Source: Alphaproteobacteria bacterium (GTDB lineage: Bacteria; Pseudomonadota; Alphaproteobacteria; Rhizobiales; Devosiaceae). Taken from it: a stretch of 64,000 nucleotides of DNA. The stretch spans positions 62,001-126,000 of the forward strand of contig JAHJWO010000046.1 in assembly GCA_018828145.1 (NCBI GenBank). Direction: 5' to 3'. The notes beneath the pieces were generated by a model. It was not told the DNA's origin, did no database searches, and saw only the letters and a program-made list of their open reading frames with translations. Position numbers and translations under genes: made by a program. Numbering within the stretch: the stretch's first letter is position 1; each line of letters begins with the position of its first letter. Shown in pieces: positions 1-64,000 of this stretch.

Positions 1-236
1 TGTTCGTCCTCGCTGCGGCGTTCGGCATATTCACCGGAATTGTCCAGCAGGCTTGCTGCCTGGGCGTGATAGGCATCCAGCCGCTGCTGCAACCCCAGCC
101 GTTCCCGCGTCGCATCCTCGATCGCTGCCGCTATCGTGCGCCGAACCCGCATCAGGCGATCCAGATCGGTATTGGCATCGCGCTGGGAATTGCGGGTGCG
201 GAACAACTTGGGCGGCAGGGCCGGAATGCGTGCCAT
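1..236 (-). CDS. Hypothetical protein, truncated by window start
   Basis: An open frame begins with ATG at 236 and runs off the left edge, so only the first 78 or so residues are seen. It starts 8 bases after the stop of the exoY-type gene and is probably co-transcribed with it. The visible part is hydrophilic, rich in Arg, Ala, Leu and Gln, and from about residue 20 looks helical and possibly coiled-coil (RLMRVRRTIAAAIEDATRER). There is no signal peptide or membrane segment in this part. I do not recognise the family. Position in an exopolysaccharide locus suggests a role in polymer synthesis or export, but that is inference from context only. Confidence 0.55.
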   Translation of the reverse strand, partial: MARIPALPPKLFRTRNSQRDANTDLDRLMRVRRTIAAAIEDATRERLGLQQRLDAYHAQAASLLDNSGEYAERRSEDE

Positions 237-244
237 TATGATCC

Positions 245-916
245 TCAGCGACTGCCGGTGCGAGAAATCACCACCTTGACCGTCTTGACCAAGATGATCA
301 GATCGCCCGCAAAAGTCCATTCCCGAACATACTGGCTATCAAGGCGAACGCGCTGATCGTAGTCCACATCGCTGCGACCGCTCACCTGCCATAGGCCGGT
401 AATGCCTGGTCGCGTTGCGGCATAGGCCTCGATCTCGCCTGCATAGCGCACAACTTCATCATGCACGATCGGACGCGGACCGACCAGACTCATCTCGCCA
501 CGAATGACATTGATCAGCTGGGGGAGTTCATCGAGGCTAGTCACCCGCAGGAAGCGACCAAGCCGGGTCACGCGCGGATCGTTGCGCAGCTTCTGGGTCG
601 CCTCCCACTCGGCGCGGGCCTGCGGAAACATTTCGAGGTGTCGCGCCAGTGCCTGCTGGGAATCGACGACCATGGAGCGGAATTTCAGGCAGCGAAAGCG
701 CTTGCCATTGTGGCCGATGCGCTCATGGCCAAAGAAGATGGGGCCGCGGTCGGTCGAGAACATGATGACCGCGATGAAGAACATGGCCGGCAATGCAAAC
801 AGCAGCATTGTCGATGCGGCAATCACATCGAAGGCCCGCTTGGAAACCCCTCCTTTCGGCACTTTCGTCTTGGATGTCTGGCTCGATACATCAAGTTCGG
901 CATTTACGATCGACAT
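245..916 (-). CDS. exoY: ExoY-type undecaprenyl-phosphate sugar-1-phosphate transferase
   Basis: Bacterial sugar transferase of 223 residues, the family that primes exopolysaccharide synthesis by moving a hexose-1-phosphate from a UDP-sugar to undecaprenyl phosphate at the inner membrane. Seen: one membrane segment at about 30-53, then the family blocks FRCLKFRSM (74-82), DELPQLINVIRGEMSLVGPR (129-148) and RPGITGLWQVSGRS (169-182). Length matches the short ExoY subgroup, which lacks the extra N-terminal membrane domain of WbaP-like enzymes. The ATG at 916 is used. Whether glucose or galactose is transferred cannot be told. In Sinorhizobium ExoY starts succinoglycan synthesis; the nearby exoL, exoA, exoM and exoP homologues support a similar job here. 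A further gene follows after 8 bases. Confidence 0.93.
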   Translation of the reverse strand: MSIVNAELDVSSQTSKTKVPKGGVSKRAFDVIAASTMLLFALPAMFFIAVIMFSTDRGPIFFGHERIGHNGKRFRCLKFRSMVVDSQQALARHLEMFPQARAEWEATQKLRNDPRVTRLGRFLRVTSLDELPQLINVIRGEMSLVGPRPIVHDEVVRYAGEIEAYAATRPGITGLWQVSGRSDVDYDQRVRLDSQYVREWTFAGDLIILVKTVKVVISRTGSR

Positions 917-1374
917 GTCGCTATCTCACTAAAGGGGTGCCTGGAAGGTTACAATTTCGCTGTCCGAACCATTCTTTCCTGGTGCATAAGTAAAAATGTA
1001 CGCGTTTTTTACAAAACGTACGAAGCACCATTGGCTAGCACAATATATCTGACGCTGTTTTTCCAAACAAGACTTGGAAATGCCAAGGAGACGCGATTCA
1101 TCAATGCCTGGGGCATGAGACTGGACGCGCCGCTCGACCATCGTCAGGAGGAGGGGAACATGATTGCCCTCAGGCTAGCAACCCCGGGGCTGCATATCTG
1201 CGATGCGCCTGGAATGCCGCAAAATCGGCCAATTTACCGCTGATCGCCACAATGCGCTGCGTCGGGCCCGGGCGTGACTCAAGCGACGGGCAATAGATCG
1301 AAGACGCTTCTGGTCAAACGAAGAACGACTGCAATCATATTGCAGAAGCTGAATGTATTCTTGAAAGGGCGCGA
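917..1374. other. 458-base region without a convincing gene; upstream of exoY
   Basis: No reading frame here has both a plausible ribosome binding site and protein-like composition. It is the 5' region of the minus-strand exoY gene and should hold its promoter. An imperfect inverted repeat lies at 998-1021: GTAC, a two-base bulge and GTTTT, then after four bases AAAACGTAC. It sits in a locally AT-rich stretch about 80-105 bases before the exoY start and could be a regulator site. Confidence 0.5.
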
Positions 1375-1548
1375 CTAGAGCTGAAAAAGGAAAACGACGC
1401 CGTTCCACAGCAGGTAGGCGCCAACCCAGCCCAGCGCGAGCACAAGCAGAGCGACAACGCCCCAAGGCCATGCGAAGGCCGCGCGCTCCACAGGCAATTG
1501 CTGGCCTGTCTTCTGGACGACCGGCTCATCTGGCCCGTCTTTCCTCAT
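1375..1548 (-). CDS. Small single-pass membrane protein (57 aa)
   Basis: The frame from ATG 1548 gives 57 residues: a polar N-terminus (MRKDGPDEPVVQKTGQQLPV), then a Trp-flanked hydrophobic segment at about 27-49 (AFAWPWGVVALLVLALGWVG), ending FLFQL. A good ribosome binding site, GGAGGGG, lies just before this ATG, which favours it over the in-frame start further upstream. The gene stands alone between exoY and galU. I do not recognise a family. The polar head with one anchor is typical of small inner-membrane accessory proteins. It could be chance, but binding site, codon pattern and clean topology argue for a real gene. Confidence 0.5.
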   Translation of the reverse strand: MRKDGPDEPVVQKTGQQLPVERAAFAWPWGVVALLVLALGWVGAYLLWNGVVFLFQL

Positions 1549-2101
1549 GTCGTCCCCTCCCCAAAGGCTTCTGCCTAGGTCCAAATGCGCTCCCACTGTT
1601 GACCGAAAAGCTTAACGACAGGTCACATGTGGAAGACGTTCTCGGGCCTCCGCCCAGGCCCAGCAGTCTCTGCGCATGCGACTGCCGACATGCGGCCGCA
1701 AGGCTCGCGGCCAAGGCTCAAGTGTCCATCTTGCGTGAACACTGCCCTTGCCTCCGTCAATACAATGTCCACTGCGGCGGCACAATGCGCGAGCCATCAC
1801 GGTTTTTTGCGGATCGAACAGGATCGGCCGTGACGCCAAGAAAACGCTGCGACTTATACTTCCGAGCAGAGTGGTATGTCAAAGCCGCCATATAGAACGC
1901 AACATGGACTCCAATCAATATAGATGGCAGCGCCGGGCCCGAAATGGGGCACTTTTGTGTCGCGTGATCAGTTCGAATTGGAAATTAAACTACCCCTTCA
2001 GCGCATCATAGCCATGCATTTCAAACGGGGATTTTCGTTGGACTTGCCTATGCGATCTGTGGTGCCCTTTTGCTGTTTCTATGCTCAATCAGGAGTTTGC
2101 C
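1549..2101. other. 553-base region between the small membrane gene and galU
   Basis: Divergent upstream region for the small membrane protein (minus) and galU (plus). Several frames of 60-140 codons are open but lack ribosome binding sites and recognisable composition. The galU-proximal 180 bases are AT-richer than the surroundings, as expected for a promoter region; no confident -35/-10 pair was picked. I see no repeats, RNA genes or mobile-element remains. Confidence 0.45.
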
Positions 2102-3013
2102 GTGGTTAAGCGCGTCAGAACAGCAGTGTTTCCGGTCGCGGGGCTTGGTACCCGGTTCCTTCCGGCGACCAAGGCCTTGCCGAAAGAAATGCTGACGGTC
2201 GTTGACCGTCCCCTCATCCAATATGCCGTGGACGAAGCCCGCGAGGCCGGTATCGACCACTTCGTCTTCGTCACGGGCCGCAACAAGGGCGTGATCGAGG
2301 ACCATTTCGATCGCCAGTTCGAACTGGAGACGACCCTGGAGGTCCGCGGCAAGGTCGCGGCGCTGTCCGAACTGCGCAAGGACCTGCCCTCGGCCGGCCG
2401 CACCAGCTTTACCCGGCAGCAGGAGCCGCTGGGCCTGGGCCATGCGGTGTGGTGCGCACGCGAGATCGTGGGTAACGAACCCTTTGCGCTGCTGCTGCCG
2501 GACATGCTGTTCCGCGGCAAGCGCGGCGTGCTCAAACAGATGATGGAGACCTATGAGGAGACCGGGGGCAACGTGATTGCCGTCGAGCAGGTGCCGCCGG
2601 CCGAAATCTCGTCCTATGGCGTGGTCGCACGCGGCGAAGGCCCTGACGCGGGGTTCCGCATCACCGGGATGGTGGAAAAGCCCAAGCGCGAAGAGGCGCC
2701 ATCCAATCTGATCATCTCCGGCCGCTATATCCTGCAGCCGGATATCTTCACCCTGCTGGCCGACCAGCCGCGCGGCGCGGGGGGCGAGATTCAGCTGACC
2801 GACGCCATGCAGACGCTGATGCAGCAGCAGCCCTTTGTGGGCGTGCAGTATGAGGGGCAGAGCTTTGACTGCGGCTCCAAGATCGGCTTTCTCACCGCCA
2901 ATGTCGCCTATGCGCTGGGCCGTGAGGACATTGCCGGTGATTTCCTGGCGGCCCTGTCAAAGCTGCGGCTCGACGCGGCGCTGTCGGATGGCCTGCGCCA
3001 CGCAGCCGAATAG
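2102..3013 (+). CDS. galU: UTP--glucose-1-phosphate uridylyltransferase GalU
   Basis: Makes UDP-glucose from UTP and glucose-1-phosphate, supplying exopolysaccharide synthesis. Seen: nucleotide-binding start [20 protein letters not shown] (about residues 10-29), then [10 protein letters not shown] and [13 protein letters not shown], all typical of GalU. I place the start at GTG 2102, giving 303 residues: AGGAG lies 6 bases upstream and the protein then begins [11 protein letters not shown] as in relatives. The in-frame ATG at 2081 would put that binding site inside the gene. In Sinorhizobium the equivalent gene exoN sits next to exoP; here galU is convergent with exoP and separated by a terminator. 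Confidence 0.95.
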
Positions 3014-3032
3014 CCGACCTCCCCCATGAACA

Positions 3033-3069
3033 AACGGCGCGCTCAGATCAGGGCGCGCCGTTGTTTTTT
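3033..3069 (+). terminator. Rho-independent terminator after galU
   Basis: Ten-base perfect stem AACGGCGCGC / GCGCGCCGTT (3033-3042 with 3053-3062), 10-base loop, then G and six T. It lies 20 bases after the galU stop and 15 bases beyond the stop of the convergent exoP-type gene. The minus strand has a weaker T-rich tail (TTTGTTC), so it may act in both directions. Confidence 0.85.
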
Positions 3070-3084
3070 GCCTGTGCGCTGTGC

Positions 3085-5388
3085 TTAGCGGGGAGCGGGT
3101 TCGACCGCGGTTTCCACCTGGTAATAGCGCTGATAGACGTCGACGAAGCGTTCGACGCCGCCCACCTCGCTGTAGCGGGGCAGCTTCTTGAAATCGACCT
3201 TGTTGAGCACGACGCCGAGCACTTCGCCCGACAGGCCCGGCTCGCGCTCGATGAGCGTGCGGACGAGGCGCCGCGGGGTCTTGCCCCATTCGGCCAGCAG
3301 GATGAAACCGTCGGTCCAGGGGAGCACGGACATGGCATCCACCACCGGACCAAGCGGGGGCAGGTCGATCACCACATAGTCGAATTCGCGGCGGGTTTCG
3401 GCCAGGAAGGCCTGCATGGCCGAGGAGGCGAGGAAGTCGTTGGTCCGCCCGACGACACCGGAGGTGTTGGCCGGGATGGTGACGAGGCCGGTCTGCTCAT
3501 CGGTGATGGCGATGTCGCGCCAGGCCTTGCCTTCGGCCAGATCCATCAGGCCGAACTCTCCGGCACTGCCGATCAGCCGGCTGGCACCGGGCTGGCGCAG
3601 GTCGGCATCGACCAGCAGGACCTTGCTGCCGCTGCCCACCAGCATTTCAGCGAAGGACACCGCGAAGGTGGACTTGCCCTCGCCCGGCAGGACCGAGACG
3701 ATGCCGACGACACCACCGCCGCCCTTGCGGGAGGAACGCAGCGCCAGCTTAGCGGATTTCAGGGTTTCGAGGAACGGGGTGGACGGCATGTTGCCGCCGC
3801 GCCCGGCGACCTGGTTGCGCAGGAAGCGGTGGATGAGACCGGCGCGCCGCCTGCTGTCGCGCCCCGACTTGCCCAGATCGAGCGCCGGCAGATAGCCCAG
3901 GAAGCGCAGGCCCAGTTCCCTGCTGACCTGGGCGCCGGTGCGGAAGGCGCGCTCGCGCAGCTCGTTGATGGCGCCAAAGCCCAGTCCCATGAAGAGGCCT
4001 GCGAGCAGTGCAGCTGCCAGTACGATCATGGTGCGCGGGCTGGAGGGCGATTCGGGCAGCAGGGCTTCGGTGATCACCCGGACGGCGGGGATGGGGAAGG
4101 ACTGCTGCTGGACGGCCTGTTCGTAGCGGCTGAGGAAGGAATTGTAGAGGATGCCCAGCGCGGTCGAGCGCTGCTGCAGTTCGGTCAGCTCGACCTGGGC
4201 CTGGCCGATGTCGCCGACCGCCTGGCCTTCGCTGGTAATGTCCCGTCGCAGGCCGATTTCCTGCTGCTGGGCAATTTCGAGCCGGGTGAGATATTGTTCA
4301 TTGAGGCCCTGGAGCTGCGCGAAGATCTGGCTGTTGAGGGCGGCCAGTTCGGCATTGAGGGCTACCAGTTGCGGGTGGTCGGAGCCGAAGGCGCTGGTGA
4401 CCTGGGCGATGCGGCTGACGAGATTGGCATGCTGGGTGCGCAGATTTGCGCTCTCGGCGCTCACCTCCTCGGACTGGGTCAGCAGGGCGACGCTGTTGGC
4501 CGCCGCCTCGGGGCCGGCGGCGATGACAGCCTGCAGCTGGTTGGACTGCGCGCGGATGCGGGCCGTCTCGGCCTGCGCTTCGGCGAGCTGATCGGACAGG
4601 GCCTCGATACGCTGATTGCTCAGGGCGCGGTCCTGATCGACCGAAAGGCCGCTTTCCTCGCGGAACTGCTGGATGGCCTGGTTGGCCTCGCGCTGGCTGG
4701 CACCGATCTCGGCCAGCCGCTGCTGCAGCCAGTCCGCCGAGGCCCGTGTGGCGTCGAGATCGGCATTGAGCTGATCCTGCACCACGGCATTGGCATAGGC
4801 CCGGGCAATGCGCTGGGCGAGCTCGGGCGAGGCCGCCTCGTAACCGACGCGGATAATGGAACTGCGCCCCATGCGATCGACCTGAACATTGGCCCGCAAC
4901 ATGCCGGCCACGTCATCGACGCTCGCCTGCGGGGGCGCGGCATTGGCCACCTCGCTGCCGCCCAGAATGGGAGAGAGCAGCCCGGCAACAATGCCGCGCA
5001 GCCGCCCGGTGAAGGAGGGCGGCGGGCTGAGGAATTCCGCATCGGTGGTGAGATTTTCGGCTTCGGCCACGGCCGTGGCAATGCGGCTCGAGCGCAGCAC
5101 CTCGATCTGGTTGAGCACCTGCGATTCGAGCTCGACAGCGCTGACCGAGACGGCGGCGTCATCCACGACCTGCTCGAGATTCTTGTCGATCAGGATCTGC
5201 CCGGCGGAGACATAGCTGCGGGGGGCCAGCACCAGATAGAGCGCGGCCAGCGCCAGGGCGATGCCAAGGCAGAGGGTGATGACCCGCGCTTGCCGGCGCA
5301 GCAGGGCAAAGACCCGGTCGAGGTCGATGAACTTCAGGTCCGATGGTTGCGGCGCCATCGATTCGGGATTGTAGCCTCGTTCAAGCAT
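3085..5388 (-). CDS. exoP: ExoP-type polysaccharide co-polymerase with tyrosine-kinase domain
   Basis: Inner-membrane Wzz protein fused to a cytoplasmic BY-kinase, controlling chain length and export of exopolysaccharide. Seen in 767 residues: membrane segment 1 at about 37-55, a long periplasmic coiled-coil region, membrane segment 2 at about 453-474, then the kinase with Walker A VLPGEGKST (566-574), Walker A' VLLVDADLRQP (590-600) and Walker B DYVVIDLPP (670-678). The C-terminus holds only a small Tyr group (YQRYY, about 752-756) as possible autophosphorylation sites. Start at ATG 5388: GGAGG sits 6 bases upstream, and an earlier in-frame start would abut the preceding stop. Last gene of the exoL-exoA-exoM-exoP operon, 21 bases after exoM. 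Confidence 0.93.
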   Translation of the reverse strand: MLERGYNPESMAPQPSDLKFIDLDRVFALLRRQARVITLCLGIALALAALYLVLAPRSYVSAGQILIDKNLEQVVDDAAVSVSAVELESQVLNQIEVLRSSRIATAVAEAENLTTDAEFLSPPPSFTGRLRGIVAGLLSPILGGSEVANAAPPQASVDDVAGMLRANVQVDRMGRSSIIRVGYEAASPELAQRIARAYANAVVQDQLNADLDATRASADWLQQRLAEIGASQREANQAIQQFREESGLSVDQDRALSNQRIEALSDQLAEAQAETARIRAQSNQLQAVIAAGPEAAANSVALLTQSEEVSAESANLRTQHANLVSRIAQVTSAFGSDHPQLVALNAELAALNSQIFAQLQGLNEQYLTRLEIAQQQEIGLRRDITSEGQAVGDIGQAQVELTELQQRSTALGILYNSFLSRYEQAVQQQSFPIPAVRVITEALLPESPSSPRTMIVLAAALLAGLFMGLGFGAINELRERAFRTGAQVSRELGLRFLGYLPALDLGKSGRDSRRRAGLIHRFLRNQVAGRGGNMPSTPFLETLKSAKLALRSSRKGGGGVVGIVSVLPGEGKSTFAVSFAEMLVGSGSKVLLVDADLRQPGASRLIGSAGEFGLMDLAEGKAWRDIAITDEQTGLVTIPANTSGVVGRTNDFLASSAMQAFLAETRREFDYVVIDLPPLGPVVDAMSVLPWTDGFILLAEWGKTPRRLVRTLIEREPGLSGEVLGVVLNKVDFKKLPRYSEVGGVERFVDVYQRYYQVETAVEPAPR

Positions 5389-5409
5389 CTCTCGCCTCCG
5401 CGGCGTCAA

Positions 5410-6321
5410 TCAGGGTGAGTGGGGCGCCTGGCGCGCGGCGCCATCGCCATAGTGGACGGCCTGGCGGACGCCCATGATGCCGCCGACGACCCCCATATGG
5501 AGCACGGCGCGCAGCAGGTTCTTGCGCCGGCCGATGGGCGAAAATGCGGTCGCTCCGGCCATGGCCACGCAATAGCTGGCCTTGGCCATGGCGATGGCCG
5601 CAGCCGGTAGGCGCGCGCCGCGCAGCAGCATGCCGTGGGTCTGGCCCATGCGCAGCCGCCGGCGGATCAGCCATGTCATGGCGGCCCGCTCGGCCGGCAC
5701 GGGTTCATAGACCAGCGCCCCGGGGGCCTCGGCAATGGTGCCGCCCAGGGCGGTCAGGCGGTGGAAGTAGTCGGTGTCTTCGCCGCCGGACTGGCCCAGG
5801 GCCAGATCGAAGCGCAGTGCGGCGAAGGGGGCTGCACGACGGATCAGCACATTGCAGGTATAGCCGGTGCGGATGGCGCCATTGACCCTTACGGGCAAGG
5901 TGGAATGGAAATCGCCCTCGACCATCCAGGCGGGCGTTCTTGTGTCATAGACGGCGCGAACCGGCCCGAGCACGGCATCGGCGCGGGTGAGGCGGGCGGT
6001 GTCCAGCAGCTCGCCGAGCCATTGCGGCGAGACGGTTTCGTCATCGTCGATAAAGGCCACATAGTCGGCCGAGGCGGCATCGAGACAGGCATTGCGGGCA
6101 ATGCAGATATTGGCAGCGGGGGCGTGCAGATAGGTGATGGGCCAGCGGAAATCGCGCGCCATGGTCTCGACCAGGTCCTGGGCCGAGGGCGAGGCATCAT
6201 TGTCGGCGATGATGACGCGGATGGCGACATCGCCAATGGCCAGCGCCGCCAGCGAGTGCAGCGTCTCGGCGAGGAAGGGCCGGCGGAAGGTGCAGATGCA
6301 GATATCGACAGAGGCCATCAT
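5410..6321 (-). CDS. exoM: Glycosyltransferase family 2, ExoM-like
   Basis: GT-A fold transferase of 303 residues that should add a sugar to the lipid-linked repeat unit on the cytoplasmic side. Seen: CICTFRRPFLAETLHSL (8-24), ADNDASPSAQ (39-48), NICIARNACLD and the metal-binding block FIDDDETVSPQWL (from about 90). The RRP and IARN pattern and the operon place resemble ExoM, which adds a glucose in succinoglycan synthesis; this is from memory of the family. No clear membrane segment. The start overlaps the stop of the upstream exoA-type gene (ATGATG with TGA inside), so the two are translationally coupled. Confidence 0.85.
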   Translation of the reverse strand: MMASVDICICTFRRPFLAETLHSLAALAIGDVAIRVIIADNDASPSAQDLVETMARDFRWPITYLHAPAANICIARNACLDAASADYVAFIDDDETVSPQWLGELLDTARLTRADAVLGPVRAVYDTRTPAWMVEGDFHSTLPVRVNGAIRTGYTCNVLIRRAAPFAALRFDLALGQSGGEDTDYFHRLTALGGTIAEAPGALVYEPVPAERAAMTWLIRRRLRMGQTHGMLLRGARLPAAAIAMAKASYCVAMAGATAFSPIGRRKNLLRAVLHMGVVGGIMGVRQAVHYGDGAARQAPHSP

Positions 6322-7325
6322 GCCACTCCCATGCGGGGCCGGGCAGTGGCGGTGCGCGCCAGATGCAGCCAGAAGCCGGCAGACCAGGCGAAATGCATGA
6401 TCATGGCCGCGACGCCAACCAGCGGCGCCAGCACGATGGGAAGGCCATATTCGGCGAAATGCTGGCGCGTCGCCACGGCGCCGAGGGCAAAGCAGGCGAG
6501 GCCCCAGGCCGCCATCGGCAGCAGGAAACCCCAGTGGAAGACGGACAGCACGGCAAGCAGCACTGCCGGCAGGATGACCAGCGGCAGCATCTGGCGCGCC
6601 CGCGGCCGCATGCGGTGCTTGAGGATATTGCGCGCCCTGCCCCCGCCATAGCCGAAATACTGCCGGAACAGGCCGGAAGCGGTGGCGCGCGGGAAATAGG
6701 TCATCGACGTCGCATCGGTCAGCCAGACGCGATAGCCCGCCTGGCCGAGGCGATAGTCGAGCTCGGCATCCTCGTTGAAGCGGAAGGTTTCGTCATAGCC
6801 GCCCACGGCGCGATAGGCCGCAATGCTCATCAGGGCGTGGTGGCCGTGGTCCACGTGCTGGGCGGACTTGCCGGTGCGATGGGCGGAGCCGCCGGTGCCG
6901 ACCAGCGAGTTCTGCGCCGTGGCCACGGCGCGCTGGAAGGTGCTGCGGCCCACCGTGGTCATGGGCACGACGATGCTGTCGACGCCCAGCCGTTCGGCCT
7001 CTGCCACCAGGACGCGGCAATAGTCGGGCGGGTATTTGCCATGGGCGTCGATGCGGATGACGTATCTGGCGTCGCCGCCATGCTCGGCAACGGCCAGGTT
7101 CATCGCGGCGCTCTGGATGCGCCGGGGATTGTGCAGCAGGGTGACGCGGCTATGGCGCGCCGCCACGTCGGCGGCGATGGCCTGGGTGCCGTCAGTGCTG
7201 CCACCATCGGCAACCACGATCCGGGCGTCCATTGCCTCGGCCTCGACAAGCAGATCATCGAGCAGGCGGCCGATATGGCGCGCCTCGTTGAGCGTTGGCA
7301 CGACGATGAGACAGGTATTGGTCAT
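6318..7325 (-). CDS. exoA: Glycosyltransferase family 2, ExoA-like
   Basis: Membrane-associated GT2 transferase of 335 residues. Seen: PTLNEARHIG (10-19), VADGGSTDGT (38-47), an acceptor-side region FRFNEDAELDYRLGQAGYRV, and several hydrophobic segments in the last 90 residues that should anchor it in the inner membrane. The N-terminal pattern and C-terminal anchors match ExoA, the beta-1,3-glucosyltransferase that adds the second sugar of succinoglycan in Sinorhizobium; the linkage made here is not proven. It overlaps the upstream exoL-like gene by ATGA and the downstream exoM-like gene by 4 bases. Confidence 0.88.
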   Translation of the reverse strand: MTNTCLIVVPTLNEARHIGRLLDDLLVEAEAMDARIVVADGGSTDGTQAIAADVAARHSRVTLLHNPRRIQSAAMNLAVAEHGGDARYVIRIDAHGKYPPDYCRVLVAEAERLGVDSIVVPMTTVGRSTFQRAVATAQNSLVGTGGSAHRTGKSAQHVDHGHHALMSIAAYRAVGGYDETFRFNEDAELDYRLGQAGYRVWLTDATSMTYFPRATASGLFRQYFGYGGGRARNILKHRMRPRARQMLPLVILPAVLLAVLSVFHWGFLLPMAAWGLACFALGAVATRQHFAEYGLPIVLAPLVGVAAMIMHFAWSAGFWLHLARTATARPRMGVA

Positions 7326-8482
7326 GCGGCCTCCGTCAGCGATTGCCTGGCTGTCTTGAGGCTGGCGAGCTGGTCAACAAGGGTCCGGCAATTGTCGGCC
7401 GTTGCGGCGAAATGTTCGGGCGGCAGCGCTGCGATCGCGCGAGCCAAGGTGGCGAGGCGTTCGGGGGTGAGCCCGCCCAGCATGGCGCGCAGCGTCTCGG
7501 GCGCGATGTCGGGCAGGACGATGCCGATGCCGTGGCGTTCGATGAAGGCAGCGGTCTCGGTGCCGGCCAGCGCCACGGGAATGGCGCCATGCATGCACCC
7601 TTCATAGATGCGGTTGGGCAGCAGCCATTGCGAGTTCTGCCCGGCCTCGAAGAAGTCGATGGCCCAGGCGAGGTGGACGTCGGAATAGATGGCGGGCAGA
7701 TCGTCCGGATTCCGGTAGGGCCCCTCGAAGTGCAGGTGCGGACGGCCTGCCACCGCGGCGGGAAAATCGTCAAATTCATTGAGCGCCGGCCGGCCGCGCA
7801 GCACGACCTCGACCTTGCCCTGCATCGCCGTGGCAAGGCCATTGAGCGCGGCAAGCGAGCGGGCACAGCGCAGGGCGCCGAACCAGCCGATGCGCAGGGG
7901 TGAGCCGGCGGCAGACGCGGCAAGCGCTGGATTGACGCCCCGGGCACTACCATCCCACAGCACCTTGTTTTCGACGACCTGCGCCGGGGGCGCGCCGTGG
8001 ATGTCGAAGTAGTTGCGCAGAAAGGCGGGCGAACTGGTGATGAGGAGCGACGCCTTCTTGCTCCAGTGCTGCTCGGCGGCGCGCATGGCCGTGCCGACGG
8101 CATCCTGGCGCAGCATCAGCCGGTGGATATCGAGGCACTCGTAGACCAGGGCCGGGGAGCCGGCCCAATGGTCCTGCAGGCGGCTGGCCAGGGCCAGCAT
8201 TTCGAGGTTCCGCGCGATGATCAGATCGGGCTCCTGCAGCCGGGTGACCCAGCGGCGCAGGCCGGCCGAGGCGCGCACGGTTGCCGTCAGCCGCTGGACG
8301 AAGCGCGCATCGAAGGTCTCGTCGAGTTCGAGATAGGTGCCCACATCGAGGCGTGGCACAGCCGTGCCGGCCCGGCGGAAGCCGACCACATCGATGGTGG
8401 CGCCGCCGAGGCGCAACATGTCGATCCGCCGTGCAGTGGCGGGGTCCGCCAGATTGGGGACGAGATAAAGCACTTTCAGCAA
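7322..8482 (-). CDS. exoL: Glycosyltransferase, ExoL-like
   Basis: First gene of the exo operon, a GT-B-like transferase of 386 residues. Seen: N-terminal VLYLVPNLADPATARRIDML followed by GFRRAG, a middle block PLRIGWFGALRCARSLAALN typical of the nucleotide-sugar half of such enzymes, and NRIYEGCMHGAIPVAL near the C-terminus, the usual donor-binding Glu region. I place the start at TTG 8482 because AGGAGA lies 7 bases upstream and the protein then begins MLKVLYLVPNL; the in-frame ATG at 8545 would add 21 poorly conserved-looking residues. ExoL is suggested by order before exoA and exoM; similarity by eye is moderate. The 279 bases upstream should carry the operon promoter. Confidence 0.75.
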   Translation of the reverse strand: MLKVLYLVPNLADPATARRIDMLRLGGATIDVVGFRRAGTAVPRLDVGTYLELDETFDARFVQRLTATVRASAGLRRWVTRLQEPDLIIARNLEMLALASRLQDHWAGSPALVYECLDIHRLMLRQDAVGTAMRAAEQHWSKKASLLITSSPAFLRNYFDIHGAPPAQVVENKVLWDGSARGVNPALAASAAGSPLRIGWFGALRCARSLAALNGLATAMQGKVEVVLRGRPALNEFDDFPAAVAGRPHLHFEGPYRNPDDLPAIYSDVHLAWAIDFFEAGQNSQWLLPNRIYEGCMHGAIPVALAGTETAAFIERHGIGIVLPDIAPETLRAMLGGLTPERLATLARAIAALPPEHFAATADNCRTLVDQLASLKTARQSLTEAA

Positions 8483-8761
8483 CGACGCGTCTCCTGTCGC
8501 AAGCGGTGGCCCGGCTTGTGGCGGTGTGTAGCGGGTTGCTCGCAATTGCTCGCGAACAGGGCACAGCCAGGGGCTGTTGGTGTTGCGGCGCCCTGCCTCC
8601 AGGGACGCTCACATGTCGTCCGCGCAAGTAGGAACCGTGAGGGGCGCACCGTCAATGCGGGCGGGCGGGCAACTGAACTGCGGTCAGTGCATGCCTGAAA
8701 AAGGGCTCAATTGTCAGGTGTTGGCGCCAGCAATTGCCGCCAGCATGCTGGCCGAATGCTG

Positions 8762-9706
8762 CTAGTTTGCAGGCAATTGCCTGGTCAGCAGGGCCATCCA
8801 GGCGCGGTGCCTGCCCGCCTGCAATTGGGCAGCCGCCAGAGCGGCATCGCCTTCGGCCCGGCTGACATCATGGCCGGCGAGGCTGGCGGCGATTTCGGCG
8901 AAAATGGCAGGATGCAGGTCGAGCACGCCACCCACGAAGCGGAGGGGGTGGTCACCGGCGCGCGACAGCAGCGCGGAGCCCAGCTGGGCGAGTTCGACGC
9001 CGGCCTGGCGCAGGATGGCCAGGGCCAGTTCATCGCCTTCTTCGGCCGCCCGGCCGACGGCGACGGCCAGGGTGCCGATGCGGCCCCGATCGCCGCCATA
9101 GACGAACTGGCGGACATCGTGCCATTCGCGGCCGCCGACCAGTGCGAAGAGATGGTCGGCGAGGGGCTGGGCTGCGGCGAAGCTGCCGTCGCGGTCGAGG
9201 ATGCGATAGAGGCGGTCGAGCGCCTCAAGGGCGATCCAGCTGCCCGAGCCGGCATCATCGATCAGGATGCCGCGGCCGCCGACGCGAACCGTGTCGCCAG
9301 CGGCCGTGACATGAATGCCGATCGAGCCGGTGCCGGCGGAGACGAGATGCCCCTGGCCGGGCTCGAAATGGGCGACATAGGCAAGGACGATATCGTCGAT
9401 GAGAAGGATGGCGGCAGCGTCGATGGCGAAGATGGTCTCGACCAGCGCCGTGACCTCGGTGGCGACAGCCGAGCCGTAGCCGGTGATGCCTGCCGTGATG
9501 CTGACGGGCTCCAGGCCGGCATCGCCAAGCGCCTGCCGGACGGCGCGCAGCACGGCATCGAGGCGGTCCTTCTCGGCCGGGTTGAAGATGTGGCCGGTGG
9601 CGCCGGAGACCTTGCCGCGGCCCAGGATTTCGCCATCGGGCGTGCAGGCGACCCAGCGGCTGGCCGTGCCGCCAATATCGAGCCCGAGATGGACGGGCCG
9701 GCTCAT
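8762..9706 (-). CDS. BadF/BadG/BcrA-type amino-sugar kinase (NagK or MurK-like)
   Basis: ASKHA-fold kinase of 314 residues expected to phosphorylate an N-acetylated amino sugar at O6 with ATP. Seen: phosphate-1 motif GLDIGGTASRWVAC (8-21), the acidic IDDIVLAYVA block, phosphate-2 GTGSIGI, IDDAGSGSWIALEAL and FVGGVLDL for adenosine binding. This family includes GlcNAc kinases and Clostridium MurK, which accepts both GlcNAc and MurNAc. It overlaps nanE by 4 bases and is last in the operon with an ABC importer, so its substrate is probably the imported sugar. The murQ gene in the divergent operon makes MurNAc an attractive substrate; GlcNAc and ManNAc remain possible. Confidence 0.85.
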   Translation of the reverse strand: MSRPVHLGLDIGGTASRWVACTPDGEILGRGKVSGATGHIFNPAEKDRLDAVLRAVRQALGDAGLEPVSITAGITGYGSAVATEVTALVETIFAIDAAAILLIDDIVLAYVAHFEPGQGHLVSAGTGSIGIHVTAAGDTVRVGGRGILIDDAGSGSWIALEALDRLYRILDRDGSFAAAQPLADHLFALVGGREWHDVRQFVYGGDRGRIGTLAVAVGRAAEEGDELALAILRQAGVELAQLGSALLSRAGDHPLRFVGGVLDLHPAIFAEIAASLAGHDVSRAEGDAALAAAQLQAGRHRAWMALLTRQLPAN

Positions 9707-10368
9707 GCCGGAACGCCGGCCTGAACGAAGAGACGGGTGATTTCGCGCGGATTGGTGATCATGGTGCCCACAACAACGGCATGGGCGCCGGCATCAAAGG
9801 CCTGCCGCACCAGTTGCGGGGTATTGTAGCGGCCCTCGGCCACAACCGGCACGGAGAGGCGCGAGGCCAGCGTTTCGAGCAAATGCAAATCGGGTGCCTC
9901 CGGCCGGGGCTGGGTCACGTCGATATAACCCGAAAGCGTGGTGGCGACATAGGTGGCGCCCCAATCGGCGGCGGCAAGGCCCTCGTCGACGGTCGAGATA
10001 TCGGCAAAGACCTCGGCGCCCAGTTCCTCGCGGACGCGGCGGATCAAGCGCCCAGGGGGCTCGCCATCGCGGGGGCGCGGGGTGCAGTCGAGCGCGACAA
10101 TGTCGGCGCCGGCCGCGACGATAGCCTCGGCGGCGGCAAAATCGGGCGTGATATAGACCGGGTAGCGATCCGAAAAGACCTTGTGGATGCCGATGACCGG
10201 CAGGCCTGCGGCCCGGACCGCGGCGATATCGTCAGGCCCATTGGCGCGGATGGCCACGGCGCCGCCATCGCGGGCGGCGAGCGCCATGGCACCCATGAAG
10301 AGGGGGCCATGCAGGGGATTGTCCGCCCGCGCCTGGCAGGAGACGACGAGTCCGCGAGGCAGCCTCAC
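9703..10368 (-). CDS. nanE: N-acetylmannosamine-6-phosphate 2-epimerase NanE
   Basis: TIM-barrel enzyme converting ManNAc-6-phosphate to GlcNAc-6-phosphate. Seen: VVSCQARADNPLHGP at the start, LPVIGIHKVFSDRYPVYITP (the Lys here matches the family's catalytic position), FADISTVDEGLAAADWGATY, TTLSGY and PVVAEGRYNTPQLVRQAF. The start is GTG 10368, which overlaps the TGA of the upstream permease (GTGA) and gives 221 residues, near the family length. Longer in-frame starts would lie within the permease gene. Together with the downstream kinase it would feed a salvaged sugar into GlcNAc-6-phosphate; no nanA aldolase is in the window, so sialic acid use is not shown. Confidence 0.92.
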   Translation of the reverse strand: MRLPRGLVVSCQARADNPLHGPLFMGAMALAARDGGAVAIRANGPDDIAAVRAAGLPVIGIHKVFSDRYPVYITPDFAAAEAIVAAGADIVALDCTPRPRDGEPPGRLIRRVREELGAEVFADISTVDEGLAAADWGATYVATTLSGYIDVTQPRPEAPDLHLLETLASRLSVPVVAEGRYNTPQLVRQAFDAGAHAVVVGTMITNPREITRLFVQAGVPA

Positions 10369-11228
10369 TTGACGGCGCCCGAAGTCATGCCGGCGATGAA
10401 TTGCTTCGAGAGCACGATATAGATGATGATGATGGGCGCAGCCGAAAGCGTGAGCCCGGAGAATAGCACGCCCCAATCGGTGGTGTATTCGCCCATGAAA
10501 TTGGTCAGGCCCTGCGGCAGGGTCTTGAGGTCATCATTCTGGATGAAGACCAGCGGGAAGAAGAAGTCGTTCCATATCGGCACGACATTCTGGATGCCGG
10601 CAATGACCATGGCCGGGCGCACCAGGGGCAGCATGATGGACCACATGATGCGGGCCTCGCTGGCACCATCCATGCGGGCGGCATCTTCGAGCTCGCTGGG
10701 CAGGCTGCGGATGAAGCCGGTCATGATGAAGACCGTCGTGGGCAGGCCCATGGCCGTATAGACGAAGATCAGCGAAAGCTGGTTGTTGAGGATCGAGAGG
10801 TCCCGCATCAGCATGAAGAGCGGGATGATGGCGAGCTTGAGGGGGAGCGTCAGGCCGGCCAGGAAGAACATCAGGATGAAGTTCGCACCGGTAAAGGCGT
10901 AGCGCCCCAGCGCATAGGCCGCCATGGTTCCCAACGTCAGGATCAGCACCATGGAGGCGCCGGTGACGACGAAGGAATTGAGCAGGTAGCGCAGGAAATT
11001 GGTCTCGTTCCAGATCTTGAGGAAGTTCGCCACCTGGGTGAAATCGGGAATGGCGAAGGGCGACTGGAAGATCTGCGGCGTGGTCTTGAAGGCCGAGAAG
11101 ACCATGATGATGATGGGCGCCAGCATCAGGACCGTGTTGGCGATCAGGATGATCTGCAGCAGGCCATCGCGGCCCAAGGTGCCCATGATGCCGCGGCGGT
11201 CGTAGTAGCTCGCCTGTGCCGTGCTCAT
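10365..11228 (-). CDS. Carbohydrate ABC transporter permease, MalG type
   Basis: Inner-membrane subunit of 287 residues with six predicted helices. Seen: first helix at about 24-45 (IILIANTVLMLAPIIIMVFS), then AFKTTPQIFQ and the EAA loop LEDAARMDGASEARIMWSIM that docks on the ATPase. Start ATG 11228 overlaps the upstream permease stop by 4 bases; the stop overlaps the nanE GTG. CUT1 family by sequence. Substrate inferred from operon enzymes: an N-acetylated amino sugar. Confidence 0.92.
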   Translation of the reverse strand: MSTAQASYYDRRGIMGTLGRDGLLQIILIANTVLMLAPIIIMVFSAFKTTPQIFQSPFAIPDFTQVANFLKIWNETNFLRYLLNSFVVTGASMVLILTLGTMAAYALGRYAFTGANFILMFFLAGLTLPLKLAIIPLFMLMRDLSILNNQLSLIFVYTAMGLPTTVFIMTGFIRSLPSELEDAARMDGASEARIMWSIMLPLVRPAMVIAGIQNVVPIWNDFFFPLVFIQNDDLKTLPQGLTNFMGEYTTDWGVLFSGLTLSAAPIIIIYIVLSKQFIAGMTSGAVK

Positions 11229-12145
11229 ACCTGAATCTCCCGGGCGCGCAGCCGCAGGGTCATGACGGTGGCGAAGGCGGCGATGAAGATGAAGATCAAG
11301 ACGGCCAGCGCGCTGCCCAGGCCGAAATCCTGCTGGCCGGCCGACACGTTGCCGAAGGCGGTGCGATAGAAATAAAGGCCCAGCACGTCGGTGGAGCCAT
11401 AGGGCGAGCCATCGAGGCCCGCCATGATGTAGGGCAGCTCAAACCAGTTGAAGGCGCCCACGAAGAGCAGGGTGAAGACGATGGTGGCGCTGGGGGCGAC
11501 CAGCGGCCAGACGATCTTGGAAATCTTGACCCATTCGCTTTCGGTTTCCATGCGCGCCGCGTCGAGGATTTCACCCGGAATGCGCTGCATGCCGGCGAGG
11601 AAGACCAGGGTGGGAAAGCCCACCATGTGCCAGGCCTGGGCCGCGATCAGCGCCCAGAGGGCGGTGGAGCCCTGCCCCAGCCAGGGCTGGGCCAGCCAGT
11701 CGAGGCCAATGCCGCGCAGGCTGATATTGACCACGCCGAACAGGGGATGAAGGAAGAGCTTGAACAGGTAGGCGACGATGATGGTCGAGAGGACCACCGG
11801 CAGGAAGACCGCGATGCGGTGGAAGCGGGCGCCGGGCAGCTCGCGCCAGAGGGCATAGGCGAGCAGGAAGCCCAGCCCGTTCTGCAGCACCATCAGCGCA
11901 AAGAAGACGATGACATTGTGGGTGAAGGCATTGATCGTCCAGCTGCGATAGGGCTCGACGAAAAGCACGGTGTGGAAGTTTTCCAGCCCGACGAAATCGC
12001 CCCGACGCAGGCCCTGCCAGTCGAAGAAGGCATAGGCGAAGGCCGAAATGATCGGATAGACGATGAACAGGGCGACAAAGGCCAGCGGTGGCACAATGAG
12101 CACCGTGATCCAGAGGCCGCGGCCGGTCATCCGAAGGTGGGGCAT
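11225..12145 (-). CDS. Carbohydrate ABC transporter permease, MalF type
   Basis: Partner permease of 306 residues. Seen: first helix at about 9-32 (LWITVLIVPPLAFVALFIVY), DWQGLRRGDFVGLENFHTVL, six predicted helices in all, and the EAA loop with LDAARMETESEWVKISKIVW. I place the start at ATG 12145 (MPHLRMTGRGLW); an in-frame ATG at 12130 is a close alternative. The frame stays open further upstream, but that part lies in a palindromic intergenic repeat and does not look like protein. It should pair with the MalG-type subunit in a heterodimeric channel. Confidence 0.9.
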   Translation of the reverse strand: MPHLRMTGRGLWITVLIVPPLAFVALFIVYPIISAFAYAFFDWQGLRRGDFVGLENFHTVLFVEPYRSWTINAFTHNVIVFFALMVLQNGLGFLLAYALWRELPGARFHRIAVFLPVVLSTIIVAYLFKLFLHPLFGVVNISLRGIGLDWLAQPWLGQGSTALWALIAAQAWHMVGFPTLVFLAGMQRIPGEILDAARMETESEWVKISKIVWPLVAPSATIVFTLLFVGAFNWFELPYIMAGLDGSPYGSTDVLGLYFYRTAFGNVSAGQQDFGLGSALAVLIFIFIAAFATVMTLRLRAREIQV

Positions 12146-12174
12146 TGGGGTCTCGCTTGGCTTTCGGCGTGGGG

Positions 12175-12312
12175 CACCCCCACCCTTGGTCCCTCCCCAC
12201 AGGGGGGAGGGAGACGATGAACACCGGAATCCCGGTCTGCGCCTCTCTCCCCTGATGGGGAGGGAATGAGGGTGGGTGGAGCAGCGAGCACTGGACCCGA
12301 GGCTCCACCCCG
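12175..12312. repeat. Palindromic intergenic repeat element with several hairpins
   Basis: Lies between the binding-protein stop and the permease start. It holds a stem CCCTCCCC/GGGGAGGG (12191-12211), a second G/C hairpin around 12243-12265 (CTCTCCCC-TGAT-GGGGAGGG), outer arms CACCC...TCCCTCCCC and GGGGAGGG...GGGTG that pair across the whole unit, and a third pair GGGTGGAGC...GCTCCACCC. This double-hairpin layout is like repeated intergenic elements (REP/BIME or RPE type) known in many proteobacteria. No second copy is seen in the window. Confidence 0.7.
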
Positions 12313-12332
12313 AGGGCGGAGGGAGGGCCGCC

Positions 12333-13574
12333 TTACTTCTGGAAGGGCTCGTACCAGGCGGCGAGGCCGGTGGTGAGGGCTTCACCAATGGCTTCGGGCG
12401 TGGTTTCGCCGGCGAAGAGCTTCTGCATTTCGCCCTGGATCAGCACCGAGCCGGAGGGCTCGCCATAACGGAAGTGCGCCAGCATCAGATAGGGGATGGA
12501 AGACTGGTTGAGCTCGTTGACCTCGGCCAGCAGGGGATTGTCGAAGGTGACGCCCGGAATGGTCGAGATATTGCTCAGCGTATTGGCGAAGGCCTGGCCG
12601 AATTCCTGGCTGGCCAGGTAGTTGAGGAACTTGATCGAAGCTTCCTTGTTGGCGCCGGCGGCATTGGCTGCATAGCCGCCGTCGAAGTAGAGACCAACCA
12701 GCTTGTCATCCTCGGCCGTCTTGCCGGGGGCCGCGAAGACGCCCAGTTCGATATCGGGGTTCTGGGCCTTGAAATTGGCGACCTCATAGGAGCCGCCGAT
12801 GAACATGCCGGCCATGCCCGAGGCAAAGAGCTGCTGGGCGGAGGGGTAGTCGAGGCCGATGAAGCCATCCGGGAAGTACTCCGCAGCGACTGCGGCAACC
12901 TCGCCCAGCGCGCCGGTGAAGCGCGGGTCGGTGAAATCGGCGGTGCCGGCCATCAGCTCGTCGTAGAAAGCCTTGCCCATCAGCGACGAGCCGAGACCGA
13001 AGGTGACGGTCTCATTCTGCCAGGCGGTTGCGGTGCCGTTGGCAAAGGGGATGACGCCGGCATCCTTGAGCGTCTGGCTCGCGGCAACCAGTTCATCCCA
13101 GGTCTGGGGTTCGGCAAGGCCGTTGGCGTCGAAGATGGCCTTGTTGTAGATCACCAGCTGGGTCTGGCTGGCAAAGGGCACGGCATAGACCACGCCGTCC
13201 GAGCGCATGCTTTCGGCGGCAAGCGCGGGCTCGGCGAATTCGGCCAGAGCCGGGACGGTTTCGGTGCTCAGCGGCTCGAGATAGCCAGCGGCCGCGACGT
13301 TTTCGAGGCCGCCATAGGCGCGCACCATCATGACGTCAGGACCGGTGCCACCGGCCAGGGCGGTCGAGAGGATGGTATTGTAGTTGGCGGCTTCGAAGGT
13401 CTCGAACTTCACGGTGATGCCGGGATTGGCGGCTTCGAACGTGTCGATGAAGGTTTCATAGGCGGCACGGTCTTCCTGGCGCCAGCTCCAGAATGTCAGG
13501 TCCTGGGCGAGTGCCGGGGCCGCGACGAGCACGGCGCATAGCGCAGCGCCGATGCGGATCAGTTTGGTCTTCAT
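12333..13574 (-). CDS. Extracellular solute-binding protein, family 1 (CUT1 sugar ABC)
   Basis: Periplasmic receptor of 413 residues. Seen: Sec signal peptide (MKTKLIRIGAALCAVLVAAP, cleavage near ALAQ), then DLTFWSWRQEDRAAYETFID and a typical family-1 core (TGPDVMMVRAYGG, SFLNYLASQEFGQAFAN-like C-terminal part). The start is ATG 13574 with AAGGAGAGGG just upstream; the open frame continues into the upstream ATPase gene but that is shadow. The following 187 bases carry the palindromic repeat that may stabilise the upstream mRNA. Ligand inferred from the operon: an N-acetylated amino sugar or cell-wall sugar. Confidence 0.92.
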   Translation of the reverse strand: MKTKLIRIGAALCAVLVAAPALAQDLTFWSWRQEDRAAYETFIDTFEAANPGITVKFETFEAANYNTILSTALAGGTGPDVMMVRAYGGLENVAAAGYLEPLSTETVPALAEFAEPALAAESMRSDGVVYAVPFASQTQLVIYNKAIFDANGLAEPQTWDELVAASQTLKDAGVIPFANGTATAWQNETVTFGLGSSLMGKAFYDELMAGTADFTDPRFTGALGEVAAVAAEYFPDGFIGLDYPSAQQLFASGMAGMFIGGSYEVANFKAQNPDIELGVFAAPGKTAEDDKLVGLYFDGGYAANAAGANKEASIKFLNYLASQEFGQAFANTLSNISTIPGVTFDNPLLAEVNELNQSSIPYLMLAHFRYGEPSGSVLIQGEMQKLFAGETTPEAIGEALTTGLAAWYEPFQK

Positions 13575-13623
13575 GGTGTTCCCTCTCCTTGTGACTTTGT
13601 TTTTCATGGACTGTGCCGGTGCC

Positions 13624-14688
<1,065 letters not shown>

Positions 14689-14756
14689 TATGCCCTCCGA
14701 ATGCTCCCGCGCCATGCGGGTCCCTCGCCGAAGCTCTCCCTCAAGAGCGCCAACAT

Positions 14757-14789
14757 GGAATACTAAATTCCTATTTTTGATAGTGTCAA
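14757..14789 (-). promoter_or_regulatory. Promoter with RpiR-type operator, ABC/nanE operon
   Basis: On the minus strand TTGACA (14789-14784) is followed after 18 bases by TAGTAT (14765-14760). The palindrome GGAATACTAAATTCC (14757-14771) covers the -10. It matches 13 of 15 bases of the site before murQ. Binding here should block transcription; assignment to the adjacent RpiR gene is inferred from the paired sites. Confidence 0.7.
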
Positions 14790-14846
14790 GAATATTATAT
14801 TTTGCACAGGGCGCGCGAAATTCGGAAGGACCAGGCCTGCGCCGGT

Positions 14847-15698
14847 TCAGCGGGTCTTGAGCACGGTGACCGCGGTCTCGCTATTGTGGATGTAGTCGGG
14901 CGCGTCGGCCTGGCGGCGCACCAGAAGGATGAACAGCATATCCATCAGCATGAGCTGGGCGTCGCGCGAGGTGATGGCGGAGGAGCGCACCCGCTCCTCG
15001 TCGGCGACGGTGAAGAGATGGATATCGGCGAGGTCGAGCAGCGGATTGGGCTGCAGGCCGGTGACGGAAATGACGGCCGCGCCGCGCTGCTTGGCGACCT
15101 CGGCAATGCGCAGGGTTTCAAGGCTCCGCCCGGAATGGGACAGAGCCAGCAAGGCATCGTCGGGGCCTAGGCCCGAGGCATTGGCCACCTGGATATGGGT
15201 ATCGCTTTCGATCAGCACGGTGCGGCCGATCTTGAGCAGCTTGTAGGAGAAATCCCTCGCCACAAGGGAGGAGGCGCCGACGCCGGCAAGCTGGATCTTG
15301 CGCGCCCGGGCCAGGGCATCGAGCGCCCGGTCAATGGTCTGCTCGTTGTTGGCGGCGGTGGTTTCGCGCATGGAGAGCAGCTTGCTGCCAATCAGCTTCT
15401 GCAGGATCGTCATATAGCTGTCGCTGCTGTCGATGGAGCCGTGGATGATGCCGCCCGGCGCCTGCCATTCGAGGGCCCTGGCCTGGTTCACCGCCAGCTT
15501 GAGCTGCTGATAGCCGGCATAACCCATCTTCTGGCTGAACTTGACCACGCTGGACTGGCTGCGGCCCGTCGCTTCGGCCAGCCCCTGGGAGGACAAAGCC
15601 AGCATGCGCTCGGGATGATCGATGATGAACTGCGCGATCTGCCGGTCGGCCTGGGTCATGGACTCCAGCTTGGCGCCAAGTACCTTCAGGATGGACAT
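14847..15698 (-). CDS. RpiR/MurR-family transcriptional regulator
   Basis: DNA-binding repressor or activator of 283 residues with an N-terminal HTH and a C-terminal SIS sugar-phosphate domain. Seen: ADRQIAQFIIDHPERMLALS, HTH core LAEATGRSQSSVVKFSQKMG (about 39-58), and SIS blocks IQLAGVGASSLVARDFSYKL and LALSHSGRSLETLRIAEVAK. The start is ATG 15698, with GGGGGA upstream; longer in-frame starts run into the murQ gene. Known: MurR of Escherichia coli, same family, represses murQ and senses MurNAc-6-phosphate. Here the gene lies between two near-identical palindromes, divergent from murQ and upstream of the ABC/nanE operon, so it very likely controls both. Confidence 0.93.
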   Translation of the reverse strand: MSILKVLGAKLESMTQADRQIAQFIIDHPERMLALSSQGLAEATGRSQSSVVKFSQKMGYAGYQQLKLAVNQARALEWQAPGGIIHGSIDSSDSYMTILQKLIGSKLLSMRETTAANNEQTIDRALDALARARKIQLAGVGASSLVARDFSYKLLKIGRTVLIESDTHIQVANASGLGPDDALLALSHSGRSLETLRIAEVAKQRGAAVISVTGLQPNPLLDLADIHLFTVADEERVRSSAITSRDAQLMLMDMLFILLVRRQADAPDYIHNSETAVTVLKTR

Positions 15699-15832
15699 GT
15701 TTCCCCCATACCGCATTTCAGTCGAGACGAGCCGGCCGGCACGACTAGGGCCGAAGCGCCCGGCAATGCAATGCCGGGGCCCGGCAAATCCCGCCCGGCG
15801 CCGGTAGCCAGTGTGTCGCACTGCACGCGCAT

Positions 15833-15886
15833 TTGGAATACAATATTCCAAGATTGATTGACATCCGGAATATTGGCTCATAGCAT
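15833..15886 (+). promoter_or_regulatory. murQ promoter with RpiR-type operator
   Basis: A perfect inverted repeat TTGGAATA-CAA-TATTCCAA (15833-15851) stands just before TTGACA (15858-15863); TAGCAT (15881-15886) follows after exactly 17 bases. The spacer contains a further half-site, CCGGAATATTGG (15865-15876). The palindrome core equals the one at 14757-14771 in 13 of 15 bases. It also lies in the 5' region of the divergent rpiR gene and may serve autoregulation. Confidence 0.78.
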
Positions 15887-15912
15887 TCCTACCAGATTTG
15901 AGTGAGGGCACT

Positions 15913-16866
15913 ATGGCAAGAAGCATCTTGATGGCAGAGCTCGACCAGCTCGTCTCGGAGGCTCGCAACCCCGCCACGATGCAGATCGACCTGATGTCGA
16001 CCACCGAGATCCTGGCTGCCATGAACAGCGAGGACACCAAGGTCGCCGAGGCCGTCAAACGCGAGCTGCCGCAGATTGCCACGGCCGTGGACCGGATCGT
16101 GGCGGCCTTCCAGGCCGGTGCGCGGCTGATCTATATGGGCGCGGGCACCAGCGGACGGCTCGGCGTACTGGATGCTTCGGAATGTCCGCCCACTTTCGGC
16201 GTGCCCGAGGGCATGGTGATCGGCCTGATTGCCGGCGGCGACCGGGCCCTGCGCCACCCGATCGAGGGGGCCGAGGACGATCGCAACGAAGGCCAGAAAG
16301 ATCTCGAGCGCATTGCGCTGACGGCGCAGGACGTCGTGGTGGGCATCGCCGTCAGCGGCCGCACGCCCTATGTGATCGGCGCGCTGGAGCATGCCAAGGC
16401 GGTCGGAGCCACGACGGTGGCGCTGTCCTGCAACCCGGACTCCACCATTGCGCGCCTCGCCGATATCGCCATTTCGCCGGTGGTGGGGCCGGAGGCGCTG
16501 ACCGGCTCGACGCGGCTCAAGTCGGGCACGGCGCAGAAGCTGGTGCTCAACATGCTGACCACGGCCAGCATGATCCGCATCGGCAAGACCTATCAAAACC
16601 TGATGGTGGACGTGAATGCCAGCAATGAAAAGCTGCTGGCACGGGCGGTCCGCATCGTGATGCAGGCGACCGACTGCACGCCGCAACAGGCGGAAGCCGC
16701 GCTCGAACTGACCGACAATGACGTCAAGCTGGCCATCTTGGTGCGGCTGACGGGGCTCGACGTCACGGCGGCACGCAATACGCTGCAATCGGCGGGCGGC
16801 TTTTTACGCCGCGCCATCGAGGGCAAGGGCGCACAATCAATTGAAATGTCCGCCGCCAAAGGCTGA
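15913..16866 (+). CDS. murQ: N-acetylmuramic acid 6-phosphate etherase MurQ
   Basis: Splits MurNAc-6-phosphate into GlcNAc-6-phosphate and D-lactate in the cytoplasm, a step of cell-wall recycling. Seen in 317 residues: [20 protein letters not shown] (71-90) followed by CPPTFG, and [11 protein letters not shown]. Glu90 and Glu121 fall where the catalytic acids of Escherichia coli MurQ lie, as remembered from the family. [13 protein letters not shown] [16 protein letters not shown] and [13 protein letters not shown] also match. Start ATG 15913 has GAGGG upstream; a TTG at 15898 is less likely. First gene of an operon of peptide-type ABC genes, a serine hydrolase and anmK, 21 bases before the binding protein. 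Confidence 0.96.
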
Positions 16867-16887
16867 CATGGACCTGGAGGGAATGAA

Positions 16888-18408
16888 ATGATCTGGACCA
16901 ATTCACGCAAACTGGCCGCGGGGCTCGCCATCGCGACCGCCCTGTCGAGTGTCGCTGTCGCCCTGCCGGCCCAGGCCGCAACCCTGCGCATGGCCTGGTC
17001 GCAGGACGCGACGGGGCTCGACCCGCACAAGCAGACGGCCTTTTCGTCGCTGCGCCTGCTCGAACTCATCTATGAGCCGCTGGTGCGGCTCGACCCCGAG
17101 CTCAACATCGTGCCGGCCATTGCAGCGAGCTGGGAATTTGCGCCCGATGCCAAGACGCTGACCTTCAAGCTCGACCCCAATGCCAAATTCTCCAATGGCG
17201 AGACGGTGACGCCAGCCGACGTCAAGGCGTCGTTCGAGCGCGTGCTCGATGAAGCCACCTCGGCCGCGGCACGCTCGAACTTCCTCTCCATTGCCAGCAT
17301 CGATACGCCTGACGACGAAACGGTGGTGTTCAACCTCAGCACGGCTGACGTGCCGATCCTGGCCGCCATGGCCAATATCAACGCCGCCATCGTGCCGGCC
17401 AGCGAGATCGCGGCCGGTTCGATCGGCACGACGGCCCTGGGCTCGGGCCCGTTCAAGCTCGACAGCTGGGAGCCCAATGCCAAGGAAGTGCTGAGCGCCA
17501 ACACCGAATGGGCCGGCGGGGAGCTGGCCATCGACGGCATCGACGTGACCGTGTTGCCGGACGAAACCGCCATTCTGGCCTCGCTGCGGGCCGGGCAGAT
17601 CGATTTCGCGCTGATCAACGACCCGCTGATTGCCACGCTGGTGCCCAACGAGCCCAACCTGCAGCTCAACCGGGTGGGCGGGCTGGCCTATAACGTGCTG
17701 CAGCTCAACCCGTCGCGCCCGCCGATGGACAACCTGCTGGTCCGCCAGGCCATGTCCTGCGCGATCAACCGCCAGGAAATCATCGATGCGGCCCTCGTGG
17801 GTGAAGGCGTCGTGACCGGGCCGATGACCGTGCCGGCCTTCGCACAGGATCCCAATTCACTGTTCTGCTACGAGCAGGACGTGGAAAAGGCCAAGCAGCT
17901 GATGGAAGAGGCCGGGATGGCCGAGGGCTTCACCGCCACGGTGATCGCCGCGACGGGCGAGCCGCCGGTTGCGGCATCGGAAGCGCAGGTGCTGCAGGCC
18001 CAGCTGGCCGAAATCGGCGTCACGCTCGAGATCGAGATGATGGAGCTCAATGTCTATGTCGACACCTGGCTCAAGGGTGATTTCGACATGGCCGTGGCCC
18101 AGAATGGCGGCCGCCCGGATCCCTATCCGATGTATAACCGCTACTTCACCAAGGAAGGCAATCTGCTGGGTGTGTCGAACTTCGTCGACGACACGCTCGA
18201 CAGCCTGATGAAGCAGGGCCAGGCCGAAACCGATCCGGCCAAGCGCGTCGAAATCTTCCAGGAATTCGAGCGTCACCTGGCCGAGCAGGCACCCTGGCTG
18301 TGGCTGTCGACCTCCTACACCTATACGGCGCAGCTCAAGACCGTGACCGGCTTTGAACCTTCGCCCACCGGCACGCTGTTCGGCCTCACCAAGGTCGCCA
18401 TCCAGTAG
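16888..18408 (+). CDS. Peptide-type ABC transporter solute-binding protein (SBP family 5)
   Basis: Periplasmic receptor of 506 residues in the DppA/OppA/MppA family. Seen: signal peptide over about 1-31 ending ALPAQA, then TLRMAWSQDATGLDPHKQ, LLELIYEPLVRLDPE, the family phrase PADVKASFERVLD, and NRQEIIDAALVGEG. Ribosome site GGAGGG precedes ATG 16888. Its place between murQ and anmK suggests that the ligand is a murein peptide or muropeptide, as for Escherichia coli MppA, rather than an ordinary dipeptide; this is inference. A strong stem-loop follows before the permease gene. Confidence 0.93.
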   Translation: MIWTNSRKLAAGLAIATALSSVAVALPAQAATLRMAWSQDATGLDPHKQTAFSSLRLLELIYEPLVRLDPELNIVPAIAASWEFAPDAKTLTFKLDPNAKFSNGETVTPADVKASFERVLDEATSAAARSNFLSIASIDTPDDETVVFNLSTADVPILAAMANINAAIVPASEIAAGSIGTTALGSGPFKLDSWEPNAKEVLSANTEWAGGELAIDGIDVTVLPDETAILASLRAGQIDFALINDPLIATLVPNEPNLQLNRVGGLAYNVLQLNPSRPPMDNLLVRQAMSCAINRQEIIDAALVGEGVVTGPMTVPAFAQDPNSLFCYEQDVEKAKQLMEEAGMAEGFTATVIAATGEPPVAASEAQVLQAQLAEIGVTLEIEMMELNVYVDTWLKGDFDMAVAQNGGRPDPYPMYNRYFTKEGNLLGVSNFVDDTLDSLMKQGQAETDPAKRVEIFQEFERHLAEQAPWLWLSTSYTYTAQLKTVTGFEPSPTGTLFGLTKVAIQ

Positions 18409-18416
18409 CGTTTACC

Positions 18417-18439
18417 GGGGCTGGCCGGCGGCCAGCCCC
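18417..18439 (+). promoter_or_regulatory. Stem-loop between binding-protein and permease genes
   Basis: Perfect 10-base stem GGGGCTGGCC / GGCCAGCCCC with loop GGC, 8 bases after the binding-protein stop. No T-tract follows, so it is more likely to protect the upstream mRNA 3' end than to terminate. Confidence 0.7.
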
Positions 18440-18463
18440 CACTCCTTCAGAGACCCCGGTCCG

Positions 18464-19423
18464 ATGCACTATCTGGCACAGCGCCTGCTGACATTTCCGC
18501 TGATCCTGCTTGGCGTATCGGTCCTGGTCTTCGTGTCGATCCGGCTGATCCCCGGCGACGCCATCACCGCCATGCTCGGCACCGAGGCCGGCATGCTGAC
18601 CCCTGACCAGCGGGCGGCGCTGGCCAGCTATTTCGGCATCGACCAACCGGTCTGGTCGCAATATCTGCGCTGGCTGGGCGGCCTGCTGCAGGGGGACCTG
18701 GGCATTTCGACCATCTATGCCCGCCCGATCTTCAGCATCATCCTCGAACGCTTTCCCCTGACGCTGGAGCTGGCGCTGCTGGCCATGCTGATCGCGCTCA
18801 GCATCGGCATTCCGCTGGGCGTGCTGGCGGCCACCCGCAATGGACGGCCCAGCGACCTAGGCGTGCGCCTCCTGGCCATGCTGGGGCAATCGACCCCCAG
18901 CTTCGTGCTGGGCATCATGATCATTTTCGTGCTGTCGGTGGCGTTCGGCGTCGTGCCGCCGATGGGGATATTCACCCCGCTCTGGCAGGACCCGCTTGCC
19001 AATCTCAGCCAGCTGATCTTTCCCGCCATTACGCTGGGCTTTGCCTTTGCCGCGTCCGTCACCCGCATTTCCCGCTCGGCCATGCTCGACGTGCTGAGCG
19101 AGGACTATGTGCGCACCGCCCGCTCCAAGGGCGTCCCGGCGCTGAGCGTCGTCTGGCACCATGCGCTGCCCAATGCGCTGATCCCGGTGGTGACGCTGTC
19201 GGGCGTCGAGTTCGGTTACCTCCTGGGTGGTGCGGTGATCGTCGAGCAGATCTTTGCCCTGCCCGGTCTGGGGCGGCTGGTGCTCGATGCCATCAGCCAG
19301 CGCGACTATGCGCTGGTGCAGGGCACGGTGATCTTCATCGCCTTCAACTTCCTGGTGGTCAACCTGCTGGTCGACCTGGCCTATGCCGCGCTCGATCCGC
19401 GTATCCGGCTGGGAGGCAAGTGA
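18464..19423 (+). CDS. Peptide-type ABC transporter permease, DppB type
   Basis: Inner-membrane permease of 319 residues. Seen: typical DppB start MHYLAQRLLTFPLILLGVSV, then FVSIRLIPGDAITAMLG, GIDQPVWSQYLRWLGGLLQG, and the C-terminal EDYVRTARSKGVPALSVVWH loop that contacts the ATPase. Start ATG 18464 is supported by the conserved N-terminus. Its TGA overlaps the ATG of the next permease by one base. Expected to pair with the DppC-type subunit. Confidence 0.93.
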   Translation: MHYLAQRLLTFPLILLGVSVLVFVSIRLIPGDAITAMLGTEAGMLTPDQRAALASYFGIDQPVWSQYLRWLGGLLQGDLGISTIYARPIFSIILERFPLTLELALLAMLIALSIGIPLGVLAATRNGRPSDLGVRLLAMLGQSTPSFVLGIMIIFVLSVAFGVVPPMGIFTPLWQDPLANLSQLIFPAITLGFAFAASVTRISRSAMLDVLSEDYVRTARSKGVPALSVVWHHALPNALIPVVTLSGVEFGYLLGGAVIVEQIFALPGLGRLVLDAISQRDYALVQGTVIFIAFNFLVVNLLVDLAYAALDPRIRLGGK

Positions 19424-20262
19424 TGGCCATCATCAGCGCCTTGTTCCGCCATCCCTCCGGCCGCATCGGCATGGCGATCATCGTCGTCTACCTGCTGGCG
19501 GCACTGCTGGCCGCCATTGGCCTCACGCCGCATGACGCGCTCAAGATGTATACGATCGACCGGCTCAAGCCGCCAAGCCCGACCTTCTGGATGGGCACGG
19601 ACCTGCTGGGTCGCGACACGCTGAGCCGGTTGATGCTGGGCATCGGCCAGTCGCTGAACATTGCCTTTGCGGCCGTGGCCTGCGCGACCATTGCCGGCTC
19701 GGTGATCGGGCTCCTCGCGGCCTGGTGGGGCTCGCTTTGGGACGGCATCCTGATGCGGCTGATGGACGTACTGCTGGCCTTCCCGGCGATCCTGTTGGCG
19801 CTGCTCATCATCGCCATTGTCGGCCCGGGGACCTTTACCAGCGTCACCGCCATCGCCATCGTCTATACGCCGATCTTTGCCCGGGTGGTGCGCGGCCCGG
19901 CCCTGTCGCTCAAGCGCCGCGACTTCGTCGATGCGGCGCGGACCTTCGGCAGTTCGCAATTCTATGTGCTGACCCGGCACCTGCTGCTCAACCTCGTGGC
20001 GCCCTTGGCCGTGCAGGTGACGCTGGCGCTGGCCTGGGCCTTGCTGACCGAGGCGGGGCTGTCGTTCCTGGGCCTGGGGACCCAGCCGCCGACGCCGTCG
20101 CTGGGCCTGATGCTGTCCGAGAGCAAGAACCTGATGCAGCAGGCGCCCTGGCTGATGCTGTTCCCGGCGCTGACCATCATGCTGGGCATTCTGGGCTTCA
20201 ACCTGACCGGCGATGCGCTGCGCGACATTCTTGATCCGCGCACGCAGGGGAGGAGCGCATGA
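19423..20262 (+). CDS. Peptide-type ABC transporter permease, DppC type
   Basis: Second permease, 279 residues. Seen: PSPTFWMGTDLLGRDTLSRL, a hallmark of DppC/OppC proteins, LLAFPAILLALLIIAIVGPG and the loop RDFVDAARTFGSSQFYVLTR. GGGAGG lies 6 bases before ATG 19423, which favours it over the GTG directly before. The gene overlaps the fused ATPase gene by 4 bases (ATGA). Confidence 0.93.
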   Translation: MAIISALFRHPSGRIGMAIIVVYLLAALLAAIGLTPHDALKMYTIDRLKPPSPTFWMGTDLLGRDTLSRLMLGIGQSLNIAFAAVACATIAGSVIGLLAAWWGSLWDGILMRLMDVLLAFPAILLALLIIAIVGPGTFTSVTAIAIVYTPIFARVVRGPALSLKRRDFVDAARTFGSSQFYVLTRHLLLNLVAPLAVQVTLALAWALLTEAGLSFLGLGTQPPTPSLGLMLSESKNLMQQAPWLMLFPALTIMLGILGFNLTGDALRDILDPRTQGRSA

Positions 20263-21989
20263 GCCCGTTGCTGGCTGTCCGCGACCTGCATGTCGGCTTC
20301 GGCCGCGCCCCCAAGGCCAATGAAGTGGTGCGGGGCGTCAGCTTCGACCTTTCCGCCGGCCAGACGCTGGCGATCGTGGGCGAGAGCGGGTCGGGCAAGT
20401 CGGTTACGGCCCTTTCGATCAACCGGCTCGTCGATTTTGGCGGCGGGCGCATCACGGGCGGCTCGATCACGCTGCAGCGCGCCGATGGCAGTGCCCTGGA
20501 CATTACCGGGGCCACCGAAAAGACCCTGAGGCAGGTGCGTGGCCGCGATATCGGCATGATCTTTCAGGAGCCGATGACCTCGCTCAACCCGGTGCATACG
20601 ATCGGCGCGCAGATCGAGGAGGCGCTGCGGCTCAATCGGGACCTCACCGGCCAGGCGGCGCGGAGCGGCGCGCTGGACATGCTCGACCGCGTCCGCATTC
20701 CCGATGCGAAATCGCGCCTGGGCTATTATCCGCACCAGCTGTCGGGCGGGATGCGGCAGCGCGTGATGATCGCCATGGCGCTGGCCAGCAGCCCGCGCCT
20801 GCTGATTGCGGACGAACCGACCACGGCGCTGGACGTGACCGTGCAGGCGCAAATCATGGCGCTACTGGCCGAACTGCGCGAAGAGACCGGCATGGCGATG
20901 ATCTTCATCACCCATGATATCGGGCTTGTGGCCGGCATTGCCGACCGCATCATGGTCATGCAGGGGGGCCTCGCCGTCGAGCAGGACGAGACCGACGCCG
21001 TGCTCGACCGGCCGCAGCATGATTATACGAGGCACCTGCTCAGCGCGGTGCCGCATTTTACCGCCGGCAAGGCGGCGCGCAGCGATGGGCCGCGCGGCAC
21101 GGAAACCAAACCCGTTGTCGTGGTCGATGACCTCGTGGTGCGCTTTCCGGTGGGCCGCAATCCGTTCCGCCCAGCGGGCGCCGTGCATGCCGTGGATGGC
21201 GTGGATTTTGACCTGATGCCCGGGGAAACGCTGGGGATCGTGGGCGAGAGCGGCTCGGGCAAGTCGACCACGGCCCGCGCCATACTCGAATTGACCGAGC
21301 GGAAGCGGGGGCGGCTCACCGTCTCCTCCAGCCGGTCGCGCCGGCCGATCCAGATGGTGTTCCAGGACCCCTTCGCCTCGCTCAATCCACGGCTCAATGT
21401 CGAGGCGCTGCTGGCCGAACCGGCCATCGCCAATGGGCAGCGCAAGGACGCGGCGCTGCTGGAGCGCATGACATTCCTGCTCGACCGGGTGGGCCTGCCC
21501 GCCGATGCGCTGACACGCTATCCGCACCAGTTTTCGGGCGGCCAGCGGCAGCGGCTGTGCATTGCCCGGGCACTGATGCTCAATCCGGATGTTGTGGTGC
21601 TGGACGAGGCGGTATCGGCGCTGGACGTATCGGTGCAGGCCAAGGTGCTGGACCTGCTGATCGACCTGCAGCGCGAATTCGGGCTCGCCTATCTCTTCAT
21701 CTCGCATGACATGGCTGTGGTGGAACGCATCGCGCACCGCATTGCGGTGATGTTTGCCGGGCAGATCGTCGAGATCGGCAATGCCCAAGCGGTGCTGTCC
21801 GATCCGCAGCATAGTTATACCAAGCGCCTGATTGCCGCCGTGCCAGCCATCGAGCGGCGCAACCAGCATTTTTCGCTCGATGCCACCCAAGTGCCTTCGC
21901 TGGTGCGCCCGCCAGGCTACGAACCACCCGAAGCGGTATGGCGGCAGGCCGGTGGCGATCATCAGGTGCGACTGGAAACCGTGACATGA
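20259..21989 (+). CDS. Fused dual ABC ATPase, DppD-DppF type
   Basis: One chain of 576 residues holding both ATPase domains of a peptide-type importer. Seen: domain 1 Walker [28 protein letters not shown], signature [15 protein letters not shown], Walker [15 protein letters not shown]; domain 2 Walker [29 protein letters not shown], signature [15 protein letters not shown], Walker [15 protein letters not shown]. In domain 2 the usual DEP is DEA, a minor change that keeps the catalytic Glu. Each half has the C-terminal stretch common to the Opp/Dpp group. Such fusions (GsiA or YejF style) are known. The stop overlaps the serine hydrolase start by ATGA. Confidence 0.94.
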
Positions 21990-22975
21990 GTCTTGTTGAA
22001 CAGTTCGAGCGGGCCTTTGCGCCGCTTGCCGCCTCGATCGAGACGGGCCGCATCCCCGGCGGCGTGCTGGGCGTGGTGGATGCACAGGGCAATCGGGCGG
22101 TTCGTGCCATGGGCGCGGCGCAACTGGCGCCCGAGCGGCGGCCGATGACGGAGGAGACCTGGTTCGACCTCGCCTCGCTGACCAAGGTGCTGTTCACCAC
22201 AGAACGCATCCTGGCGCTGGCAGCAGATGGACGGATCGATCTCGATGCGCCGCTGATCAGCGTGCTGCCCGACTTCCGGCAGTATAATCCGGACAATTGG
22301 GAGCGACGGATCACCTTCCGCCAATGCCTGGGACACCAGACGCCGTTTCCGGCAGTGTTTCCGCTCTATACCTATGGCCGCGATCCGGACCTGCTGCGCA
22401 CCTTCCTGCTGCAGCACGAATGGAAAGCCGGCCCCTCGGTCTATTCCGACCTCAACTTTCTCCTGCTCGGCCTCGTGCTGGAGCGGATCGAGGGCCGCAC
22501 CATCCGCGCCTTCGATCCGGGTCCCGGTTTTGCGTGGGCGGCCGATCCGGCGCAGTCGGCGGCAACCGAGGACTGCACCTGGCGGCATCGCGTGCTGGTG
22601 GGCGAGGTGCATGACGACAATTGCTCGGCGCTGGAAGGCGCCGGCCATGCGGGGCTGTTCGGCACTGCGGACGCGATCCTCGATTTTGCCGCGGCGCGGC
22701 TCGGCGATAGCGATGCCAACGCGCTGATCCGCACGCCGCTTTCGGCGCGGCGCACGCATGGCTGGGAACGGCCCTATGAGGGCTGGTCGGGCGGGGAGCA
22801 CTGCTCGGACAGCACGATCGGCCATACCGGTTTTACCGGCACGGGCCTGTGGATCGACTTTGCGCGCGGCCATGCCTGGACGCTGCTCACCAATCGCGTG
22901 CACCCCACCCGCCACTTCGACAGCGGCATCGTGGTGCTGCGGCGCGCGGTGGGCGACCTGATCAACAGCAAGTAG
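21986..22975 (+). CDS. Serine hydrolase, beta-lactamase/S12 family
   Basis: A 329-residue penicillin-binding-protein-fold hydrolase. Seen: nucleophile motif SLTK (Ser64, Lys67), YSDLN (153-157) as the second motif with catalytic Tyr, and HTGFTG near residue 295 as the third (KTG-like) motif. There is no signal peptide or lipobox, so it appears cytoplasmic, unlike true beta-lactamases. Start ATG 21986 overlaps the ATPase stop. In Bacillus an S12 protein (YbbE) lies in the murQ-murR recycling cluster, so a role in cleaving imported murein peptides or muropeptides is a fair guess. Esterase or D-aminopeptidase activity cannot be separated by sequence. Confidence 0.85.
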
Positions 22976-22985
22976 GAGACGCAGG

Positions 22986-24107
22986 ATGGAGCCGATCTGG
23001 GCCGTCGGATTGATGACGGGAACCGTGCTGGATGGCTATATCGACGTGGCCCTGCTGCGCACCGATGGCGAGACCATAGAAGAGTTCGGTCCCTATACCC
23101 TCGCGCCCTATCCGCAATCGATTCGCAGCCTGCTCGAGGAAACCCTGCGCCAGGGCCTGGCCTGGCAGTTCGAGGGGCCCGAGCCCGCCATCTTTGCCGA
23201 GGCCGAGGAGGCCATTACCCGGGCCCAGTCCGCCGCCGTGGCCGACCTCGTCCGCGCGGCGGGGCTTGAACCGGCCGATATCGGCATTGTCGGCTTTCAC
23301 GGCCAGTCGGTGCTGCATCGGGCACCGCAGCCGGGCCGCATCGGCGCGACGCGGCAATTGGGCAATGGCCAGCTGATGGCGGACCTGCTGGGCATCCGCG
23401 TCGCCTATGACTTCCGCTCTGCCGATGTGCGGGCCGGAGGCCAGGGCGCGCCGCTCGCCGCGCTCTATCACCAGGCGCTGCTGCGCCGGCTCGGCTATGT
23501 CGATGGCCGCACCGCCGTGCTCAATCTGGGCGGGGTGGCCAATATCACCTGGTGGGATGGCGCTGACCAGCTCATCGCCTTCGATGTCGGGCCGGCCAAT
23601 GCGCCGATCAACGACTTTATCCGGGGCCTGGGCCTGGGCGACATGGATCGCGACGGGCAGATGGCGCTGCGCGGCACTGTCGACGAAGCGCGGCTGGAAC
23701 GGCTGCTGACCCATCCCTATCTCAGCGCGCCCTATCCCAAATCGCTCGACCGCTTCGACTTTTCGGCGCGCATGGCCGACGGGCTCGGGCCGGAGGACGG
23801 CGCGGCGACGCTGACGGCCTTTACCACCGGCGCGGTCGGCAAGGCGCTCGACCTGTTGCCCAGCCGACCCGAGCGGCTGGTGGTGTGCGGCGGCGGGCGG
23901 CACAACCCGGCCATCATGGCCATGCTCGCAAAACGGGCGGGGGTCGAGGCCGTTTCGGCCGACACGCTGGGCCTGCGCGGGGATGCGGTGGAGGCGGAGT
24001 GCTTCGCCTTTCTTGCGGTGCGCGTGCTGCGCGGAATGCCGATCAGCTTTCCCACCACGACCGGCGCGCCGCATCCGATGACGGGCGGCCAGCTGAGCCA
24101 TGGCTGA
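22986..24107 (+). CDS. anmK: Anhydro-N-acetylmuramic acid kinase AnmK
   Basis: Phosphorylates and opens 1,6-anhydroMurNAc to MurNAc-6-phosphate with ATP, feeding MurQ. Seen in 373 residues: [17 protein letters not shown] (8-24), [35 protein letters not shown] with the catalytic Asp of the family, [24 protein letters not shown] and [14 protein letters not shown]. The usual N-terminal GxMSGTSxDG is varied to [10 protein letters not shown], replacing both Ser residues. Length is normal. The gene follows the hydrolase by 10 bases and overlaps the GNAT gene by 8. It completes the anhydro-sugar route in this operon. Confidence 0.95.
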
Positions 24108-24522
24108 GCTGGCCGTCACCGTCACCAGCCAGCCCGATGCGGCTGAGCTGGCGCAGATCGGCGACAACCTGGCCAGCTTCAACGAGAGCGATGTCGGGCC
24201 CGCCGGGCGCCAGGCCATTGCCGTGCTGGTGCATGCAGAGGGAGCGCTGGTGGCGGGCCTTTCGGGCTATACCGCCTGGGGCTGGCTCTATGTGCAATGG
24301 CTCTGGATCGCCGAGATGCAGCGCGGACAGGGCCTTTCCGGGAGGATGCTGGCCGAGGCGGAGGCGGAAGCCCGACGGCGCGGCTGCCACGGCGCCTATA
24401 TCGATACGTTCAACCCGCAGGCCCTTCGTGCCTACCAGAAGGCCGGCTATACGGTGTTCGGCACGCTGGCGGACTTTCCGCCGGGCCGCAGCCGCAGCTT
24501 CCTTTCCAAGCCCCTGACCTGA
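24100..24522 (+). CDS. GNAT-family N-acetyltransferase
   Basis: Acetyl-CoA-dependent acetyltransferase of 140 residues. Seen: strand [20 protein letters not shown], the acetyl-CoA loop [18 protein letters not shown] (about 78-95), and the C-terminal [19 protein letters not shown]. It overlaps anmK by 8 bases and ends the murQ operon. Acceptor unknown; context would fit a cell-wall peptide or amino sugar, but GNAT substrates cannot be read from sequence. Its stop is only 3 bases from the convergent quinone oxidoreductase stop. Confidence 0.88.
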
Positions 24523-24525
24523 GCC

Positions 24526-25536
24526 CTAGCGAACCGGCCGCTCCCCGGCCAGGTCCGGGCGCATGAGCAGGACGACCTTGCCGATCTGGGCATTGGCATC
24601 GAGCATGGCATGGGCGGCCTGGACCTCCTCCAGGGCAAACTCGGCATGAATGCGGGTGGTCATGCGGCCATCGGACAGCAGGGGCCAGACATTGGCGACC
24701 AGCGCGGCGGCAATCCGGCCCTTATATTCGGGCGGGCGCGGGCGCAAAGTCGAGCCGGTCAGGGTCAAGCGGCGACGCACGAGATCGCGCGTATTGACCT
24801 CGGACACCGGAGACTGGTGGCTGGCGATCAGGACCAGGCGGCCATCATAGGCCAGCAGGTCGAGCTGGGTCTGGATATTGGGGCCGGCCTGGGCGTCGAG
24901 GGCAACGTCGATGCAATGCTCGCCGGCCGTGGCGCGAATCTGCGCGGCCCAGTCATCGCGATAGCTGAAGACGGCGTCGGCGCCGGCGGCCTGGCAGACC
25001 GCGCGCTTTTCGGGACTGCCGGCCGTGGCGAAGACGCGGGCGCCGCGGAGCTGCTTGGCCATCTGGATGCCGGCGAGGCCAACGCCGCTGCTGCCGCCCT
25101 GCACCAGGAGGGTTTCGCCCTGCCCCAGCCGGCCGAGCCAGATGATGTTGTTCCAGGCCGTGAAGAAGGCCTCGGGGAGCGAGGCGGCCTCGACGAAGCT
25201 GAGGCCGGTGGGCACCGGCATGCATTGCAGCGCCGGGACGACGACATAATCGGCATAGGCGCCGCCATTGGTGAGGACGCAGACAGCGTCCCCCACGGCA
25301 AAGGCCTCGACGCCCGCCCCCACAGCCGCGATGCGGCCGGCAGCGTCGAGGCCGGGAATGTCGGTCGTGCCGGGCGGCGGCGGATAGAGACCGCGGCGCT
25401 GCTGGATATCGGGCCGGTTGACGCTGGCGGCGTAGATCTCCAGCAGGACTTCACCCGGGCCGGGTACCGGCATCGGCCGATCGACGATCGCCAGGACTTC
25501 GGGCCCGCCCGGCCGGGTTATCTCGACAACACGCAA
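24526..25536 (-). CDS. NADPH:quinone oxidoreductase, PIG3/QOR type
   Basis: Medium-chain dehydrogenase of 336 residues without the zinc-binding residues. Seen: ITRPGGPEVLAIVDRPMPVP, VNRPDIQQRRGLYPPPPG (the PIG3-like block), Rossmann motif LVQGGSSGVGLAGIQMAKQL, and the C-terminal AHAMLDANAQIGKVVL. The start is TTG 25536; no ATG or GTG in frame lies close by and the protein begins as in relatives. It ends an operon with the FAH-family and DUF6282 genes, 7 bases after the former. The reaction is probably reduction of a quinone or an enone from the catabolic pathway. Confidence 0.9.
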   Translation of the reverse strand: MRVVEITRPGGPEVLAIVDRPMPVPGPGEVLLEIYAASVNRPDIQQRRGLYPPPPGTTDIPGLDAAGRIAAVGAGVEAFAVGDAVCVLTNGGAYADYVVVPALQCMPVPTGLSFVEAASLPEAFFTAWNNIIWLGRLGQGETLLVQGGSSGVGLAGIQMAKQLRGARVFATAGSPEKRAVCQAAGADAVFSYRDDWAAQIRATAGEHCIDVALDAQAGPNIQTQLDLLAYDGRLVLIASHQSPVSEVNTRDLVRRRLTLTGSTLRPRPPEYKGRIAAALVANVWPLLSDGRMTTRIHAEFALEEVQAAHAMLDANAQIGKVVLLMRPDLAGERPVR

Positions 25537-25543
25537 GGCTGGT

Positions 25544-26533
25544 TCAATCCTTCCAGTCGTGGCGAATGGTGCTGGTCAGGCGCCCCAGGCCTTCGATCTC
25601 GATATCCATGGTGCCATCGATCTGGTGCATGTTGACCGAGCGGTGGCCATCGGGGAACTTGCCGACGCCCTTGGCGGAGGTACCGAAGCAGATCACGTCG
25701 CCGGGCTCCAGCGTAAAGTAGCGGCTGGCCTCGGCCACCACCTGCTCGATCTTGAAGCGGTAGCTGGCGGTGGAGTCGACGGCGAAGGGCTCGCCATCGA
25801 GCCAGCCTTCGACCTTGAGCGCATTGGGATCGGCCACTTCATCGGCGGTGGTGATCCAGGGTCCCATCGGGCCGAAGGTGTCGGTGGCCTTGGAGCGGGC
25901 GTGATAGACGAAATAGACGTCGTTGTCGTCGGGGCCATGGCGATTGCGCCAAGACAGGTGATGGTCGCGCATCAGGTGTGGCTCGCGCGTGGTGGCAATG
26001 GAATCCATGCCGAACTTCATGCCATGCGAGGTGACATCGTTGACGATGGTGTAGCCGAAGAGCGCGGTGCGTGCCTCCTCGTCGGTGAGGTCCTTGCAGC
26101 GGCGGCCGACAATGCCGGCCAGCTCGAGCTCGGGAATGGTTTCGCCATAGTGCTGCTTCATGATGATGGCCTTGCCGTGCCCGACCAGGCTCGAAGGCGC
26201 CTTGAAGAAGAAGTTGGGCACGCCCGGATCCTTATGGGCGGCCTTGCGGATGCCCATATTGTTGAAGGCGACGCCGACGATCTTGCTGGGATTGGGCTGC
26301 GGCGGGAGCCAGTCGAGCCTGGCCGGATCGAGCAAGTCCACCCCGGTCGCAGCGGCCAGCGCCCTGGCGGCGCGTTCCAGCTCCGGCTTGCCCGCTTCGA
26401 TGAAGTCATTGAGGCTCATCGGCGCGGCGCCGAGGCCGGCATGGCGATAGAGGGCTTCGAGCGTGGCGGCCTGCTCGCCGACCTTGGCGATCAGGGTCTT
26501 GCGGCCATCGAGAATGACGGTTCCGAGTTTCAT
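25544..26533 (-). CDS. Fumarylacetoacetate hydrolase-family protein
   Basis: Mg-dependent C-C hydrolase or hydratase/decarboxylase-like enzyme of 329 residues. Seen: KIVGVAFNNMGIRKAAHKDP, FFKAPSSLVGHGKAIIMKQH, the metal-site phrase PELELAGIVGRRCKDL, then GYTIVNDVTSHGMKFGMD, and FGTSAKGVGKFPDGHRSVNM near the end. The 80-90 residue N-terminal region before the catalytic fold is common in this family. The family acts on 2-oxo acids such as acylpyruvates, 2-oxohept-3-enedioate or sugar-derived diketo acids; the substrate here is unknown. The start ATG 26533 overlaps the DUF6282 stop by 4 bases. Confidence 0.9.
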   Translation of the reverse strand: MKLGTVILDGRKTLIAKVGEQAATLEALYRHAGLGAAPMSLNDFIEAGKPELERAARALAAATGVDLLDPARLDWLPPQPNPSKIVGVAFNNMGIRKAAHKDPGVPNFFFKAPSSLVGHGKAIIMKQHYGETIPELELAGIVGRRCKDLTDEEARTALFGYTIVNDVTSHGMKFGMDSIATTREPHLMRDHHLSWRNRHGPDDNDVYFVYHARSKATDTFGPMGPWITTADEVADPNALKVEGWLDGEPFAVDSTASYRFKIEQVVAEASRYFTLEPGDVICFGTSAKGVGKFPDGHRSVNMHQIDGTMDIEIEGLGRLTSTIRHDWKD

Positions 26534-27474
26534 ATGCGGGCCTCCAGGCCAACCAGTTTTGCGGGATTGTCGCGCACCATGGTGGTGACATCGGTTTCGG
26601 TGAAGCCGAGGCCCAGCAAGAGGGCGACGGCCTGGCGCAGGCCCTCGACCGGGCTCGGATTGTCGACCTGGCCGAGATCGGAGCCGATCGAGGAATTGGC
26701 GACGCCGGCGGCCTCGATATGCTGCTTGAGTTCGGCGGGCGAATAGGTGTTGAAGCGCGAGTCCACATAGAGACAGGCGGACTGCTCGACCACGGCGCCA
26801 AGCGCCGCCAGCTCGGCCGTATCGGCATGGGTGAAGTGGAGCCCATACATCGGGTGGTTGATGACCAGACGCTTGACGCCGCGCTTGCGGGCCTCGTCGA
26901 ACAGGACCCAGATTTCGGCGACATGCAGATGGCCCGACGACAGGATGGCGTCATGGGCGGCGATCATATCGAGGATTTCGCGGACCGTGTCGAGCAGGTC
27001 GCCATTGTCATCGAGGACGGTGAGGGGCCGTGGCTTGCGGAGCTGGATATTGGACTTGAGCTTGCCGCCCCGGTGGTTGGACCGGATGTGGTTGGCGGCA
27101 TGGGCGGTGGGCATGAAGACCATCTTCGTGCCGCTCTTGAGATGGAAATCGACCACGGCCGGATTGAAGCCGCCGGTGGAATTGTTGAGCACCAGCGAGC
27201 CATACATGGCCACGCCATAGTGCGAGAGGAGCCGCTCCATGATGGGCAGGAACGGGCCGACCGAATAGTGGTGATCCTTGAACAGGATGCCGCGCAGGCC
27301 AGCCGCGGCCGCCTGTTCGACCGCCTCGAAATGATCGAGCTGGCGGGCCATGGTGGACGGGCCGGAATGGACATGCAGATCGACGGCGCCCTGCAGCAGA
27401 CGGTCGATGGTGGCGGGGTCGATGCCGGCGATGATCTGCCTGGCTTCGGCTCTGTTGTCGTCGTTCTCAGCCAT
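26530..27474 (-). CDS. DUF6282-type metal-dependent hydrolase-like protein
   Basis: A 314-residue protein with an amidohydrolase-like pattern. Seen: AVDLHVHSGPSTMARQLDHF (HxH metal motif near residue 33), GILFKDHHYSVGPFLPIMER, SSGHLHVAEIWVLF with a second His pair, LVINHPMYG, and SIGSDLGQVDNPSPVEGL with a late Asp. This order of His and Asp ligands resembles PHP or amidohydrolase barrels. The family is, from memory, uncharacterised. It is the first gene of the minus-strand operon with the FAH-family and quinone oxidoreductase genes. An IclR-type palindrome lies 76-92 bases upstream. Confidence 0.82.
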   Translation of the reverse strand: MAENDDNRAEARQIIAGIDPATIDRLLQGAVDLHVHSGPSTMARQLDHFEAVEQAAAAGLRGILFKDHHYSVGPFLPIMERLLSHYGVAMYGSLVLNNSTGGFNPAVVDFHLKSGTKMVFMPTAHAANHIRSNHRGGKLKSNIQLRKPRPLTVLDDNGDLLDTVREILDMIAAHDAILSSGHLHVAEIWVLFDEARKRGVKRLVINHPMYGLHFTHADTAELAALGAVVEQSACLYVDSRFNTYSPAELKQHIEAAGVANSSIGSDLGQVDNPSPVEGLRQAVALLLGLGFTETDVTTMVRDNPAKLVGLEARI

Positions 27475-27549
27475 CTTTCACGGCGCTCCCTGCTGGACTG
27501 CGCCGACCTATCCACCCTTGCGTGTGACGGACAAATCCACTCTATTTCG

Positions 27550-27566
27550 TTTCCGGCAGGCGGAAA
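27550..27566. promoter_or_regulatory. IclR-type operator, site 1
   Basis: Palindrome TTTCCG-GCAGG-CGGAAA between the divergent DUF6282 and iclR genes, 11 bases before the iclR start. The same arms occur at 28376 and 35454. It could control both divergent transcripts. Confidence 0.8.
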
Positions 27567-27576
27567 GTGACCGAGA

Positions 27577-28368
27577 ATGGCTGAGCGTGACGAGGATGCG
27601 GTGCGGGCCGCGAGCCGGGTTCTGGCGGTGTTGCAGGCGATGAACCGGGAGCCGCATTCGACGCTGCATTCGCTGCATGGGGCGACCGGCCTGCCCAAAT
27701 CCACGCTGGTGCGGCTGCTGAAGACGCTGACAGCCGACGGCTATGTGAGCAGTGATCCGCGGCATGCGGGATATCAGATCACCTCGCTGGTCACCTCGCT
27801 CAGCAGCGGCTTTCATGGCGACCCGCTGGTGGTGGAGGCCGGGCGCGCCTGGGCCATCGGGCTCAGTGCGGAATTCAAGTGGCCGGTGGCGATCGCCGCC
27901 TTTGACCGCGATGCGGTCGTCGTGCGCTATTCGACGGTCTATGACAGCCCGATCTCGCCCTTTCACGCGACCATCAACATGCGGCTGAGCCTCTTCACCC
28001 GGGCATTGGGACGGGCTTACCTCGCCTCGTGCAGCGACGAGCAGGTCGACACCATGATCGCGCGCGCCGGATCGGGCGATTCCCTCGAAAGCGCGGAAGC
28101 CAGGGAGCATGACCGGGTGTGGCGCATGGTGCGCACCACGCGCGATCGCGGCTTTGCCATGCGCGACCCCAATGTGGAGCCGCGCACCTCGGACACGATT
28201 GCCGTGCCGATCTTTGCGCGCGGCGTGGTGCAGGCGAGCATCGGCATGACCTATTTCCGGGCGGCCACCAATGCGTTCGGCTCGCGCGATGCGCTGGTGG
28301 CAGCGCTGAAGCGGGCCGCCGAGGGGATCGGCGCCGAGGTCGACCGGCTGACCGCACACCAGAAGTAA
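27577..28368 (+). CDS. IclR-family transcriptional regulator (MhpR-like)
   Basis: Regulator of 263 residues. Seen: ASRVLAVLQAMNREPHSTLH, winged HTH with LPKSTLVRLLKTLTADGYVS (about 39-58), then an effector domain with VVVRYSTVYDSPISPFHATI, RLSLFTRALGRAYLASCSDE and IAVPIFARGVVQASIGMTYF. The pattern resembles MhpR, the regulator of aromatic-acid catabolism in Escherichia coli. The gene lies at the hub of the locus, flanked by two of three matching palindromes; a third precedes the tctC gene. It is therefore the likely regulator of the whole 24.5-35.5 kb block. The effector is probably the imported acid or its CoA ester. Confidence 0.94.
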   Translation: MAERDEDAVRAASRVLAVLQAMNREPHSTLHSLHGATGLPKSTLVRLLKTLTADGYVSSDPRHAGYQITSLVTSLSSGFHGDPLVVEAGRAWAIGLSAEFKWPVAIAAFDRDAVVVRYSTVYDSPISPFHATINMRLSLFTRALGRAYLASCSDEQVDTMIARAGSGDSLESAEAREHDRVWRMVRTTRDRGFAMRDPNVEPRTSDTIAVPIFARGVVQASIGMTYFRAATNAFGSRDALVAALKRAAEGIGAEVDRLTAHQK

Positions 28369-28375
28369 CCACGAC

Positions 28376-28392
28376 TTTCCGCCTGGCGGAAA
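28376..28392. promoter_or_regulatory. IclR-type operator, site 2
   Basis: Palindrome TTTCCG-CCTGG-CGGAAA starting 7 bases after the iclR stop and 113 bases before tctB. It should control the tctB-tctA-maoC-acyl-CoA synthetase operon separately from iclR. Confidence 0.8.
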
Positions 28393-28505
28393 CCACCCCG
28401 GCCGATATTGTTCCGCAACCGCCCAACGGCGAGTTTCGCGCAGGTCAATCGGGCTGGGTGTCGCTTCGCAATGAGAACACCGCGCCAACCGGGAGGGGGC
28501 CCCTC

Positions 28506-28967
28506 ATGACAATGAATTCAGAACTGCTCACCGCACTGATCTTTCTCTTTTTTGGCGCCGTCGCGGTGGTGGTCGGCTGGGGTTATGGCCTTGGCGATCC
28601 CTCGGCGCTGGGCTCCGGCGCCATGCCGGTGCTGGCGGGTGGTGCGCTGGTGATCCTGGGCACGGCCCAGCTGTTGCGCACGCGTGCCGCCCACCGCGCC
28701 GGCGAGCGCCTGGCCAGTGCCTTTCCCAGCACCGAACTGCGGCCCTTGCTGATCATTCTGGCCGCTATCCTGGCCTTTGGCCTGCTGATCGACCGGGTGG
28801 GGCTGATCCCCGCCCTCACCGCGCTCATCGCCATCAGCTGGTTCGCCGAGACGGGCGGGCGCTGGCGGGAGCTGGCCCTGGTGCTGCTGGCCGTGGTGAC
28901 GCTGATCGTTGCCATCTTCTATTTCGGGCTGGGCATTCCGTTCCGCCTCGTCGCCTGGAGGTTCTGA
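28506..28967 (+). CDS. tctB: Tripartite tricarboxylate transporter small membrane subunit TctB
   Basis: Small inner-membrane subunit of 153 residues with four predicted helices. Seen: LLTALIFLFFGAVAVVVGWG, a loop GDPSALGSGAMPVLAGGALV that is typical of TctB proteins (the GxGxFP-like GSGAMP), then LLIILAAILAFGLLIDRVGL and ALVLLAVVTLIVAIFYFGLG. The start is ATG 28506 after GGGAGGGGG. Two bases separate it from tctA. The third subunit, TctC, is encoded 6 kb away on the other strand with the same operator. Confidence 0.9.
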   Translation: MTMNSELLTALIFLFFGAVAVVVGWGYGLGDPSALGSGAMPVLAGGALVILGTAQLLRTRAAHRAGERLASAFPSTELRPLLIILAAILAFGLLIDRVGLIPALTALIAISWFAETGGRWRELALVLLAVVTLIVAIFYFGLGIPFRLVAWRF

Positions 28968-28969
28968 GG

Positions 28970-30466
28970 ATGGATCTGTTCGCATCCCTGGCCATGGGCC
29001 TGCAGGTCGCCGTCACGCCGATCAACCTGCTCTATTGCCTTATGGGCGTGACCCTGGGCACCGCCATCGGCGTGCTGCCGGGCGTGGGGCCGATCATCAC
29101 GATCTCGCTGCTGCTGCCGCTGACCTTCGGGCTCTCCCCGGAAGCCTCGATCATCATGCTGGCCGGCATCTTCTATGGCGCGGCCTATGGCGGCTCGACC
29201 ACATCCATCCTGGTCAACCTGCCCGGCGAGGCCTCCTCGGCCGTGACCTGCATCGACGGGCACCAGATGGCCCGCAAGGGCCGGGCGGGCGCGGCGCTGG
29301 CCGTGGCGGCGCTCGGCTCGTTCTTTGCCGGCACGGTGGGCACGCTGATCATTGCACTGGCCGGGCCGCCGCTCGCCTCCATCGCCATGCGCTTTGGCGC
29401 GGCGGAATATGCCGCACTGGTCTTTGTGGCGCTGCTGAGCACTGCGGCGATGACGCGGGGCGGGGTGATCAAGGGGATCGGCGTGGCCCTGTTGGGCATG
29501 GTGTTCGGCACGGCCGGCTCGGATGTGTCGACAGGCATGTTCCGCTTCACCTTCGGCATGGCCGAAATGCGGGACGGCGTGGACTTCGCCGTGCTGGCCG
29601 TGGGCCTGTTTGCCGTGGCCGAGATCATCAGCAATATCGGTTCGCCCCAGGGCGAGGCCGTCTCGGCCAAGAATATCGGACGGCTTTGGCCCACGCGCGA
29701 CGACTTCCGCCGGTCCTGGCCGGCAGTGCTGCGCGGCACGGGGCTCGGCTCGCTGCTCGGCGTCCTGCCCGGAGCCGGCCTCGCGATGAGTTCCTTCTCG
29801 GCCTATATGGTGGAAAAGAGCATTGCCAAGGAACCGGACCGCTTCGGCCAGGGCGCGGTCGAGGGTGTCGCCGGACCGGAATCGGCCAACAACGCGGCGT
29901 CGCAGACCGCCTTCATCCCCACGCTGCTGCTGGGCGTTCCCGGCAGCCCGACCATGGCCCTGATGCTGGGCGCCTTCATGATCCATGGCGTGCAGCCGGG
30001 ACCGCGCATGATGGGCGACCATCCGCAACTGTTCTGGGGCCTCATCGTCTCGATGTGGGTGGGCAACCTGCTGCTGGTGGTGCTCAACCTGCCACTGATC
30101 GGGCTCTGGGTCCGGCTGCTGCGCGTGCCCTATCACTGGCTCTATGTGTTCGTGCTGGGCTTTGCCTGTGTCGGCGTCTTCACCATGAGCTCGTCGCATT
30201 TCGACATCTACTCGCTCGTATTCTTCGGCGCGCTTGGCTACCTGCTCAAGGCGGCCGGCTGCAACCCGGCCCTGTTCATCCTGGGCTTCATTCTCGGACC
30301 GATGTTCGAGGAGAATTTCCGGCGGGCGATGACGCTGTCGCGCGGCGACCCGATGGTGTTCCTCGAGCGTCCGATCAGCCTCACCTTCGTACTGATGGGC
30401 GTGGCGGTGCTGCTGGCGACGACGACATCGTTTGTGCGGCGCGGCCGGGCCGAGGTGACGGAATGA
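28970..30466 (+). CDS. tctA: Tripartite tricarboxylate transporter large membrane subunit TctA
   Basis: Large permease of 498 residues with about twelve membrane helices. Seen: CLMGVTLGTAIGVLPGVGPI, FYGAAYGGSTTSILVNLPGE, VEGVAGPESANNAASQTAFI and IPTLLLGVPGSPTMALMLGA, all signature blocks of TctA. Length is normal. The family imports organic acids such as citrate, aromatic acids or other carboxylates using the ion gradient and a TctC receptor. Second in the operon tctB-tctA-maoC-acyl-CoA synthetase. Confidence 0.95.
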   Translation: MDLFASLAMGLQVAVTPINLLYCLMGVTLGTAIGVLPGVGPIITISLLLPLTFGLSPEASIIMLAGIFYGAAYGGSTTSILVNLPGEASSAVTCIDGHQMARKGRAGAALAVAALGSFFAGTVGTLIIALAGPPLASIAMRFGAAEYAALVFVALLSTAAMTRGGVIKGIGVALLGMVFGTAGSDVSTGMFRFTFGMAEMRDGVDFAVLAVGLFAVAEIISNIGSPQGEAVSAKNIGRLWPTRDDFRRSWPAVLRGTGLGSLLGVLPGAGLAMSSFSAYMVEKSIAKEPDRFGQGAVEGVAGPESANNAASQTAFIPTLLLGVPGSPTMALMLGAFMIHGVQPGPRMMGDHPQLFWGLIVSMWVGNLLLVVLNLPLIGLWVRLLRVPYHWLYVFVLGFACVGVFTMSSSHFDIYSLVFFGALGYLLKAAGCNPALFILGFILGPMFEENFRRAMTLSRGDPMVFLERPISLTFVLMGVAVLLATTTSFVRRGRAEVTE

Positions 30467-30476
30467 GGGCGGGAGC

Positions 30477-30932
30477 ATGCTGACCGTCGAGAAGGCCGCG
30501 GACCTGGCGGCCCATGCCGGCCAGCTGCTCGGCCGGTCAGACTGGGTCAGCATCGACCAGACGATGATCGATGCCTTCGCCAACCTGACGGGCGACCGGC
30601 ACTGGATCCATGTCGATACGGCGCGTGCTGCCCAGGAGATGCCTGAGGGGCGCACCATTGCCCATGGGCTGCTGCTGCTATCGCTGATCCCCAACCTGCA
30701 GCATGAGATCTATGCGGTGACGCGCCGGGGGGCCGGGCTCAACTATGGCTATGACCGGGTCCGTTTCGTCAGCCCGGTGCTGGTTGATAGCCGGGTGCGG
30801 CTGGCCATGACGCTGATCGGCGTGCAGGCCCATGCGCAGGGGACGCGTCTGCTCACCGAGGCGACCATCGAGATCGAGGGCCGCGACAAGCCCGCACTGG
30901 TGGCCAACAACATCCTTCTGCTGAAAGACTGA
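30477..30932 (+). CDS. MaoC-family dehydratase 1
   Basis: Hot-dog-fold enoyl-CoA hydratase-like enzyme of 151 residues. Seen: DQTMIDAFANLTGDRHWIHV with the catalytic Asp/His pair, GRTIAHGLLLLSLIPNL, and NYGYDRVRFVSPVLVDSRVR, as in the 3-hydroxyacyl-CoA dehydratase group. GGGAG precedes ATG 30477. Three to five bases separate it from the acyl-CoA synthetase gene, whose product probably supplies its CoA-ester substrate. It differs clearly from the second MaoC protein at 32474-32920. Confidence 0.92.
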   Translation: MLTVEKAADLAAHAGQLLGRSDWVSIDQTMIDAFANLTGDRHWIHVDTARAAQEMPEGRTIAHGLLLLSLIPNLQHEIYAVTRRGAGLNYGYDRVRFVSPVLVDSRVRLAMTLIGVQAHAQGTRLLTEATIEIEGRDKPALVANNILLLKD

Positions 30933-30937
30933 TCGTG

Positions 30938-32473
30938 ATGACCGGAGACGAAGAGGGGCGGCTGCTGCACCGCATTCTGGCCAATGCAGCCGATGGCGGC
31001 GAGCGCCCGGCGATCAGCTGCGAGGGCGAGAGTGTGTCCTGGGCTGAACTGGCGCCGCGCGTGCTTGACCTGGCGGGAGCGATCGCCGCGGCGCCTGGTG
31101 ACGGGGATCGCCCGATCGGGCTGATCGGGCTCAACTCGCTCGATCTGGTCATCGCCTATCTGGCCATCATTGCCGCGGGCCGCTGCGCGGTGCCCCTGCC
31201 CGTCTCTGCCACTGCCGAGACCGTGACGGGAATGATCGATGATTGCGATCCCGCGCTGGTCTTTGCCGATGCGGCAGGCCTTGCCCTGATCGGGGACCGG
31301 GCGGCGGGCCGGGTGATCGCACTGGAGCCGCAAGCCGGTGGCGCAGTCGCGCTGGGCGACTTCCTGGCGCGCGGCACGCGACTCGCTGCGCCCGTGGACG
31401 TCGGCGGCAGCACCGACTTCAACATCATCTACAGTTCAGGCACGACGGCCAGGCCCAAGGGCATCGTGCATTCCCATGCCATGCGCTACCGGCAGGCGAC
31501 GCGCGGCGTGTTCCGGATCGGGCCGGCCAGCACGATGCTGCTGGCGACGCCGTTCTATTCCAACACCACTATCATGCCGCTGCTGGCGACGCTGGTGCAT
31601 GGGGGCCATGTGGTGCTGATTCGCAAATTCAGTGCTTCGGCCTATCTGGCGCTCGCCGTGCAGCATGGGGCGACGCATACAATGCTGGTGCCGGTGCAGT
31701 ATCAGCGCATCCTGGCTGAACCGGATTTCGACGCGCATGATCTCTCCGCCTTCGTGCTCAAGCAATGCACGGGCGCGCCGCTGACCGCGGGGCTCAAGCA
31801 GGCGGTGATCGCGCGTTGGCCGGGCGGGCTGTTCGAAATCTATGGCCTGACCGAGGGCGGCTGCACCTGCATTCTCGACGTGGCGACCTGGCCGGACAAG
31901 GCCCATACGGTGGGCCGGCCCGGCACCAACAATGACATCCGTATCATCGACGAGGCCGGCAACCTGCTCCCGGTGGGGCAGGCCGGCGAGGTGGTGGGGC
32001 GCTCGCCGGCGATGATGTCGCGCTATTTCCGCAATCCGACGGCGACGGAAGCCTTCTATTGGCGCGACGCGGCGGGAGAGGTGTTTCACCGAACCGGCGA
32101 TATCGGGGCCTTCGACAAGGATGGATTTCTGGTCCTGCTCGATCGCAAGAAGGACATGATCATTTCGGGCGGCTTCAACATCTATGCGACCGATCTCGAG
32201 CGGACGCTGCTCGACCACCCCGAGGTCGAGGATGCCGCCGTGATCGCCGTGCCCAGCGCGCAATGGGGCGAGACGCCGCTTGGCCTCGTGGTCATGCGGC
32301 CGGGCTCGGCCACGGATGGGCCGGCGCTGCTGGAATGGGCCAATGGCCGGGTCGGCAAGCTGCAGCGACTGAGTGCGATCGAGCTGCGTCCGACACTGCC
32401 CCGTTCGCCGGCAGGCAAGCTGCTGAAGCCGGAACTCAAGAAACCCTATTGGGACACGGCGCGGGCGGGCTGA
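30938..32473 (+). CDS. Class I adenylate-forming enzyme (acyl-CoA synthetase)
   Basis: ATP-dependent acid:CoA ligase of 511 residues. Seen: P-loop IIYSSGTTARPKGIVHSHAM, YGLTEGGCTCILD (A5-like), FHRTGDIGAFDKDGFLVLLD, RKKDMIISGGFNIYATDLER and the C-terminal RSPAGKLLKPEL with the catalytic Lys. The ATG at 30938 or the GTG directly before could start translation. It should activate the acid brought in by the Tct system. The stop TGA (32471-32473) directly abuts the stop of the convergent second maoC gene. Carboxylate unknown: aromatic, dicarboxylic or short branched acids all fit. Confidence 0.93.
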   Translation: MTGDEEGRLLHRILANAADGGERPAISCEGESVSWAELAPRVLDLAGAIAAAPGDGDRPIGLIGLNSLDLVIAYLAIIAAGRCAVPLPVSATAETVTGMIDDCDPALVFADAAGLALIGDRAAGRVIALEPQAGGAVALGDFLARGTRLAAPVDVGGSTDFNIIYSSGTTARPKGIVHSHAMRYRQATRGVFRIGPASTMLLATPFYSNTTIMPLLATLVHGGHVVLIRKFSASAYLALAVQHGATHTMLVPVQYQRILAEPDFDAHDLSAFVLKQCTGAPLTAGLKQAVIARWPGGLFEIYGLTEGGCTCILDVATWPDKAHTVGRPGTNNDIRIIDEAGNLLPVGQAGEVVGRSPAMMSRYFRNPTATEAFYWRDAAGEVFHRTGDIGAFDKDGFLVLLDRKKDMIISGGFNIYATDLERTLLDHPEVEDAAVIAVPSAQWGETPLGLVVMRPGSATDGPALLEWANGRVGKLQRLSAIELRPTLPRSPAGKLLKPELKKPYWDTARAG

Positions 32474-32920
32474 TCAGGCCCGACGCGCCGGGATCTGGCC
32501 GATCGACACCATGGTCATCACCGTCTCGCCAGCCTGGTTGATGACCGAGACGCGCGTGCGGATGACGCCGTAGCCGGGGCGGGTCGAGCGCTGGGCATCG
32601 ACCACTTCGCGGGTGACGTGAAGGCTGTCGCCGGGGCGCACCGGCTTTTTCCAGCGCAGTTCGTCGACGCCCATGCCGACAATCGGGGTTTCGCCGTAGC
32701 CGCCGGACTGGATGAAGAGGCGCATGGACAGGGCCGCCACCTGCCAACCGCTGGCGATGAGACCGCCGAAGCGCCCCGCCGCTGCCGCGGCCGGATCGGT
32801 GTGCATGGGCTGGGGGTCGTTGACCTGGGCGAAAGCGATAATGTCCTGTTCGGTCAGGATGATAGCGGGGCTGATCCAGGTCTCGCCGACGACGAAATCT
32901 TCAAGAAAACGGGCGGCCAT
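32474..32920 (-). CDS. MaoC-family dehydratase 2
   Basis: Second hot-dog hydratase, 146 residues. Seen: RFLEDFVVGETWISPAIILT, the catalytic block FAQVNDPQPMHTDPAAAAAG, GLIASGWQVAALSMRLF and GMGVDELRWKKPVRPGDSLH. This set matches the MaoC group that includes mesaconyl-CoA hydratase-like and itaconyl-CoA hydratase-like enzymes, but it is not diagnostic. The start is ATG 32920, 4 bases after the MmgE/PrpD stop. Last gene of the minus-strand operon tctC, mmgE/prpD, maoC. Confidence 0.91.
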   Translation of the reverse strand: MAARFLEDFVVGETWISPAIILTEQDIIAFAQVNDPQPMHTDPAAAAAGRFGGLIASGWQVAALSMRLFIQSGGYGETPIVGMGVDELRWKKPVRPGDSLHVTREVVDAQRSTRPGYGVIRTRVSVINQAGETVMTMVSIGQIPARRA

Positions 32921-32924
32921 GGCG

Positions 32925-34313
32925 CTAGTGCCGCAGCCGGGAGAAGACGGCATCGACATCGTCTGCCGCTTCCAGGGTCATCAGGCGGTCGATGAGTTCG
33001 TCGCGTAGCTGGGGCGCGATGACGCCGTCCACATTGGCGCGGAACTTGTCGAGATAGACCGCGTCGGGCGCGGGATTGCGGCTTGTGCCGAGCATGTCCT
33101 CGACAGTGTGGCTGAGTACGCGGCCGTCATTCATGGTGATCGACACCACTGCGCGGGAGCGGCTGGTATCGGCGGCGGCAACCGGGTCGGGCACGTGAAT
33201 CACCTTATCCGCCAAGGCATTGATCACCGGGTCGTGCAGGCTGGAGGGGGCATAGGCGGACTTGTCGAAGCGGCCCAGGGCCAGGGCTTCGGCCACCGTG
33301 TGCTGCAGGCTGATGCGGCCATGCCAGGAGCTGCGGGGCCGGCGCTTGTCCTCGACCGGCTCGCAGACGGTACGGAAGGAACGCGGCATGATGGCGCAAG
33401 AAATCTCGCGGATTTCTGCAAGCATGATGGCGTTTTGCTGGCGCAATGCCAGCGCGGCGGAGATGAAGGGCATCAGGGTATAGGCGCAGGGATAGAGCTT
33501 GGGGGCGATGTTGAGCACCTCCCAGCGCGAGCCGAGTTCGTCGGTCAGCGCGGCGAAGTTGAAGTCGGTCTCGGCCTGGACGTGGCTGCGGTACCAGCCG
33601 AAGCGGCCCTCGAACACCAGGTCCGGACCGGTAATGCCATGCCTGGCCAAAGCGACGGCGCGCAGGGCGGCGGCGGCGGCGAAGCCGACATGCATGGTCT
33701 TGGTGGAGGTGCCATCCTCGAAGGAGGCGATGGAGCCCGAGGAGAGGCTGGCGGCGGTGCCGACGGCATCGACCATCTGGCTGTGCGGCAGGCCGCGCAG
33801 GCGGGCGACGGCATAGGCGGCGGCAAAGACGCCATAGACGCCGGTGGGATGAAAGCCCATTTCGTGCATGCGCACCGGGGTGACCATGCCGAGGCGGCAG
33901 ACGATTTCGGAGCCGACCAGCAGGGCCTCGAGCAATTGGCGACCGGAAAGGCGGGCGGACTGCGCGACGGGCAGGATGGCGGCGGCGATGGCGCAGGTGG
34001 CGTGGATATTGGTGGCGAGATGGGTGTCGTCGAATTCCAGCACGGCCGCGGCGACGCCATTGACGAAGGCGGCATTGGCCGGCGAGGTCGCGCGGGCATC
34101 CATCAGGCTATGGGCGCCGCGCCCCCCGGCATCCGCATCGGCAACGGCGCGCCGGGCGGCCTCGACATTGTCGTGGCCATTGGAGGCAATCATCACGCCG
34201 ATCACGTCGAGCAGCCGGAGCTTGGTGTTGTGGACCACCTCGGCGGGGGCGGCATCCAGCGAAAAGCCGATCGCCCAATCGGCCAGCTGCGAACTCACAC
34301 CAGTCATGGGCAT
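32925..34313 (-). CDS. MmgE/PrpD-family protein
   Basis: Enzyme of 462 residues in the family of 2-methylcitrate dehydratase and cis-aconitate decarboxylase, cofactor-independent lyases. Seen: LADWAIGFSLDAAPAEVVHN, LLDVIGVMIASNGHDNV, AAAVLEFDDTHLATNIHATC, MGFHPTGVYGVFAAAYAVAR, SLSSGSIASFEDGTSTKTMH, and LYPCAYTLMPFISAAL. The FDDTH and GFHPT blocks are strongly conserved in the family. Together with an acid transporter, a CoA ligase and two hydratases it suggests catabolism of a hydroxy or unsaturated di- or tricarboxylic acid. Substrate not determined. Confidence 0.93.
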   Translation of the reverse strand: MPMTGVSSQLADWAIGFSLDAAPAEVVHNTKLRLLDVIGVMIASNGHDNVEAARRAVADADAGGRGAHSLMDARATSPANAAFVNGVAAAVLEFDDTHLATNIHATCAIAAAILPVAQSARLSGRQLLEALLVGSEIVCRLGMVTPVRMHEMGFHPTGVYGVFAAAYAVARLRGLPHSQMVDAVGTAASLSSGSIASFEDGTSTKTMHVGFAAAAALRAVALARHGITGPDLVFEGRFGWYRSHVQAETDFNFAALTDELGSRWEVLNIAPKLYPCAYTLMPFISAALALRQQNAIMLAEIREISCAIMPRSFRTVCEPVEDKRRPRSSWHGRISLQHTVAEALALGRFDKSAYAPSSLHDPVINALADKVIHVPDPVAAADTSRSRAVVSITMNDGRVLSHTVEDMLGTSRNPAPDAVYLDKFRANVDGVIAPQLRDELIDRLMTLEAADDVDAVFSRLRH

Positions 34314-34358
34314 CCCTGCTACAGTGGCGCCCCGATCGGGACGCGGATCTCAGAAAGC

Positions 34359-34396
34359 GGCGGCCGGCAGCTTGGTCATATGCGCTGCCGGCCGCC
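34359..34396 (-). promoter_or_regulatory. Stem-loop between tctC and the MmgE/PrpD gene
   Basis: Perfect 13-base stem GGCGGCCGGCAGC / GCTGCCGGCCGCC with a 12-base loop, 14 bases beyond the tctC stop. The minus strand continues GCTTTCTGAG, too weak a T-run for a sure terminator, so attenuation or mRNA protection is more likely. Confidence 0.7.
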
Positions 34397-34410
34397 AGGG
34401 TGTCGTGCGA

Positions 34411-35373
34411 TTATTTGGCGAGGCCGAGCCCGGTAAGCAGGGTCTCGAAGCGCTCATAGTCGGAGCGCAGGGCCGAATCGAGCATGGAGCCGGTCATGAA
34501 GCGCGGCGACACGCCGGCCTTGCCGAGCCTTTCGACGAAGGCCGGATCGGCATTGGCCTCTTCCAGCGCCGCCTCGATGGCCGCAACGACGTCGGCGGGC
34601 ATGCCGGCGGGACCCATGACCATCTGCCAGCCGGTGCCGGTGATGCTGTCATAGCCGCTTTCGAGCAGGGCCGGCACGTCGGGGAATTCGGCGATGCGGT
34701 CGGCGCCCGGCACGGCCAGTGGCGTGACCGTATCCTGGCGCACCTGCGGAATGGCCGCGGCATCCATCATGAACTGCACGTCGCCGGCCAGGACGGCCTG
34801 CACGACTTCGGCAGCACCCTTATAGGGAATGTGGGCGGCCTCGATGCCCATGACGTTGAGCATATCCACGGTGGCGACGTGGCCAGTGGAGCCGACGCCA
34901 ACCGAGCCGTAGTTCATCTCGCCGGGATGGGCTTTGCCATAGGCGACAAATTCTTCGAGGTTGCTGACCTCAAGCGACTTGGAGGCGACGAGCATGCGGA
35001 CCGCTTCACTGACATTGGCGATGGCAGTGAAATCGACAAAGGGGTCAAAGCCGACATCGGCCAGATGCGGCGCGGTGGTGAAGATGGCATTGCCTGCCAG
35101 AAGGAGGGTCGAGCCATCGGCCGGTGCGCGCGACACCTGCTCGGCGCCGATGGCGCCACTGGCGCCGCCCACATTCTCCACCACGAAGTTGACGCCCAGA
35201 CGCCGGCTCAGCTCATCGGCGACCAGACGCCCAACGGTGTCGCCCGCGCCGCCCGCCGCGTAGGGCACAACCATGGTCACCGTGTCGACAGGATAGGTCC
35301 CCTGCGCCCAGGCGGGGCTGGCCGCCGTCAGTGTCATGGCCGCCGCAATGGTCAAACCCGCATACATGTTCAT
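34411..35373 (-). CDS. tctC: Tripartite tricarboxylate transporter substrate-binding protein TctC
   Basis: Periplasmic receptor of 320 residues (Bug family). Seen: signal peptide MNMYAGLTIAAAMTLTAASP with cleavage near AWAQ, then VDTVTMVVPYAAGGAGDTVG, the ligand-site loop NVGGASGAIGAEQVSRAPAD, GSTLLLAGNAIFTTAPHL, and KAHPGEMNYGSVGVGSTGHV. GGAGG lies 6 bases before ATG 35373. It must work with TctA and TctB encoded on the other strand; all three share the same palindrome upstream. It leads the operon tctC, mmgE/prpD, maoC. Confidence 0.95.
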   Translation of the reverse strand: MNMYAGLTIAAAMTLTAASPAWAQGTYPVDTVTMVVPYAAGGAGDTVGRLVADELSRRLGVNFVVENVGGASGAIGAEQVSRAPADGSTLLLAGNAIFTTAPHLADVGFDPFVDFTAIANVSEAVRMLVASKSLEVSNLEEFVAYGKAHPGEMNYGSVGVGSTGHVATVDMLNVMGIEAAHIPYKGAAEVVQAVLAGDVQFMMDAAAIPQVRQDTVTPLAVPGADRIAEFPDVPALLESGYDSITGTGWQMVMGPAGMPADVVAAIEAALEEANADPAFVERLGKAGVSPRFMTGSMLDSALRSDYERFETLLTGLGLAK

Positions 35374-35453
35374 CACTCACCTCCCAGTGCGTTTTTTTGG
35401 CACTTATACCGTTTGGCAGCTAGCCCGGTGTGGCGCATGGAGACGCTCCTGGC

Positions 35454-35470
35454 TTTCCGTCTGCCGGAAA
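35454..35470. promoter_or_regulatory. IclR-type operator, site 3
   Basis: Palindrome TTTCCG-TCTGC-CGGAAA 81 bases upstream of the tctC start, with arms identical to the sites at 27550 and 28376. It ties the tctC operon to the IclR regulon. Confidence 0.8.
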
Positions 35471-35590
35471 GTGCCATGCCGCGTCTTGGCGGAGCCGGGG
35501 CAATTGCTGCACAGCCAGTGGTTCGGATGGTGAGATGGTGGGCGGATCCCACGAGAGGGGCGCGGCGCCGAGTGGTCGGCGCCGGCCGGT

Positions 35591-36748
35591 TTACTCGAAC
35601 CAGGTGGTTCCGGGATATTGGTGGGCCTTGGCCACTTCTTCATTCAGCTCCAGCCCAATGCCCGGCCGGTCGCTCAGGGTGATCTTGCCGTTCTTGATGA
35701 TGTCGCCGCCATCGGTGATCGTCGACCAGTAGTCGCGGTGGAACCAGTGGAACTCCAGCACCAGGAAATTGGGGATGGTGGCGCAGACATGGGCCGATGC
35801 CATGGTGCCGATCGGCGAGGACACATTGTGCGGCGCGAAGGGGATCGAATAGAGATCGGCCAGCTCCGCGATCTTGCGGCATTCCGACAGCCCGCCGCAT
35901 TTGGGGATATCGGGCATGATGATGTCGACGGCCTGCTGCTCGAGCAGCTTGCGGAAACCGTGGCGCAGATAGAGGTTTTCGCCGGCGCAGATCGGGGTCG
36001 AGGTCGAGCGGGTGATCTCGGCCATGACGTCGATATTTTCGGGCGGCACGGGCTCTTCGAGCCACATCAGCTGGAGATGCTCGAGATCACGCGCGAGGCG
36101 AATGGCGCTGTGCTTGTCGAGACGCGTATGCAGGTCGCACGCCACCTCCACACCCTTGCCGGCGGCTTTCACCACCATCTCGGCCAGCTGCACCATGCGG
36201 TCATGCTCCCACTTGTTGGGAGTCATGTTGAACTTGTCCTTTTCGTACCAGCCGGTTTCCGAGCCGGTATGGCCATAGGCGCGAATGTCCAAGTCGACCT
36301 TGAGTGCGGTGAACCCGGCCGCCAGGACCTGATCCACCTCGGCCTGCACCTCGTCCATATTCATGCCGGGCGAGACTTCGCAATCGCAATAGACGCGGAT
36401 GTCGTCGCGGAACTTGCCGCCCATGAGCTCGTAGATCGGCACCTTGAGTGCCTTGCCCTTGAGATCCCAGAGCGCGATCTCGATGCCCGTCAAGGCGGTG
36501 ATCAGCGCGCCGGCAAAGCCGCCCTCGAAGACGAGGCTGCGGCGGATTTCCTCGAAGAGCGCATCGATGGCGAAGGGATCGCGGCCGATCAGTTTTTCGG
36601 CCAGTTCCTTTTCGATGATGGCTATGGCCTGGTGGCCGCCATGCACGCATTCGCCCAGGCCGGTAATGCCGGCATCGGTTTCGATCCGCACCCAGAGATG
36701 CATGCAATGGCCACTGGTCGCGGCCGTCTTGACTGCTGTGATCTTCAC
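35591..36748 (-). CDS. Enolase-superfamily sugar-acid dehydratase (mandelate racemase group)
   Basis: Mg-dependent acid-sugar dehydratase of 385 residues. Seen: LKVDLDIRAYG (Lys150), CDLHTRLD (Asp205, His207), WLEEPVPPEN (Glu231), CAGENLYLRHG (Glu257) and FAPHNVSSPIG (His307). The spacings 205-231-257-307 equal those I recall for Escherichia coli D-galactonate dehydratase (183-209-235-285), including the DxH pair. This favours dehydration of an aldonic acid over racemase or muconate chemistry; the exact sugar acid is open. The start is GTG 36748 with GGGGAG just upstream. Downstream of a GntR gene and an ABC importer, which should carry its substrate. Confidence 0.9.
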   Translation of the reverse strand: MKITAVKTAATSGHCMHLWVRIETDAGITGLGECVHGGHQAIAIIEKELAEKLIGRDPFAIDALFEEIRRSLVFEGGFAGALITALTGIEIALWDLKGKALKVPIYELMGGKFRDDIRVYCDCEVSPGMNMDEVQAEVDQVLAAGFTALKVDLDIRAYGHTGSETGWYEKDKFNMTPNKWEHDRMVQLAEMVVKAAGKGVEVACDLHTRLDKHSAIRLARDLEHLQLMWLEEPVPPENIDVMAEITRSTSTPICAGENLYLRHGFRKLLEQQAVDIIMPDIPKCGGLSECRKIAELADLYSIPFAPHNVSSPIGTMASAHVCATIPNFLVLEFHWFHRDYWSTITDGGDIIKNGKITLSDRPGIGLELNEEVAKAHQYPGTTWFE

Positions 36749-36826
36749 TTGGCTCCCCTCAGAACCTGATATCCCCACCCTGGCGCTAGCCCGATATGCC
36801 CGCCATGGGCGCCACCGGACACTGCG

Positions 36827-37579
36827 TTACGCCAGGACCTCCTCTGCCGGATCCGCGAATGCCGTGACGCCGACATGCAGGTGAGACTGCAGGGCGTATT
36901 GGTAGCGAATCCGATCTCTCAGCTCCAAGGCGTCCACCACGGCAGCATGCTGCTCGTAGGTGTCGTCCGTGAAGTTATGCAGCTCCTTGCCGCGTTCCAT
37001 GATGCGGATGATGACCGGTTTCATGATGCGATAAACGTCGCGCACTGCCCGATTATCGAGGATCGAGACCAGGCGGAGATGGAAGCGGAAATCCATCTCG
37101 GAGGCTTCCGCAATGGAGCCGGCGGCGCGCAGCTGTGCATTGATGGACCGCATGGCCGCGATATCGTCGGGCCGCATCTGATCGAAGATGGCATCGACAG
37201 AGCCGACCTCGATCAGCTTGCGGAAGCCCTGGATGTCGTTGAACGTGCGGCGCGAGATGTCGAGCGTATTGAACGAGAACAGGTCGAGCGCGCGCTCCAT
37301 GCGGTCATCGACGATGATGGCGCCCACCTTGGGGCGCACAGAGACGATGCCATAGGCCTTCATGATGCGCATGGCCTCGCGCACCGTGTTGCGGCTGGCC
37401 TGAAAGCGCTCGCACAATTCCCGCTCGGTGGGCAGGCTGTCGCCCACGCCGAGCCCCCCGTCGGAGATGAGGCCACGGATGTTGGCCACCATGGCATCCA
37501 CCGCCGAGGGGATAGAGCTGCGCACAATGGAGGCGTTCAGCGCGCTGCCGGCTGCCCCCATCCGAGACGGATCGTTCAT
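36827..37579 (-). CDS. GntR-family regulator with FCD domain
   Basis: Regulator of 250 residues, FadR subfamily. Seen: winged HTH with LPTERELCERFQASRNTVRE (about 49-68) and AMRIMKAYGIVSVRPKVGAI, then an all-helical FCD effector domain with DIQGFRKLIEVGSVDAIFDQ, EMDFRFHLRLVSILDNRAVR and DDTYEQHAAVVDALELRD; the His and Asp residues match the FCD metal site. The start overlaps the fused permease stop by 4 bases. Probably controls this operon and the divergent ATPase gene, sensing a sugar acid. Confidence 0.94.
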   Translation of the reverse strand: MNDPSRMGAAGSALNASIVRSSIPSAVDAMVANIRGLISDGGLGVGDSLPTERELCERFQASRNTVREAMRIMKAYGIVSVRPKVGAIIVDDRMERALDLFSFNTLDISRRTFNDIQGFRKLIEVGSVDAIFDQMRPDDIAAMRSINAQLRAAGSIAEASEMDFRFHLRLVSILDNRAVRDVYRIMKPVIIRIMERGKELHNFTDDTYEQHAAVVDALELRDRIRYQYALQSHLHVGVTAFADPAEEVLA

Positions 37580-39540
37580 CCCTTGACGGCCCCGACGGTG
37601 AGACCTTCCGAGAGGAAGCGCTGGGCATAGACATAGAGCACGGCGACCGGAATGGCCGTCAGGAGCGACGCCGCCATCAGCTTGCCCCAGGGCAGGATGT
37701 CGCCGACCACCAGCGATTGCAGCCCGATCGGCAGGGTGCGCAGGGACTCACTGGTGATGAAGACAAAGGCGAACAGGAATTCGTTCCAGGCATTGGTAAA
37801 GGCAAAGAGGGTCACCGACAGGATGGCAGGCGCGGCGAGCGGCAGGGTGATGCGCCAGAAGATGTAGAGCTGACTTGCGCCATCGATGCGCGCCGCTTCC
37901 TCGAGTTCGATCGGGATGGATCGGAAATATCCCATTAGCACCCAGGTGGCGAAGGGCAACAGAAATGTCGGATAGGTGATGATCAGCGCGGTGTGGCTGT
38001 TGATGACGCCCATGGTGGTCAGCGTCTGGTAGAGCGGGATGAACAGCAGCGTGCCGGGCAGCAGATAGGTGATGAGCAGCAGCGTGGTCAGCAGGCCCGC
38101 GCCGCGGAACCGAAGGCGCGACAGAGCATAGGCGGCCAGCGAGGCCAGGGCCACCGAGACCAGCGTGCTCAGGGCCGCAACGAAGACCGAGTTCATCAGC
38201 CAGGTCAGGAAAGGCGTATCGCGCAGGAGCGAGGTATATTGCTCGGTGGTGGCCGGCTCGGGCCAGAAGATGGAGCGCCGCTCGCTGATCTGCGTCGTGG
38301 TCTTCAGCGAGGTCGTGATGATCCAGTAGAAGGGGAACAGCACGAAGACCAGCAGCGGGGTCAGCACCAGGAGGCGCGCCAGCGGGCCGGCATTGGAACG
38401 CGCCTGCTGCCGGAAGATGGGCTGCAGCGGGGACCGGCCGGTGGCCACGCGCACCCGGCGCACCACCCATTCCATGGCGGCGAAGACCAGCTGAATGGGC
38501 AGGAAGAACAGGTCGATGATGATGTTGACCAGCCAGGTGCCGCCCGCGAGCAGGCGGTCGGCAAAGCCCGGACCACGCTCGGAGGCGCCATCGCGCCGGT
38601 CATCGTGGCGCATGAAGCGCGCCAGCAGCCAGATCAGGATGGCCATCAGGGGCGCAACGCTGAAGGCGATGGCGATGCCCGGACCATATTGCAGGGAGCC
38701 GAGCGCCTTTTCATAGGCCAGGATGGAATAGAGCTTGGTGGCGCCGCTGGGCCCGCCGCCGGTCATCAGGAAGGGCAGACCGAACTGGTTGAAGGTGGAG
38801 ATGAAAGACAGCAGCAGGGTGACGACGATGACATAGCGCAGGCCGGGCAGCGTGACATTGCGGAAGCGCTGCACGGCATTGGCGCCATCGACCTGCGCGG
38901 CCTCGAGCTGTTCGCGATCGACCGCCTTGAGGCCGGCCAGCAGCAGCAGGACGAAGAAGGGAATGCCTTTCCAGACATTGACCGAAATGATGCTGCCCAT
39001 GGCCATGCCGGGATCGGACAGCCAGCCGAGCGGACGATCGATGACGCCCACACCCTGCAGGATGGGATTGAGGCCGCCGAACATGGGATCGTAGATGCTC
39101 TTCCAGGCCAGGGCGGTGACGATTTCCGGCACGATCCAGGGCAGCAGCATGATGCCGCTGAGCAGGCTGCGGAACGGCAGGCGGCTGTTGAGGATGAGCG
39201 CCACGGTCATGCCGATGACGAATTTGAGCAGGAGCGACCAGAAGGTGAACTGGATGGTGTTCTGCATGGACTGCAGGAAGTCGCTGCTGGTCCACAGGCG
39301 CTGATAGTTGCGGAACCCCACGCTGGTGGTTTCGCCGGTCAGGAAATTGAGCGATGTCGTGCTGATGAAGATGGCGCTGACAAAGGGCCAGAAGATCAGC
39401 AGCGCCATGATGAGCACCATGGGCAATACAAACAGGTAGCCGACCTTCCAGTCGCGACCGAAGAGGTTTTCCAGACGCTTGCGCAGCGTCGGACGGGCCT
39501 GAGCCGAACCCATCGTCGTCAAGATCATCCGATCTTCCAT
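37576..39540 (-). CDS. Fused MalF-MalG type ABC transporter permease
   Basis: One chain of 654 residues carries both CUT1 permease halves. Seen: N-half about 33-310 with first helix GYLFVLPMVLIMALLIFWPF, and EAA loop QLEAAQVDGANAVQRFRNVT (211-230); a linker about 311-385; C-half from about 386 with LLVLTPLLVFVLFPFYWIIT and EAA loop LEEAARIDGASQLYIFWRIT (546-565). The linker holds an extra hydrophobic stretch at about 336-357. No stop codon or frameshift interrupts it. GGAG lies 7 bases before ATG 39540. Normally these subunits are separate, as at 10365-12145. It follows the binding-protein gene and a stem-loop, and overlaps the GntR gene. Confidence 0.93.
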   Translation of the reverse strand: MEDRMILTTMGSAQARPTLRKRLENLFGRDWKVGYLFVLPMVLIMALLIFWPFVSAIFISTTSLNFLTGETTSVGFRNYQRLWTSSDFLQSMQNTIQFTFWSLLLKFVIGMTVALILNSRLPFRSLLSGIMLLPWIVPEIVTALAWKSIYDPMFGGLNPILQGVGVIDRPLGWLSDPGMAMGSIISVNVWKGIPFFVLLLLAGLKAVDREQLEAAQVDGANAVQRFRNVTLPGLRYVIVVTLLLSFISTFNQFGLPFLMTGGGPSGATKLYSILAYEKALGSLQYGPGIAIAFSVAPLMAILIWLLARFMRHDDRRDGASERGPGFADRLLAGGTWLVNIIIDLFFLPIQLVFAAMEWVVRRVRVATGRSPLQPIFRQQARSNAGPLARLLVLTPLLVFVLFPFYWIITTSLKTTTQISERRSIFWPEPATTEQYTSLLRDTPFLTWLMNSVFVAALSTLVSVALASLAAYALSRLRFRGAGLLTTLLLITYLLPGTLLFIPLYQTLTTMGVINSHTALIITYPTFLLPFATWVLMGYFRSIPIELEEAARIDGASQLYIFWRITLPLAAPAILSVTLFAFTNAWNEFLFAFVFITSESLRTLPIGLQSLVVGDILPWGKLMAASLLTAIPVAVLYVYAQRFLSEGLTVGAVKG

Positions 39541-39630
39541 GCCTATGCTCCATCGGGGCCCTGAACCCCTGTCGAAAGAGAAAGCAGCCGCGCGGCTCAC
39601 AGGCAGCGCAGGCACCGGTCAGTCGATAGA

Positions 39631-39660
39631 CGCGACGGGGCAGCAGACTGCCCCGTCGCG
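39631..39660 (-). promoter_or_regulatory. Stem-loop between binding-protein and fused permease genes
   Basis: Perfect 13-base stem CGCGACGGGGCAG / CTGCCCCGTCGCG with loop of four bases (39644-39647), 14 bases after the binding-protein stop on the minus strand. No T-tract follows. It is the strongest hairpin of this kind in the window. Confidence 0.75.
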
Positions 39661-39674
39661 CGGCCCCAGATGGG

Positions 39675-41075
39675 CTACATGATGCCGCCTTCTTCGAAGA
39701 TCTGGACGATCTTGTTGTGGGCGTCGGTCACGGCCTCCTGCGAGGTCATGCGACCGGCAATCACGTTGCCCATCGACTGTTCCAGCACGCCCTGGGCGCG
39801 GATGGCGTCGATCTGCGCGGCCGGCTGGGCCGGCCAGGACGGGCCGATGAACGGCTCCGGCACGCTGACCTGGTCCTTGATGATCGCGTAGTTCGGGTCG
39901 GCCGCGATCAGCTCGTCGGTCCAGAGGTTTTCATAGGCGGGCATGAACAGGCCGCCGGCAACCGCCGACATCGGGGTGAAGTTGGCCGGGTCGAGCAGGT
40001 CGAGGGCCAACTGCTTGGCGAGCTCGACATTGGGCGCGCCCTTGAAGACGGTCAGCCAGCCGCCCACGGCACCGCCATCGCGGCTGTCACCGTTATTGGC
40101 ATTTGGCTGACGCAGCAGGACCGTGCCCGGGAAGACCGGGTTGTTGTCGCGCTTGGCCGCCGCATAGACCGAGAAGGCGTTGTGCGTATAGCCGACGCTG
40201 CCGGCGAGATAGGCCTCGTTGTTGGAGATATCGCCCCAGCTTTCGACGCCCGGCGGCAGCATGGCGGCGTATTTGCCGTTGCGATCATAGGTCTCGCGGA
40301 CGAATTCATAGGCCGCGACGGTTTCGGGGGAATCGAATTCCACCTTGGTGCCGGTGGCGTCGGTGAAGTGGCCGCCAAAGGCATTGAGAATGCCCGAGGC
40401 CACGCCCCAGCCGTCGCCGGACTGGTTGACGGTGAGGCCCCAGCCCCAGAACTCGTTGTCCGGGTCGGAGATGGCCAGAGCCGCCTCGCGCCGCTTTTCC
40501 CAGGTATCCAGGCTCGCCGGATCGATGCCCTTTTCGGCCAGCTTGTCGCCGCGGAAGAAGGTACCGGTGGTGTTGGCGATGAAGGGGATGGCCATCCACT
40601 TGCCATCGATCTTGCCGATGCTTTCGGCATTGATGCCGCGCATGACATTGCCGTAGCGGCTGATGGCTTCCTCGACCACGTCATTGACGTCCTCGAGCAG
40701 GCCCAGCAGGTGCATCTGGGGCACCGAGACGTTGCTGGTATAGGCCAGATCGGGGGGATTGCCGGCCTTAACGGCGGCCGACATCTTGCCCAGGAAGTCG
40801 CCGAAGGATTCCGGATTGGTGGTCGAGATATCCAGCTCCGCACCATTGGCGGTGGCGAATTTGGTGACGGTGTCGCGGAACAGGTTCTGGGCCGCTTCGA
40901 AATATTCGGTGCGGTGAATGACGGTCAGCTTGCCGGCGGCGCCCTGGGGCAGGTCCATTTCCGGGGCGGCGTCCTGCGCAAAGGCGGGCAGGCCGTTGCT
41001 GGCAGCCCATAGGCCGATACCGGCCGCCCCGCCGGTCCTCAACACGTCACGGCGATTAAACTTATTCGACGTCAT
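39675..41075 (-). CDS. Extracellular solute-binding protein with Tat-type signal
   Basis: Periplasmic sugar receptor of 466 residues, family 1. Seen: N-terminus MTSNKFNRRDVLRTGGAAGI, a twin-Arg motif followed by a weakly hydrophobic stretch ending LPAFAQ, so export by Tat is likely. Then LTVIHRTEYFEAAQNLFRDT, GNPPDLAYTSNVSVPQMHLL and a typical C-terminal lobe. The start is ATG 41075 with GGAGGAG upstream; the frame is open further back but without binding-protein features. First gene of the operon with the fused permease, GntR and dehydratase. Ligand probably a sugar acid or its oligomer. Confidence 0.92.
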   Translation of the reverse strand: MTSNKFNRRDVLRTGGAAGIGLWAASNGLPAFAQDAAPEMDLPQGAAGKLTVIHRTEYFEAAQNLFRDTVTKFATANGAELDISTTNPESFGDFLGKMSAAVKAGNPPDLAYTSNVSVPQMHLLGLLEDVNDVVEEAISRYGNVMRGINAESIGKIDGKWMAIPFIANTTGTFFRGDKLAEKGIDPASLDTWEKRREAALAISDPDNEFWGWGLTVNQSGDGWGVASGILNAFGGHFTDATGTKVEFDSPETVAAYEFVRETYDRNGKYAAMLPPGVESWGDISNNEAYLAGSVGYTHNAFSVYAAAKRDNNPVFPGTVLLRQPNANNGDSRDGGAVGGWLTVFKGAPNVELAKQLALDLLDPANFTPMSAVAGGLFMPAYENLWTDELIAADPNYAIIKDQVSVPEPFIGPSWPAQPAAQIDAIRAQGVLEQSMGNVIAGRMTSQEAVTDAHNKIVQIFEEGGIM

Positions 41076-41461
41076 GCTTCCGTCTCCTCCTGTTGAAACA
41101 TGGCTGAGCGCTCGCGAACCCATCGGGTGGCGTGAAAAACTATCGCAATGCGCCTCGTCCTCCCCGGGTGACCGAGCCTCCCGCTCCGTCACGCGTTTCC
41201 ACCGCCACGCGGGTCTTTTGTCCCATCATTGGCAGCGAATAGACAAGAATTAGGAGAACAATGGGCAAGGAGTCAACCGTTTGTCCCACAAAAGACTTGA
41301 TGCGATTTTGCGGCCGCATTAGACACGAGGTGGGATGCGATGACCTGCGCCCAGCTGCCGGGGAGGGCAGCGGGCCACAGTGGTGATTGCGTTATCTGTT
41401 GTTGAGCTTGCCGGCCGCGCCAAGGCGGGCGAGCGCCCACCATCGACCTGGGGAGGAAAAG
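41076..41461. other. 386-base divergent intergenic region, candidate GntR sites
   Basis: Upstream region shared by the minus-strand binding-protein operon and the plus-strand ATPase. A perfect short palindrome TTTGT-CCC-ACAAA lies at 41280-41292, and a related half-site TTTTGTCCCAT begins at 41216, about 63 bases away. Such TTGT-N3-ACAA sites fit FCD-type GntR regulators. No protein-coding frame is convincing here. Confidence 0.5.
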
Positions 41462-42520
41462 ATGGGTGCCGTGACAATCCGAGACGTTCGCAAGAACTAT
41501 GGCAGCGTGGAAGTGCTGCACGGGGTATCCATCGACATTGCGGACGGGGAGTTCGTGATCCTGGTCGGCCCCTCCGGCTGCGGGAAATCGACGCTGCTGC
41601 GGATGATCGCCGGCCTCGAGGACATTACCGGCGGCGAGATCGAGATCGCCGGGATGGTGGTCAACGACCTGGCGCCCAAGGACCGGGACATCGCCATGGT
41701 GTTCCAGTCCTACGCGCTTTATCCGCACATGACGGTGGAGGAGAACATGGCGTTCTCGCTCCGCCTCGCCCGGGTGCCGAAGGACGAGATCAAGCGCCGT
41801 GTCGCCAGCGCCGCAGTGGTGCTGGGGCTTGACCCCTATCTCGAGCGCTATCCGCGCCACCTGTCGGGCGGGCAGCGGCAGCGCGTCGCCATGGGGCGCG
41901 CCATCGTGCGCAATCCGCGGGTGTTCCTGTTCGACGAGCCGCTGAGCAATCTGGACGCCAAGCTGCGGGTGCAGATGCGCAGCGAGATCAAGCTCAATCA
42001 CCAGCGGCTGAAAACCACCACGGTCTATGTAACGCATGACCAGGTCGAAGCCATGACCATGGCCGACCGCATCGTGGTGATGCATTCAGGCAATATCGAA
42101 CAGATCGGCACGCCGCTCGAGCTTTACGATCACCCGGCAAACCTGTTCGTGGCGGGCTTTATCGGCTCGCCCGCCATGAATATCATCGGCGGCACTGTTG
42201 CCGGATCGGCGTTCCGCTTTGCCGATGGCACAAGCATCGACCTGGGCGCCCTGCCCAAGGGCGTCAAGGACGGCCCGATCACCATGGGCGTGCGCCCCGA
42301 ACATCTGCGTCTCGACCCCAAGGGCATCATGGCCGAGGTCGTCGTCATCGAGCCGACCGGCTCGGAAACGCAGGTGACGCTGAGCCTGGGCGGGCAGGAC
42401 CTTGTCGGGGTGTTCCGGGAGCGCATCAGCGCGCAACCCGGCCAATCCATCGGCATCGCCTTCGACAAGAGCCTGCTGCACCTGTTCGACAACGACACTG
42501 GAAAACGCATCCTGCGCTAA
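41462..42520 (+). CDS. Sugar ABC transporter ATP-binding protein, UgpC/MalK type
   Basis: ATPase of 352 residues, divergent from the binding-protein operon it should serve. Seen: Walker [22 protein letters not shown]-loop [18 protein letters not shown], signature [20 protein letters not shown], Walker [16 protein letters not shown], switch [11 protein letters not shown], and a C-terminal TOBE region. GGAGGAAAAG precedes ATG 41462. It is alone in its transcript. It should dimerise and dock on the two EAA loops of the fused permease. Confidence 0.93.
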
Positions 42521-42845
42521 GGCTGCGCGGCGGCAGGTCAACAAGATTGGGCCCTTGCCCCCCAGTGGCACAGTCAAGCGCATTGAGTCCGGGCTAATGC
42601 GGCCGGGCCCAAATTAGCCGTCCAACCGCCTCGACCTGTCGGAGTTGCATTCGCTGGTGGTTGCCCGGCCTGTTGGGTGTCGGACCTAACCGCTTGGCTC
42701 TTTGCAGCCCTGACCATCTGAGTTCCTGGCACCTCCTCCGGCGGTCGCTATCCGGGTCGCCAGCGGGCCGACAGGTCGTTGCCTTCAGCATCTTCAAACC
42801 TGCGAAACCAGCACATTCCCGCCCCGGCCGGCCGGGACAACATGC
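42521..42845. other. Intergenic region before the ROK gene, no gene seen
   Basis: About 325 bases between the ATPase stop and the ROK promoter. It contains GC-rich sequence with no frame that has a ribosome site and protein-like composition. GGGCCC occurs twice (around 42549 and 42604) but too far apart for a simple terminator. No other feature is visible. Confidence 0.4.
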
Positions 42846-42895
42846 TTGACTTCTCCTCGCATCCGTAATTAGTTCGATCAGTCACCGAACTAATT
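42846..42895 (+). promoter_or_regulatory. ROK-regulator promoter with operator palindrome
   Basis: TTGACT (42846-42851) is followed after 17 bases by TTAGTT (42869-42874). The perfect inverted repeat AATTAGTTCG-N9-CGAACTAATT (42867-42895) covers the -10 and likely start point. The TTCG-N9-CGAA core with AT-rich flanks fits NagC/XylR-type ROK operators. It ends 13 bases before the ROK start, so autorepression is likely. Confidence 0.75.
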
Positions 42896-42908
42896 GAAGG
42901 CGTACGGC

Positions 42909-44123
42909 GTGTCTCAGACCACTCGTATTTCGCGGCAGTTTTCCCTTCGCTCCGTCATGGAGGTGATCGTGCAGGGTGGTTCGGTATCCCGCGCCTCCAT
43001 CGCCAAGCAGACGGGACTCTCCAAGCAGACCATTTCCGAAATCGTACGCCAGCTCGAGGAAGAAGGCTGGGTGCAGGAAACCGGACGCACCAGCGGTCAC
43101 GTCGGCCGTACCGCCGTTACCTATGAACTGGTCCCCTCCGCGGCCTATATCGTGGCGGTCGATCTCGGGGGCACCAAGGTCCGCGTTGCCATCTGCGATC
43201 TTTCCAGCCACGTCTTTGCCGAGGAAACCGAGCCGACCCACCCTGCCGGCGGTCAGGCCATCGTCGCCCAGATCGCGGCCCTGTGCTGGAAGACTGCCGA
43301 CAAGGGCGGCGTCGCGCGCAACAAGCTGCGCATTGCCGTGGTCGGCGCGCCGGGCGCGCCGCAGCCTGAGACCGGCCGCGTGCTGCTGGCACCAAACATT
43401 GCCGGCTTCGACCAGATGGACGTGGCCGGCGCGCTGGAACAGGCACTCGGCTTTGAGGTGATGCTGGAAAACGATGTCAACCTGGCCGTTCTGGGTGAGA
43501 GCTGGCTGGGGGCCGGGCAGGGCATCGACAATCTGGCCTTCATCGCGCTGGGCACTGGCGTTGGCAGCGGACTGATCCTCAATGGTCAATTGGTGCGCGG
43601 CGCCACCAACGCCGCCGGAGAGCTGGGCTTTCTGCCCTTCGGCGCCGATCCCTTCGAGCCGGAATCGCTGCGCGCCGGCGCCTATGAACGCAAGGTCGCC
43701 TCGGTCGGAATCATGGCTCGCTACCGCGATGCAGCGGGGCATGACGCCACCGTGCCTGCCATATTCGAGCGCGCCAATGCCGGAGAAACGGCGGCAGTTG
43801 CGGTGCTGGACGAGACAGCGCGCTATCTGGCACGCGGCATAGGCGCCATCGCCGCGGTGGCCAATCCGGAAAAGGTCATTCTTGGCGGGTCCATCGGTGC
43901 CCGGCCGGAACTGGTCGAGCGGGTTCGCCACATGTTGCCGCTCTGCTTTCCCTACCCCGTCGAGATCGCGGCCAGCGTCCTGGGCAATCATGCTGCGCTG
44001 GTCGGGGCAGCCGCTATCGGGCTCAGCCATCTGCACAATACATTGTTCGGGACCGAAACCCCGGAATCGCGGATTTCCCTGCCGCCGGCCAATGCCGTCT
44101 CGCTGCGCGAGGCATTGCTATGA
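42909..44123 (+). CDS. ROK-family transcriptional regulator
   Basis: NagC/XylR-type repressor of 404 residues. Seen: HTH with RASIAKQTGLSKQTISEIVR, then the sugar-kinase-like domain with IVAVDLGGTKVRVAICDLS, LAPNIAGFDQMDV, VMLENDVNLAVLGE and FIALGTGVGSGLILNGQLV. The usual ROK zinc motif (CxCGxxGCxE) is absent: the region GELGFLPFGADPFEPESLRA holds no Cys. I place the start at GTG 42909 with GAAGG upstream; TTG 42894 is possible. It overlaps the M20 peptidase gene by 4 bases and heads that operon. Confidence 0.92.
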   Translation: MSQTTRISRQFSLRSVMEVIVQGGSVSRASIAKQTGLSKQTISEIVRQLEEEGWVQETGRTSGHVGRTAVTYELVPSAAYIVAVDLGGTKVRVAICDLSSHVFAEETEPTHPAGGQAIVAQIAALCWKTADKGGVARNKLRIAVVGAPGAPQPETGRVLLAPNIAGFDQMDVAGALEQALGFEVMLENDVNLAVLGESWLGAGQGIDNLAFIALGTGVGSGLILNGQLVRGATNAAGELGFLPFGADPFEPESLRAGAYERKVASVGIMARYRDAAGHDATVPAIFERANAGETAAVAVLDETARYLARGIGAIAAVANPEKVILGGSIGARPELVERVRHMLPLCFPYPVEIAASVLGNHAALVGAAAIGLSHLHNTLFGTETPESRISLPPANAVSLREALL

Positions 44124-45379
44124 GCGCGAACCTTGAGGCACGGCTTGGTGCTGCCCTGGATCGCGACGATGCGATAGCGCTGCTGCGCGGCGCCATCGGT
44201 TGCGACAGCATCACCGGCAACGAAGCCAATATGGTCTCCTACCTCGTCGGCCAGATGCGGTCCCGAGGCGTGGACGATATCGAAACCGCGGACTTCCTGC
44301 CCGGTCGCCCCAATGTCTGGGGCGAACGTCGTGGCACAGGCGGTGGGCCGCGCCTGCAGTTCGTCGGCCATACCGACACCGTCCATGTCGATGGCTGGCA
44401 GGAGCACTGGGCCGGCGATGCGCGCGAAAATCCGTTCGGCGCACCGATTCTCGAGGGCGAGATCTGGGGTCGCGGAGCGGGTGATCTCAAGGCCGGCATC
44501 TGTACCAGCCTGGCGGCGCTGAGCCTGCTCGACCGCGCCGGCATTCGCCTGAAGGGTGACGTGGCCTACGCCTTTGTCGGCGATGAGGAAAGCGGCCAGC
44601 CTGGTACCGGCGTCTCTGCCGGGATCAAGCATCACCTCGCGCGCATCGAAGCTGGCTCGGTCGCCCGGCCCGATTTCTGCATCTATGTCGAGCCGACCCG
44701 GCTGGCGGTCTATCCGGCCCAGATGGGCTTTTTCATCGCCGACATTTCCATCACCGGCAAGTCCGCCTATTTCGGCGTGCCCGAACTCGGCCATGATGCA
44801 CTCAAGGCCAGTCATGCGGTAATGGCGGCGCTTTGGGCGCATTCCGATGCCATATCGGCGCGCGCCGAACACCCGCTCGTCGGCAAGGGATTCCTGCTGA
44901 TCACCACCCTGGCCGGTGGAGGCTTCATCGCAGTGCCCGAAGCCTGCACGCTGTCGCTGATCCGCAAGCTCCTGCCCGGGGAATCGCTCGATGCTGCCGC
45001 GGTGGAACTCGAAGCGGTCATCCGGGCTGCCGTCGCCGATCCGGCGATCACCATCGAGATCGCCTTTCCCGCCGGTCGGGACCATGCACTGGGTGGCTCG
45101 GCCACCGAGACCGACCCTGCCCACCCCGCCGTGCAATTGCTCAGCGACACAGTGGCGGAAGCGATGGCGGGGCGCGGCGGCATCGAGGGAGCGCCATTCT
45201 GGTCGGAAAGCCCATTCTTCGCGAACCGGCTGGGCGTGCCCACCGTCTATTGCGCGCCGGGCGATATCCGCAACTGCCACACCTTCGAGGAGCGCGTCAG
45301 CGTTGAGGAGTACCTCGCCGGCGTGGTCGCCTTCGCCAGTTTCATCGCCCGCTATTGCGGCGTGGAAGACCCATTATAG
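44120..45379 (+). CDS. M20-family metallopeptidase (ArgE/DapE-like)
   Basis: Zinc-dependent amidohydrolase of 419 residues, cytoplasmic. Seen: QFVGHTDTVHVDGW with His84 and Asp86, WGRGAGDLKAGI with bridging Asp122, GDEESGQPG with Glu156 and Glu157, and a late NCHTFEERV with the final His ligand. The family removes acyl or peptide groups from amino acids (ArgE, DapE, carboxypeptidase G2). It overlaps the ROK gene by ATGA and is 27 bases before the binding-protein gene. Its presence suggests that the imported compound contains an amide bond, for example an N-acyl amino acid or amino-acid conjugate; this is inference. Confidence 0.92.
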   Translation: MSANLEARLGAALDRDDAIALLRGAIGCDSITGNEANMVSYLVGQMRSRGVDDIETADFLPGRPNVWGERRGTGGGPRLQFVGHTDTVHVDGWQEHWAGDARENPFGAPILEGEIWGRGAGDLKAGICTSLAALSLLDRAGIRLKGDVAYAFVGDEESGQPGTGVSAGIKHHLARIEAGSVARPDFCIYVEPTRLAVYPAQMGFFIADISITGKSAYFGVPELGHDALKASHAVMAALWAHSDAISARAEHPLVGKGFLLITTLAGGGFIAVPEACTLSLIRKLLPGESLDAAAVELEAVIRAAVADPAITIEIAFPAGRDHALGGSATETDPAHPAVQLLSDTVAEAMAGRGGIEGAPFWSESPFFANRLGVPTVYCAPGDIRNCHTFEERVSVEEYLAGVVAFASFIARYCGVEDPL

Positions 45380-45406
45380 GGACGTCAATTCAAGGGAGAC
45401 TGCACA

Positions 45407-46462
45407 ATGAAGACCACCAAACTGCTGATATCGGCCCTTCTGGCCGCCACGCTGCTCAGTCCCGCCGCCTTCGCGCAGACGGTCGGCCCCAATGGCGAAA
45501 GCGCCACCCCGTCCTCCGATGTCGTGCTGGGCGACGAGGATATCGCGGCCCTCGCCGGCAAGGGCTACAAGGCCGCCCTGCTTTGGCACACCTCATCAGA
45601 CTTTATCAATGCCGTGGCTGCCGGCGCCAATGACGAATTCGCCCGCGCTGGTGTCGATGTCGTCGTCACCACCGATGCCGGCTTTGATGCCGCCAAGCAG
45701 CGCTCCGACATCGAGACCGCCCTGGCCGCCGGTCCCAATGTCATCCTCTCACTGCCGCTTGATCCGGTCACCTCCGCCGAGGCCTTCAAGGAGGCTGTCG
45801 CCTCGGGCGTGGAACTGGTGTTCCTCTCGAACCTGCCGGCTGGCTATGTACATGGCACGGACTACGCCGCCATCGTCACCGACGACCTGTTCCAGATGGG
45901 CAAGCAGGCTGCGGATGTGCTGGCCGACGCCATCGGCGGCGAGGGCCAGGTGGGGTATATCTTCCACGATGCCGCCTACTACGTGACCAACCAGCGCGAC
46001 CGGGCCTTCAAGACCACGATCGAAGCCGATTATCCCGGCATTGCGATCGTCGCCGAACAGGGTATCTCCGACCCGGCCCGTGCCGAGGAACTGGCCAGCG
46101 CCATGCTGCTGCAGAACCCCGAGCTCGACGGTATCTACGTCACCTGGGCCGAACCTGCAGATGGTGTGCTTGCTGCCCTGCGCAGCGCCGGCAATACCAC
46201 GACCAAGATCGTGACGCTCGATCTCTCCGAGCCGATTGCACTCGACATGGTCAAGGGCGGCAATGTCGCCGGCATCGTGGCCGACGAAGCCTATGAACTG
46301 GGGCGCGCCATGGCAGCCGTCGGCCTCAAGGCACTGCTGGGCCAGGAAACCCCCGAATTTGTGGTTGCCCCTGCCCTAACCGTCACCGCCGACAGCGTCG
46401 CCGAAGGCTGGCAGCAGTCCCTGCATCGCGAGGCACCGGAATCGGTGCTCGCGGCACAGTAA
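45407..46462 (+). CDS. CUT2-type ABC solute-binding protein (RbsB-like)
   Basis: Periplasmic receptor of 351 residues with the type I binding-protein fold. Seen: signal peptide MKTTKLLISALLAATLLSPA cleaved near AFAQ, then KGYKAALLWHTSSDFINAVA, VDVVVTTDAGFDAAKQRSDI and NPELDGIYVTWAEPADGVLA. AGGGAG precedes ATG 45407. The family takes sugars but also autoinducer-2, nucleosides and other small polar compounds. Works with the permease at 46521 and the single-domain ATPase at 48730. A hairpin follows the stop. Confidence 0.92.
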   Translation: MKTTKLLISALLAATLLSPAAFAQTVGPNGESATPSSDVVLGDEDIAALAGKGYKAALLWHTSSDFINAVAAGANDEFARAGVDVVVTTDAGFDAAKQRSDIETALAAGPNVILSLPLDPVTSAEAFKEAVASGVELVFLSNLPAGYVHGTDYAAIVTDDLFQMGKQAADVLADAIGGEGQVGYIFHDAAYYVTNQRDRAFKTTIEADYPGIAIVAEQGISDPARAEELASAMLLQNPELDGIYVTWAEPADGVLAALRSAGNTTTKIVTLDLSEPIALDMVKGGNVAGIVADEAYELGRAMAAVGLKALLGQETPEFVVAPALTVTADSVAEGWQQSLHREAPESVLAAQ

Positions 46463-46470
46463 TCCTCCCG

Positions 46471-46498
46471 GGGGCGGGGGCAATGGTGCACCCGCCCC
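46471..46498 (+). promoter_or_regulatory. Stem-loop between binding-protein and permease genes
   Basis: Stem GGGGCGGG / CCCGCCCC (46471-46478 with 46491-46498) and a 12-base loop, 8 bases after the binding-protein stop. No T-tract follows. Confidence 0.6.
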
Positions 46499-46520
46499 AC
46501 TTCACTTCCAGGAGGCAGTC

Positions 46521-47510
46521 ATGGCCACCCCTGACACCGCATCCGCAGCCCCCTCGCTGCTTGACCGCCTGACCGGGGCCAACCTGCAGCAATATGTGGT
46601 CTATGTCGGCTTCATCGCCATTTTCATCTTCTTCGCGGTGGTGCTGCGCGACAGCGGCTTCCTCACCCAGCGGAACCTGGTCAACATCATCCTGCAGACG
46701 GCCCCCGTGACCATTATGGCCATTGGCCTGGTCTTTGCCCTCTCGGCCGGCGAGATCGACCTGTCGATCGGCTCGACCGTCGCGGTCTCGGCGCTCTGCG
46801 CTGCCATGGCCATGGCGGCCATGCCTCAGGTGGCGCTGCCGGTGGGCATCGCGGCTGGGCTTGGCGCCGGCCTGGCGGTCGGCTTCGTCAATGGCGCATT
46901 GGTGGCCTGGCTACGCCTGCCCAGCTTCCTCGTGACGCTGGCGACGATGGGCCTCATTGCCGGGGTGGCGCGCTCGCTGACCCAGCTGCGCTCCATCCCC
47001 GTCACCGACCCCATGTTCACCGGCATCTTTGGCTCGGGGGCGGTGTTCGGTATTCCTTCGCTGGTCATCTGGACCATAGCCGCCATTGCCATCGGCCACT
47101 TTGCCTTCCGCCAGACCCGCTTCGGCGCTCATGTGCTGGCGACTGGCGACAATGCCCGCGCCGCCATGGTCACCGGCATCAAGGTGCCGCGCATCCGGCT
47201 TGCCGTCTTTCTGATCAGTGGCGCAATGGCGGGTTTGGCGGGCCTGCTCTATTCGGGGCGCCTGCAGGCCGCCAAGTACACGCTGGGCGAAACCGATCTG
47301 ATGACGGTGATTGCCGCAGTGATCGTCGGCGGCACGCTGCTCAATGGCGGCAAGGGCTCCATCATCGGGGCGCTGGTGGGCTCGCTGATGATGGGCATGC
47401 TCAACAACGGCCTGATCTTGATGGGCCTTTCCGTTTCCGACCAGATGATCGTGCGCGGCCTCATCATCCTCGTTGCGGTTGCCGTCTCGCTGCGCGAAAC
47501 GGCACGATAG
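46521..47510 (+). CDS. CUT2-type ABC permease (RbsC-like)
   Basis: Inner-membrane permease of 329 residues with eight or more hydrophobic segments. Seen: SGFLTQRNLVNIILQTAPVT, LVFALSAGEIDLSIGSTVAV (the GxIDLSxGS block typical of RbsC), GFVNGALVAWLRLPSFLVTL and ATGDNARAAMVTGIKVPRIR, the ATPase-contacting loop. GGAGG precedes ATG 46521. Likely a homodimer. The YhfX-like enzyme gene comes 9 bases later, between permease and ATPase genes. Confidence 0.94.
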   Translation: MATPDTASAAPSLLDRLTGANLQQYVVYVGFIAIFIFFAVVLRDSGFLTQRNLVNIILQTAPVTIMAIGLVFALSAGEIDLSIGSTVAVSALCAAMAMAAMPQVALPVGIAAGLGAGLAVGFVNGALVAWLRLPSFLVTLATMGLIAGVARSLTQLRSIPVTDPMFTGIFGSGAVFGIPSLVIWTIAAIAIGHFAFRQTRFGAHVLATGDNARAAMVTGIKVPRIRLAVFLISGAMAGLAGLLYSGRLQAAKYTLGETDLMTVIAAVIVGGTLLNGGKGSIIGALVGSLMMGMLNNGLILMGLSVSDQMIVRGLIILVAVAVSLRETAR

Positions 47511-47519
47511 GAGCCAATC

Positions 47520-48719
47520 ATGTTTCTCGACGTTCTTCGCCGCCGCAACCCGGACTTCATCACCGCCGCAATGGCCCTGCACCAGGCAGGGCGGATCCCG
47601 GCCAATGCCTATGTGCTTGATCTCGACGCCGTCACGGCCAATGCGCGGGTGCTCAAGACCGAGTCGGACCGCCATGGCCTCACCATCTATGCCATGACCA
47701 AGCAGGTCGGCCGTTCATCGAGCTTCTGCCGCGCCGTAATGGCGGGAGGAATCGAAAAGTCGGTGGCCGTGGACATGGCCTGCGCCCGCGCCACCCACAA
47801 TGCCGGCATGCAGGTTGGCCATCTGGGTCATCTCTCCCAGATTGCCCGCCACGAAGCCGATGCCGCCGCCGCAGTTCTACGTCCGGACTACTGGACCGTG
47901 TTCAACGACACCAAGGCCCAAGAAGCCGCCTCCGGCGCCAACAAGGCCGGCCGGATCCAGAACCTGCTCGCCCGCATCAAGGCCGAGGGCGACACCTTCT
48001 ATCGCGGCCATGAGGGCGGTTTCGATGCCGAAGACATCCTCGCGGTGGCCGACGCGATCGACGCGCTCGACGGCGGACGCTTTGCCGGCATCACCACGTT
48101 CCCGGCTTTGCTGTTCGACCACAGCAGCCGCAAGGTGAAGCCCACGCCGAACCTTGCCACGCTCACCCGCACCGCCGAGGCACTGCGCCGGGCCGGGCGC
48201 ACCGACATCGCGGTCAATGCACCGGGCACCACATCCTCAGTGCTGCTGGCGGCCCTGGCCGAAGCCGGCGCAACCCAGTGTGAACCGGGCAATGGCCTGC
48301 ATGGCACAACGGCGCTGCACGTGGTGGAAGACCTGCCCGAACTGCCCGCCGTGCTTTACCTCACCGAGGTGTCGCATCTCTCGGGCGGCAAGGCCTATTG
48401 CTTTGGCGGCGGGTTCTATATCGACCCGATCTTCCCGGACTACCCCGCCAAAGCGATCGTTTCGCCCGAGCCGACCACCGCTGCTGACGCCCTGCGAGAA
48501 GTCGAAATCCCTCCGCCTGCCGCCATCGATTACTACGCCATGATCGACGCCACTGGCCCGGCCGCGCCGCGCCCAGGAGACACGGCAGTGTTCGGCTTCC
48601 GCGGCCAGGCTTTTGTCACCCGTGCCTATGTGGTGGGCGTGTCGGGCATTTCCACCGGCAATCCCAAAGTCGAGACCATCGAAAACAGCTTCGGCCAGCC
48701 CGAAGCCTGGCCACTCTAG
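47520..48719 (+). CDS. YhfX-like PLP-dependent enzyme, alanine-racemase fold
   Basis: Fold-type III PLP enzyme of 399 residues. Seen: NAYVLDLDAVTANARVLKTE, then GLTIYAMTKQVGRSSSFCRA with the likely PLP Lys in TKQ, GIEKSVAVDMACARATHNAG, VNAPGTTSSVLLAALAEAGA (phosphate-binding) and ECEPGNGLHGTT-like QCEPGNGLHGTTALHVVEDL. It resembles Escherichia coli YhfX, whose function I believe is not established, and more distantly alanine racemases and D-threonine aldolases. No classical racemase Tyr motif is evident. Embedded in an ABC operon with an M20 peptidase, it probably acts on an imported amino-acid or amine derivative. Confidence 0.88.
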   Translation: MFLDVLRRRNPDFITAAMALHQAGRIPANAYVLDLDAVTANARVLKTESDRHGLTIYAMTKQVGRSSSFCRAVMAGGIEKSVAVDMACARATHNAGMQVGHLGHLSQIARHEADAAAAVLRPDYWTVFNDTKAQEAASGANKAGRIQNLLARIKAEGDTFYRGHEGGFDAEDILAVADAIDALDGGRFAGITTFPALLFDHSSRKVKPTPNLATLTRTAEALRRAGRTDIAVNAPGTTSSVLLAALAEAGATQCEPGNGLHGTTALHVVEDLPELPAVLYLTEVSHLSGGKAYCFGGGFYIDPIFPDYPAKAIVSPEPTTAADALREVEIPPPAAIDYYAMIDATGPAAPRPGDTAVFGFRGQAFVTRAYVVGVSGISTGNPKVETIENSFGQPEAWPL

Positions 48720-48729
48720 GAGGCATGCG

Positions 48730-49470
48730 ATGAACCAGCCCGTGCTCGCGCTCAACAATATCCGCAAGAGCTTCGGTGGCGTCGTCGCCATCGAGGATTT
48801 CAGCCTCACCGTCCACCCCGGCGAGATCGTCGCGCTGGTGGGCGACAATGGTGCCGGCAAGTCCACGCTGATCAAGATCATCTCGGGCGTCCATGCCCCG
48901 ACGTCAGGCAGCATCGTGATCGAGGGTGAAAGCGTCGCCATGTCGAGCGCCACCAAGGCGCGCGAGCACGGCATCGAAGTCGTCTATCAGGACCTGGCGC
49001 TGGCCGACCAGCAGTCGGTCTACATGAACCTGTTCCTCGGCCGCGAGCTCACCAGGGGGCCCTTCGGGCAACTTGACCGAAATACCATGGTGGCCGAAAC
49101 GCAGCGGCTGGTTGATGAACTCGACGTTCGTATTCCCTCGCCGCATGCTGCGATCCGGGACCTGTCCGGCGGCCAGCGCCAAGGCATAGCCATTGCGCGC
49201 GCCACCCGCTGGGCAAAGAAGCTGATCCTGCTCGATGAGCCCACGGCTGCCCTCGGTGTCGCCGAAACGGCACGGGTCGAAAACATCGTTGCCTCGCTCA
49301 AGGCCCGCAATATCGGCGTGCTGATCATCAGCCACAGCCTCGACCAGGTTTTCCGCCTGTCCGACCGCATTTGCGTGCTGCGTCGCGGCAAGCAGATCGG
49401 CATCCGCAAAACGGCCGAGACGGACAAGAACGAGATCGTTTCGATGATCACCGGGCTCGAAGCAGCTTAG
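48730..49470 (+). CDS. CUT2-type ABC ATPase, single domain (FrcA-like)
   Basis: ATPase of 246 residues. Seen: Walker A VGDNGAGKSTLIKIISGVHA, Q-loop VVYQDLALADQQSVYMNLF, signature LSGGQRQGIAIARATRW, Walker B LILLDEPTAALGVAET and ISHSLDQVFRLSDRI. Most CUT2 systems have a tandem ATPase (see 50544-52067); a single domain that must homodimerise is the FrcA arrangement. The start ATG 48730 follows the YhfX stop by 10 bases and has AGGAGG upstream. Last gene of the ROK operon. Confidence 0.93.
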   Translation: MNQPVLALNNIRKSFGGVVAIEDFSLTVHPGEIVALVGDNGAGKSTLIKIISGVHAPTSGSIVIEGESVAMSSATKAREHGIEVVYQDLALADQQSVYMNLFLGRELTRGPFGQLDRNTMVAETQRLVDELDVRIPSPHAAIRDLSGGQRQGIAIARATRWAKKLILLDEPTAALGVAETARVENIVASLKARNIGVLIISHSLDQVFRLSDRICVLRRGKQIGIRKTAETDKNEIVSMITGLEAA

Positions 49471-49513
49471 CGCCCACGCTGGCACAAATAGCGGGTGACG
49501 CCTGATCTGTCTT

Positions 49514-50404
49514 TCAGTGCATCCCGCCAATCTTTGGAGGAACATCAGAATTTGGGTGGTGGCGGACCTCCTGCAGGGTCTCGCGTGTCGGACCGTCCGC
49601 TGGCGGCCTCGCCTGACCGCCCGATGGGAATGATCTAGCGTAGTTTGACGGCGTCTTGCCGACATATTGAAAGAAGGCGCTGGAAAAGGCCGAACTGGAT
49701 GAAAAGCCAACTTCAAAGGCGGTCTGGGTAACCGACAGTCGTTCCTTGCGCAGCAGTTCCATTGCGCGGTTCATCCGCAGCTCCCGGACAAAGTCCCGCC
49801 AGGTCTGGCCCAGTTCGACTTGCATGTGCCGCCGCAGGGTGCGCTCGGACATGCCTGCGAACTGGGCCGCTTCCGGCAGTGTCACGCTCGGTCCGCGACG
49901 GGTGGCGAAGTCGATCACCTTCTGAAGGTTGGAGTTTTCCGCATAGGGTGTCCACAGGATGCGTTCGTGGCGGAACCACTCGGGGACCATGTCACCAAGC
50001 GTGATGTAGAACGAACGAGCCTTGCGGTCGCGCGTGCCGGTGTCGGGGCCCCAACGCAGGGAATGCTGCAACAAGGTGGCCGCAAAGTCGCCGACCGGGC
50101 CGACCCAGCAGCCATCGTGATGCCAGCTGACTTCTTCATGGCAGAACTTGGCGACGAGACCCGTCGAGAGGACGCGGGCGCGAAGGCGAAACATGCGCCC
50201 GGGTGGAATATAGACCATGTGATCGGGAGGAATGACCCACTCGCCGGCATGGCCGAAAAGCTCAAGCTCACCCGTCAGGCAGCGTACAAGCTGCCCTCCG
50301 GCCTCTGCCTCGGTCTCGAAGTCGAAGCGGCCCTCGAAGGGCTGGGAATGGCTCGACATATCAGATCGCACCGCAAACCAATTCTCCGTCACCTGAACTT
50401 TCAT
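49514..50404 (-). CDS. AraC-family transcriptional regulator
   Basis: Regulator of 296 residues. Seen: N-terminal cupin-like sensing region with GHAGEWVIPPDHMVYIPPGR, and a C-terminal double HTH: VTLPEAAQFAGMSERTLRRH and LSVTQTAFEVGFSSSSAFSS followed by FFQYVGKTPSNYARS, the standard AraC signature. About 40 poorly ordered residues follow the second HTH. It is divergent from a CUT2 operon, with direct repeats between them that fit an AraC operator; it is therefore the probable activator of 50544-56496. Confidence 0.93.
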   Translation of the reverse strand: MKVQVTENWFAVRSDMSSHSQPFEGRFDFETEAEAGGQLVRCLTGELELFGHAGEWVIPPDHMVYIPPGRMFRLRARVLSTGLVAKFCHEEVSWHHDGCWVGPVGDFAATLLQHSLRWGPDTGTRDRKARSFYITLGDMVPEWFRHERILWTPYAENSNLQKVIDFATRRGPSVTLPEAAQFAGMSERTLRRHMQVELGQTWRDFVRELRMNRAMELLRKERLSVTQTAFEVGFSSSSAFSSAFFQYVGKTPSNYARSFPSGGQARPPADGPTRETLQEVRHHPNSDVPPKIGGMH

Positions 50405-50416
50405 TGGAATCCCCGC

Positions 50417-50474
50417 TTGTCCGAACTTCGCTTATAATTGTCCGAATATCGAATGCAGGACAAGTCCGATATCG
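50417..50474 (+). promoter_or_regulatory. AraC-type direct repeats and promoter
   Basis: TTGTCCGAA occurs at 50417-50425 and again at 50438-50446, exactly 21 bases apart; a third related copy AGTCCGATATCG lies at 50463-50474. TATAAT (50433-50438) is a perfect -10, but there is no good -35 at the right distance, where the first repeat begins instead. This is the layout of an activator-dependent AraC promoter. Direction plus, towards the ABC operon. Confidence 0.7.
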
Positions 50475-50543
50475 GCAATATCCTGGCAGATCGCATATTA
50501 GAGGCCAACGCGAATGGTCCGCGGTTGACGGAGGAGAACCAGA

Positions 50544-52067
50544 TTGAAAATGGCCAGTTCACAGGCCCCGGTGCTGACACTGGCGCAACTGAACAAGCGC
50601 TTTGGCGGCACCCATGCCGTACGCAATGTCGGTTTCTCCCTGGCGGGCGGCGAGATCGTGGCGCTGCTCGGCGAAAATGGCGCCGGCAAGTCGACCCTGA
50701 TCAAGATGCTGGCCGGGGTTCATGCGGCCGACAGCGGTCGCTTCCTGTTCCGCGGCGCTGCCTTCGATCCCCGTGACGGCCATGCCGGCATTGCCTTCAT
50801 CCATCAGGATCTCGGGCTTATTGAATGGATGACGGTGGCCGAGAACATCTGCCTGATGCGGGGCAATTACCCGCGCCGCTTCGGCCTCATCGACTGGCGG
50901 CAGTCGAGCAAGGCAGCGCGGGCAGCCCTTGCCATCGTTTCGGCGGATATCGACCCCGAGACACGAGTGCGGGACCTGACGCGCACGGAAAAGTCGCTCG
51001 TCGCCATCGCGCGCGCCCTGGTTCACGACGTGCAACTGATCGTGCTCGATGAGCCTACTGCCAGCCTGCCCCAGGCCGATGTCGAGATACTGCACAAGGT
51101 TCTCAGATCGCTGCGGGCACGCGGCGTTGCGATCATCTACGTGTCGCACCGGCTCGACGAAGTCTTTGCCATAGCGGATCGCGCCGTGGTGCTCCGCGAC
51201 GGCTATCTCGTCGCCGACGAACCTATTGCCGGTCTGGATGGCGAGCGCCTGGTCGAACTGATCATCGGCGGCATGGCGAAGGACGTATTCGTTCGTCCAC
51301 CACGCCCGCAAGGCACCGAAGTCGTACTGAGCGTGGACGGACTTGTCGTCCAGGACGTTGGTCCCGTCAGCTTTGCACTGCATCGCGGCGAGGTGCTCGG
51401 TCTGGTCGGGCTTCGGGGCGCGGGTCAAGAGGCAGTGGGGCGCGCACTCTTCGGCCGCGCGTCCATCGGCGCGGGCGAGGTGCGCTTGCGGGGCGGTCCG
51501 GCAATTGATTGCCGCAATCCGCTCGAGGCCATCCGCGCCGGCATAGTCATGGTGGCGGGCGACCGCTACGAGGAATCGGTGGCCCGTGGCCTCACTGTGG
51601 CGGAAAACCTCTTCCTCAATCCGTCGCTCACCGGGCGACGGATTGTGGATTTTGCAGCGCCGGAAGCGGAGGCCGCCAAGGCAGCCCAGATCGGTCGCAC
51701 CTTCGATATCCGCCCCAATGACCCGTCGGCGCCGATCGAGACCCTTTCGGGCGGAAACCAGCAGAAGGTGGTGATCGCGCGCTGGATGCAACTCGACGCC
51801 GACGTGCTGATCCTTGAGGATCCCACTGCCGGGGTCGATGTCGGGTCCAAGGCGGAAATCTATGCCCTGCTGGCCAAGGCACTGGAGGATGGGCTTGCCG
51901 TTCTCCTGATCTCCACGGATTTCGAAGAGGTGGCGGCGCTCAGCCACCGGGCCTGCGTGTTCCGCAATGGCAGCATCACAACCGAACTCGAGTCCGAGCG
52001 GCTATCCGTCGAAACGCTCTTGAGCGCTGCATCCCTAGAAACAACGACAAGGCAGGAGTACGCCTGA
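50544..52067 (+). CDS. CUT2-type ABC ATPase, tandem domains (RbsA-like)
   Basis: ATPase of 507 residues with two domains. Seen: domain 1 Walker A LLGENGAGKSTLIKMLAG and Walker B LIVLDEPTASLPQAD, with a degenerate signature LTRTEKSLVAIARAL; domain 2 a degenerate P-loop GLRGAGQEAVGRALFG, normal signature LSGGNQQKVVIARWM and Walker B LILEDPTAGVDVGSK, where ED replaces the usual DE. Such asymmetry is usual in RbsA proteins. The start is TTG 50544 with GAGGAG 7 bases upstream; ATG 50550 is too far from it for optimal spacing. Operon with permease, binding protein, CE4-type hydrolase and oxidase. Confidence 0.92.
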   Translation: MKMASSQAPVLTLAQLNKRFGGTHAVRNVGFSLAGGEIVALLGENGAGKSTLIKMLAGVHAADSGRFLFRGAAFDPRDGHAGIAFIHQDLGLIEWMTVAENICLMRGNYPRRFGLIDWRQSSKAARAALAIVSADIDPETRVRDLTRTEKSLVAIARALVHDVQLIVLDEPTASLPQADVEILHKVLRSLRARGVAIIYVSHRLDEVFAIADRAVVLRDGYLVADEPIAGLDGERLVELIIGGMAKDVFVRPPRPQGTEVVLSVDGLVVQDVGPVSFALHRGEVLGLVGLRGAGQEAVGRALFGRASIGAGEVRLRGGPAIDCRNPLEAIRAGIVMVAGDRYEESVARGLTVAENLFLNPSLTGRRIVDFAAPEAEAAKAAQIGRTFDIRPNDPSAPIETLSGGNQQKVVIARWMQLDADVLILEDPTAGVDVGSKAEIYALLAKALEDGLAVLLISTDFEEVAALSHRACVFRNGSITTELESERLSVETLLSAASLETTTRQEYA

Positions 52068-53140
52068 TGGAATCCTTGCGATCGACGGCGCTTGAGCCGA
52101 CCGCCGGAGAACTCTCACACCTCAAACCGGGTGCCCGTCTGGCGCGCATCGTGCCGGTCTATGGCCTGCCCCTGCTGACGGTGCTGCTGATCCTGTTCTT
52201 TTCGCTGCTGCTCCCCGACACCTTTCCCACGGTGCTCAATCTGCGCGCCATACTGGGGGAGAAGTCAGTCATTGCACTGCTGTCGCTGGCGGCGATGATC
52301 CCGATGATGACGGGCCGTATCGACCTCACAGTGGGCTACGGCATCGTCATCTGGCACATCCTGGCGATCAGCCTGCAAACCGTCTACGGGCTGCCCTGGC
52401 ATGTCTCGGTGTTCATCGTGCTATGCGGGGGCGCCTTGCTGGGGGCCATCAATGGCCTCCTGGTGGAAATCGCCCGTATCGACAGCTTCATCGCCACGCT
52501 GGGCACCGGCACCGTGATCTACGCCATCGCACTTTGGCATACAGACGGACGGCAGGTGATCGGCATGCTGCCGCCCGAATTTACCGCCATCCACACCACC
52601 AACCTGTTGGGTCTGCCGATCTCGGCCTTCTATGTGCTGGCCATTGCGCTGGTGCTGTGGATCGTCTCGGACTTCCTGCCGATCGGGCGCTACCTCTATG
52701 CCATCGGTGCCAATTCCCGCGCGGCCGAACTCAACGGCATCCGGACCCAGCGTTTCGTCATCGGCGCTTTCGTCGCCTCGGGGGTGCTGGGGGCACTGGC
52801 CGGCATCGTGCTCGCCGCCAAGCTGCGCATCGGCCAGGCCAGTGTGGGCCTCGAATTCCTGCTGCCGGCCCTGGTTGGCGCATTTCTGGGCTCGACGACG
52901 ATCAAACCCGGGCGCGTCAATGTCTGGGGCACCATGGTGGCCGTGATCATCCTGGCAGTGGGCATATCCGGCATCCAGCAGATGGGTGGCGCCTTCTTTA
53001 TCGAACCCCTGTTCAACGGCGCGACGCTGCTCGTGGCCATCGGTATCGCCGGCTATGCCCAGCGCCGCCGCGGCTCGGTGCGCCATGCCCGGACACCGGC
53101 ACAGCCCGAAGCGGCGGCCGACCAGACATCCAAGTCCTAA
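52067..53140 (+). CDS. CUT2-type ABC permease (RbsC-like)
   Basis: Inner-membrane permease of 357 residues. Seen: LARIVPVYGLPLLTVLLILF, SLAAMIPMMTGRIDLTVGYG (the RbsC-type GxIDLTVG block), GLLVEIARIDSFIATLGTGT, FLPIGRYLYAIGANSRAAEL and VGAFLGSTTIKPGRVNVWGT. The last 25 residues are polar. ATG 52067 shares one base with the stop of the ATPase gene. Partner of the binding protein at 53169. It differs clearly in sequence from the permease at 46521. Confidence 0.93.
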   Translation: MESLRSTALEPTAGELSHLKPGARLARIVPVYGLPLLTVLLILFFSLLLPDTFPTVLNLRAILGEKSVIALLSLAAMIPMMTGRIDLTVGYGIVIWHILAISLQTVYGLPWHVSVFIVLCGGALLGAINGLLVEIARIDSFIATLGTGTVIYAIALWHTDGRQVIGMLPPEFTAIHTTNLLGLPISAFYVLAIALVLWIVSDFLPIGRYLYAIGANSRAAELNGIRTQRFVIGAFVASGVLGALAGIVLAAKLRIGQASVGLEFLLPALVGAFLGSTTIKPGRVNVWGTMVAVIILAVGISGIQQMGGAFFIEPLFNGATLLVAIGIAGYAQRRRGSVRHARTPAQPEAAADQTSKS

Positions 53141-53168
53141 CGACCCGTCTTCAAGGAGGAAAGAAGAC

Positions 53169-54275
53169 ATGAAGAGACTGCTTCAGACAACGGCGCTTGC
53201 CAGCCTGCTGCTGGCCATGCCGATGGTATCGCCCGCCCGGGCCGATGCGGTGAGCGACGCCAAGGCCTATGTGGCCGAGATCACCAAGCCCAATCCGCCC
53301 TGGACCGGACCGACCACCGGACCGGTCGCCCAGGCCGGCAAGACCATCGTCTATGTGGCCGCCGACCTGCGCAATGGCGGCGTGCTGGGGGTGGTCAGGG
53401 GGGTCGAGGAGGCCGCTGCGGCCATCGGCTGGGACGTGCGCGTCATTGACGGCGGCGGCACGGTTTCGGGTCGCTCGGCAGCCATCCAACAGGCCATCGC
53501 GCTGGCCCCGGACGGGATCATCCTGGGTTCGGTCGACGGCAATGAACAGGCCGAGGGCATTCGCCAGGCCGATGCCGACGGCATCAAGGTCGTCGGCTGG
53601 CATTCAACCGCCACCACCGGCCCGTCGGACTCGCTGCCCATCTTCACCAACATCACCACCGATCCGCTGGAAATCTCGCGTGCCGCCGCATCATTCGTGG
53701 TCGCGGACAGCGAGGGCAAGGCCGGTGTAGTGATCTTTACCGACAGCGTCTACGAAATCGCCATCGCCAAGTCCGACGCCATGGCCGAGGTGATCAGGGC
53801 CTGCGACACCTGCACGCTGCTGACCACCGAGGACACGCCACTGGCCGAGGCCTCGACCCGCATGCCGCCGCTCACCAACGCCCTGTTGCAGCGCTACGGC
53901 GAGAGCTGGACCCATTCGCTGACCATCAACGACCTGCCGCTCGACTTCATGGCGCCTGTGCTGCAATCAGCCGGCAGGGCTCCCGATGGTTTCCCCCGAA
54001 ACGTCTCGGCTGGCGATGGCTCGGAGGCCGCCTTCCAGCGCATCCATCAGAATTACTATCAGTGGGGCACAGTGGCCGAGCCGCTGAACCTGCACGGCTG
54101 GCAGGCAGTCGATGAACTCAACCGCGCCTTCGCCGGCGAGGCCGATTCCGGCTATGTCGTGCCGGTTCATCTTTTCCTGCCCCAGAATGTGAACGAAGAC
54201 GGCGGCGCCAACTTCGTCTTCGATCCCGACAACGGCTACCGCGACGCCTACAAGGCGATCTGGGGCGTCAGCTAG
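53169..54275 (+). CDS. CUT2-type ABC solute-binding protein (RbsB-like)
   Basis: Periplasmic receptor of 368 residues. Seen: signal peptide MKRLLQTTALASLLLAMPMV, cleavage near ARADA, then AGKTIVYVAADLRNGGVLGV, IDGGGTVSGRSAAIQQAIAL, DGIILGSVDGNEQAEGIRQA and AGVVIFTDSVYEIAIAKSDA. AAGGAGG precedes ATG 53169. The frame is open upstream into the permease gene but that part is shadow. It is larger than ribose-binding proteins and has a long insertion before the final lobe. A hairpin follows the stop. Confidence 0.92.
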   Translation: MKRLLQTTALASLLLAMPMVSPARADAVSDAKAYVAEITKPNPPWTGPTTGPVAQAGKTIVYVAADLRNGGVLGVVRGVEEAAAAIGWDVRVIDGGGTVSGRSAAIQQAIALAPDGIILGSVDGNEQAEGIRQADADGIKVVGWHSTATTGPSDSLPIFTNITTDPLEISRAAASFVVADSEGKAGVVIFTDSVYEIAIAKSDAMAEVIRACDTCTLLTTEDTPLAEASTRMPPLTNALLQRYGESWTHSLTINDLPLDFMAPVLQSAGRAPDGFPRNVSAGDGSEAAFQRIHQNYYQWGTVAEPLNLHGWQAVDELNRAFAGEADSGYVVPVHLFLPQNVNEDGGANFVFDPDNGYRDAYKAIWGVS

Positions 54276-54286
54276 CCACCCGATAC

Positions 54287-54311
54287 CGGCGCACGGCACG
54301 CCCGTGCGCCG
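54287..54311 (+). promoter_or_regulatory. Stem-loop between binding-protein and hydrolase genes
   Basis: Perfect 10-base stem CGGCGCACGG / CCGTGCGCCG with a 5-base loop, 11 bases after the binding-protein stop. No T-tract follows, and the next gene starts 33 bases on. Confidence 0.7.
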
Positions 54312-54343
54312 ACCTTCCCAAATTGCCACAGGAGAAGTTCCAA

Positions 54344-55261
54344 ATGCCCGGCGCATTCTGGCCAGATGATATTCGACTTGTCATTTCGATATCCATGCAG
54401 TTCGAAGCGGGCGGCGAGGCGCCGTACGGGCCGGGCGGGCCATTTTCGGGCTTTATCGACATGGATCCTACCTATCCCGATTTCCCCACCAAGAGCTGGT
54501 ATCGCTACGGCTATGTCGAGGGCCTGCAGCGCATGATGGACCTGTGGGACAAGCACAGGGTCAAGGTCACTTCGCATATGGTCGGGTCCGCCGTCGATCG
54601 CAGCCCGGCGGTGGCCAAGGAAATCGTCGAACGCGGACACGAAGCGGCGGCCCATGGGCGTGACTGGATAATGCAGGTCAATCTGCAGGAGCCCGAGGAA
54701 CGCAAGTTCATCCGCGACAATGTCGACTCGATCCGCCGGGCCACCGGCGTGGCGCCGACCGGTTACAATGGCGCGGCCATGCGGGGCACCATCAACACGC
54801 TCAAGATCCTGCAGGAAGAGGGCTTCAATTATCACATCGACGACGTGAGCCGCGACGAGCCCTTTGTCATCCCGGTGCGAGGCCGCGATTTTGCCGTGGT
54901 GCCCTATTCGGTGACGCTCAACGACATCATCCAGTTCGAAGGCTACAAGTTCACCAATACCGAGTACGAGCGCCAGCTCCAGGACGAGTTCGACGTGCTC
55001 TACGAAGAGGCGGCCAACCGTCGGCGGATGATGTCGATCTCGACTCATGACCGAGTGCAGGGCCGGCCCTTCAGGGTGCGCTCGCTCGATCGTTTCCTCA
55101 ATTACGCCCTCAAGCACAAGGGCGTCGTCTGCCTGCGCAAAGATGAGATCGCAGCCTTTGCCCTGAGTGAGCCCAGCATCGTCCGCGACATCAACACACA
55201 TGACGAATGGGCCGATTGGGAGCGCCGCAATGGCGCCCAGCGGATTACGCCGATCGCATAG
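54344..55261 (+). CDS. Polysaccharide deacetylase-fold hydrolase (PuuE/imidase-like CE4)
   Basis: NodB-homology hydrolase of 305 residues. Seen: DIRLVISISMQFEAGGEAPY in place of the usual VALTFDD, as in PuuE allantoinases and related CE4 enzymes that act on cyclic amides; then KVTSHMVGSAVDRSPAVAKE, ERGHEAAAHGRDWIMQVNLQ with metal-type His residues, and MMSISTHDRVQGRPFRVRSL near the end. AGGAGA favours ATG 54344; an earlier TTG would place that site inside the gene. No signal peptide, so it is cytoplasmic and unlikely to modify polymer outside. Its substrate is probably the compound imported by the preceding ABC system. Confidence 0.88.
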   Translation: MPGAFWPDDIRLVISISMQFEAGGEAPYGPGGPFSGFIDMDPTYPDFPTKSWYRYGYVEGLQRMMDLWDKHRVKVTSHMVGSAVDRSPAVAKEIVERGHEAAAHGRDWIMQVNLQEPEERKFIRDNVDSIRRATGVAPTGYNGAAMRGTINTLKILQEEGFNYHIDDVSRDEPFVIPVRGRDFAVVPYSVTLNDIIQFEGYKFTNTEYERQLQDEFDVLYEEAANRRRMMSISTHDRVQGRPFRVRSLDRFLNYALKHKGVVCLRKDEIAAFALSEPSIVRDINTHDEWADWERRNGAQRITPIA

Positions 55262-55275
55262 GCCTGGAGCGCACC

Positions 55276-56496
55276 GTGACTGACATCGCAATCATTGGAG
55301 GGGGTATCGTCGGTGTCGCAACCGCGCACACGCTGCTGAACCGGCATCCCGGGATCAGCGTCACCGTGCTGGAAAAAGAAGACAGCCTTTCCCGCCACCA
55401 GACCGGTCGCAATAGTGGGGTTGTCCATGCCGGCATCTACTACGCCCCGGGAAGCCTAAAGGCCGAGTTCTGCCGGCGCGGCCTGGCAGCGACTTTCGCC
55501 TATTGTACCGAGCGTGGCATTGCCCTGGAGCGGCCCGGCAAGCTGCTGGTCGCCACCAGCCCGACCGAGATGCAGCGACTGGCGGCGCTGAAGGCGCGGG
55601 CAGAGCAGAACGAGCTGGAGGTGCGCGACGTAACGGCCGCCGAGCTGCGCGAGCTGGAACCCAATATCGTGGGGCTGGGCGCCCTGTTGAGTCCTGCAAC
55701 CGGCATTGTCGATTATCCGGGCATGGTGCGCTCGATGGCGGCGGAAGTCGTAGCTTTGGGCGGCGACATCCGGTTTGGTGCCGAGGTGACGAGTATCACC
55801 GAAACCCCCAACGAGGTCCGCGTGGAGCTCGGCGACGGCCAGGAGCTGCGGGCGCGGCATGTCATTGCCTGTGCCGGGCTCAATGCGGACCGGCTTGCGG
55901 CCATGTGCGGCCTGGCCGAGGACTTCTCCATCGTGCCGTTCAAGGGCGAGTATTACCGGTTGGCGCCGCGCCACGACGCCGTCGTCAGCCACCTCATCTA
56001 TCCGGTGCCCGATCCCGAGCTGCCGTTTCTGGGCATCCATCTGACGCGGATGATCGGTGGCTACGTCACCGTCGGGCCCAACGCCGTCCTGTCGCTGGCC
56101 CGCGAGAACTACGGCAAGCTGGCGGTGAATCCCGGCGATGTCGCCGACATGGCCCGGTCTCCCGGCTTCTGGCGGGTCATGCGGAACAATCTGCGTTCCG
56201 GCCTGGCCGAAGCGGCCAATTCAGCGTTCAAGCACCGCTATCTCAAGGCCTGCCAACGCTATTGTCCGTCACTGGAGCTAGGAGATCTAATGCCGCATCC
56301 AGCAGGTATCCGGGCACAGGCGGTGATGCGGGATGGCACACTGGTCCACGATTTCCTCATCAGAAACACCGCGCGCACTATCCACATCTGCAATGCCCCA
56401 TCCCCGGCGGCGACCTCGGCGCTGCCCATCGCCGATCATATCCACAAGCTGGCTATGGGCACCTTTGCCCTCAAGGGAAACAACCCTGCTGCTTGA
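55276..56496 (+). CDS. lhgO: L-2-hydroxyglutarate oxidase-like FAD protein
   Basis: FAD-dependent oxidase/dehydrogenase of 406 residues. Seen: Rossmann start DIAIIGGGIVGVATAHTLLN (3-22), LEKEDSLSRHQTGRNSGVVH, AGIYYAPGSLKAEFCRRGL and VPFKGEYYRLAPRHD, all close to LhgO, which oxidises L-2-hydroxyglutarate to 2-oxoglutarate at the membrane quinone pool. The start is GTG 55276 with GGAG 6 bases upstream. Fourteen bases separate it from the hydrolase gene. In this operon it may oxidise a 2-hydroxy acid from the pathway; true LhgO specificity is not proven. Confidence 0.88.
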   Translation: MTDIAIIGGGIVGVATAHTLLNRHPGISVTVLEKEDSLSRHQTGRNSGVVHAGIYYAPGSLKAEFCRRGLAATFAYCTERGIALERPGKLLVATSPTEMQRLAALKARAEQNELEVRDVTAAELRELEPNIVGLGALLSPATGIVDYPGMVRSMAAEVVALGGDIRFGAEVTSITETPNEVRVELGDGQELRARHVIACAGLNADRLAAMCGLAEDFSIVPFKGEYYRLAPRHDAVVSHLIYPVPDPELPFLGIHLTRMIGGYVTVGPNAVLSLARENYGKLAVNPGDVADMARSPGFWRVMRNNLRSGLAEAANSAFKHRYLKACQRYCPSLELGDLMPHPAGIRAQAVMRDGTLVHDFLIRNTARTIHICNAPSPAATSALPIADHIHKLAMGTFALKGNNPAA

Positions 56497-56660
56497 CCTG
56501 CGGACCTGTCGCTGCCCTGGCCGGGGTAGAATGAGTACCGCGTTGGGGAAGGCCTGCTCATCCGGGCTTTTCGAACAGCTGTCATAGCTGAGATGGCTTC
56601 ACCGGTTACGCCTTTGTGCCCACTTGATCTCGTCGGCCTCACTCCCTATTCCAACATCAG

Positions 56661-56805
56661 TGTTCTCAGGGCGGGGTGAAATTCCCCACCGGCGGTAATT
56701 GTGTCTTTCGGCACATCAGCCCGCGAGCGCCCATCCCTTGGGATGGGGTCAGCAGACCCGGTGTAATTCCGGGGCCGACGGTATAGTCCGGATGGAAGAG
56801 AACCG
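56661..56805 (+). promoter_or_regulatory. FMN riboswitch (RFN element)
   Basis: All conserved blocks are present in order: TTCTCAGGGCGGGGTGAAAT, CCCCACCGGCGGTAAT, AGCCCGCGAGCGCC, GGTCAGCAGACCCGGTGTAA, TTCCGGGGCCGACGGTATAG and TCCGGATGGAAGAGAA. It ends about 90 bases before ribD. It should reduce expression of the rib operon when FMN binds; the mode (early stop or blocked translation) is not clear, as no strong terminator stem with T-run was identified downstream. Confidence 0.96.
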
Positions 56806-56896
56806 ATGATTGTGCACGCGCGCTTTCCGTTCACCGGACAGCGCGTGTTCGTCGTCATTTGCCCTGGAACGCGTCTGTAGTGACGACGGAACGGGC

Positions 56897-57946
56897 ATGA
56901 ACACAGCCATAGGCATTTTCAATCCGGATATCTTGCCGCAGCCGATCCTGCGCGCCTTCGCGCGCGCGCTGGATGCGGCGCGGGCCAATGAAGGGGCCAC
57001 GGCGCCCAACCCGCCGGTCGGCTGCGTGTTGCTCGACGCGGCGGGGCGGGAACTGGCCGTCGGCGCGCATAGGCGAGCGGGGCAGGCTCACGCCGAAGCT
57101 GGGGCCATCGCGCTGGCCCGCGCGGCCGGCCTTGCCGACAAGATCGACAGCGTCGTGGTGACGCTCGAGCCCTGCAATCACCAGGGCCGCACGCCGCCTT
57201 GCGCGGAGGCCATCCTGAGCACCGGCGCACGCCAGGTGTGGATCGCGTGCCGCGATCCCAACCCCCAAGTGAAAGGTGGCGGCGCCGAGCGGCTGCATGC
57301 TGCAGGGCTCGATGTGCACTTCTTGTCCGATCTGCGTCATCCAGGAGCCGCCCCGCTTCTTGCTGATGCCGAGCGGTTGCTTGCGCCGTTCTCAAAACGA
57401 AGCTGCACCGGCCGGCCCTTCATCACCATCAAGCAGGCCATCTCCACATCGGGGCTCATGCTACCGGCGGCGGGACAGAAGACCTTCACCAGCGCATCCT
57501 CACTTGAACTGGCTCATCGCCTGCGCCGCCGAGCCGACGCCATCCTCACCGGCTCCGGGACGATTTTGGCGGACAACCCGCTGTTCACCGTGCGGCATGT
57601 GCCCGACCACAGCGACAAGCAGCGCATGCTGGTCATTCTCGACCGGCGGCGGCGCGTTTCCGCGGACTATCCGGACGCCGCCCGGCAGCGCGGCTTCGCC
57701 GTGCATCTCGCCGATGATCTGGATCAGGCGCAGGACATGATCGGGGCTGCCGGCGGGATGGAAGTGCTCGTCGAAGCCGGCCCAACCCTGACCGCGCATA
57801 TGCTTGAAACGGGCCTGTGGGACGAGCACGTGCTGATCGAACAGGCCGCCAGCGCGGACGGCACCGACCGGGTGACGTTGCGCAGCAATCGGGCCGCCAC
57901 TTCTTTTTTAACGGGAAAGGAAAGAGATGTTCTCGGGCATCATTGA
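56897..57946 (+). CDS. ribD: Riboflavin biosynthesis deaminase/reductase RibD
   Basis: Bifunctional enzyme of 349 residues for the second and third steps of riboflavin synthesis. Seen: deaminase zinc motifs AGQAHAEAGAIAL and LEPCNHQGRTPPCAEAIL, NPPVGCVLL, DPNPQVKGGGAERL; reductase part with RPFITIKQAISTSGLML, LRRRADAILTGSGTILADNP and LVEAGPTLTAHML. The usual HAEVxAL is HAEAGAIAL, a mild variation. ATG 56897 is about 90 bases past the riboswitch. Its end overlaps ribE by 20 bases. Confidence 0.94.
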   Translation: MNTAIGIFNPDILPQPILRAFARALDAARANEGATAPNPPVGCVLLDAAGRELAVGAHRRAGQAHAEAGAIALARAAGLADKIDSVVVTLEPCNHQGRTPPCAEAILSTGARQVWIACRDPNPQVKGGGAERLHAAGLDVHFLSDLRHPGAAPLLADAERLLAPFSKRSCTGRPFITIKQAISTSGLMLPAAGQKTFTSASSLELAHRLRRRADAILTGSGTILADNPLFTVRHVPDHSDKQRMLVILDRRRRVSADYPDAARQRGFAVHLADDLDQAQDMIGAAGGMEVLVEAGPTLTAHMLETGLWDEHVLIEQAASADGTDRVTLRSNRAATSFLTGKERDVLGHH

Positions 57947-58510
57947 AACACTGGCGCCTGTGACGCTGGCCGCGCCCAGCGGCGGGTCGCTGGAAATCGA
58001 ACTCGAAAGCGGTTGGCGCGACCTGTCGCTGGGCGAAAGCATTGCGGTCAACGGCGTGTGCCTGACCGTGACCCGGTTCGATGAAACGGGCCGGGCCCGG
58101 TTCTTCATCAGCCCCGAATCCCTGGCCCGCACCACCCTTGGTCGTCTTGCCGCGGGCGACAAGGCCAATCTCGAACGGGCAGTCACCCTCGATACCCGCC
58201 TCTCGGGACACCTGGTTCAGGGGCATGTCGATGGGCTGGCGCGGCTGGTGGAGCGGGTCGAGGCCGACGGCGCCTGGCGACACGTCTTCCTGCTGCCCGC
58301 CGCACTGGGACGCTATTGCGTCGAAAAGGGCTCGATCGCGCTCAACGGCATCAGCCTGACCATCAATGGCCTCGAGGACCGGGAGGATGGTGTTGCCGTG
58401 CTGGTGACCATCATCCCGCATACCTGGAACCATACCAATCTGCACGCCCTCGCCACCGGCGACGACCTCAATGTCGAGGTCGACGTCATGGCCAAATATG
58501 TGGAGCGCCT

Positions 58511-58535
<25 letters not shown>
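57927..58535 (+). CDS. ribE: Riboflavin synthase alpha chain RibE
   Basis: Dismutates 6,7-dimethyl-8-ribityllumazine to riboflavin. Seen in 202 residues: typical start [12 protein letters not shown], then two homologous barrels: [20 protein letters not shown] with [14 protein letters not shown], and [20 protein letters not shown] with [18 protein letters not shown] precedes ATG 57927, which lies inside the end of ribD. It overlaps the ribBA start by 25 bases. Confidence 0.95.
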
Positions 58536-59723
<1,188 letters not shown>

Positions 59724-59731
<8 letters not shown>

Positions 59732-60167
59732 AACCACACCCCGCCTCGCCATCATCGTCAGCCAGTTCAACCCCGAGGTCACCCATGGCCTGCGCGATGG
59801 AGCGCTGGCCTATCTCAGCGAGAACGGCGTCGCGATTGCGCCGGACGATATCTACCCGGCCCCGGGCGCCTTCGAAATTCCGCTCATCGCCAAGCGGCTG
59901 GCGCAATCAGGCTTTGACGGCGTGATCTGTCTCGGTTGCGTCATCAAGGGCGATACAGCGCATTTCGAATATATCAGCGAGGCTGCCGCCCATGGCCTGA
60001 TGCAGGCCGGGCTTGAAACCGGCAAGCCCATCACCTTCGGCATATTGACGACCTATACGGACGAGCAGGCCATCCTGCGCAGCCGCAGGGACGAGCACAA
60101 CAAGGGCCGGGAAGCCGCCGCTGCCTGTCTTGAAGCCCTGCGGACGCTGGACGCCATCGGCGGCTAG
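59724..60167 (+). CDS. ribH: 6,7-dimethyl-8-ribityllumazine synthase RibH
   Basis: Condenses the pyrimidine and butanone phosphate intermediates to lumazine; normally forms pentamers or larger shells. Seen in 147 residues: RLAIIVSQFNPEVTHGLRDG, APGAFEIPLIAKRLAQ, ICLGCVIKGDTAHFEYISEA and FGILTTYTDEQAILRS, covering all substrate-binding loops including the catalytic His. Last gene of the riboswitch operon, overlapping ribBA by 8 bases. No clear terminator was found after it. Confidence 0.95.
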
Positions 60168-60272
60168 GACACGGGGAGCGTCGCCCCGGCCCGGATTGGC
60201 TGCACCTGTTGGCCTCGCTGGCAGTCAGCCGCCCACTCAGCAGACCGGCAGCTTTCGGGAAAGGCGCCTGGA

Positions 60273-60881
60273 TCACCGCGATACAGGCGGCTTGGGCCGG
60301 GGAATGCCGACCTCGGTCATGTCGATCTGGGGCCGGAACACTGCCTCGGCCTTGCGAACCGCCATTTCGATGCGGGCATTGATTTCATCTTCGCCCTCGG
60401 CATCGTCCCACACCGTGTCCTCCCACTGGGCGCTGCGCCTGCGGTCCGAGGGCCCCTGCGCGCCCTGGCGCGTCTGGATAAGCATCTTTGCCGCCTGTGT
60501 CACATCCCCGTGCACGCCGCTTATGATGTCGTAGGGCTCGACAGCGCCGGCACCGAGCAGGGCATGGACCCGATAGCGCCGTGCGCGCATCCGTCCGAAG
60601 AAATCGCCATCCTCGGCTAGCCGGCGCAGGATTGGTGAATAGATGTCATGCCCCGATTGCGTCGGCTGCGGCTCGTCATCCTCGTCGGCACGCGCAGGGG
60701 AGCGAACCCATTTGAAGATATCGCGCGCCTCGTAGAATTCACTCAGCGCGATCTCCGCCAACTCCATACGTCGCCGGCCGGCTTCCTCGTTCCGCCATGC
60801 CGATAGACTTTTGATCCCCTGCCAGGCAGCAAGCGCGGCAGCAATCGCAACAACCCAGTCCGGAACACTACCATAATCCAT
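60273..60881 (-). CDS. Hypothetical single-pass membrane protein (202 aa)
   Basis: Unrecognised protein of 202 residues. Seen: a short hydrophobic N-terminal segment (about 8-24, PDWVVAIAAALAAWQGI), then a soluble, charged body with MELAEIALSEFYEARDIFKW and an acidic low-complexity stretch RSPARADEDDEPQPTQSGHD, and DIYSPILRRLAEDGDFFGRM. It probably faces the cytoplasm. The codon pattern agrees with its neighbours. It stands alone and convergent with ribH. A body of this kind is seen in many uncharacterised bacterial proteins; no function can be assigned. Confidence 0.75.
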   Translation of the reverse strand: MDYGSVPDWVVAIAAALAAWQGIKSLSAWRNEEAGRRRMELAEIALSEFYEARDIFKWVRSPARADEDDEPQPTQSGHDIYSPILRRLAEDGDFFGRMRARRYRVHALLGAGAVEPYDIISGVHGDVTQAAKMLIQTRQGAQGPSDRRRSAQWEDTVWDDAEGEDEINARIEMAVRKAEAVFRPQIDMTEVGIPRPKPPVSR

Positions 60882-61246
60882 GCGGTCATCCCCTCATCAC
60901 AGCGCTTGTATGACCATAGTGCCGAATGGAGTGTCGCCAAAGTCAATGCGCGTATTCGTATCGACCGGACTTGTCAGGATGACGCTCCTGCAGATGTCAT
61001 TGGGCACGCCTCGCAATGGGCACAGGATCACCGTGAACCGCAACTGCAAGTGGGAACAATGCACGGCTCGGCTGCGCGCCCTCTGCAGGAGCCACGCAGG
61101 AACGTCCACCTTGCCTGACACATCGCGGCCGAAACCTGACCAGGAATGCGCTGCGGGGTTTCGCTACTGGCAGGTCAGAACGGGACACATTGGGACGGCA
61201 GAGCGTCGGCCAGCTCGTAGGCCATTTTGGTTGGCCAGAGGGTGAT
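60882..61246. other. 365-base region without a convincing gene
   Basis: Between the hypothetical membrane gene (its upstream side) and the stop of the diguanylate cyclase gene. A minus-strand frame of 74 codons (60897-61121) is open but has no ribosome site and no recognisable family. No repeats, RNA genes or hairpins stand out. Base composition is slightly lower in GC than the surroundings. Confidence 0.4.
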
Positions 61247-62272
61247 CTACACGGCGGCCCGCGTGGTTGAAATGCAGTCGGTGACGATGCGGTTTCGACC
61301 CGAGCGCTTCGCGTTGAGCAAGGCCGTATCTGCGCGGTGGAACACGCTGAGTACGTCCTCACCGCTCATCGCTTCGGCAGCACCCATGCTGATAGTGACG
61401 GGCACGCGCGCAGTAGCAATCGCGAGGCCTTCCACCATGCCACGTAATCGCTCGGCGACGTCGACGCAGCCCGCCAGGTCGGTGCACGGCAGGAAAATGC
61501 CGAACTCTTCCCCGCCCAGGCGACCTACGATGTCGGTAGCGCGCAGCCCCGATTTCAGCGTATCCACCAAGGCCTTGAGCACCTGATCGCCAACGTCGTG
61601 GCCATATTTGTCATTGATAGACTTGAAGTGGTCGGCATCAATCATGAGGCAACTGCTCGCCGACTTACTCCGGCGGCCCAACAGTAGCTCCCGCTCGCAC
61701 ATGTCGAAAAATGTCTTGCGCCTCAGTGCGCCTGTCAGGCCATCAATCGACGCCAGGTGCCGCAACTCAAGCTGCTCGTTGACGAGGGCGGCCAGGTCTT
61801 TCAACAGCCCCAATTCCTGCTGGCTGATGTCCCTCGGTGCAGTGTCGATGGCGCAAACGGCGCCAAGGGCAGCCCCGTCCGACGATACGACAGGATAGCC
61901 CGCATAGAATCTGATATGGGGATCGCCGACAACCAGAGGGTTGCTGTCGAAGCGCAAGTCCTGCGTTGCATCGGTCACAACCATCGCGCCATGTTCCAGC
62001 ATGGTGTGGGCACAAAACGACGCGCTCCGAGGGGTCTCTGTAGCTGCCAGACCTATGCGAGACTTGAACCACTGCCGATGGTCATCAACCAACGTCACCG
62101 CGGCAATCGGCACCCGCAGGGCCGCTGCAACGATCCGCGTGAGGCGGTCGAAGGTCTCCTCTGGTGCTGTGTCGAGAATATCGTATCGGCGGAGGACCTG
62201 CAGACGCAGATCCTCGTTTGTATCGCTGGACAACAGCACCTCCTCTGCATCTGATTGGATCGTAATCTGCAC
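61247..62272 (-). CDS. Diguanylate cyclase with N-terminal GAF domain
   Basis: Makes cyclic di-GMP from two GTP. Seen in 341 residues: GAF domain at about 25-170 with LDTAPEETFDRLTRIVAAAL, VTLVDDHRQWFKSRIGL and FYAGYPVVSSDGAALGAVCA; GGDEF domain after HLASIDGLTGALRRKTFFDM, with active site LGGEEFGIFL. The inhibitory I-site RATD lies five residues before GGEEF, so product feedback is likely. No membrane segment, so it is cytoplasmic. Signals sensed by the GAF domain are unknown. Since c-di-GMP often raises exopolysaccharide output, a link to the exo genes in this window is possible but speculative. Confidence 0.94.
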   Translation of the reverse strand: MQITIQSDAEEVLLSSDTNEDLRLQVLRRYDILDTAPEETFDRLTRIVAAALRVPIAAVTLVDDHRQWFKSRIGLAATETPRSASFCAHTMLEHGAMVVTDATQDLRFDSNPLVVGDPHIRFYAGYPVVSSDGAALGAVCAIDTAPRDISQQELGLLKDLAALVNEQLELRHLASIDGLTGALRRKTFFDMCERELLLGRRSKSASSCLMIDADHFKSINDKYGHDVGDQVLKALVDTLKSGLRATDIVGRLGGEEFGIFLPCTDLAGCVDVAERLRGMVEGLAIATARVPVTISMGAAEAMSGEDVLSVFHRADTALLNAKRSGRNRIVTDCISTTRAAV

Positions 62273-62391
62273 AGCTTAACGATTGATCGCTCGGCCACGC
62301 AGATCCCACCATCCATTGGCATTTGTGATGCCTAAACAGAGTTCACCTGCCTCTCAAGGCAAGCACGGACCTGACCACGTCACTCCGAAGC

Positions 62392-63405
<1,014 letters not shown>

Positions 63406-63425
63406 GGATGCAATTCCGTGTCGTC

Positions 63426-64000
63426 CTAACGGACGAACACGGCCTTTTCGGTTTCGCGTTGATCGAAGAGACGGAAGGCGGTTTCGGCCTCGTCGAGCCG
63501 GAAGGTATGGGTGGCAAGCCGTTCCAGGTCGATCTTGTGCGTGCCGATGGTCGTCAGGATGTCCTGGTATTCGTTGATGCCGAAATACCAGGAGCCGAAC
63601 ACGGTCAGCTGTTTACGGATGAGCTGGTCGCTGGGGCGGATGGTGGTCTGGGCATTTTCTCCGACAAAGGCCATGCGGCCGAGCGGGGCGAGCGCATCGA
63701 GCGCCATATTGTGCGCGACGGTGTTGCCCGAGCAATCGATGGCGCCGGTGAGGCCCTCTCCGCCCGAGAACTCCCGGATGGCCTCAACCGCCTGGGGATC
63801 GGTGGGGTCAAGCACCAGGTCGGCACCGAGCCTTTCGGCGAACTCCCTTCTTTCGGCAATCGGGTCGAGCGCCACCACCTGGCCACCCAGCGCCTTGGCC
63901 GCGAGCACTCCGCTCGACCCCATCGGCCCCAGGCCCCAGATGCCGATGCGCGACAAGCCGTTGACGCCCACCTTGCGGCAGGCGGAGAACAGCGTGCCGA
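63426..64000 (-). CDS. Zinc-type alcohol dehydrogenase family protein, truncated by window end
   Basis: Medium-chain dehydrogenase; the frame is open to the right edge so only the C-terminal 190 or so residues are seen. Seen: Rossmann part [20 protein letters not shown], then [40 protein letters not shown] and [20 protein letters not shown], with the C-terminal [20 protein letters not shown]. The catalytic zinc residues would be in the missing part. It resembles threonine/sorbitol/sugar-acid dehydrogenases. Gene pair with the UgpC-type ATPase suggests oxidation of an imported polyol or sugar. An internal GTG at 63971 would be a false start. Confidence 0.88.

Follow-up and report, generated by a model that had tools for sequence, protein, structure and literature searches.

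The window, by which we mean the whole stretch of 64,000 nucleotides analysed here, contained a block of catabolic genes around a gene for an IclR-family regulator (iclR, 27577..28368, + strand, 263 aa). The encoded protein possessed an HTH_IclR domain (PF09339, 43.2 bits, cut-off 22) and an IclR_C effector domain (PF01614, 26.5 bits, cut-off 24), and was MhpR-like but below the NCBIfam cut-off. Upstream of it, on the − strand, were genes for a DUF6282 protein (PF19799, 26530..27474), a fumarylacetoacetate-hydrolase family enzyme (FAA hydrolase, 25544..26533) and a member of the zinc-type alcohol dehydrogenase / quinone oxidoreductase family (adh, 24526..25536). Downstream, on the + strand, tctB (28506..28967) and tctA (28970..30466), for the small and large membrane subunits of a tripartite tricarboxylate transporter, were followed by a first MaoC-like hydratase gene (maoC1, 30477..30932) and an acyl-CoA ligase gene of the AMP-forming family (30935..32473). 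A third group, on the − strand, consisted of tctC, for a periplasmic binding protein (34411..35376), an MmgE/PrpD family gene (32925..34313) and a second MaoC-like hydratase gene (maoC2, 32474..32959). All three transporter subunits were therefore encoded (TctA, PF01970; TctB, PF07331; TctC, PF03401).

The nearest solved chains were diketo-deoxyrhamnonate and maleylpyruvate hydrolases for the FAA protein, IRG1 and IDS-epimerase for the MmgE/PrpD protein, and BugD and a terephthalate-binding protein for TctC. No convincing solved relative of the DUF6282 protein was detected by sequence, and our literature search returned no paper naming the family. The DUF6282 model (34 sequences; pLDDT 86, pTM 0.87) had as its top Foldseek matches amidohydrolases and related metallohydrolases, including 2-pyrone-4,6-dicarboxylate hydrolase, with TM-scores of only ~0.4-0.6. 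A metal-binding HxH motif was sought after strand 1 of the TIM barrel; H34 and H36 showed no variation across the 34 aligned sequences. The protein is predicted from the model to have an amidohydrolase-like barrel fold.

Three palindromes in the block

An earlier note on this DNA had described three identical TTTCCG-N5-CGGAAA palindromes, each standing before a different operon. We recovered all three as exact copies, in the positions described. Site 1 (27550..27566, TTTCCGGCAGGCGGAAA) parts the DUF6282-FAA hydrolase-zinc ADH operon from iclR, its centre (27558) lying 84 bp from the DUF6282 start and 19 bp from the iclR start. Site 2 (28376..28392, TTTCCGCCTGGCGGAAA) lies between iclR and tctB and heads the tctB-tctA-maoC1-acyl-CoA ligase operon, with 122 bp from its centre to the tctB start. 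Site 3 (35454..35470, TTTCCGTCTGCCGGAAA) is upstream of tctC and heads tctC-mmgE-maoC2, 86-89 bp from its centre to the tctC start depending on whether GTG or ATG is taken. Two details complete the outline of the block: the DUF6282-FAA hydrolase-ADH operon, which site 1 faces, lies outside 27550-35470, and what had been named maoC is two different genes.

The exact motif was found only 3 times in the whole genome (4,433,230 bases, 61 contigs), always in the catabolic block, and the reversed-pattern control gave 0 exact copies. The frequent random occurrence that might have undermined the motif was thus not seen in these 4.43 Mb. For three randomly placed sites, the chance of all falling within 7.9 kb is ~1e-5. 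With up to one mismatch allowed there were 17 copies in the same genome and 5 of the control, so single near-matches mean little. One near-match, at 56824, stands after an FMN riboswitch. The loose core TTYCG-N5-CGRAA was at background level genome-wide (28 copies against 24 for the control). Outside the block it occurred 25 times, 20 times inside ORFs and 5 times between them, as judged by a mechanical ORF caller, and none of the 5 marked a clear further regulon member. The proposal that the motif would serve to find other members in this genome was therefore not borne out.

Conservation of the sites in related loci

A scan of the order for the motif alone was too noisy to be useful, as 134 of 297 genomes had at least one exact copy. 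We therefore anchored the search on IclR homologues, taking loci of up to 20 kb around genes picked by protein similarity and not by the motif. Eight clusters, including that of the window, had all three promoters. The others were L111 (apparently Devosia sp. 1566), L138 (apparently Pelagibacterium limicola), L067, L114, L115, and the near-identical L139 and L140, which amount to about one case. A strict TTYCG-N5-CGRAA site was present at 22 of the 24 promoters, and the remaining two (tctC in L067 and tctB in L115) had a one-mismatch copy. The P. limicola locus had the full gene order of the window together with all three sites. The iclR gene of L139 and L140 is the last of the DUF6282 operon, and the site stands at the promoter of DUF6282. 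That of L111 has no DUF6282 gene adjoining and points away from adh, the site lying between the two. Distances from site centre to gene start in the window and L111 were 19 and 19 bp for iclR, 122 and 119 bp for tctB, and 89 (from the ATG) and 90 bp for tctC. Conservation in relatives, the lack of which the earlier note had named as a refutation, was thus found at the same three promoters.

This conservation bears on two other readings of the palindromes. Chance or codon-driven occurrence might be suspected from the background level of the loose core and from the many genomes of the order with an exact copy. All three exact copies, however, stand in front of three operons in a single 8-kb stretch and are kept at the same promoters in relatives; we regard chance as refuted by this conservation and give it next to no credence. 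It could also be proposed that the palindromes are features of the transcript, the middle one for example a terminator after iclR, since site 2 starts 8 bases past the iclR stop codon. A scan of 27300-28700, covering sites 1 and 2, detected no terminator-like site, and the tctB site of L067, L073 and L114 is flanked by adh and tctB genes that point away from each other, so that it follows no gene end. We rejected the terminator reading of the middle site on the scan and the gene order of relatives, and consider transcript features highly improbable.

Across 18 IclR loci (the window included; IclR identity 42-100%) there were 30 core sites against 2.29 expected, the expectation being taken from each genome's own count with some genome sizes rounded. 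The single-locus chance, among loci with sites, ranged from 6e-7 to 0.09. When the spacer was varied from 0 to 13, the 30 sites at spacer 5 compared with 0-8 at spacers 0-4 and 6-13; with R and Y flanks added, 27 remained at spacer 5 and 0-3 elsewhere. Four of the 18 loci were siteless (L068, L094, L096 and L097; 44-50% identity), and L098 (G931) had its sole site ~7 kb from iclR. Among six further family loci, three had three sites each. No strict site was found in L141-L143, but in two of these the interval from iclR to DUF6282 held a copy with one mismatch. The distant relatives G530 and G117 each had three sites in 20 kb, two of them flanking iclR in G530 and all lying 1 to 6.5 kb beyond iclR in G117. 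A scan of named genomes for the IclR protein gave a single distant locus, that of Bosea caraganae, where the motif was absent and tblastn at 1e-10 matched none of the cluster proteins. In 11 control loci with IclR identity below 40% we counted 6 sites in 218,963 bases, or 0.55 per locus against 1.7 in the 18 loci, and two of the six stand by the iclR gene of G649. The motif is thus not exclusive to the IclR clade of the window, and related IclR proteins may share it.

In a tree of 30 IclR proteins, site presence required 5 changes, compared with 10.1 in shuffles, and 1 of 500 shuffles was as low, near-copies among the rows favouring a low count. The label, set by the analyst, meant a strict site at a promoter of the block; G982 (site ~0.75 kb beyond iclR) and G931 were accordingly labelled as lacking it, and G649 (39%) as having it. 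The clade of the window (support 100/100) had sites in 5 of 5 rows and its sister clade in 9 of 11, the other two being one-mismatch cases. The recognition helix LPK[PS]TLVR[LM]LKTL was shared throughout the five-member clade of the window. A different regulator might nevertheless read the palindromes, for example the GntR protein at 36827, whose gene is ~1.4 kb from the third site. Within the other loci compared, tblastn gave no match to that GntR protein. The motif does occur alongside IclR homologues, its presence clusters on the IclR tree, and its form is that published for IclR sites (PMC8222616). GntR is disfavoured as the reader by the lack of a match in the compared loci, and another regulator appears very unlikely.

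The sites are unique in the genome, kept at the same three promoters and associated with an IclR clade, and on these grounds we suggest that the three palindromes are very probably the operators of a single IclR-family regulator encoded between two of them. An IclR dimer would read the TTTCCG and CGGAAA half-sites across the 5-base spacer, and one protein would control DUF6282-FAA hydrolase-ADH, tctB-tctA-maoC-ligase and tctC-mmgE-maoC as one catabolic unit. The membrane and binding subunits of one transporter, split between two operons, would be joined by the shared operator. In this way one regulator would tie together the split transporter, the uncharacterised DUF6282 family and six other enzymes, giving a testable functional unit with a 17-bp operator as its handle. 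The transporter probably takes up a carboxylic acid, which would be converted into a CoA thioester, hydrated and cleaved, and an intracellular effector derived from it would act with IclR. Whichever compound induces the three promoters would offer a route to the substrate.

Promoter geometry and mode of regulation

A sigma-70 scan of 27300-28700 found no consensus promoter. Conservation pointed to predicted −35 elements at a constant distance from two of the sites: TTGTCC for the DUF6282 operon (27529..27534, − strand), 24 bp from the centre of site 1 and accompanied by a −10-like ATAGGT (27506-27511), and TTGTTC for the tctB operon (28408..28413, + strand), 24 bp from the centre of site 2. 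We defined site-1-type promoters as those whose operon diverges from site 1 or is served by it (the DUF6282 operon, or in L111 that of adh). In these, a TTG started exactly 24 bp from the site centre in 16 of 16 cases (14 with strict and 2 with one-mismatch sites), and among tctB promoters in 7 of 9 (8 with strict sites and 1 with a one-mismatch site), a further promoter having it at 25; the count was made after the pattern had been noticed, L138-L142 were added afterwards, and the promoter sequences are related, some nearly identical. Mean TTG counts at other offsets were 0.12 and 0.17, respectively. Taken alone, the tctB group had its −35 score tied at offsets 24, 18 and 28. Three adh promoters that share the tctB site (L067, L073 and L114) had no TTG at 24 and are outside the count, as are the sites of L080, L081, L083, L098 and L101, the second site of L073, L095:1251 and L116:11631. 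The −10 elements of the catabolic promoters were poor. A TTG at 24 bp, followed by 17 bases and a poor −10, places the site centre near −59 from the predicted start.

The tctC promoters had no fixed TTG. Instead, a TGSCA element was seen by eye 43-45 bp out in 8 of 8 (7 with strict sites, 1 with a one-mismatch site), ~two helical turns beyond the 24-bp TTG position. In the window it includes TGCCA (35414..35418, − strand), at this distance from the centre of site 3. That TGSCA might be the −35 of tctC is a guess from its conservation.

At iclR itself the geometry was of another kind. Nine site-bearing rows of the sister clade had the promoter TTGAC[GT]-N16-TAT[AC]GT, with the −10 ending directly before the site, which puts the site at the start predicted for iclR. 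This arrangement was missing from the two one-mismatch rows of that clade. The iclR promoter candidates in the window, L111 and L138 were weak, with 6 to 7 of 12 matches. That of the window, TTGCGT-N17-TCTATT (27518..27546, + strand), lies just before site 1 and has only 7.

Since the predicted operator lies 24 bp before the TTG in one direction and at the iclR start of the sister clade in the other, we read the arrangement as activation combined with self-repression. IclR bound ~59 bp upstream of the start would activate the DUF6282 and tctB promoters, would act ~two turns further upstream at tctC, and would limit its own synthesis via operator 1. We lean towards this scheme, with activation dependent on the effector. 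Alternatively, IclR could occupy the same three operators purely as a repressor of each operon and leave them on meeting its effector, a reading that competes with the activation step only and not with the operator claim. The IclR family holds repressors, activators and dual regulators (PMC8222616), the catabolic operons have weak promoter calls, and in nine sister-clade genomes the operator is at the predicted iclR start. On the other side, an operator that precedes a conserved TTG by a constant 24 bp, as at DUF6282 and tctB, suits recruitment of polymerase and not blocking. We consider plain repression rather unlikely. The activator scheme can be extended to the clade, in the form of a module with the operator centre 24 bp from the −35, and ~two turns further out at tctC, that would activate an undescribed DUF6282-dependent carboxylate pathway while the divergent iclR is self-repressed; here we see the chances as evenly balanced. 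Where iclR and DUF6282 diverge, one bound protein would then repress itself and activate its neighbour. The fixed distance between operator and promoter makes the question of activator or repressor directly testable for this IclR clade.

Comparison with known IclR systems

Suvorova and Gelfand (2021; PMC8222616) predicted sites for 1340 IclR proteins, with subgroups WTT-11-AAW and GTT-11-AAC and group-1 sites of the form WTTYCRYW3RYGRAAW or GTTYCRYW3RYGRAAC. The sites reported here share with group 1 the 17-bp palindrome and the location near the regulator gene. Those of the window fit WTTYCR...YGRAAW at 12 of 12 outer positions, but the five central positions fit only partly, being richer in G/C than the group-1 core. 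Most sites of the relatives had GTTYCG or ATTYCG arms, like the group-1 subgroups. Together with the conserved sites in relatives, this agreement with the published consensus supports the IclR regulon that the earlier note had proposed. Unlike the distances given above, group-1 positions are counted from the gene starts in the account of that paper which we compared, and this account mentions no constant 24 bp between site and −35. The GenR motif of Corynebacterium glutamicum, ATTCC-N7(5)-GGAAT, has the same arm pattern and spacing as found here, though GenR is an actinobacterial protein with other targets, 3-hydroxybenzoate and gentisate (PMC8222616). The statement on dual roles in that paper cites the GenR work (Chao and Zhou 2013) among others.

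The best NCBIfam models for the window's IclR protein were those of the MhpR-type PRK09834 set, and the JGI names for its relatives include “mhp operon transcriptional activator”. With 232.5 against a cut-off of 251 for the MhpR equivalog NF007342, the protein was not filed as MhpR. MhpR of Escherichia coli is an activator upstream of a catabolic promoter, as proposed here for the window's IclR, and its operator is positioned near −58. The MhpR operator itself differs (GGTGCACCTGGTGCACA; PMC8222616), and no mhp enzymes were named among the neighbouring proteins scanned.

The TctC protein shows sequence similarity to a solved terephthalate-binding protein (compare TphC). TphC is reported to be the binding protein of a tripartite transporter. 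TphR of Comamonas, which belongs to the IclR family, regulates the use of terephthalate (PMC8222616, Table 1), but its motif differs (TTTTTGCGCATAGCGCAAAAA; PMC8222616), and no terephthalate dioxygenase was found among the cluster proteins scanned. We found no paper on this regulon among the matches listed. We take COG3181, COG3333 and COG2030 to be TctC, TctA and MaoC, respectively. All three are among the COGs associated with aromatic metabolism in PMC8222616, the supplementary tables of which may hold an earlier prediction of this regulon. Both the motif and this kind of regulation are already known from that work, to which this regulon is added as a further example. New here are the fixed 24-bp distance between operator and TTG and the position of the operator at the iclR start of the sister clade.

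Palindromes outside the catabolic block

Two further sites were found elsewhere in the genome that contains the window. One, TTTTCGGTATGCGAAAA, lies about 50 bp upstream of another IclR paralogue (position 1844 of region L145; G000:C47:12345), and is possibly that paralogue's own operator. The other, the full palindrome GTTCCGGACGCCGGAAC, is located between two genes at position 1500 of region L119 (G000:C16:200058). Judged from their first residues only, one of these genes looks like a LysR-type regulator and the other has a start resembling that of an exported binding protein. This site is a candidate for a possible further target. Within the window, a palindrome copy with one mismatch was found at 56824, shortly after an FMN riboswitch (RF00050; 56658-56807, plus strand, 121.5 bits), and is probably a chance occurrence.

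Two IclR subclades in a single genome

The same-genus genome G1048 has both IclR subclades, at 76% (locus L111) and 47% (locus L113) to the window protein. Since the sites of each carry the same motif, cross-regulation between the two related regulons is possible.

Companion genes of DUF6282 and an apparent double permease

In three stretches (L080, 10625-12302; L081, 8022-9768; L114, 11562-12515), DUF6282 relatives have as companions proteins of about 300 residues with an NDPRA/SDPRS-type start and, in L080 and L081, an HpcH/HpaI aldolase. A Pfam search with these proteins of about 300 residues at 0.001 gave no match; they are perhaps a further, as yet undescribed member of a DUF6282 pathway.

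On the minus strand of the window, a 679-residue ORF (37576-39615) contains two ABC-permease stretches, with BPD_transp_1 matched twice, and is apparently a fusion of two permease subunits into one chain. Genes for a solute-binding protein, a regulator of the GntR type and a dehydratase of the enolase superfamily stand next to it.
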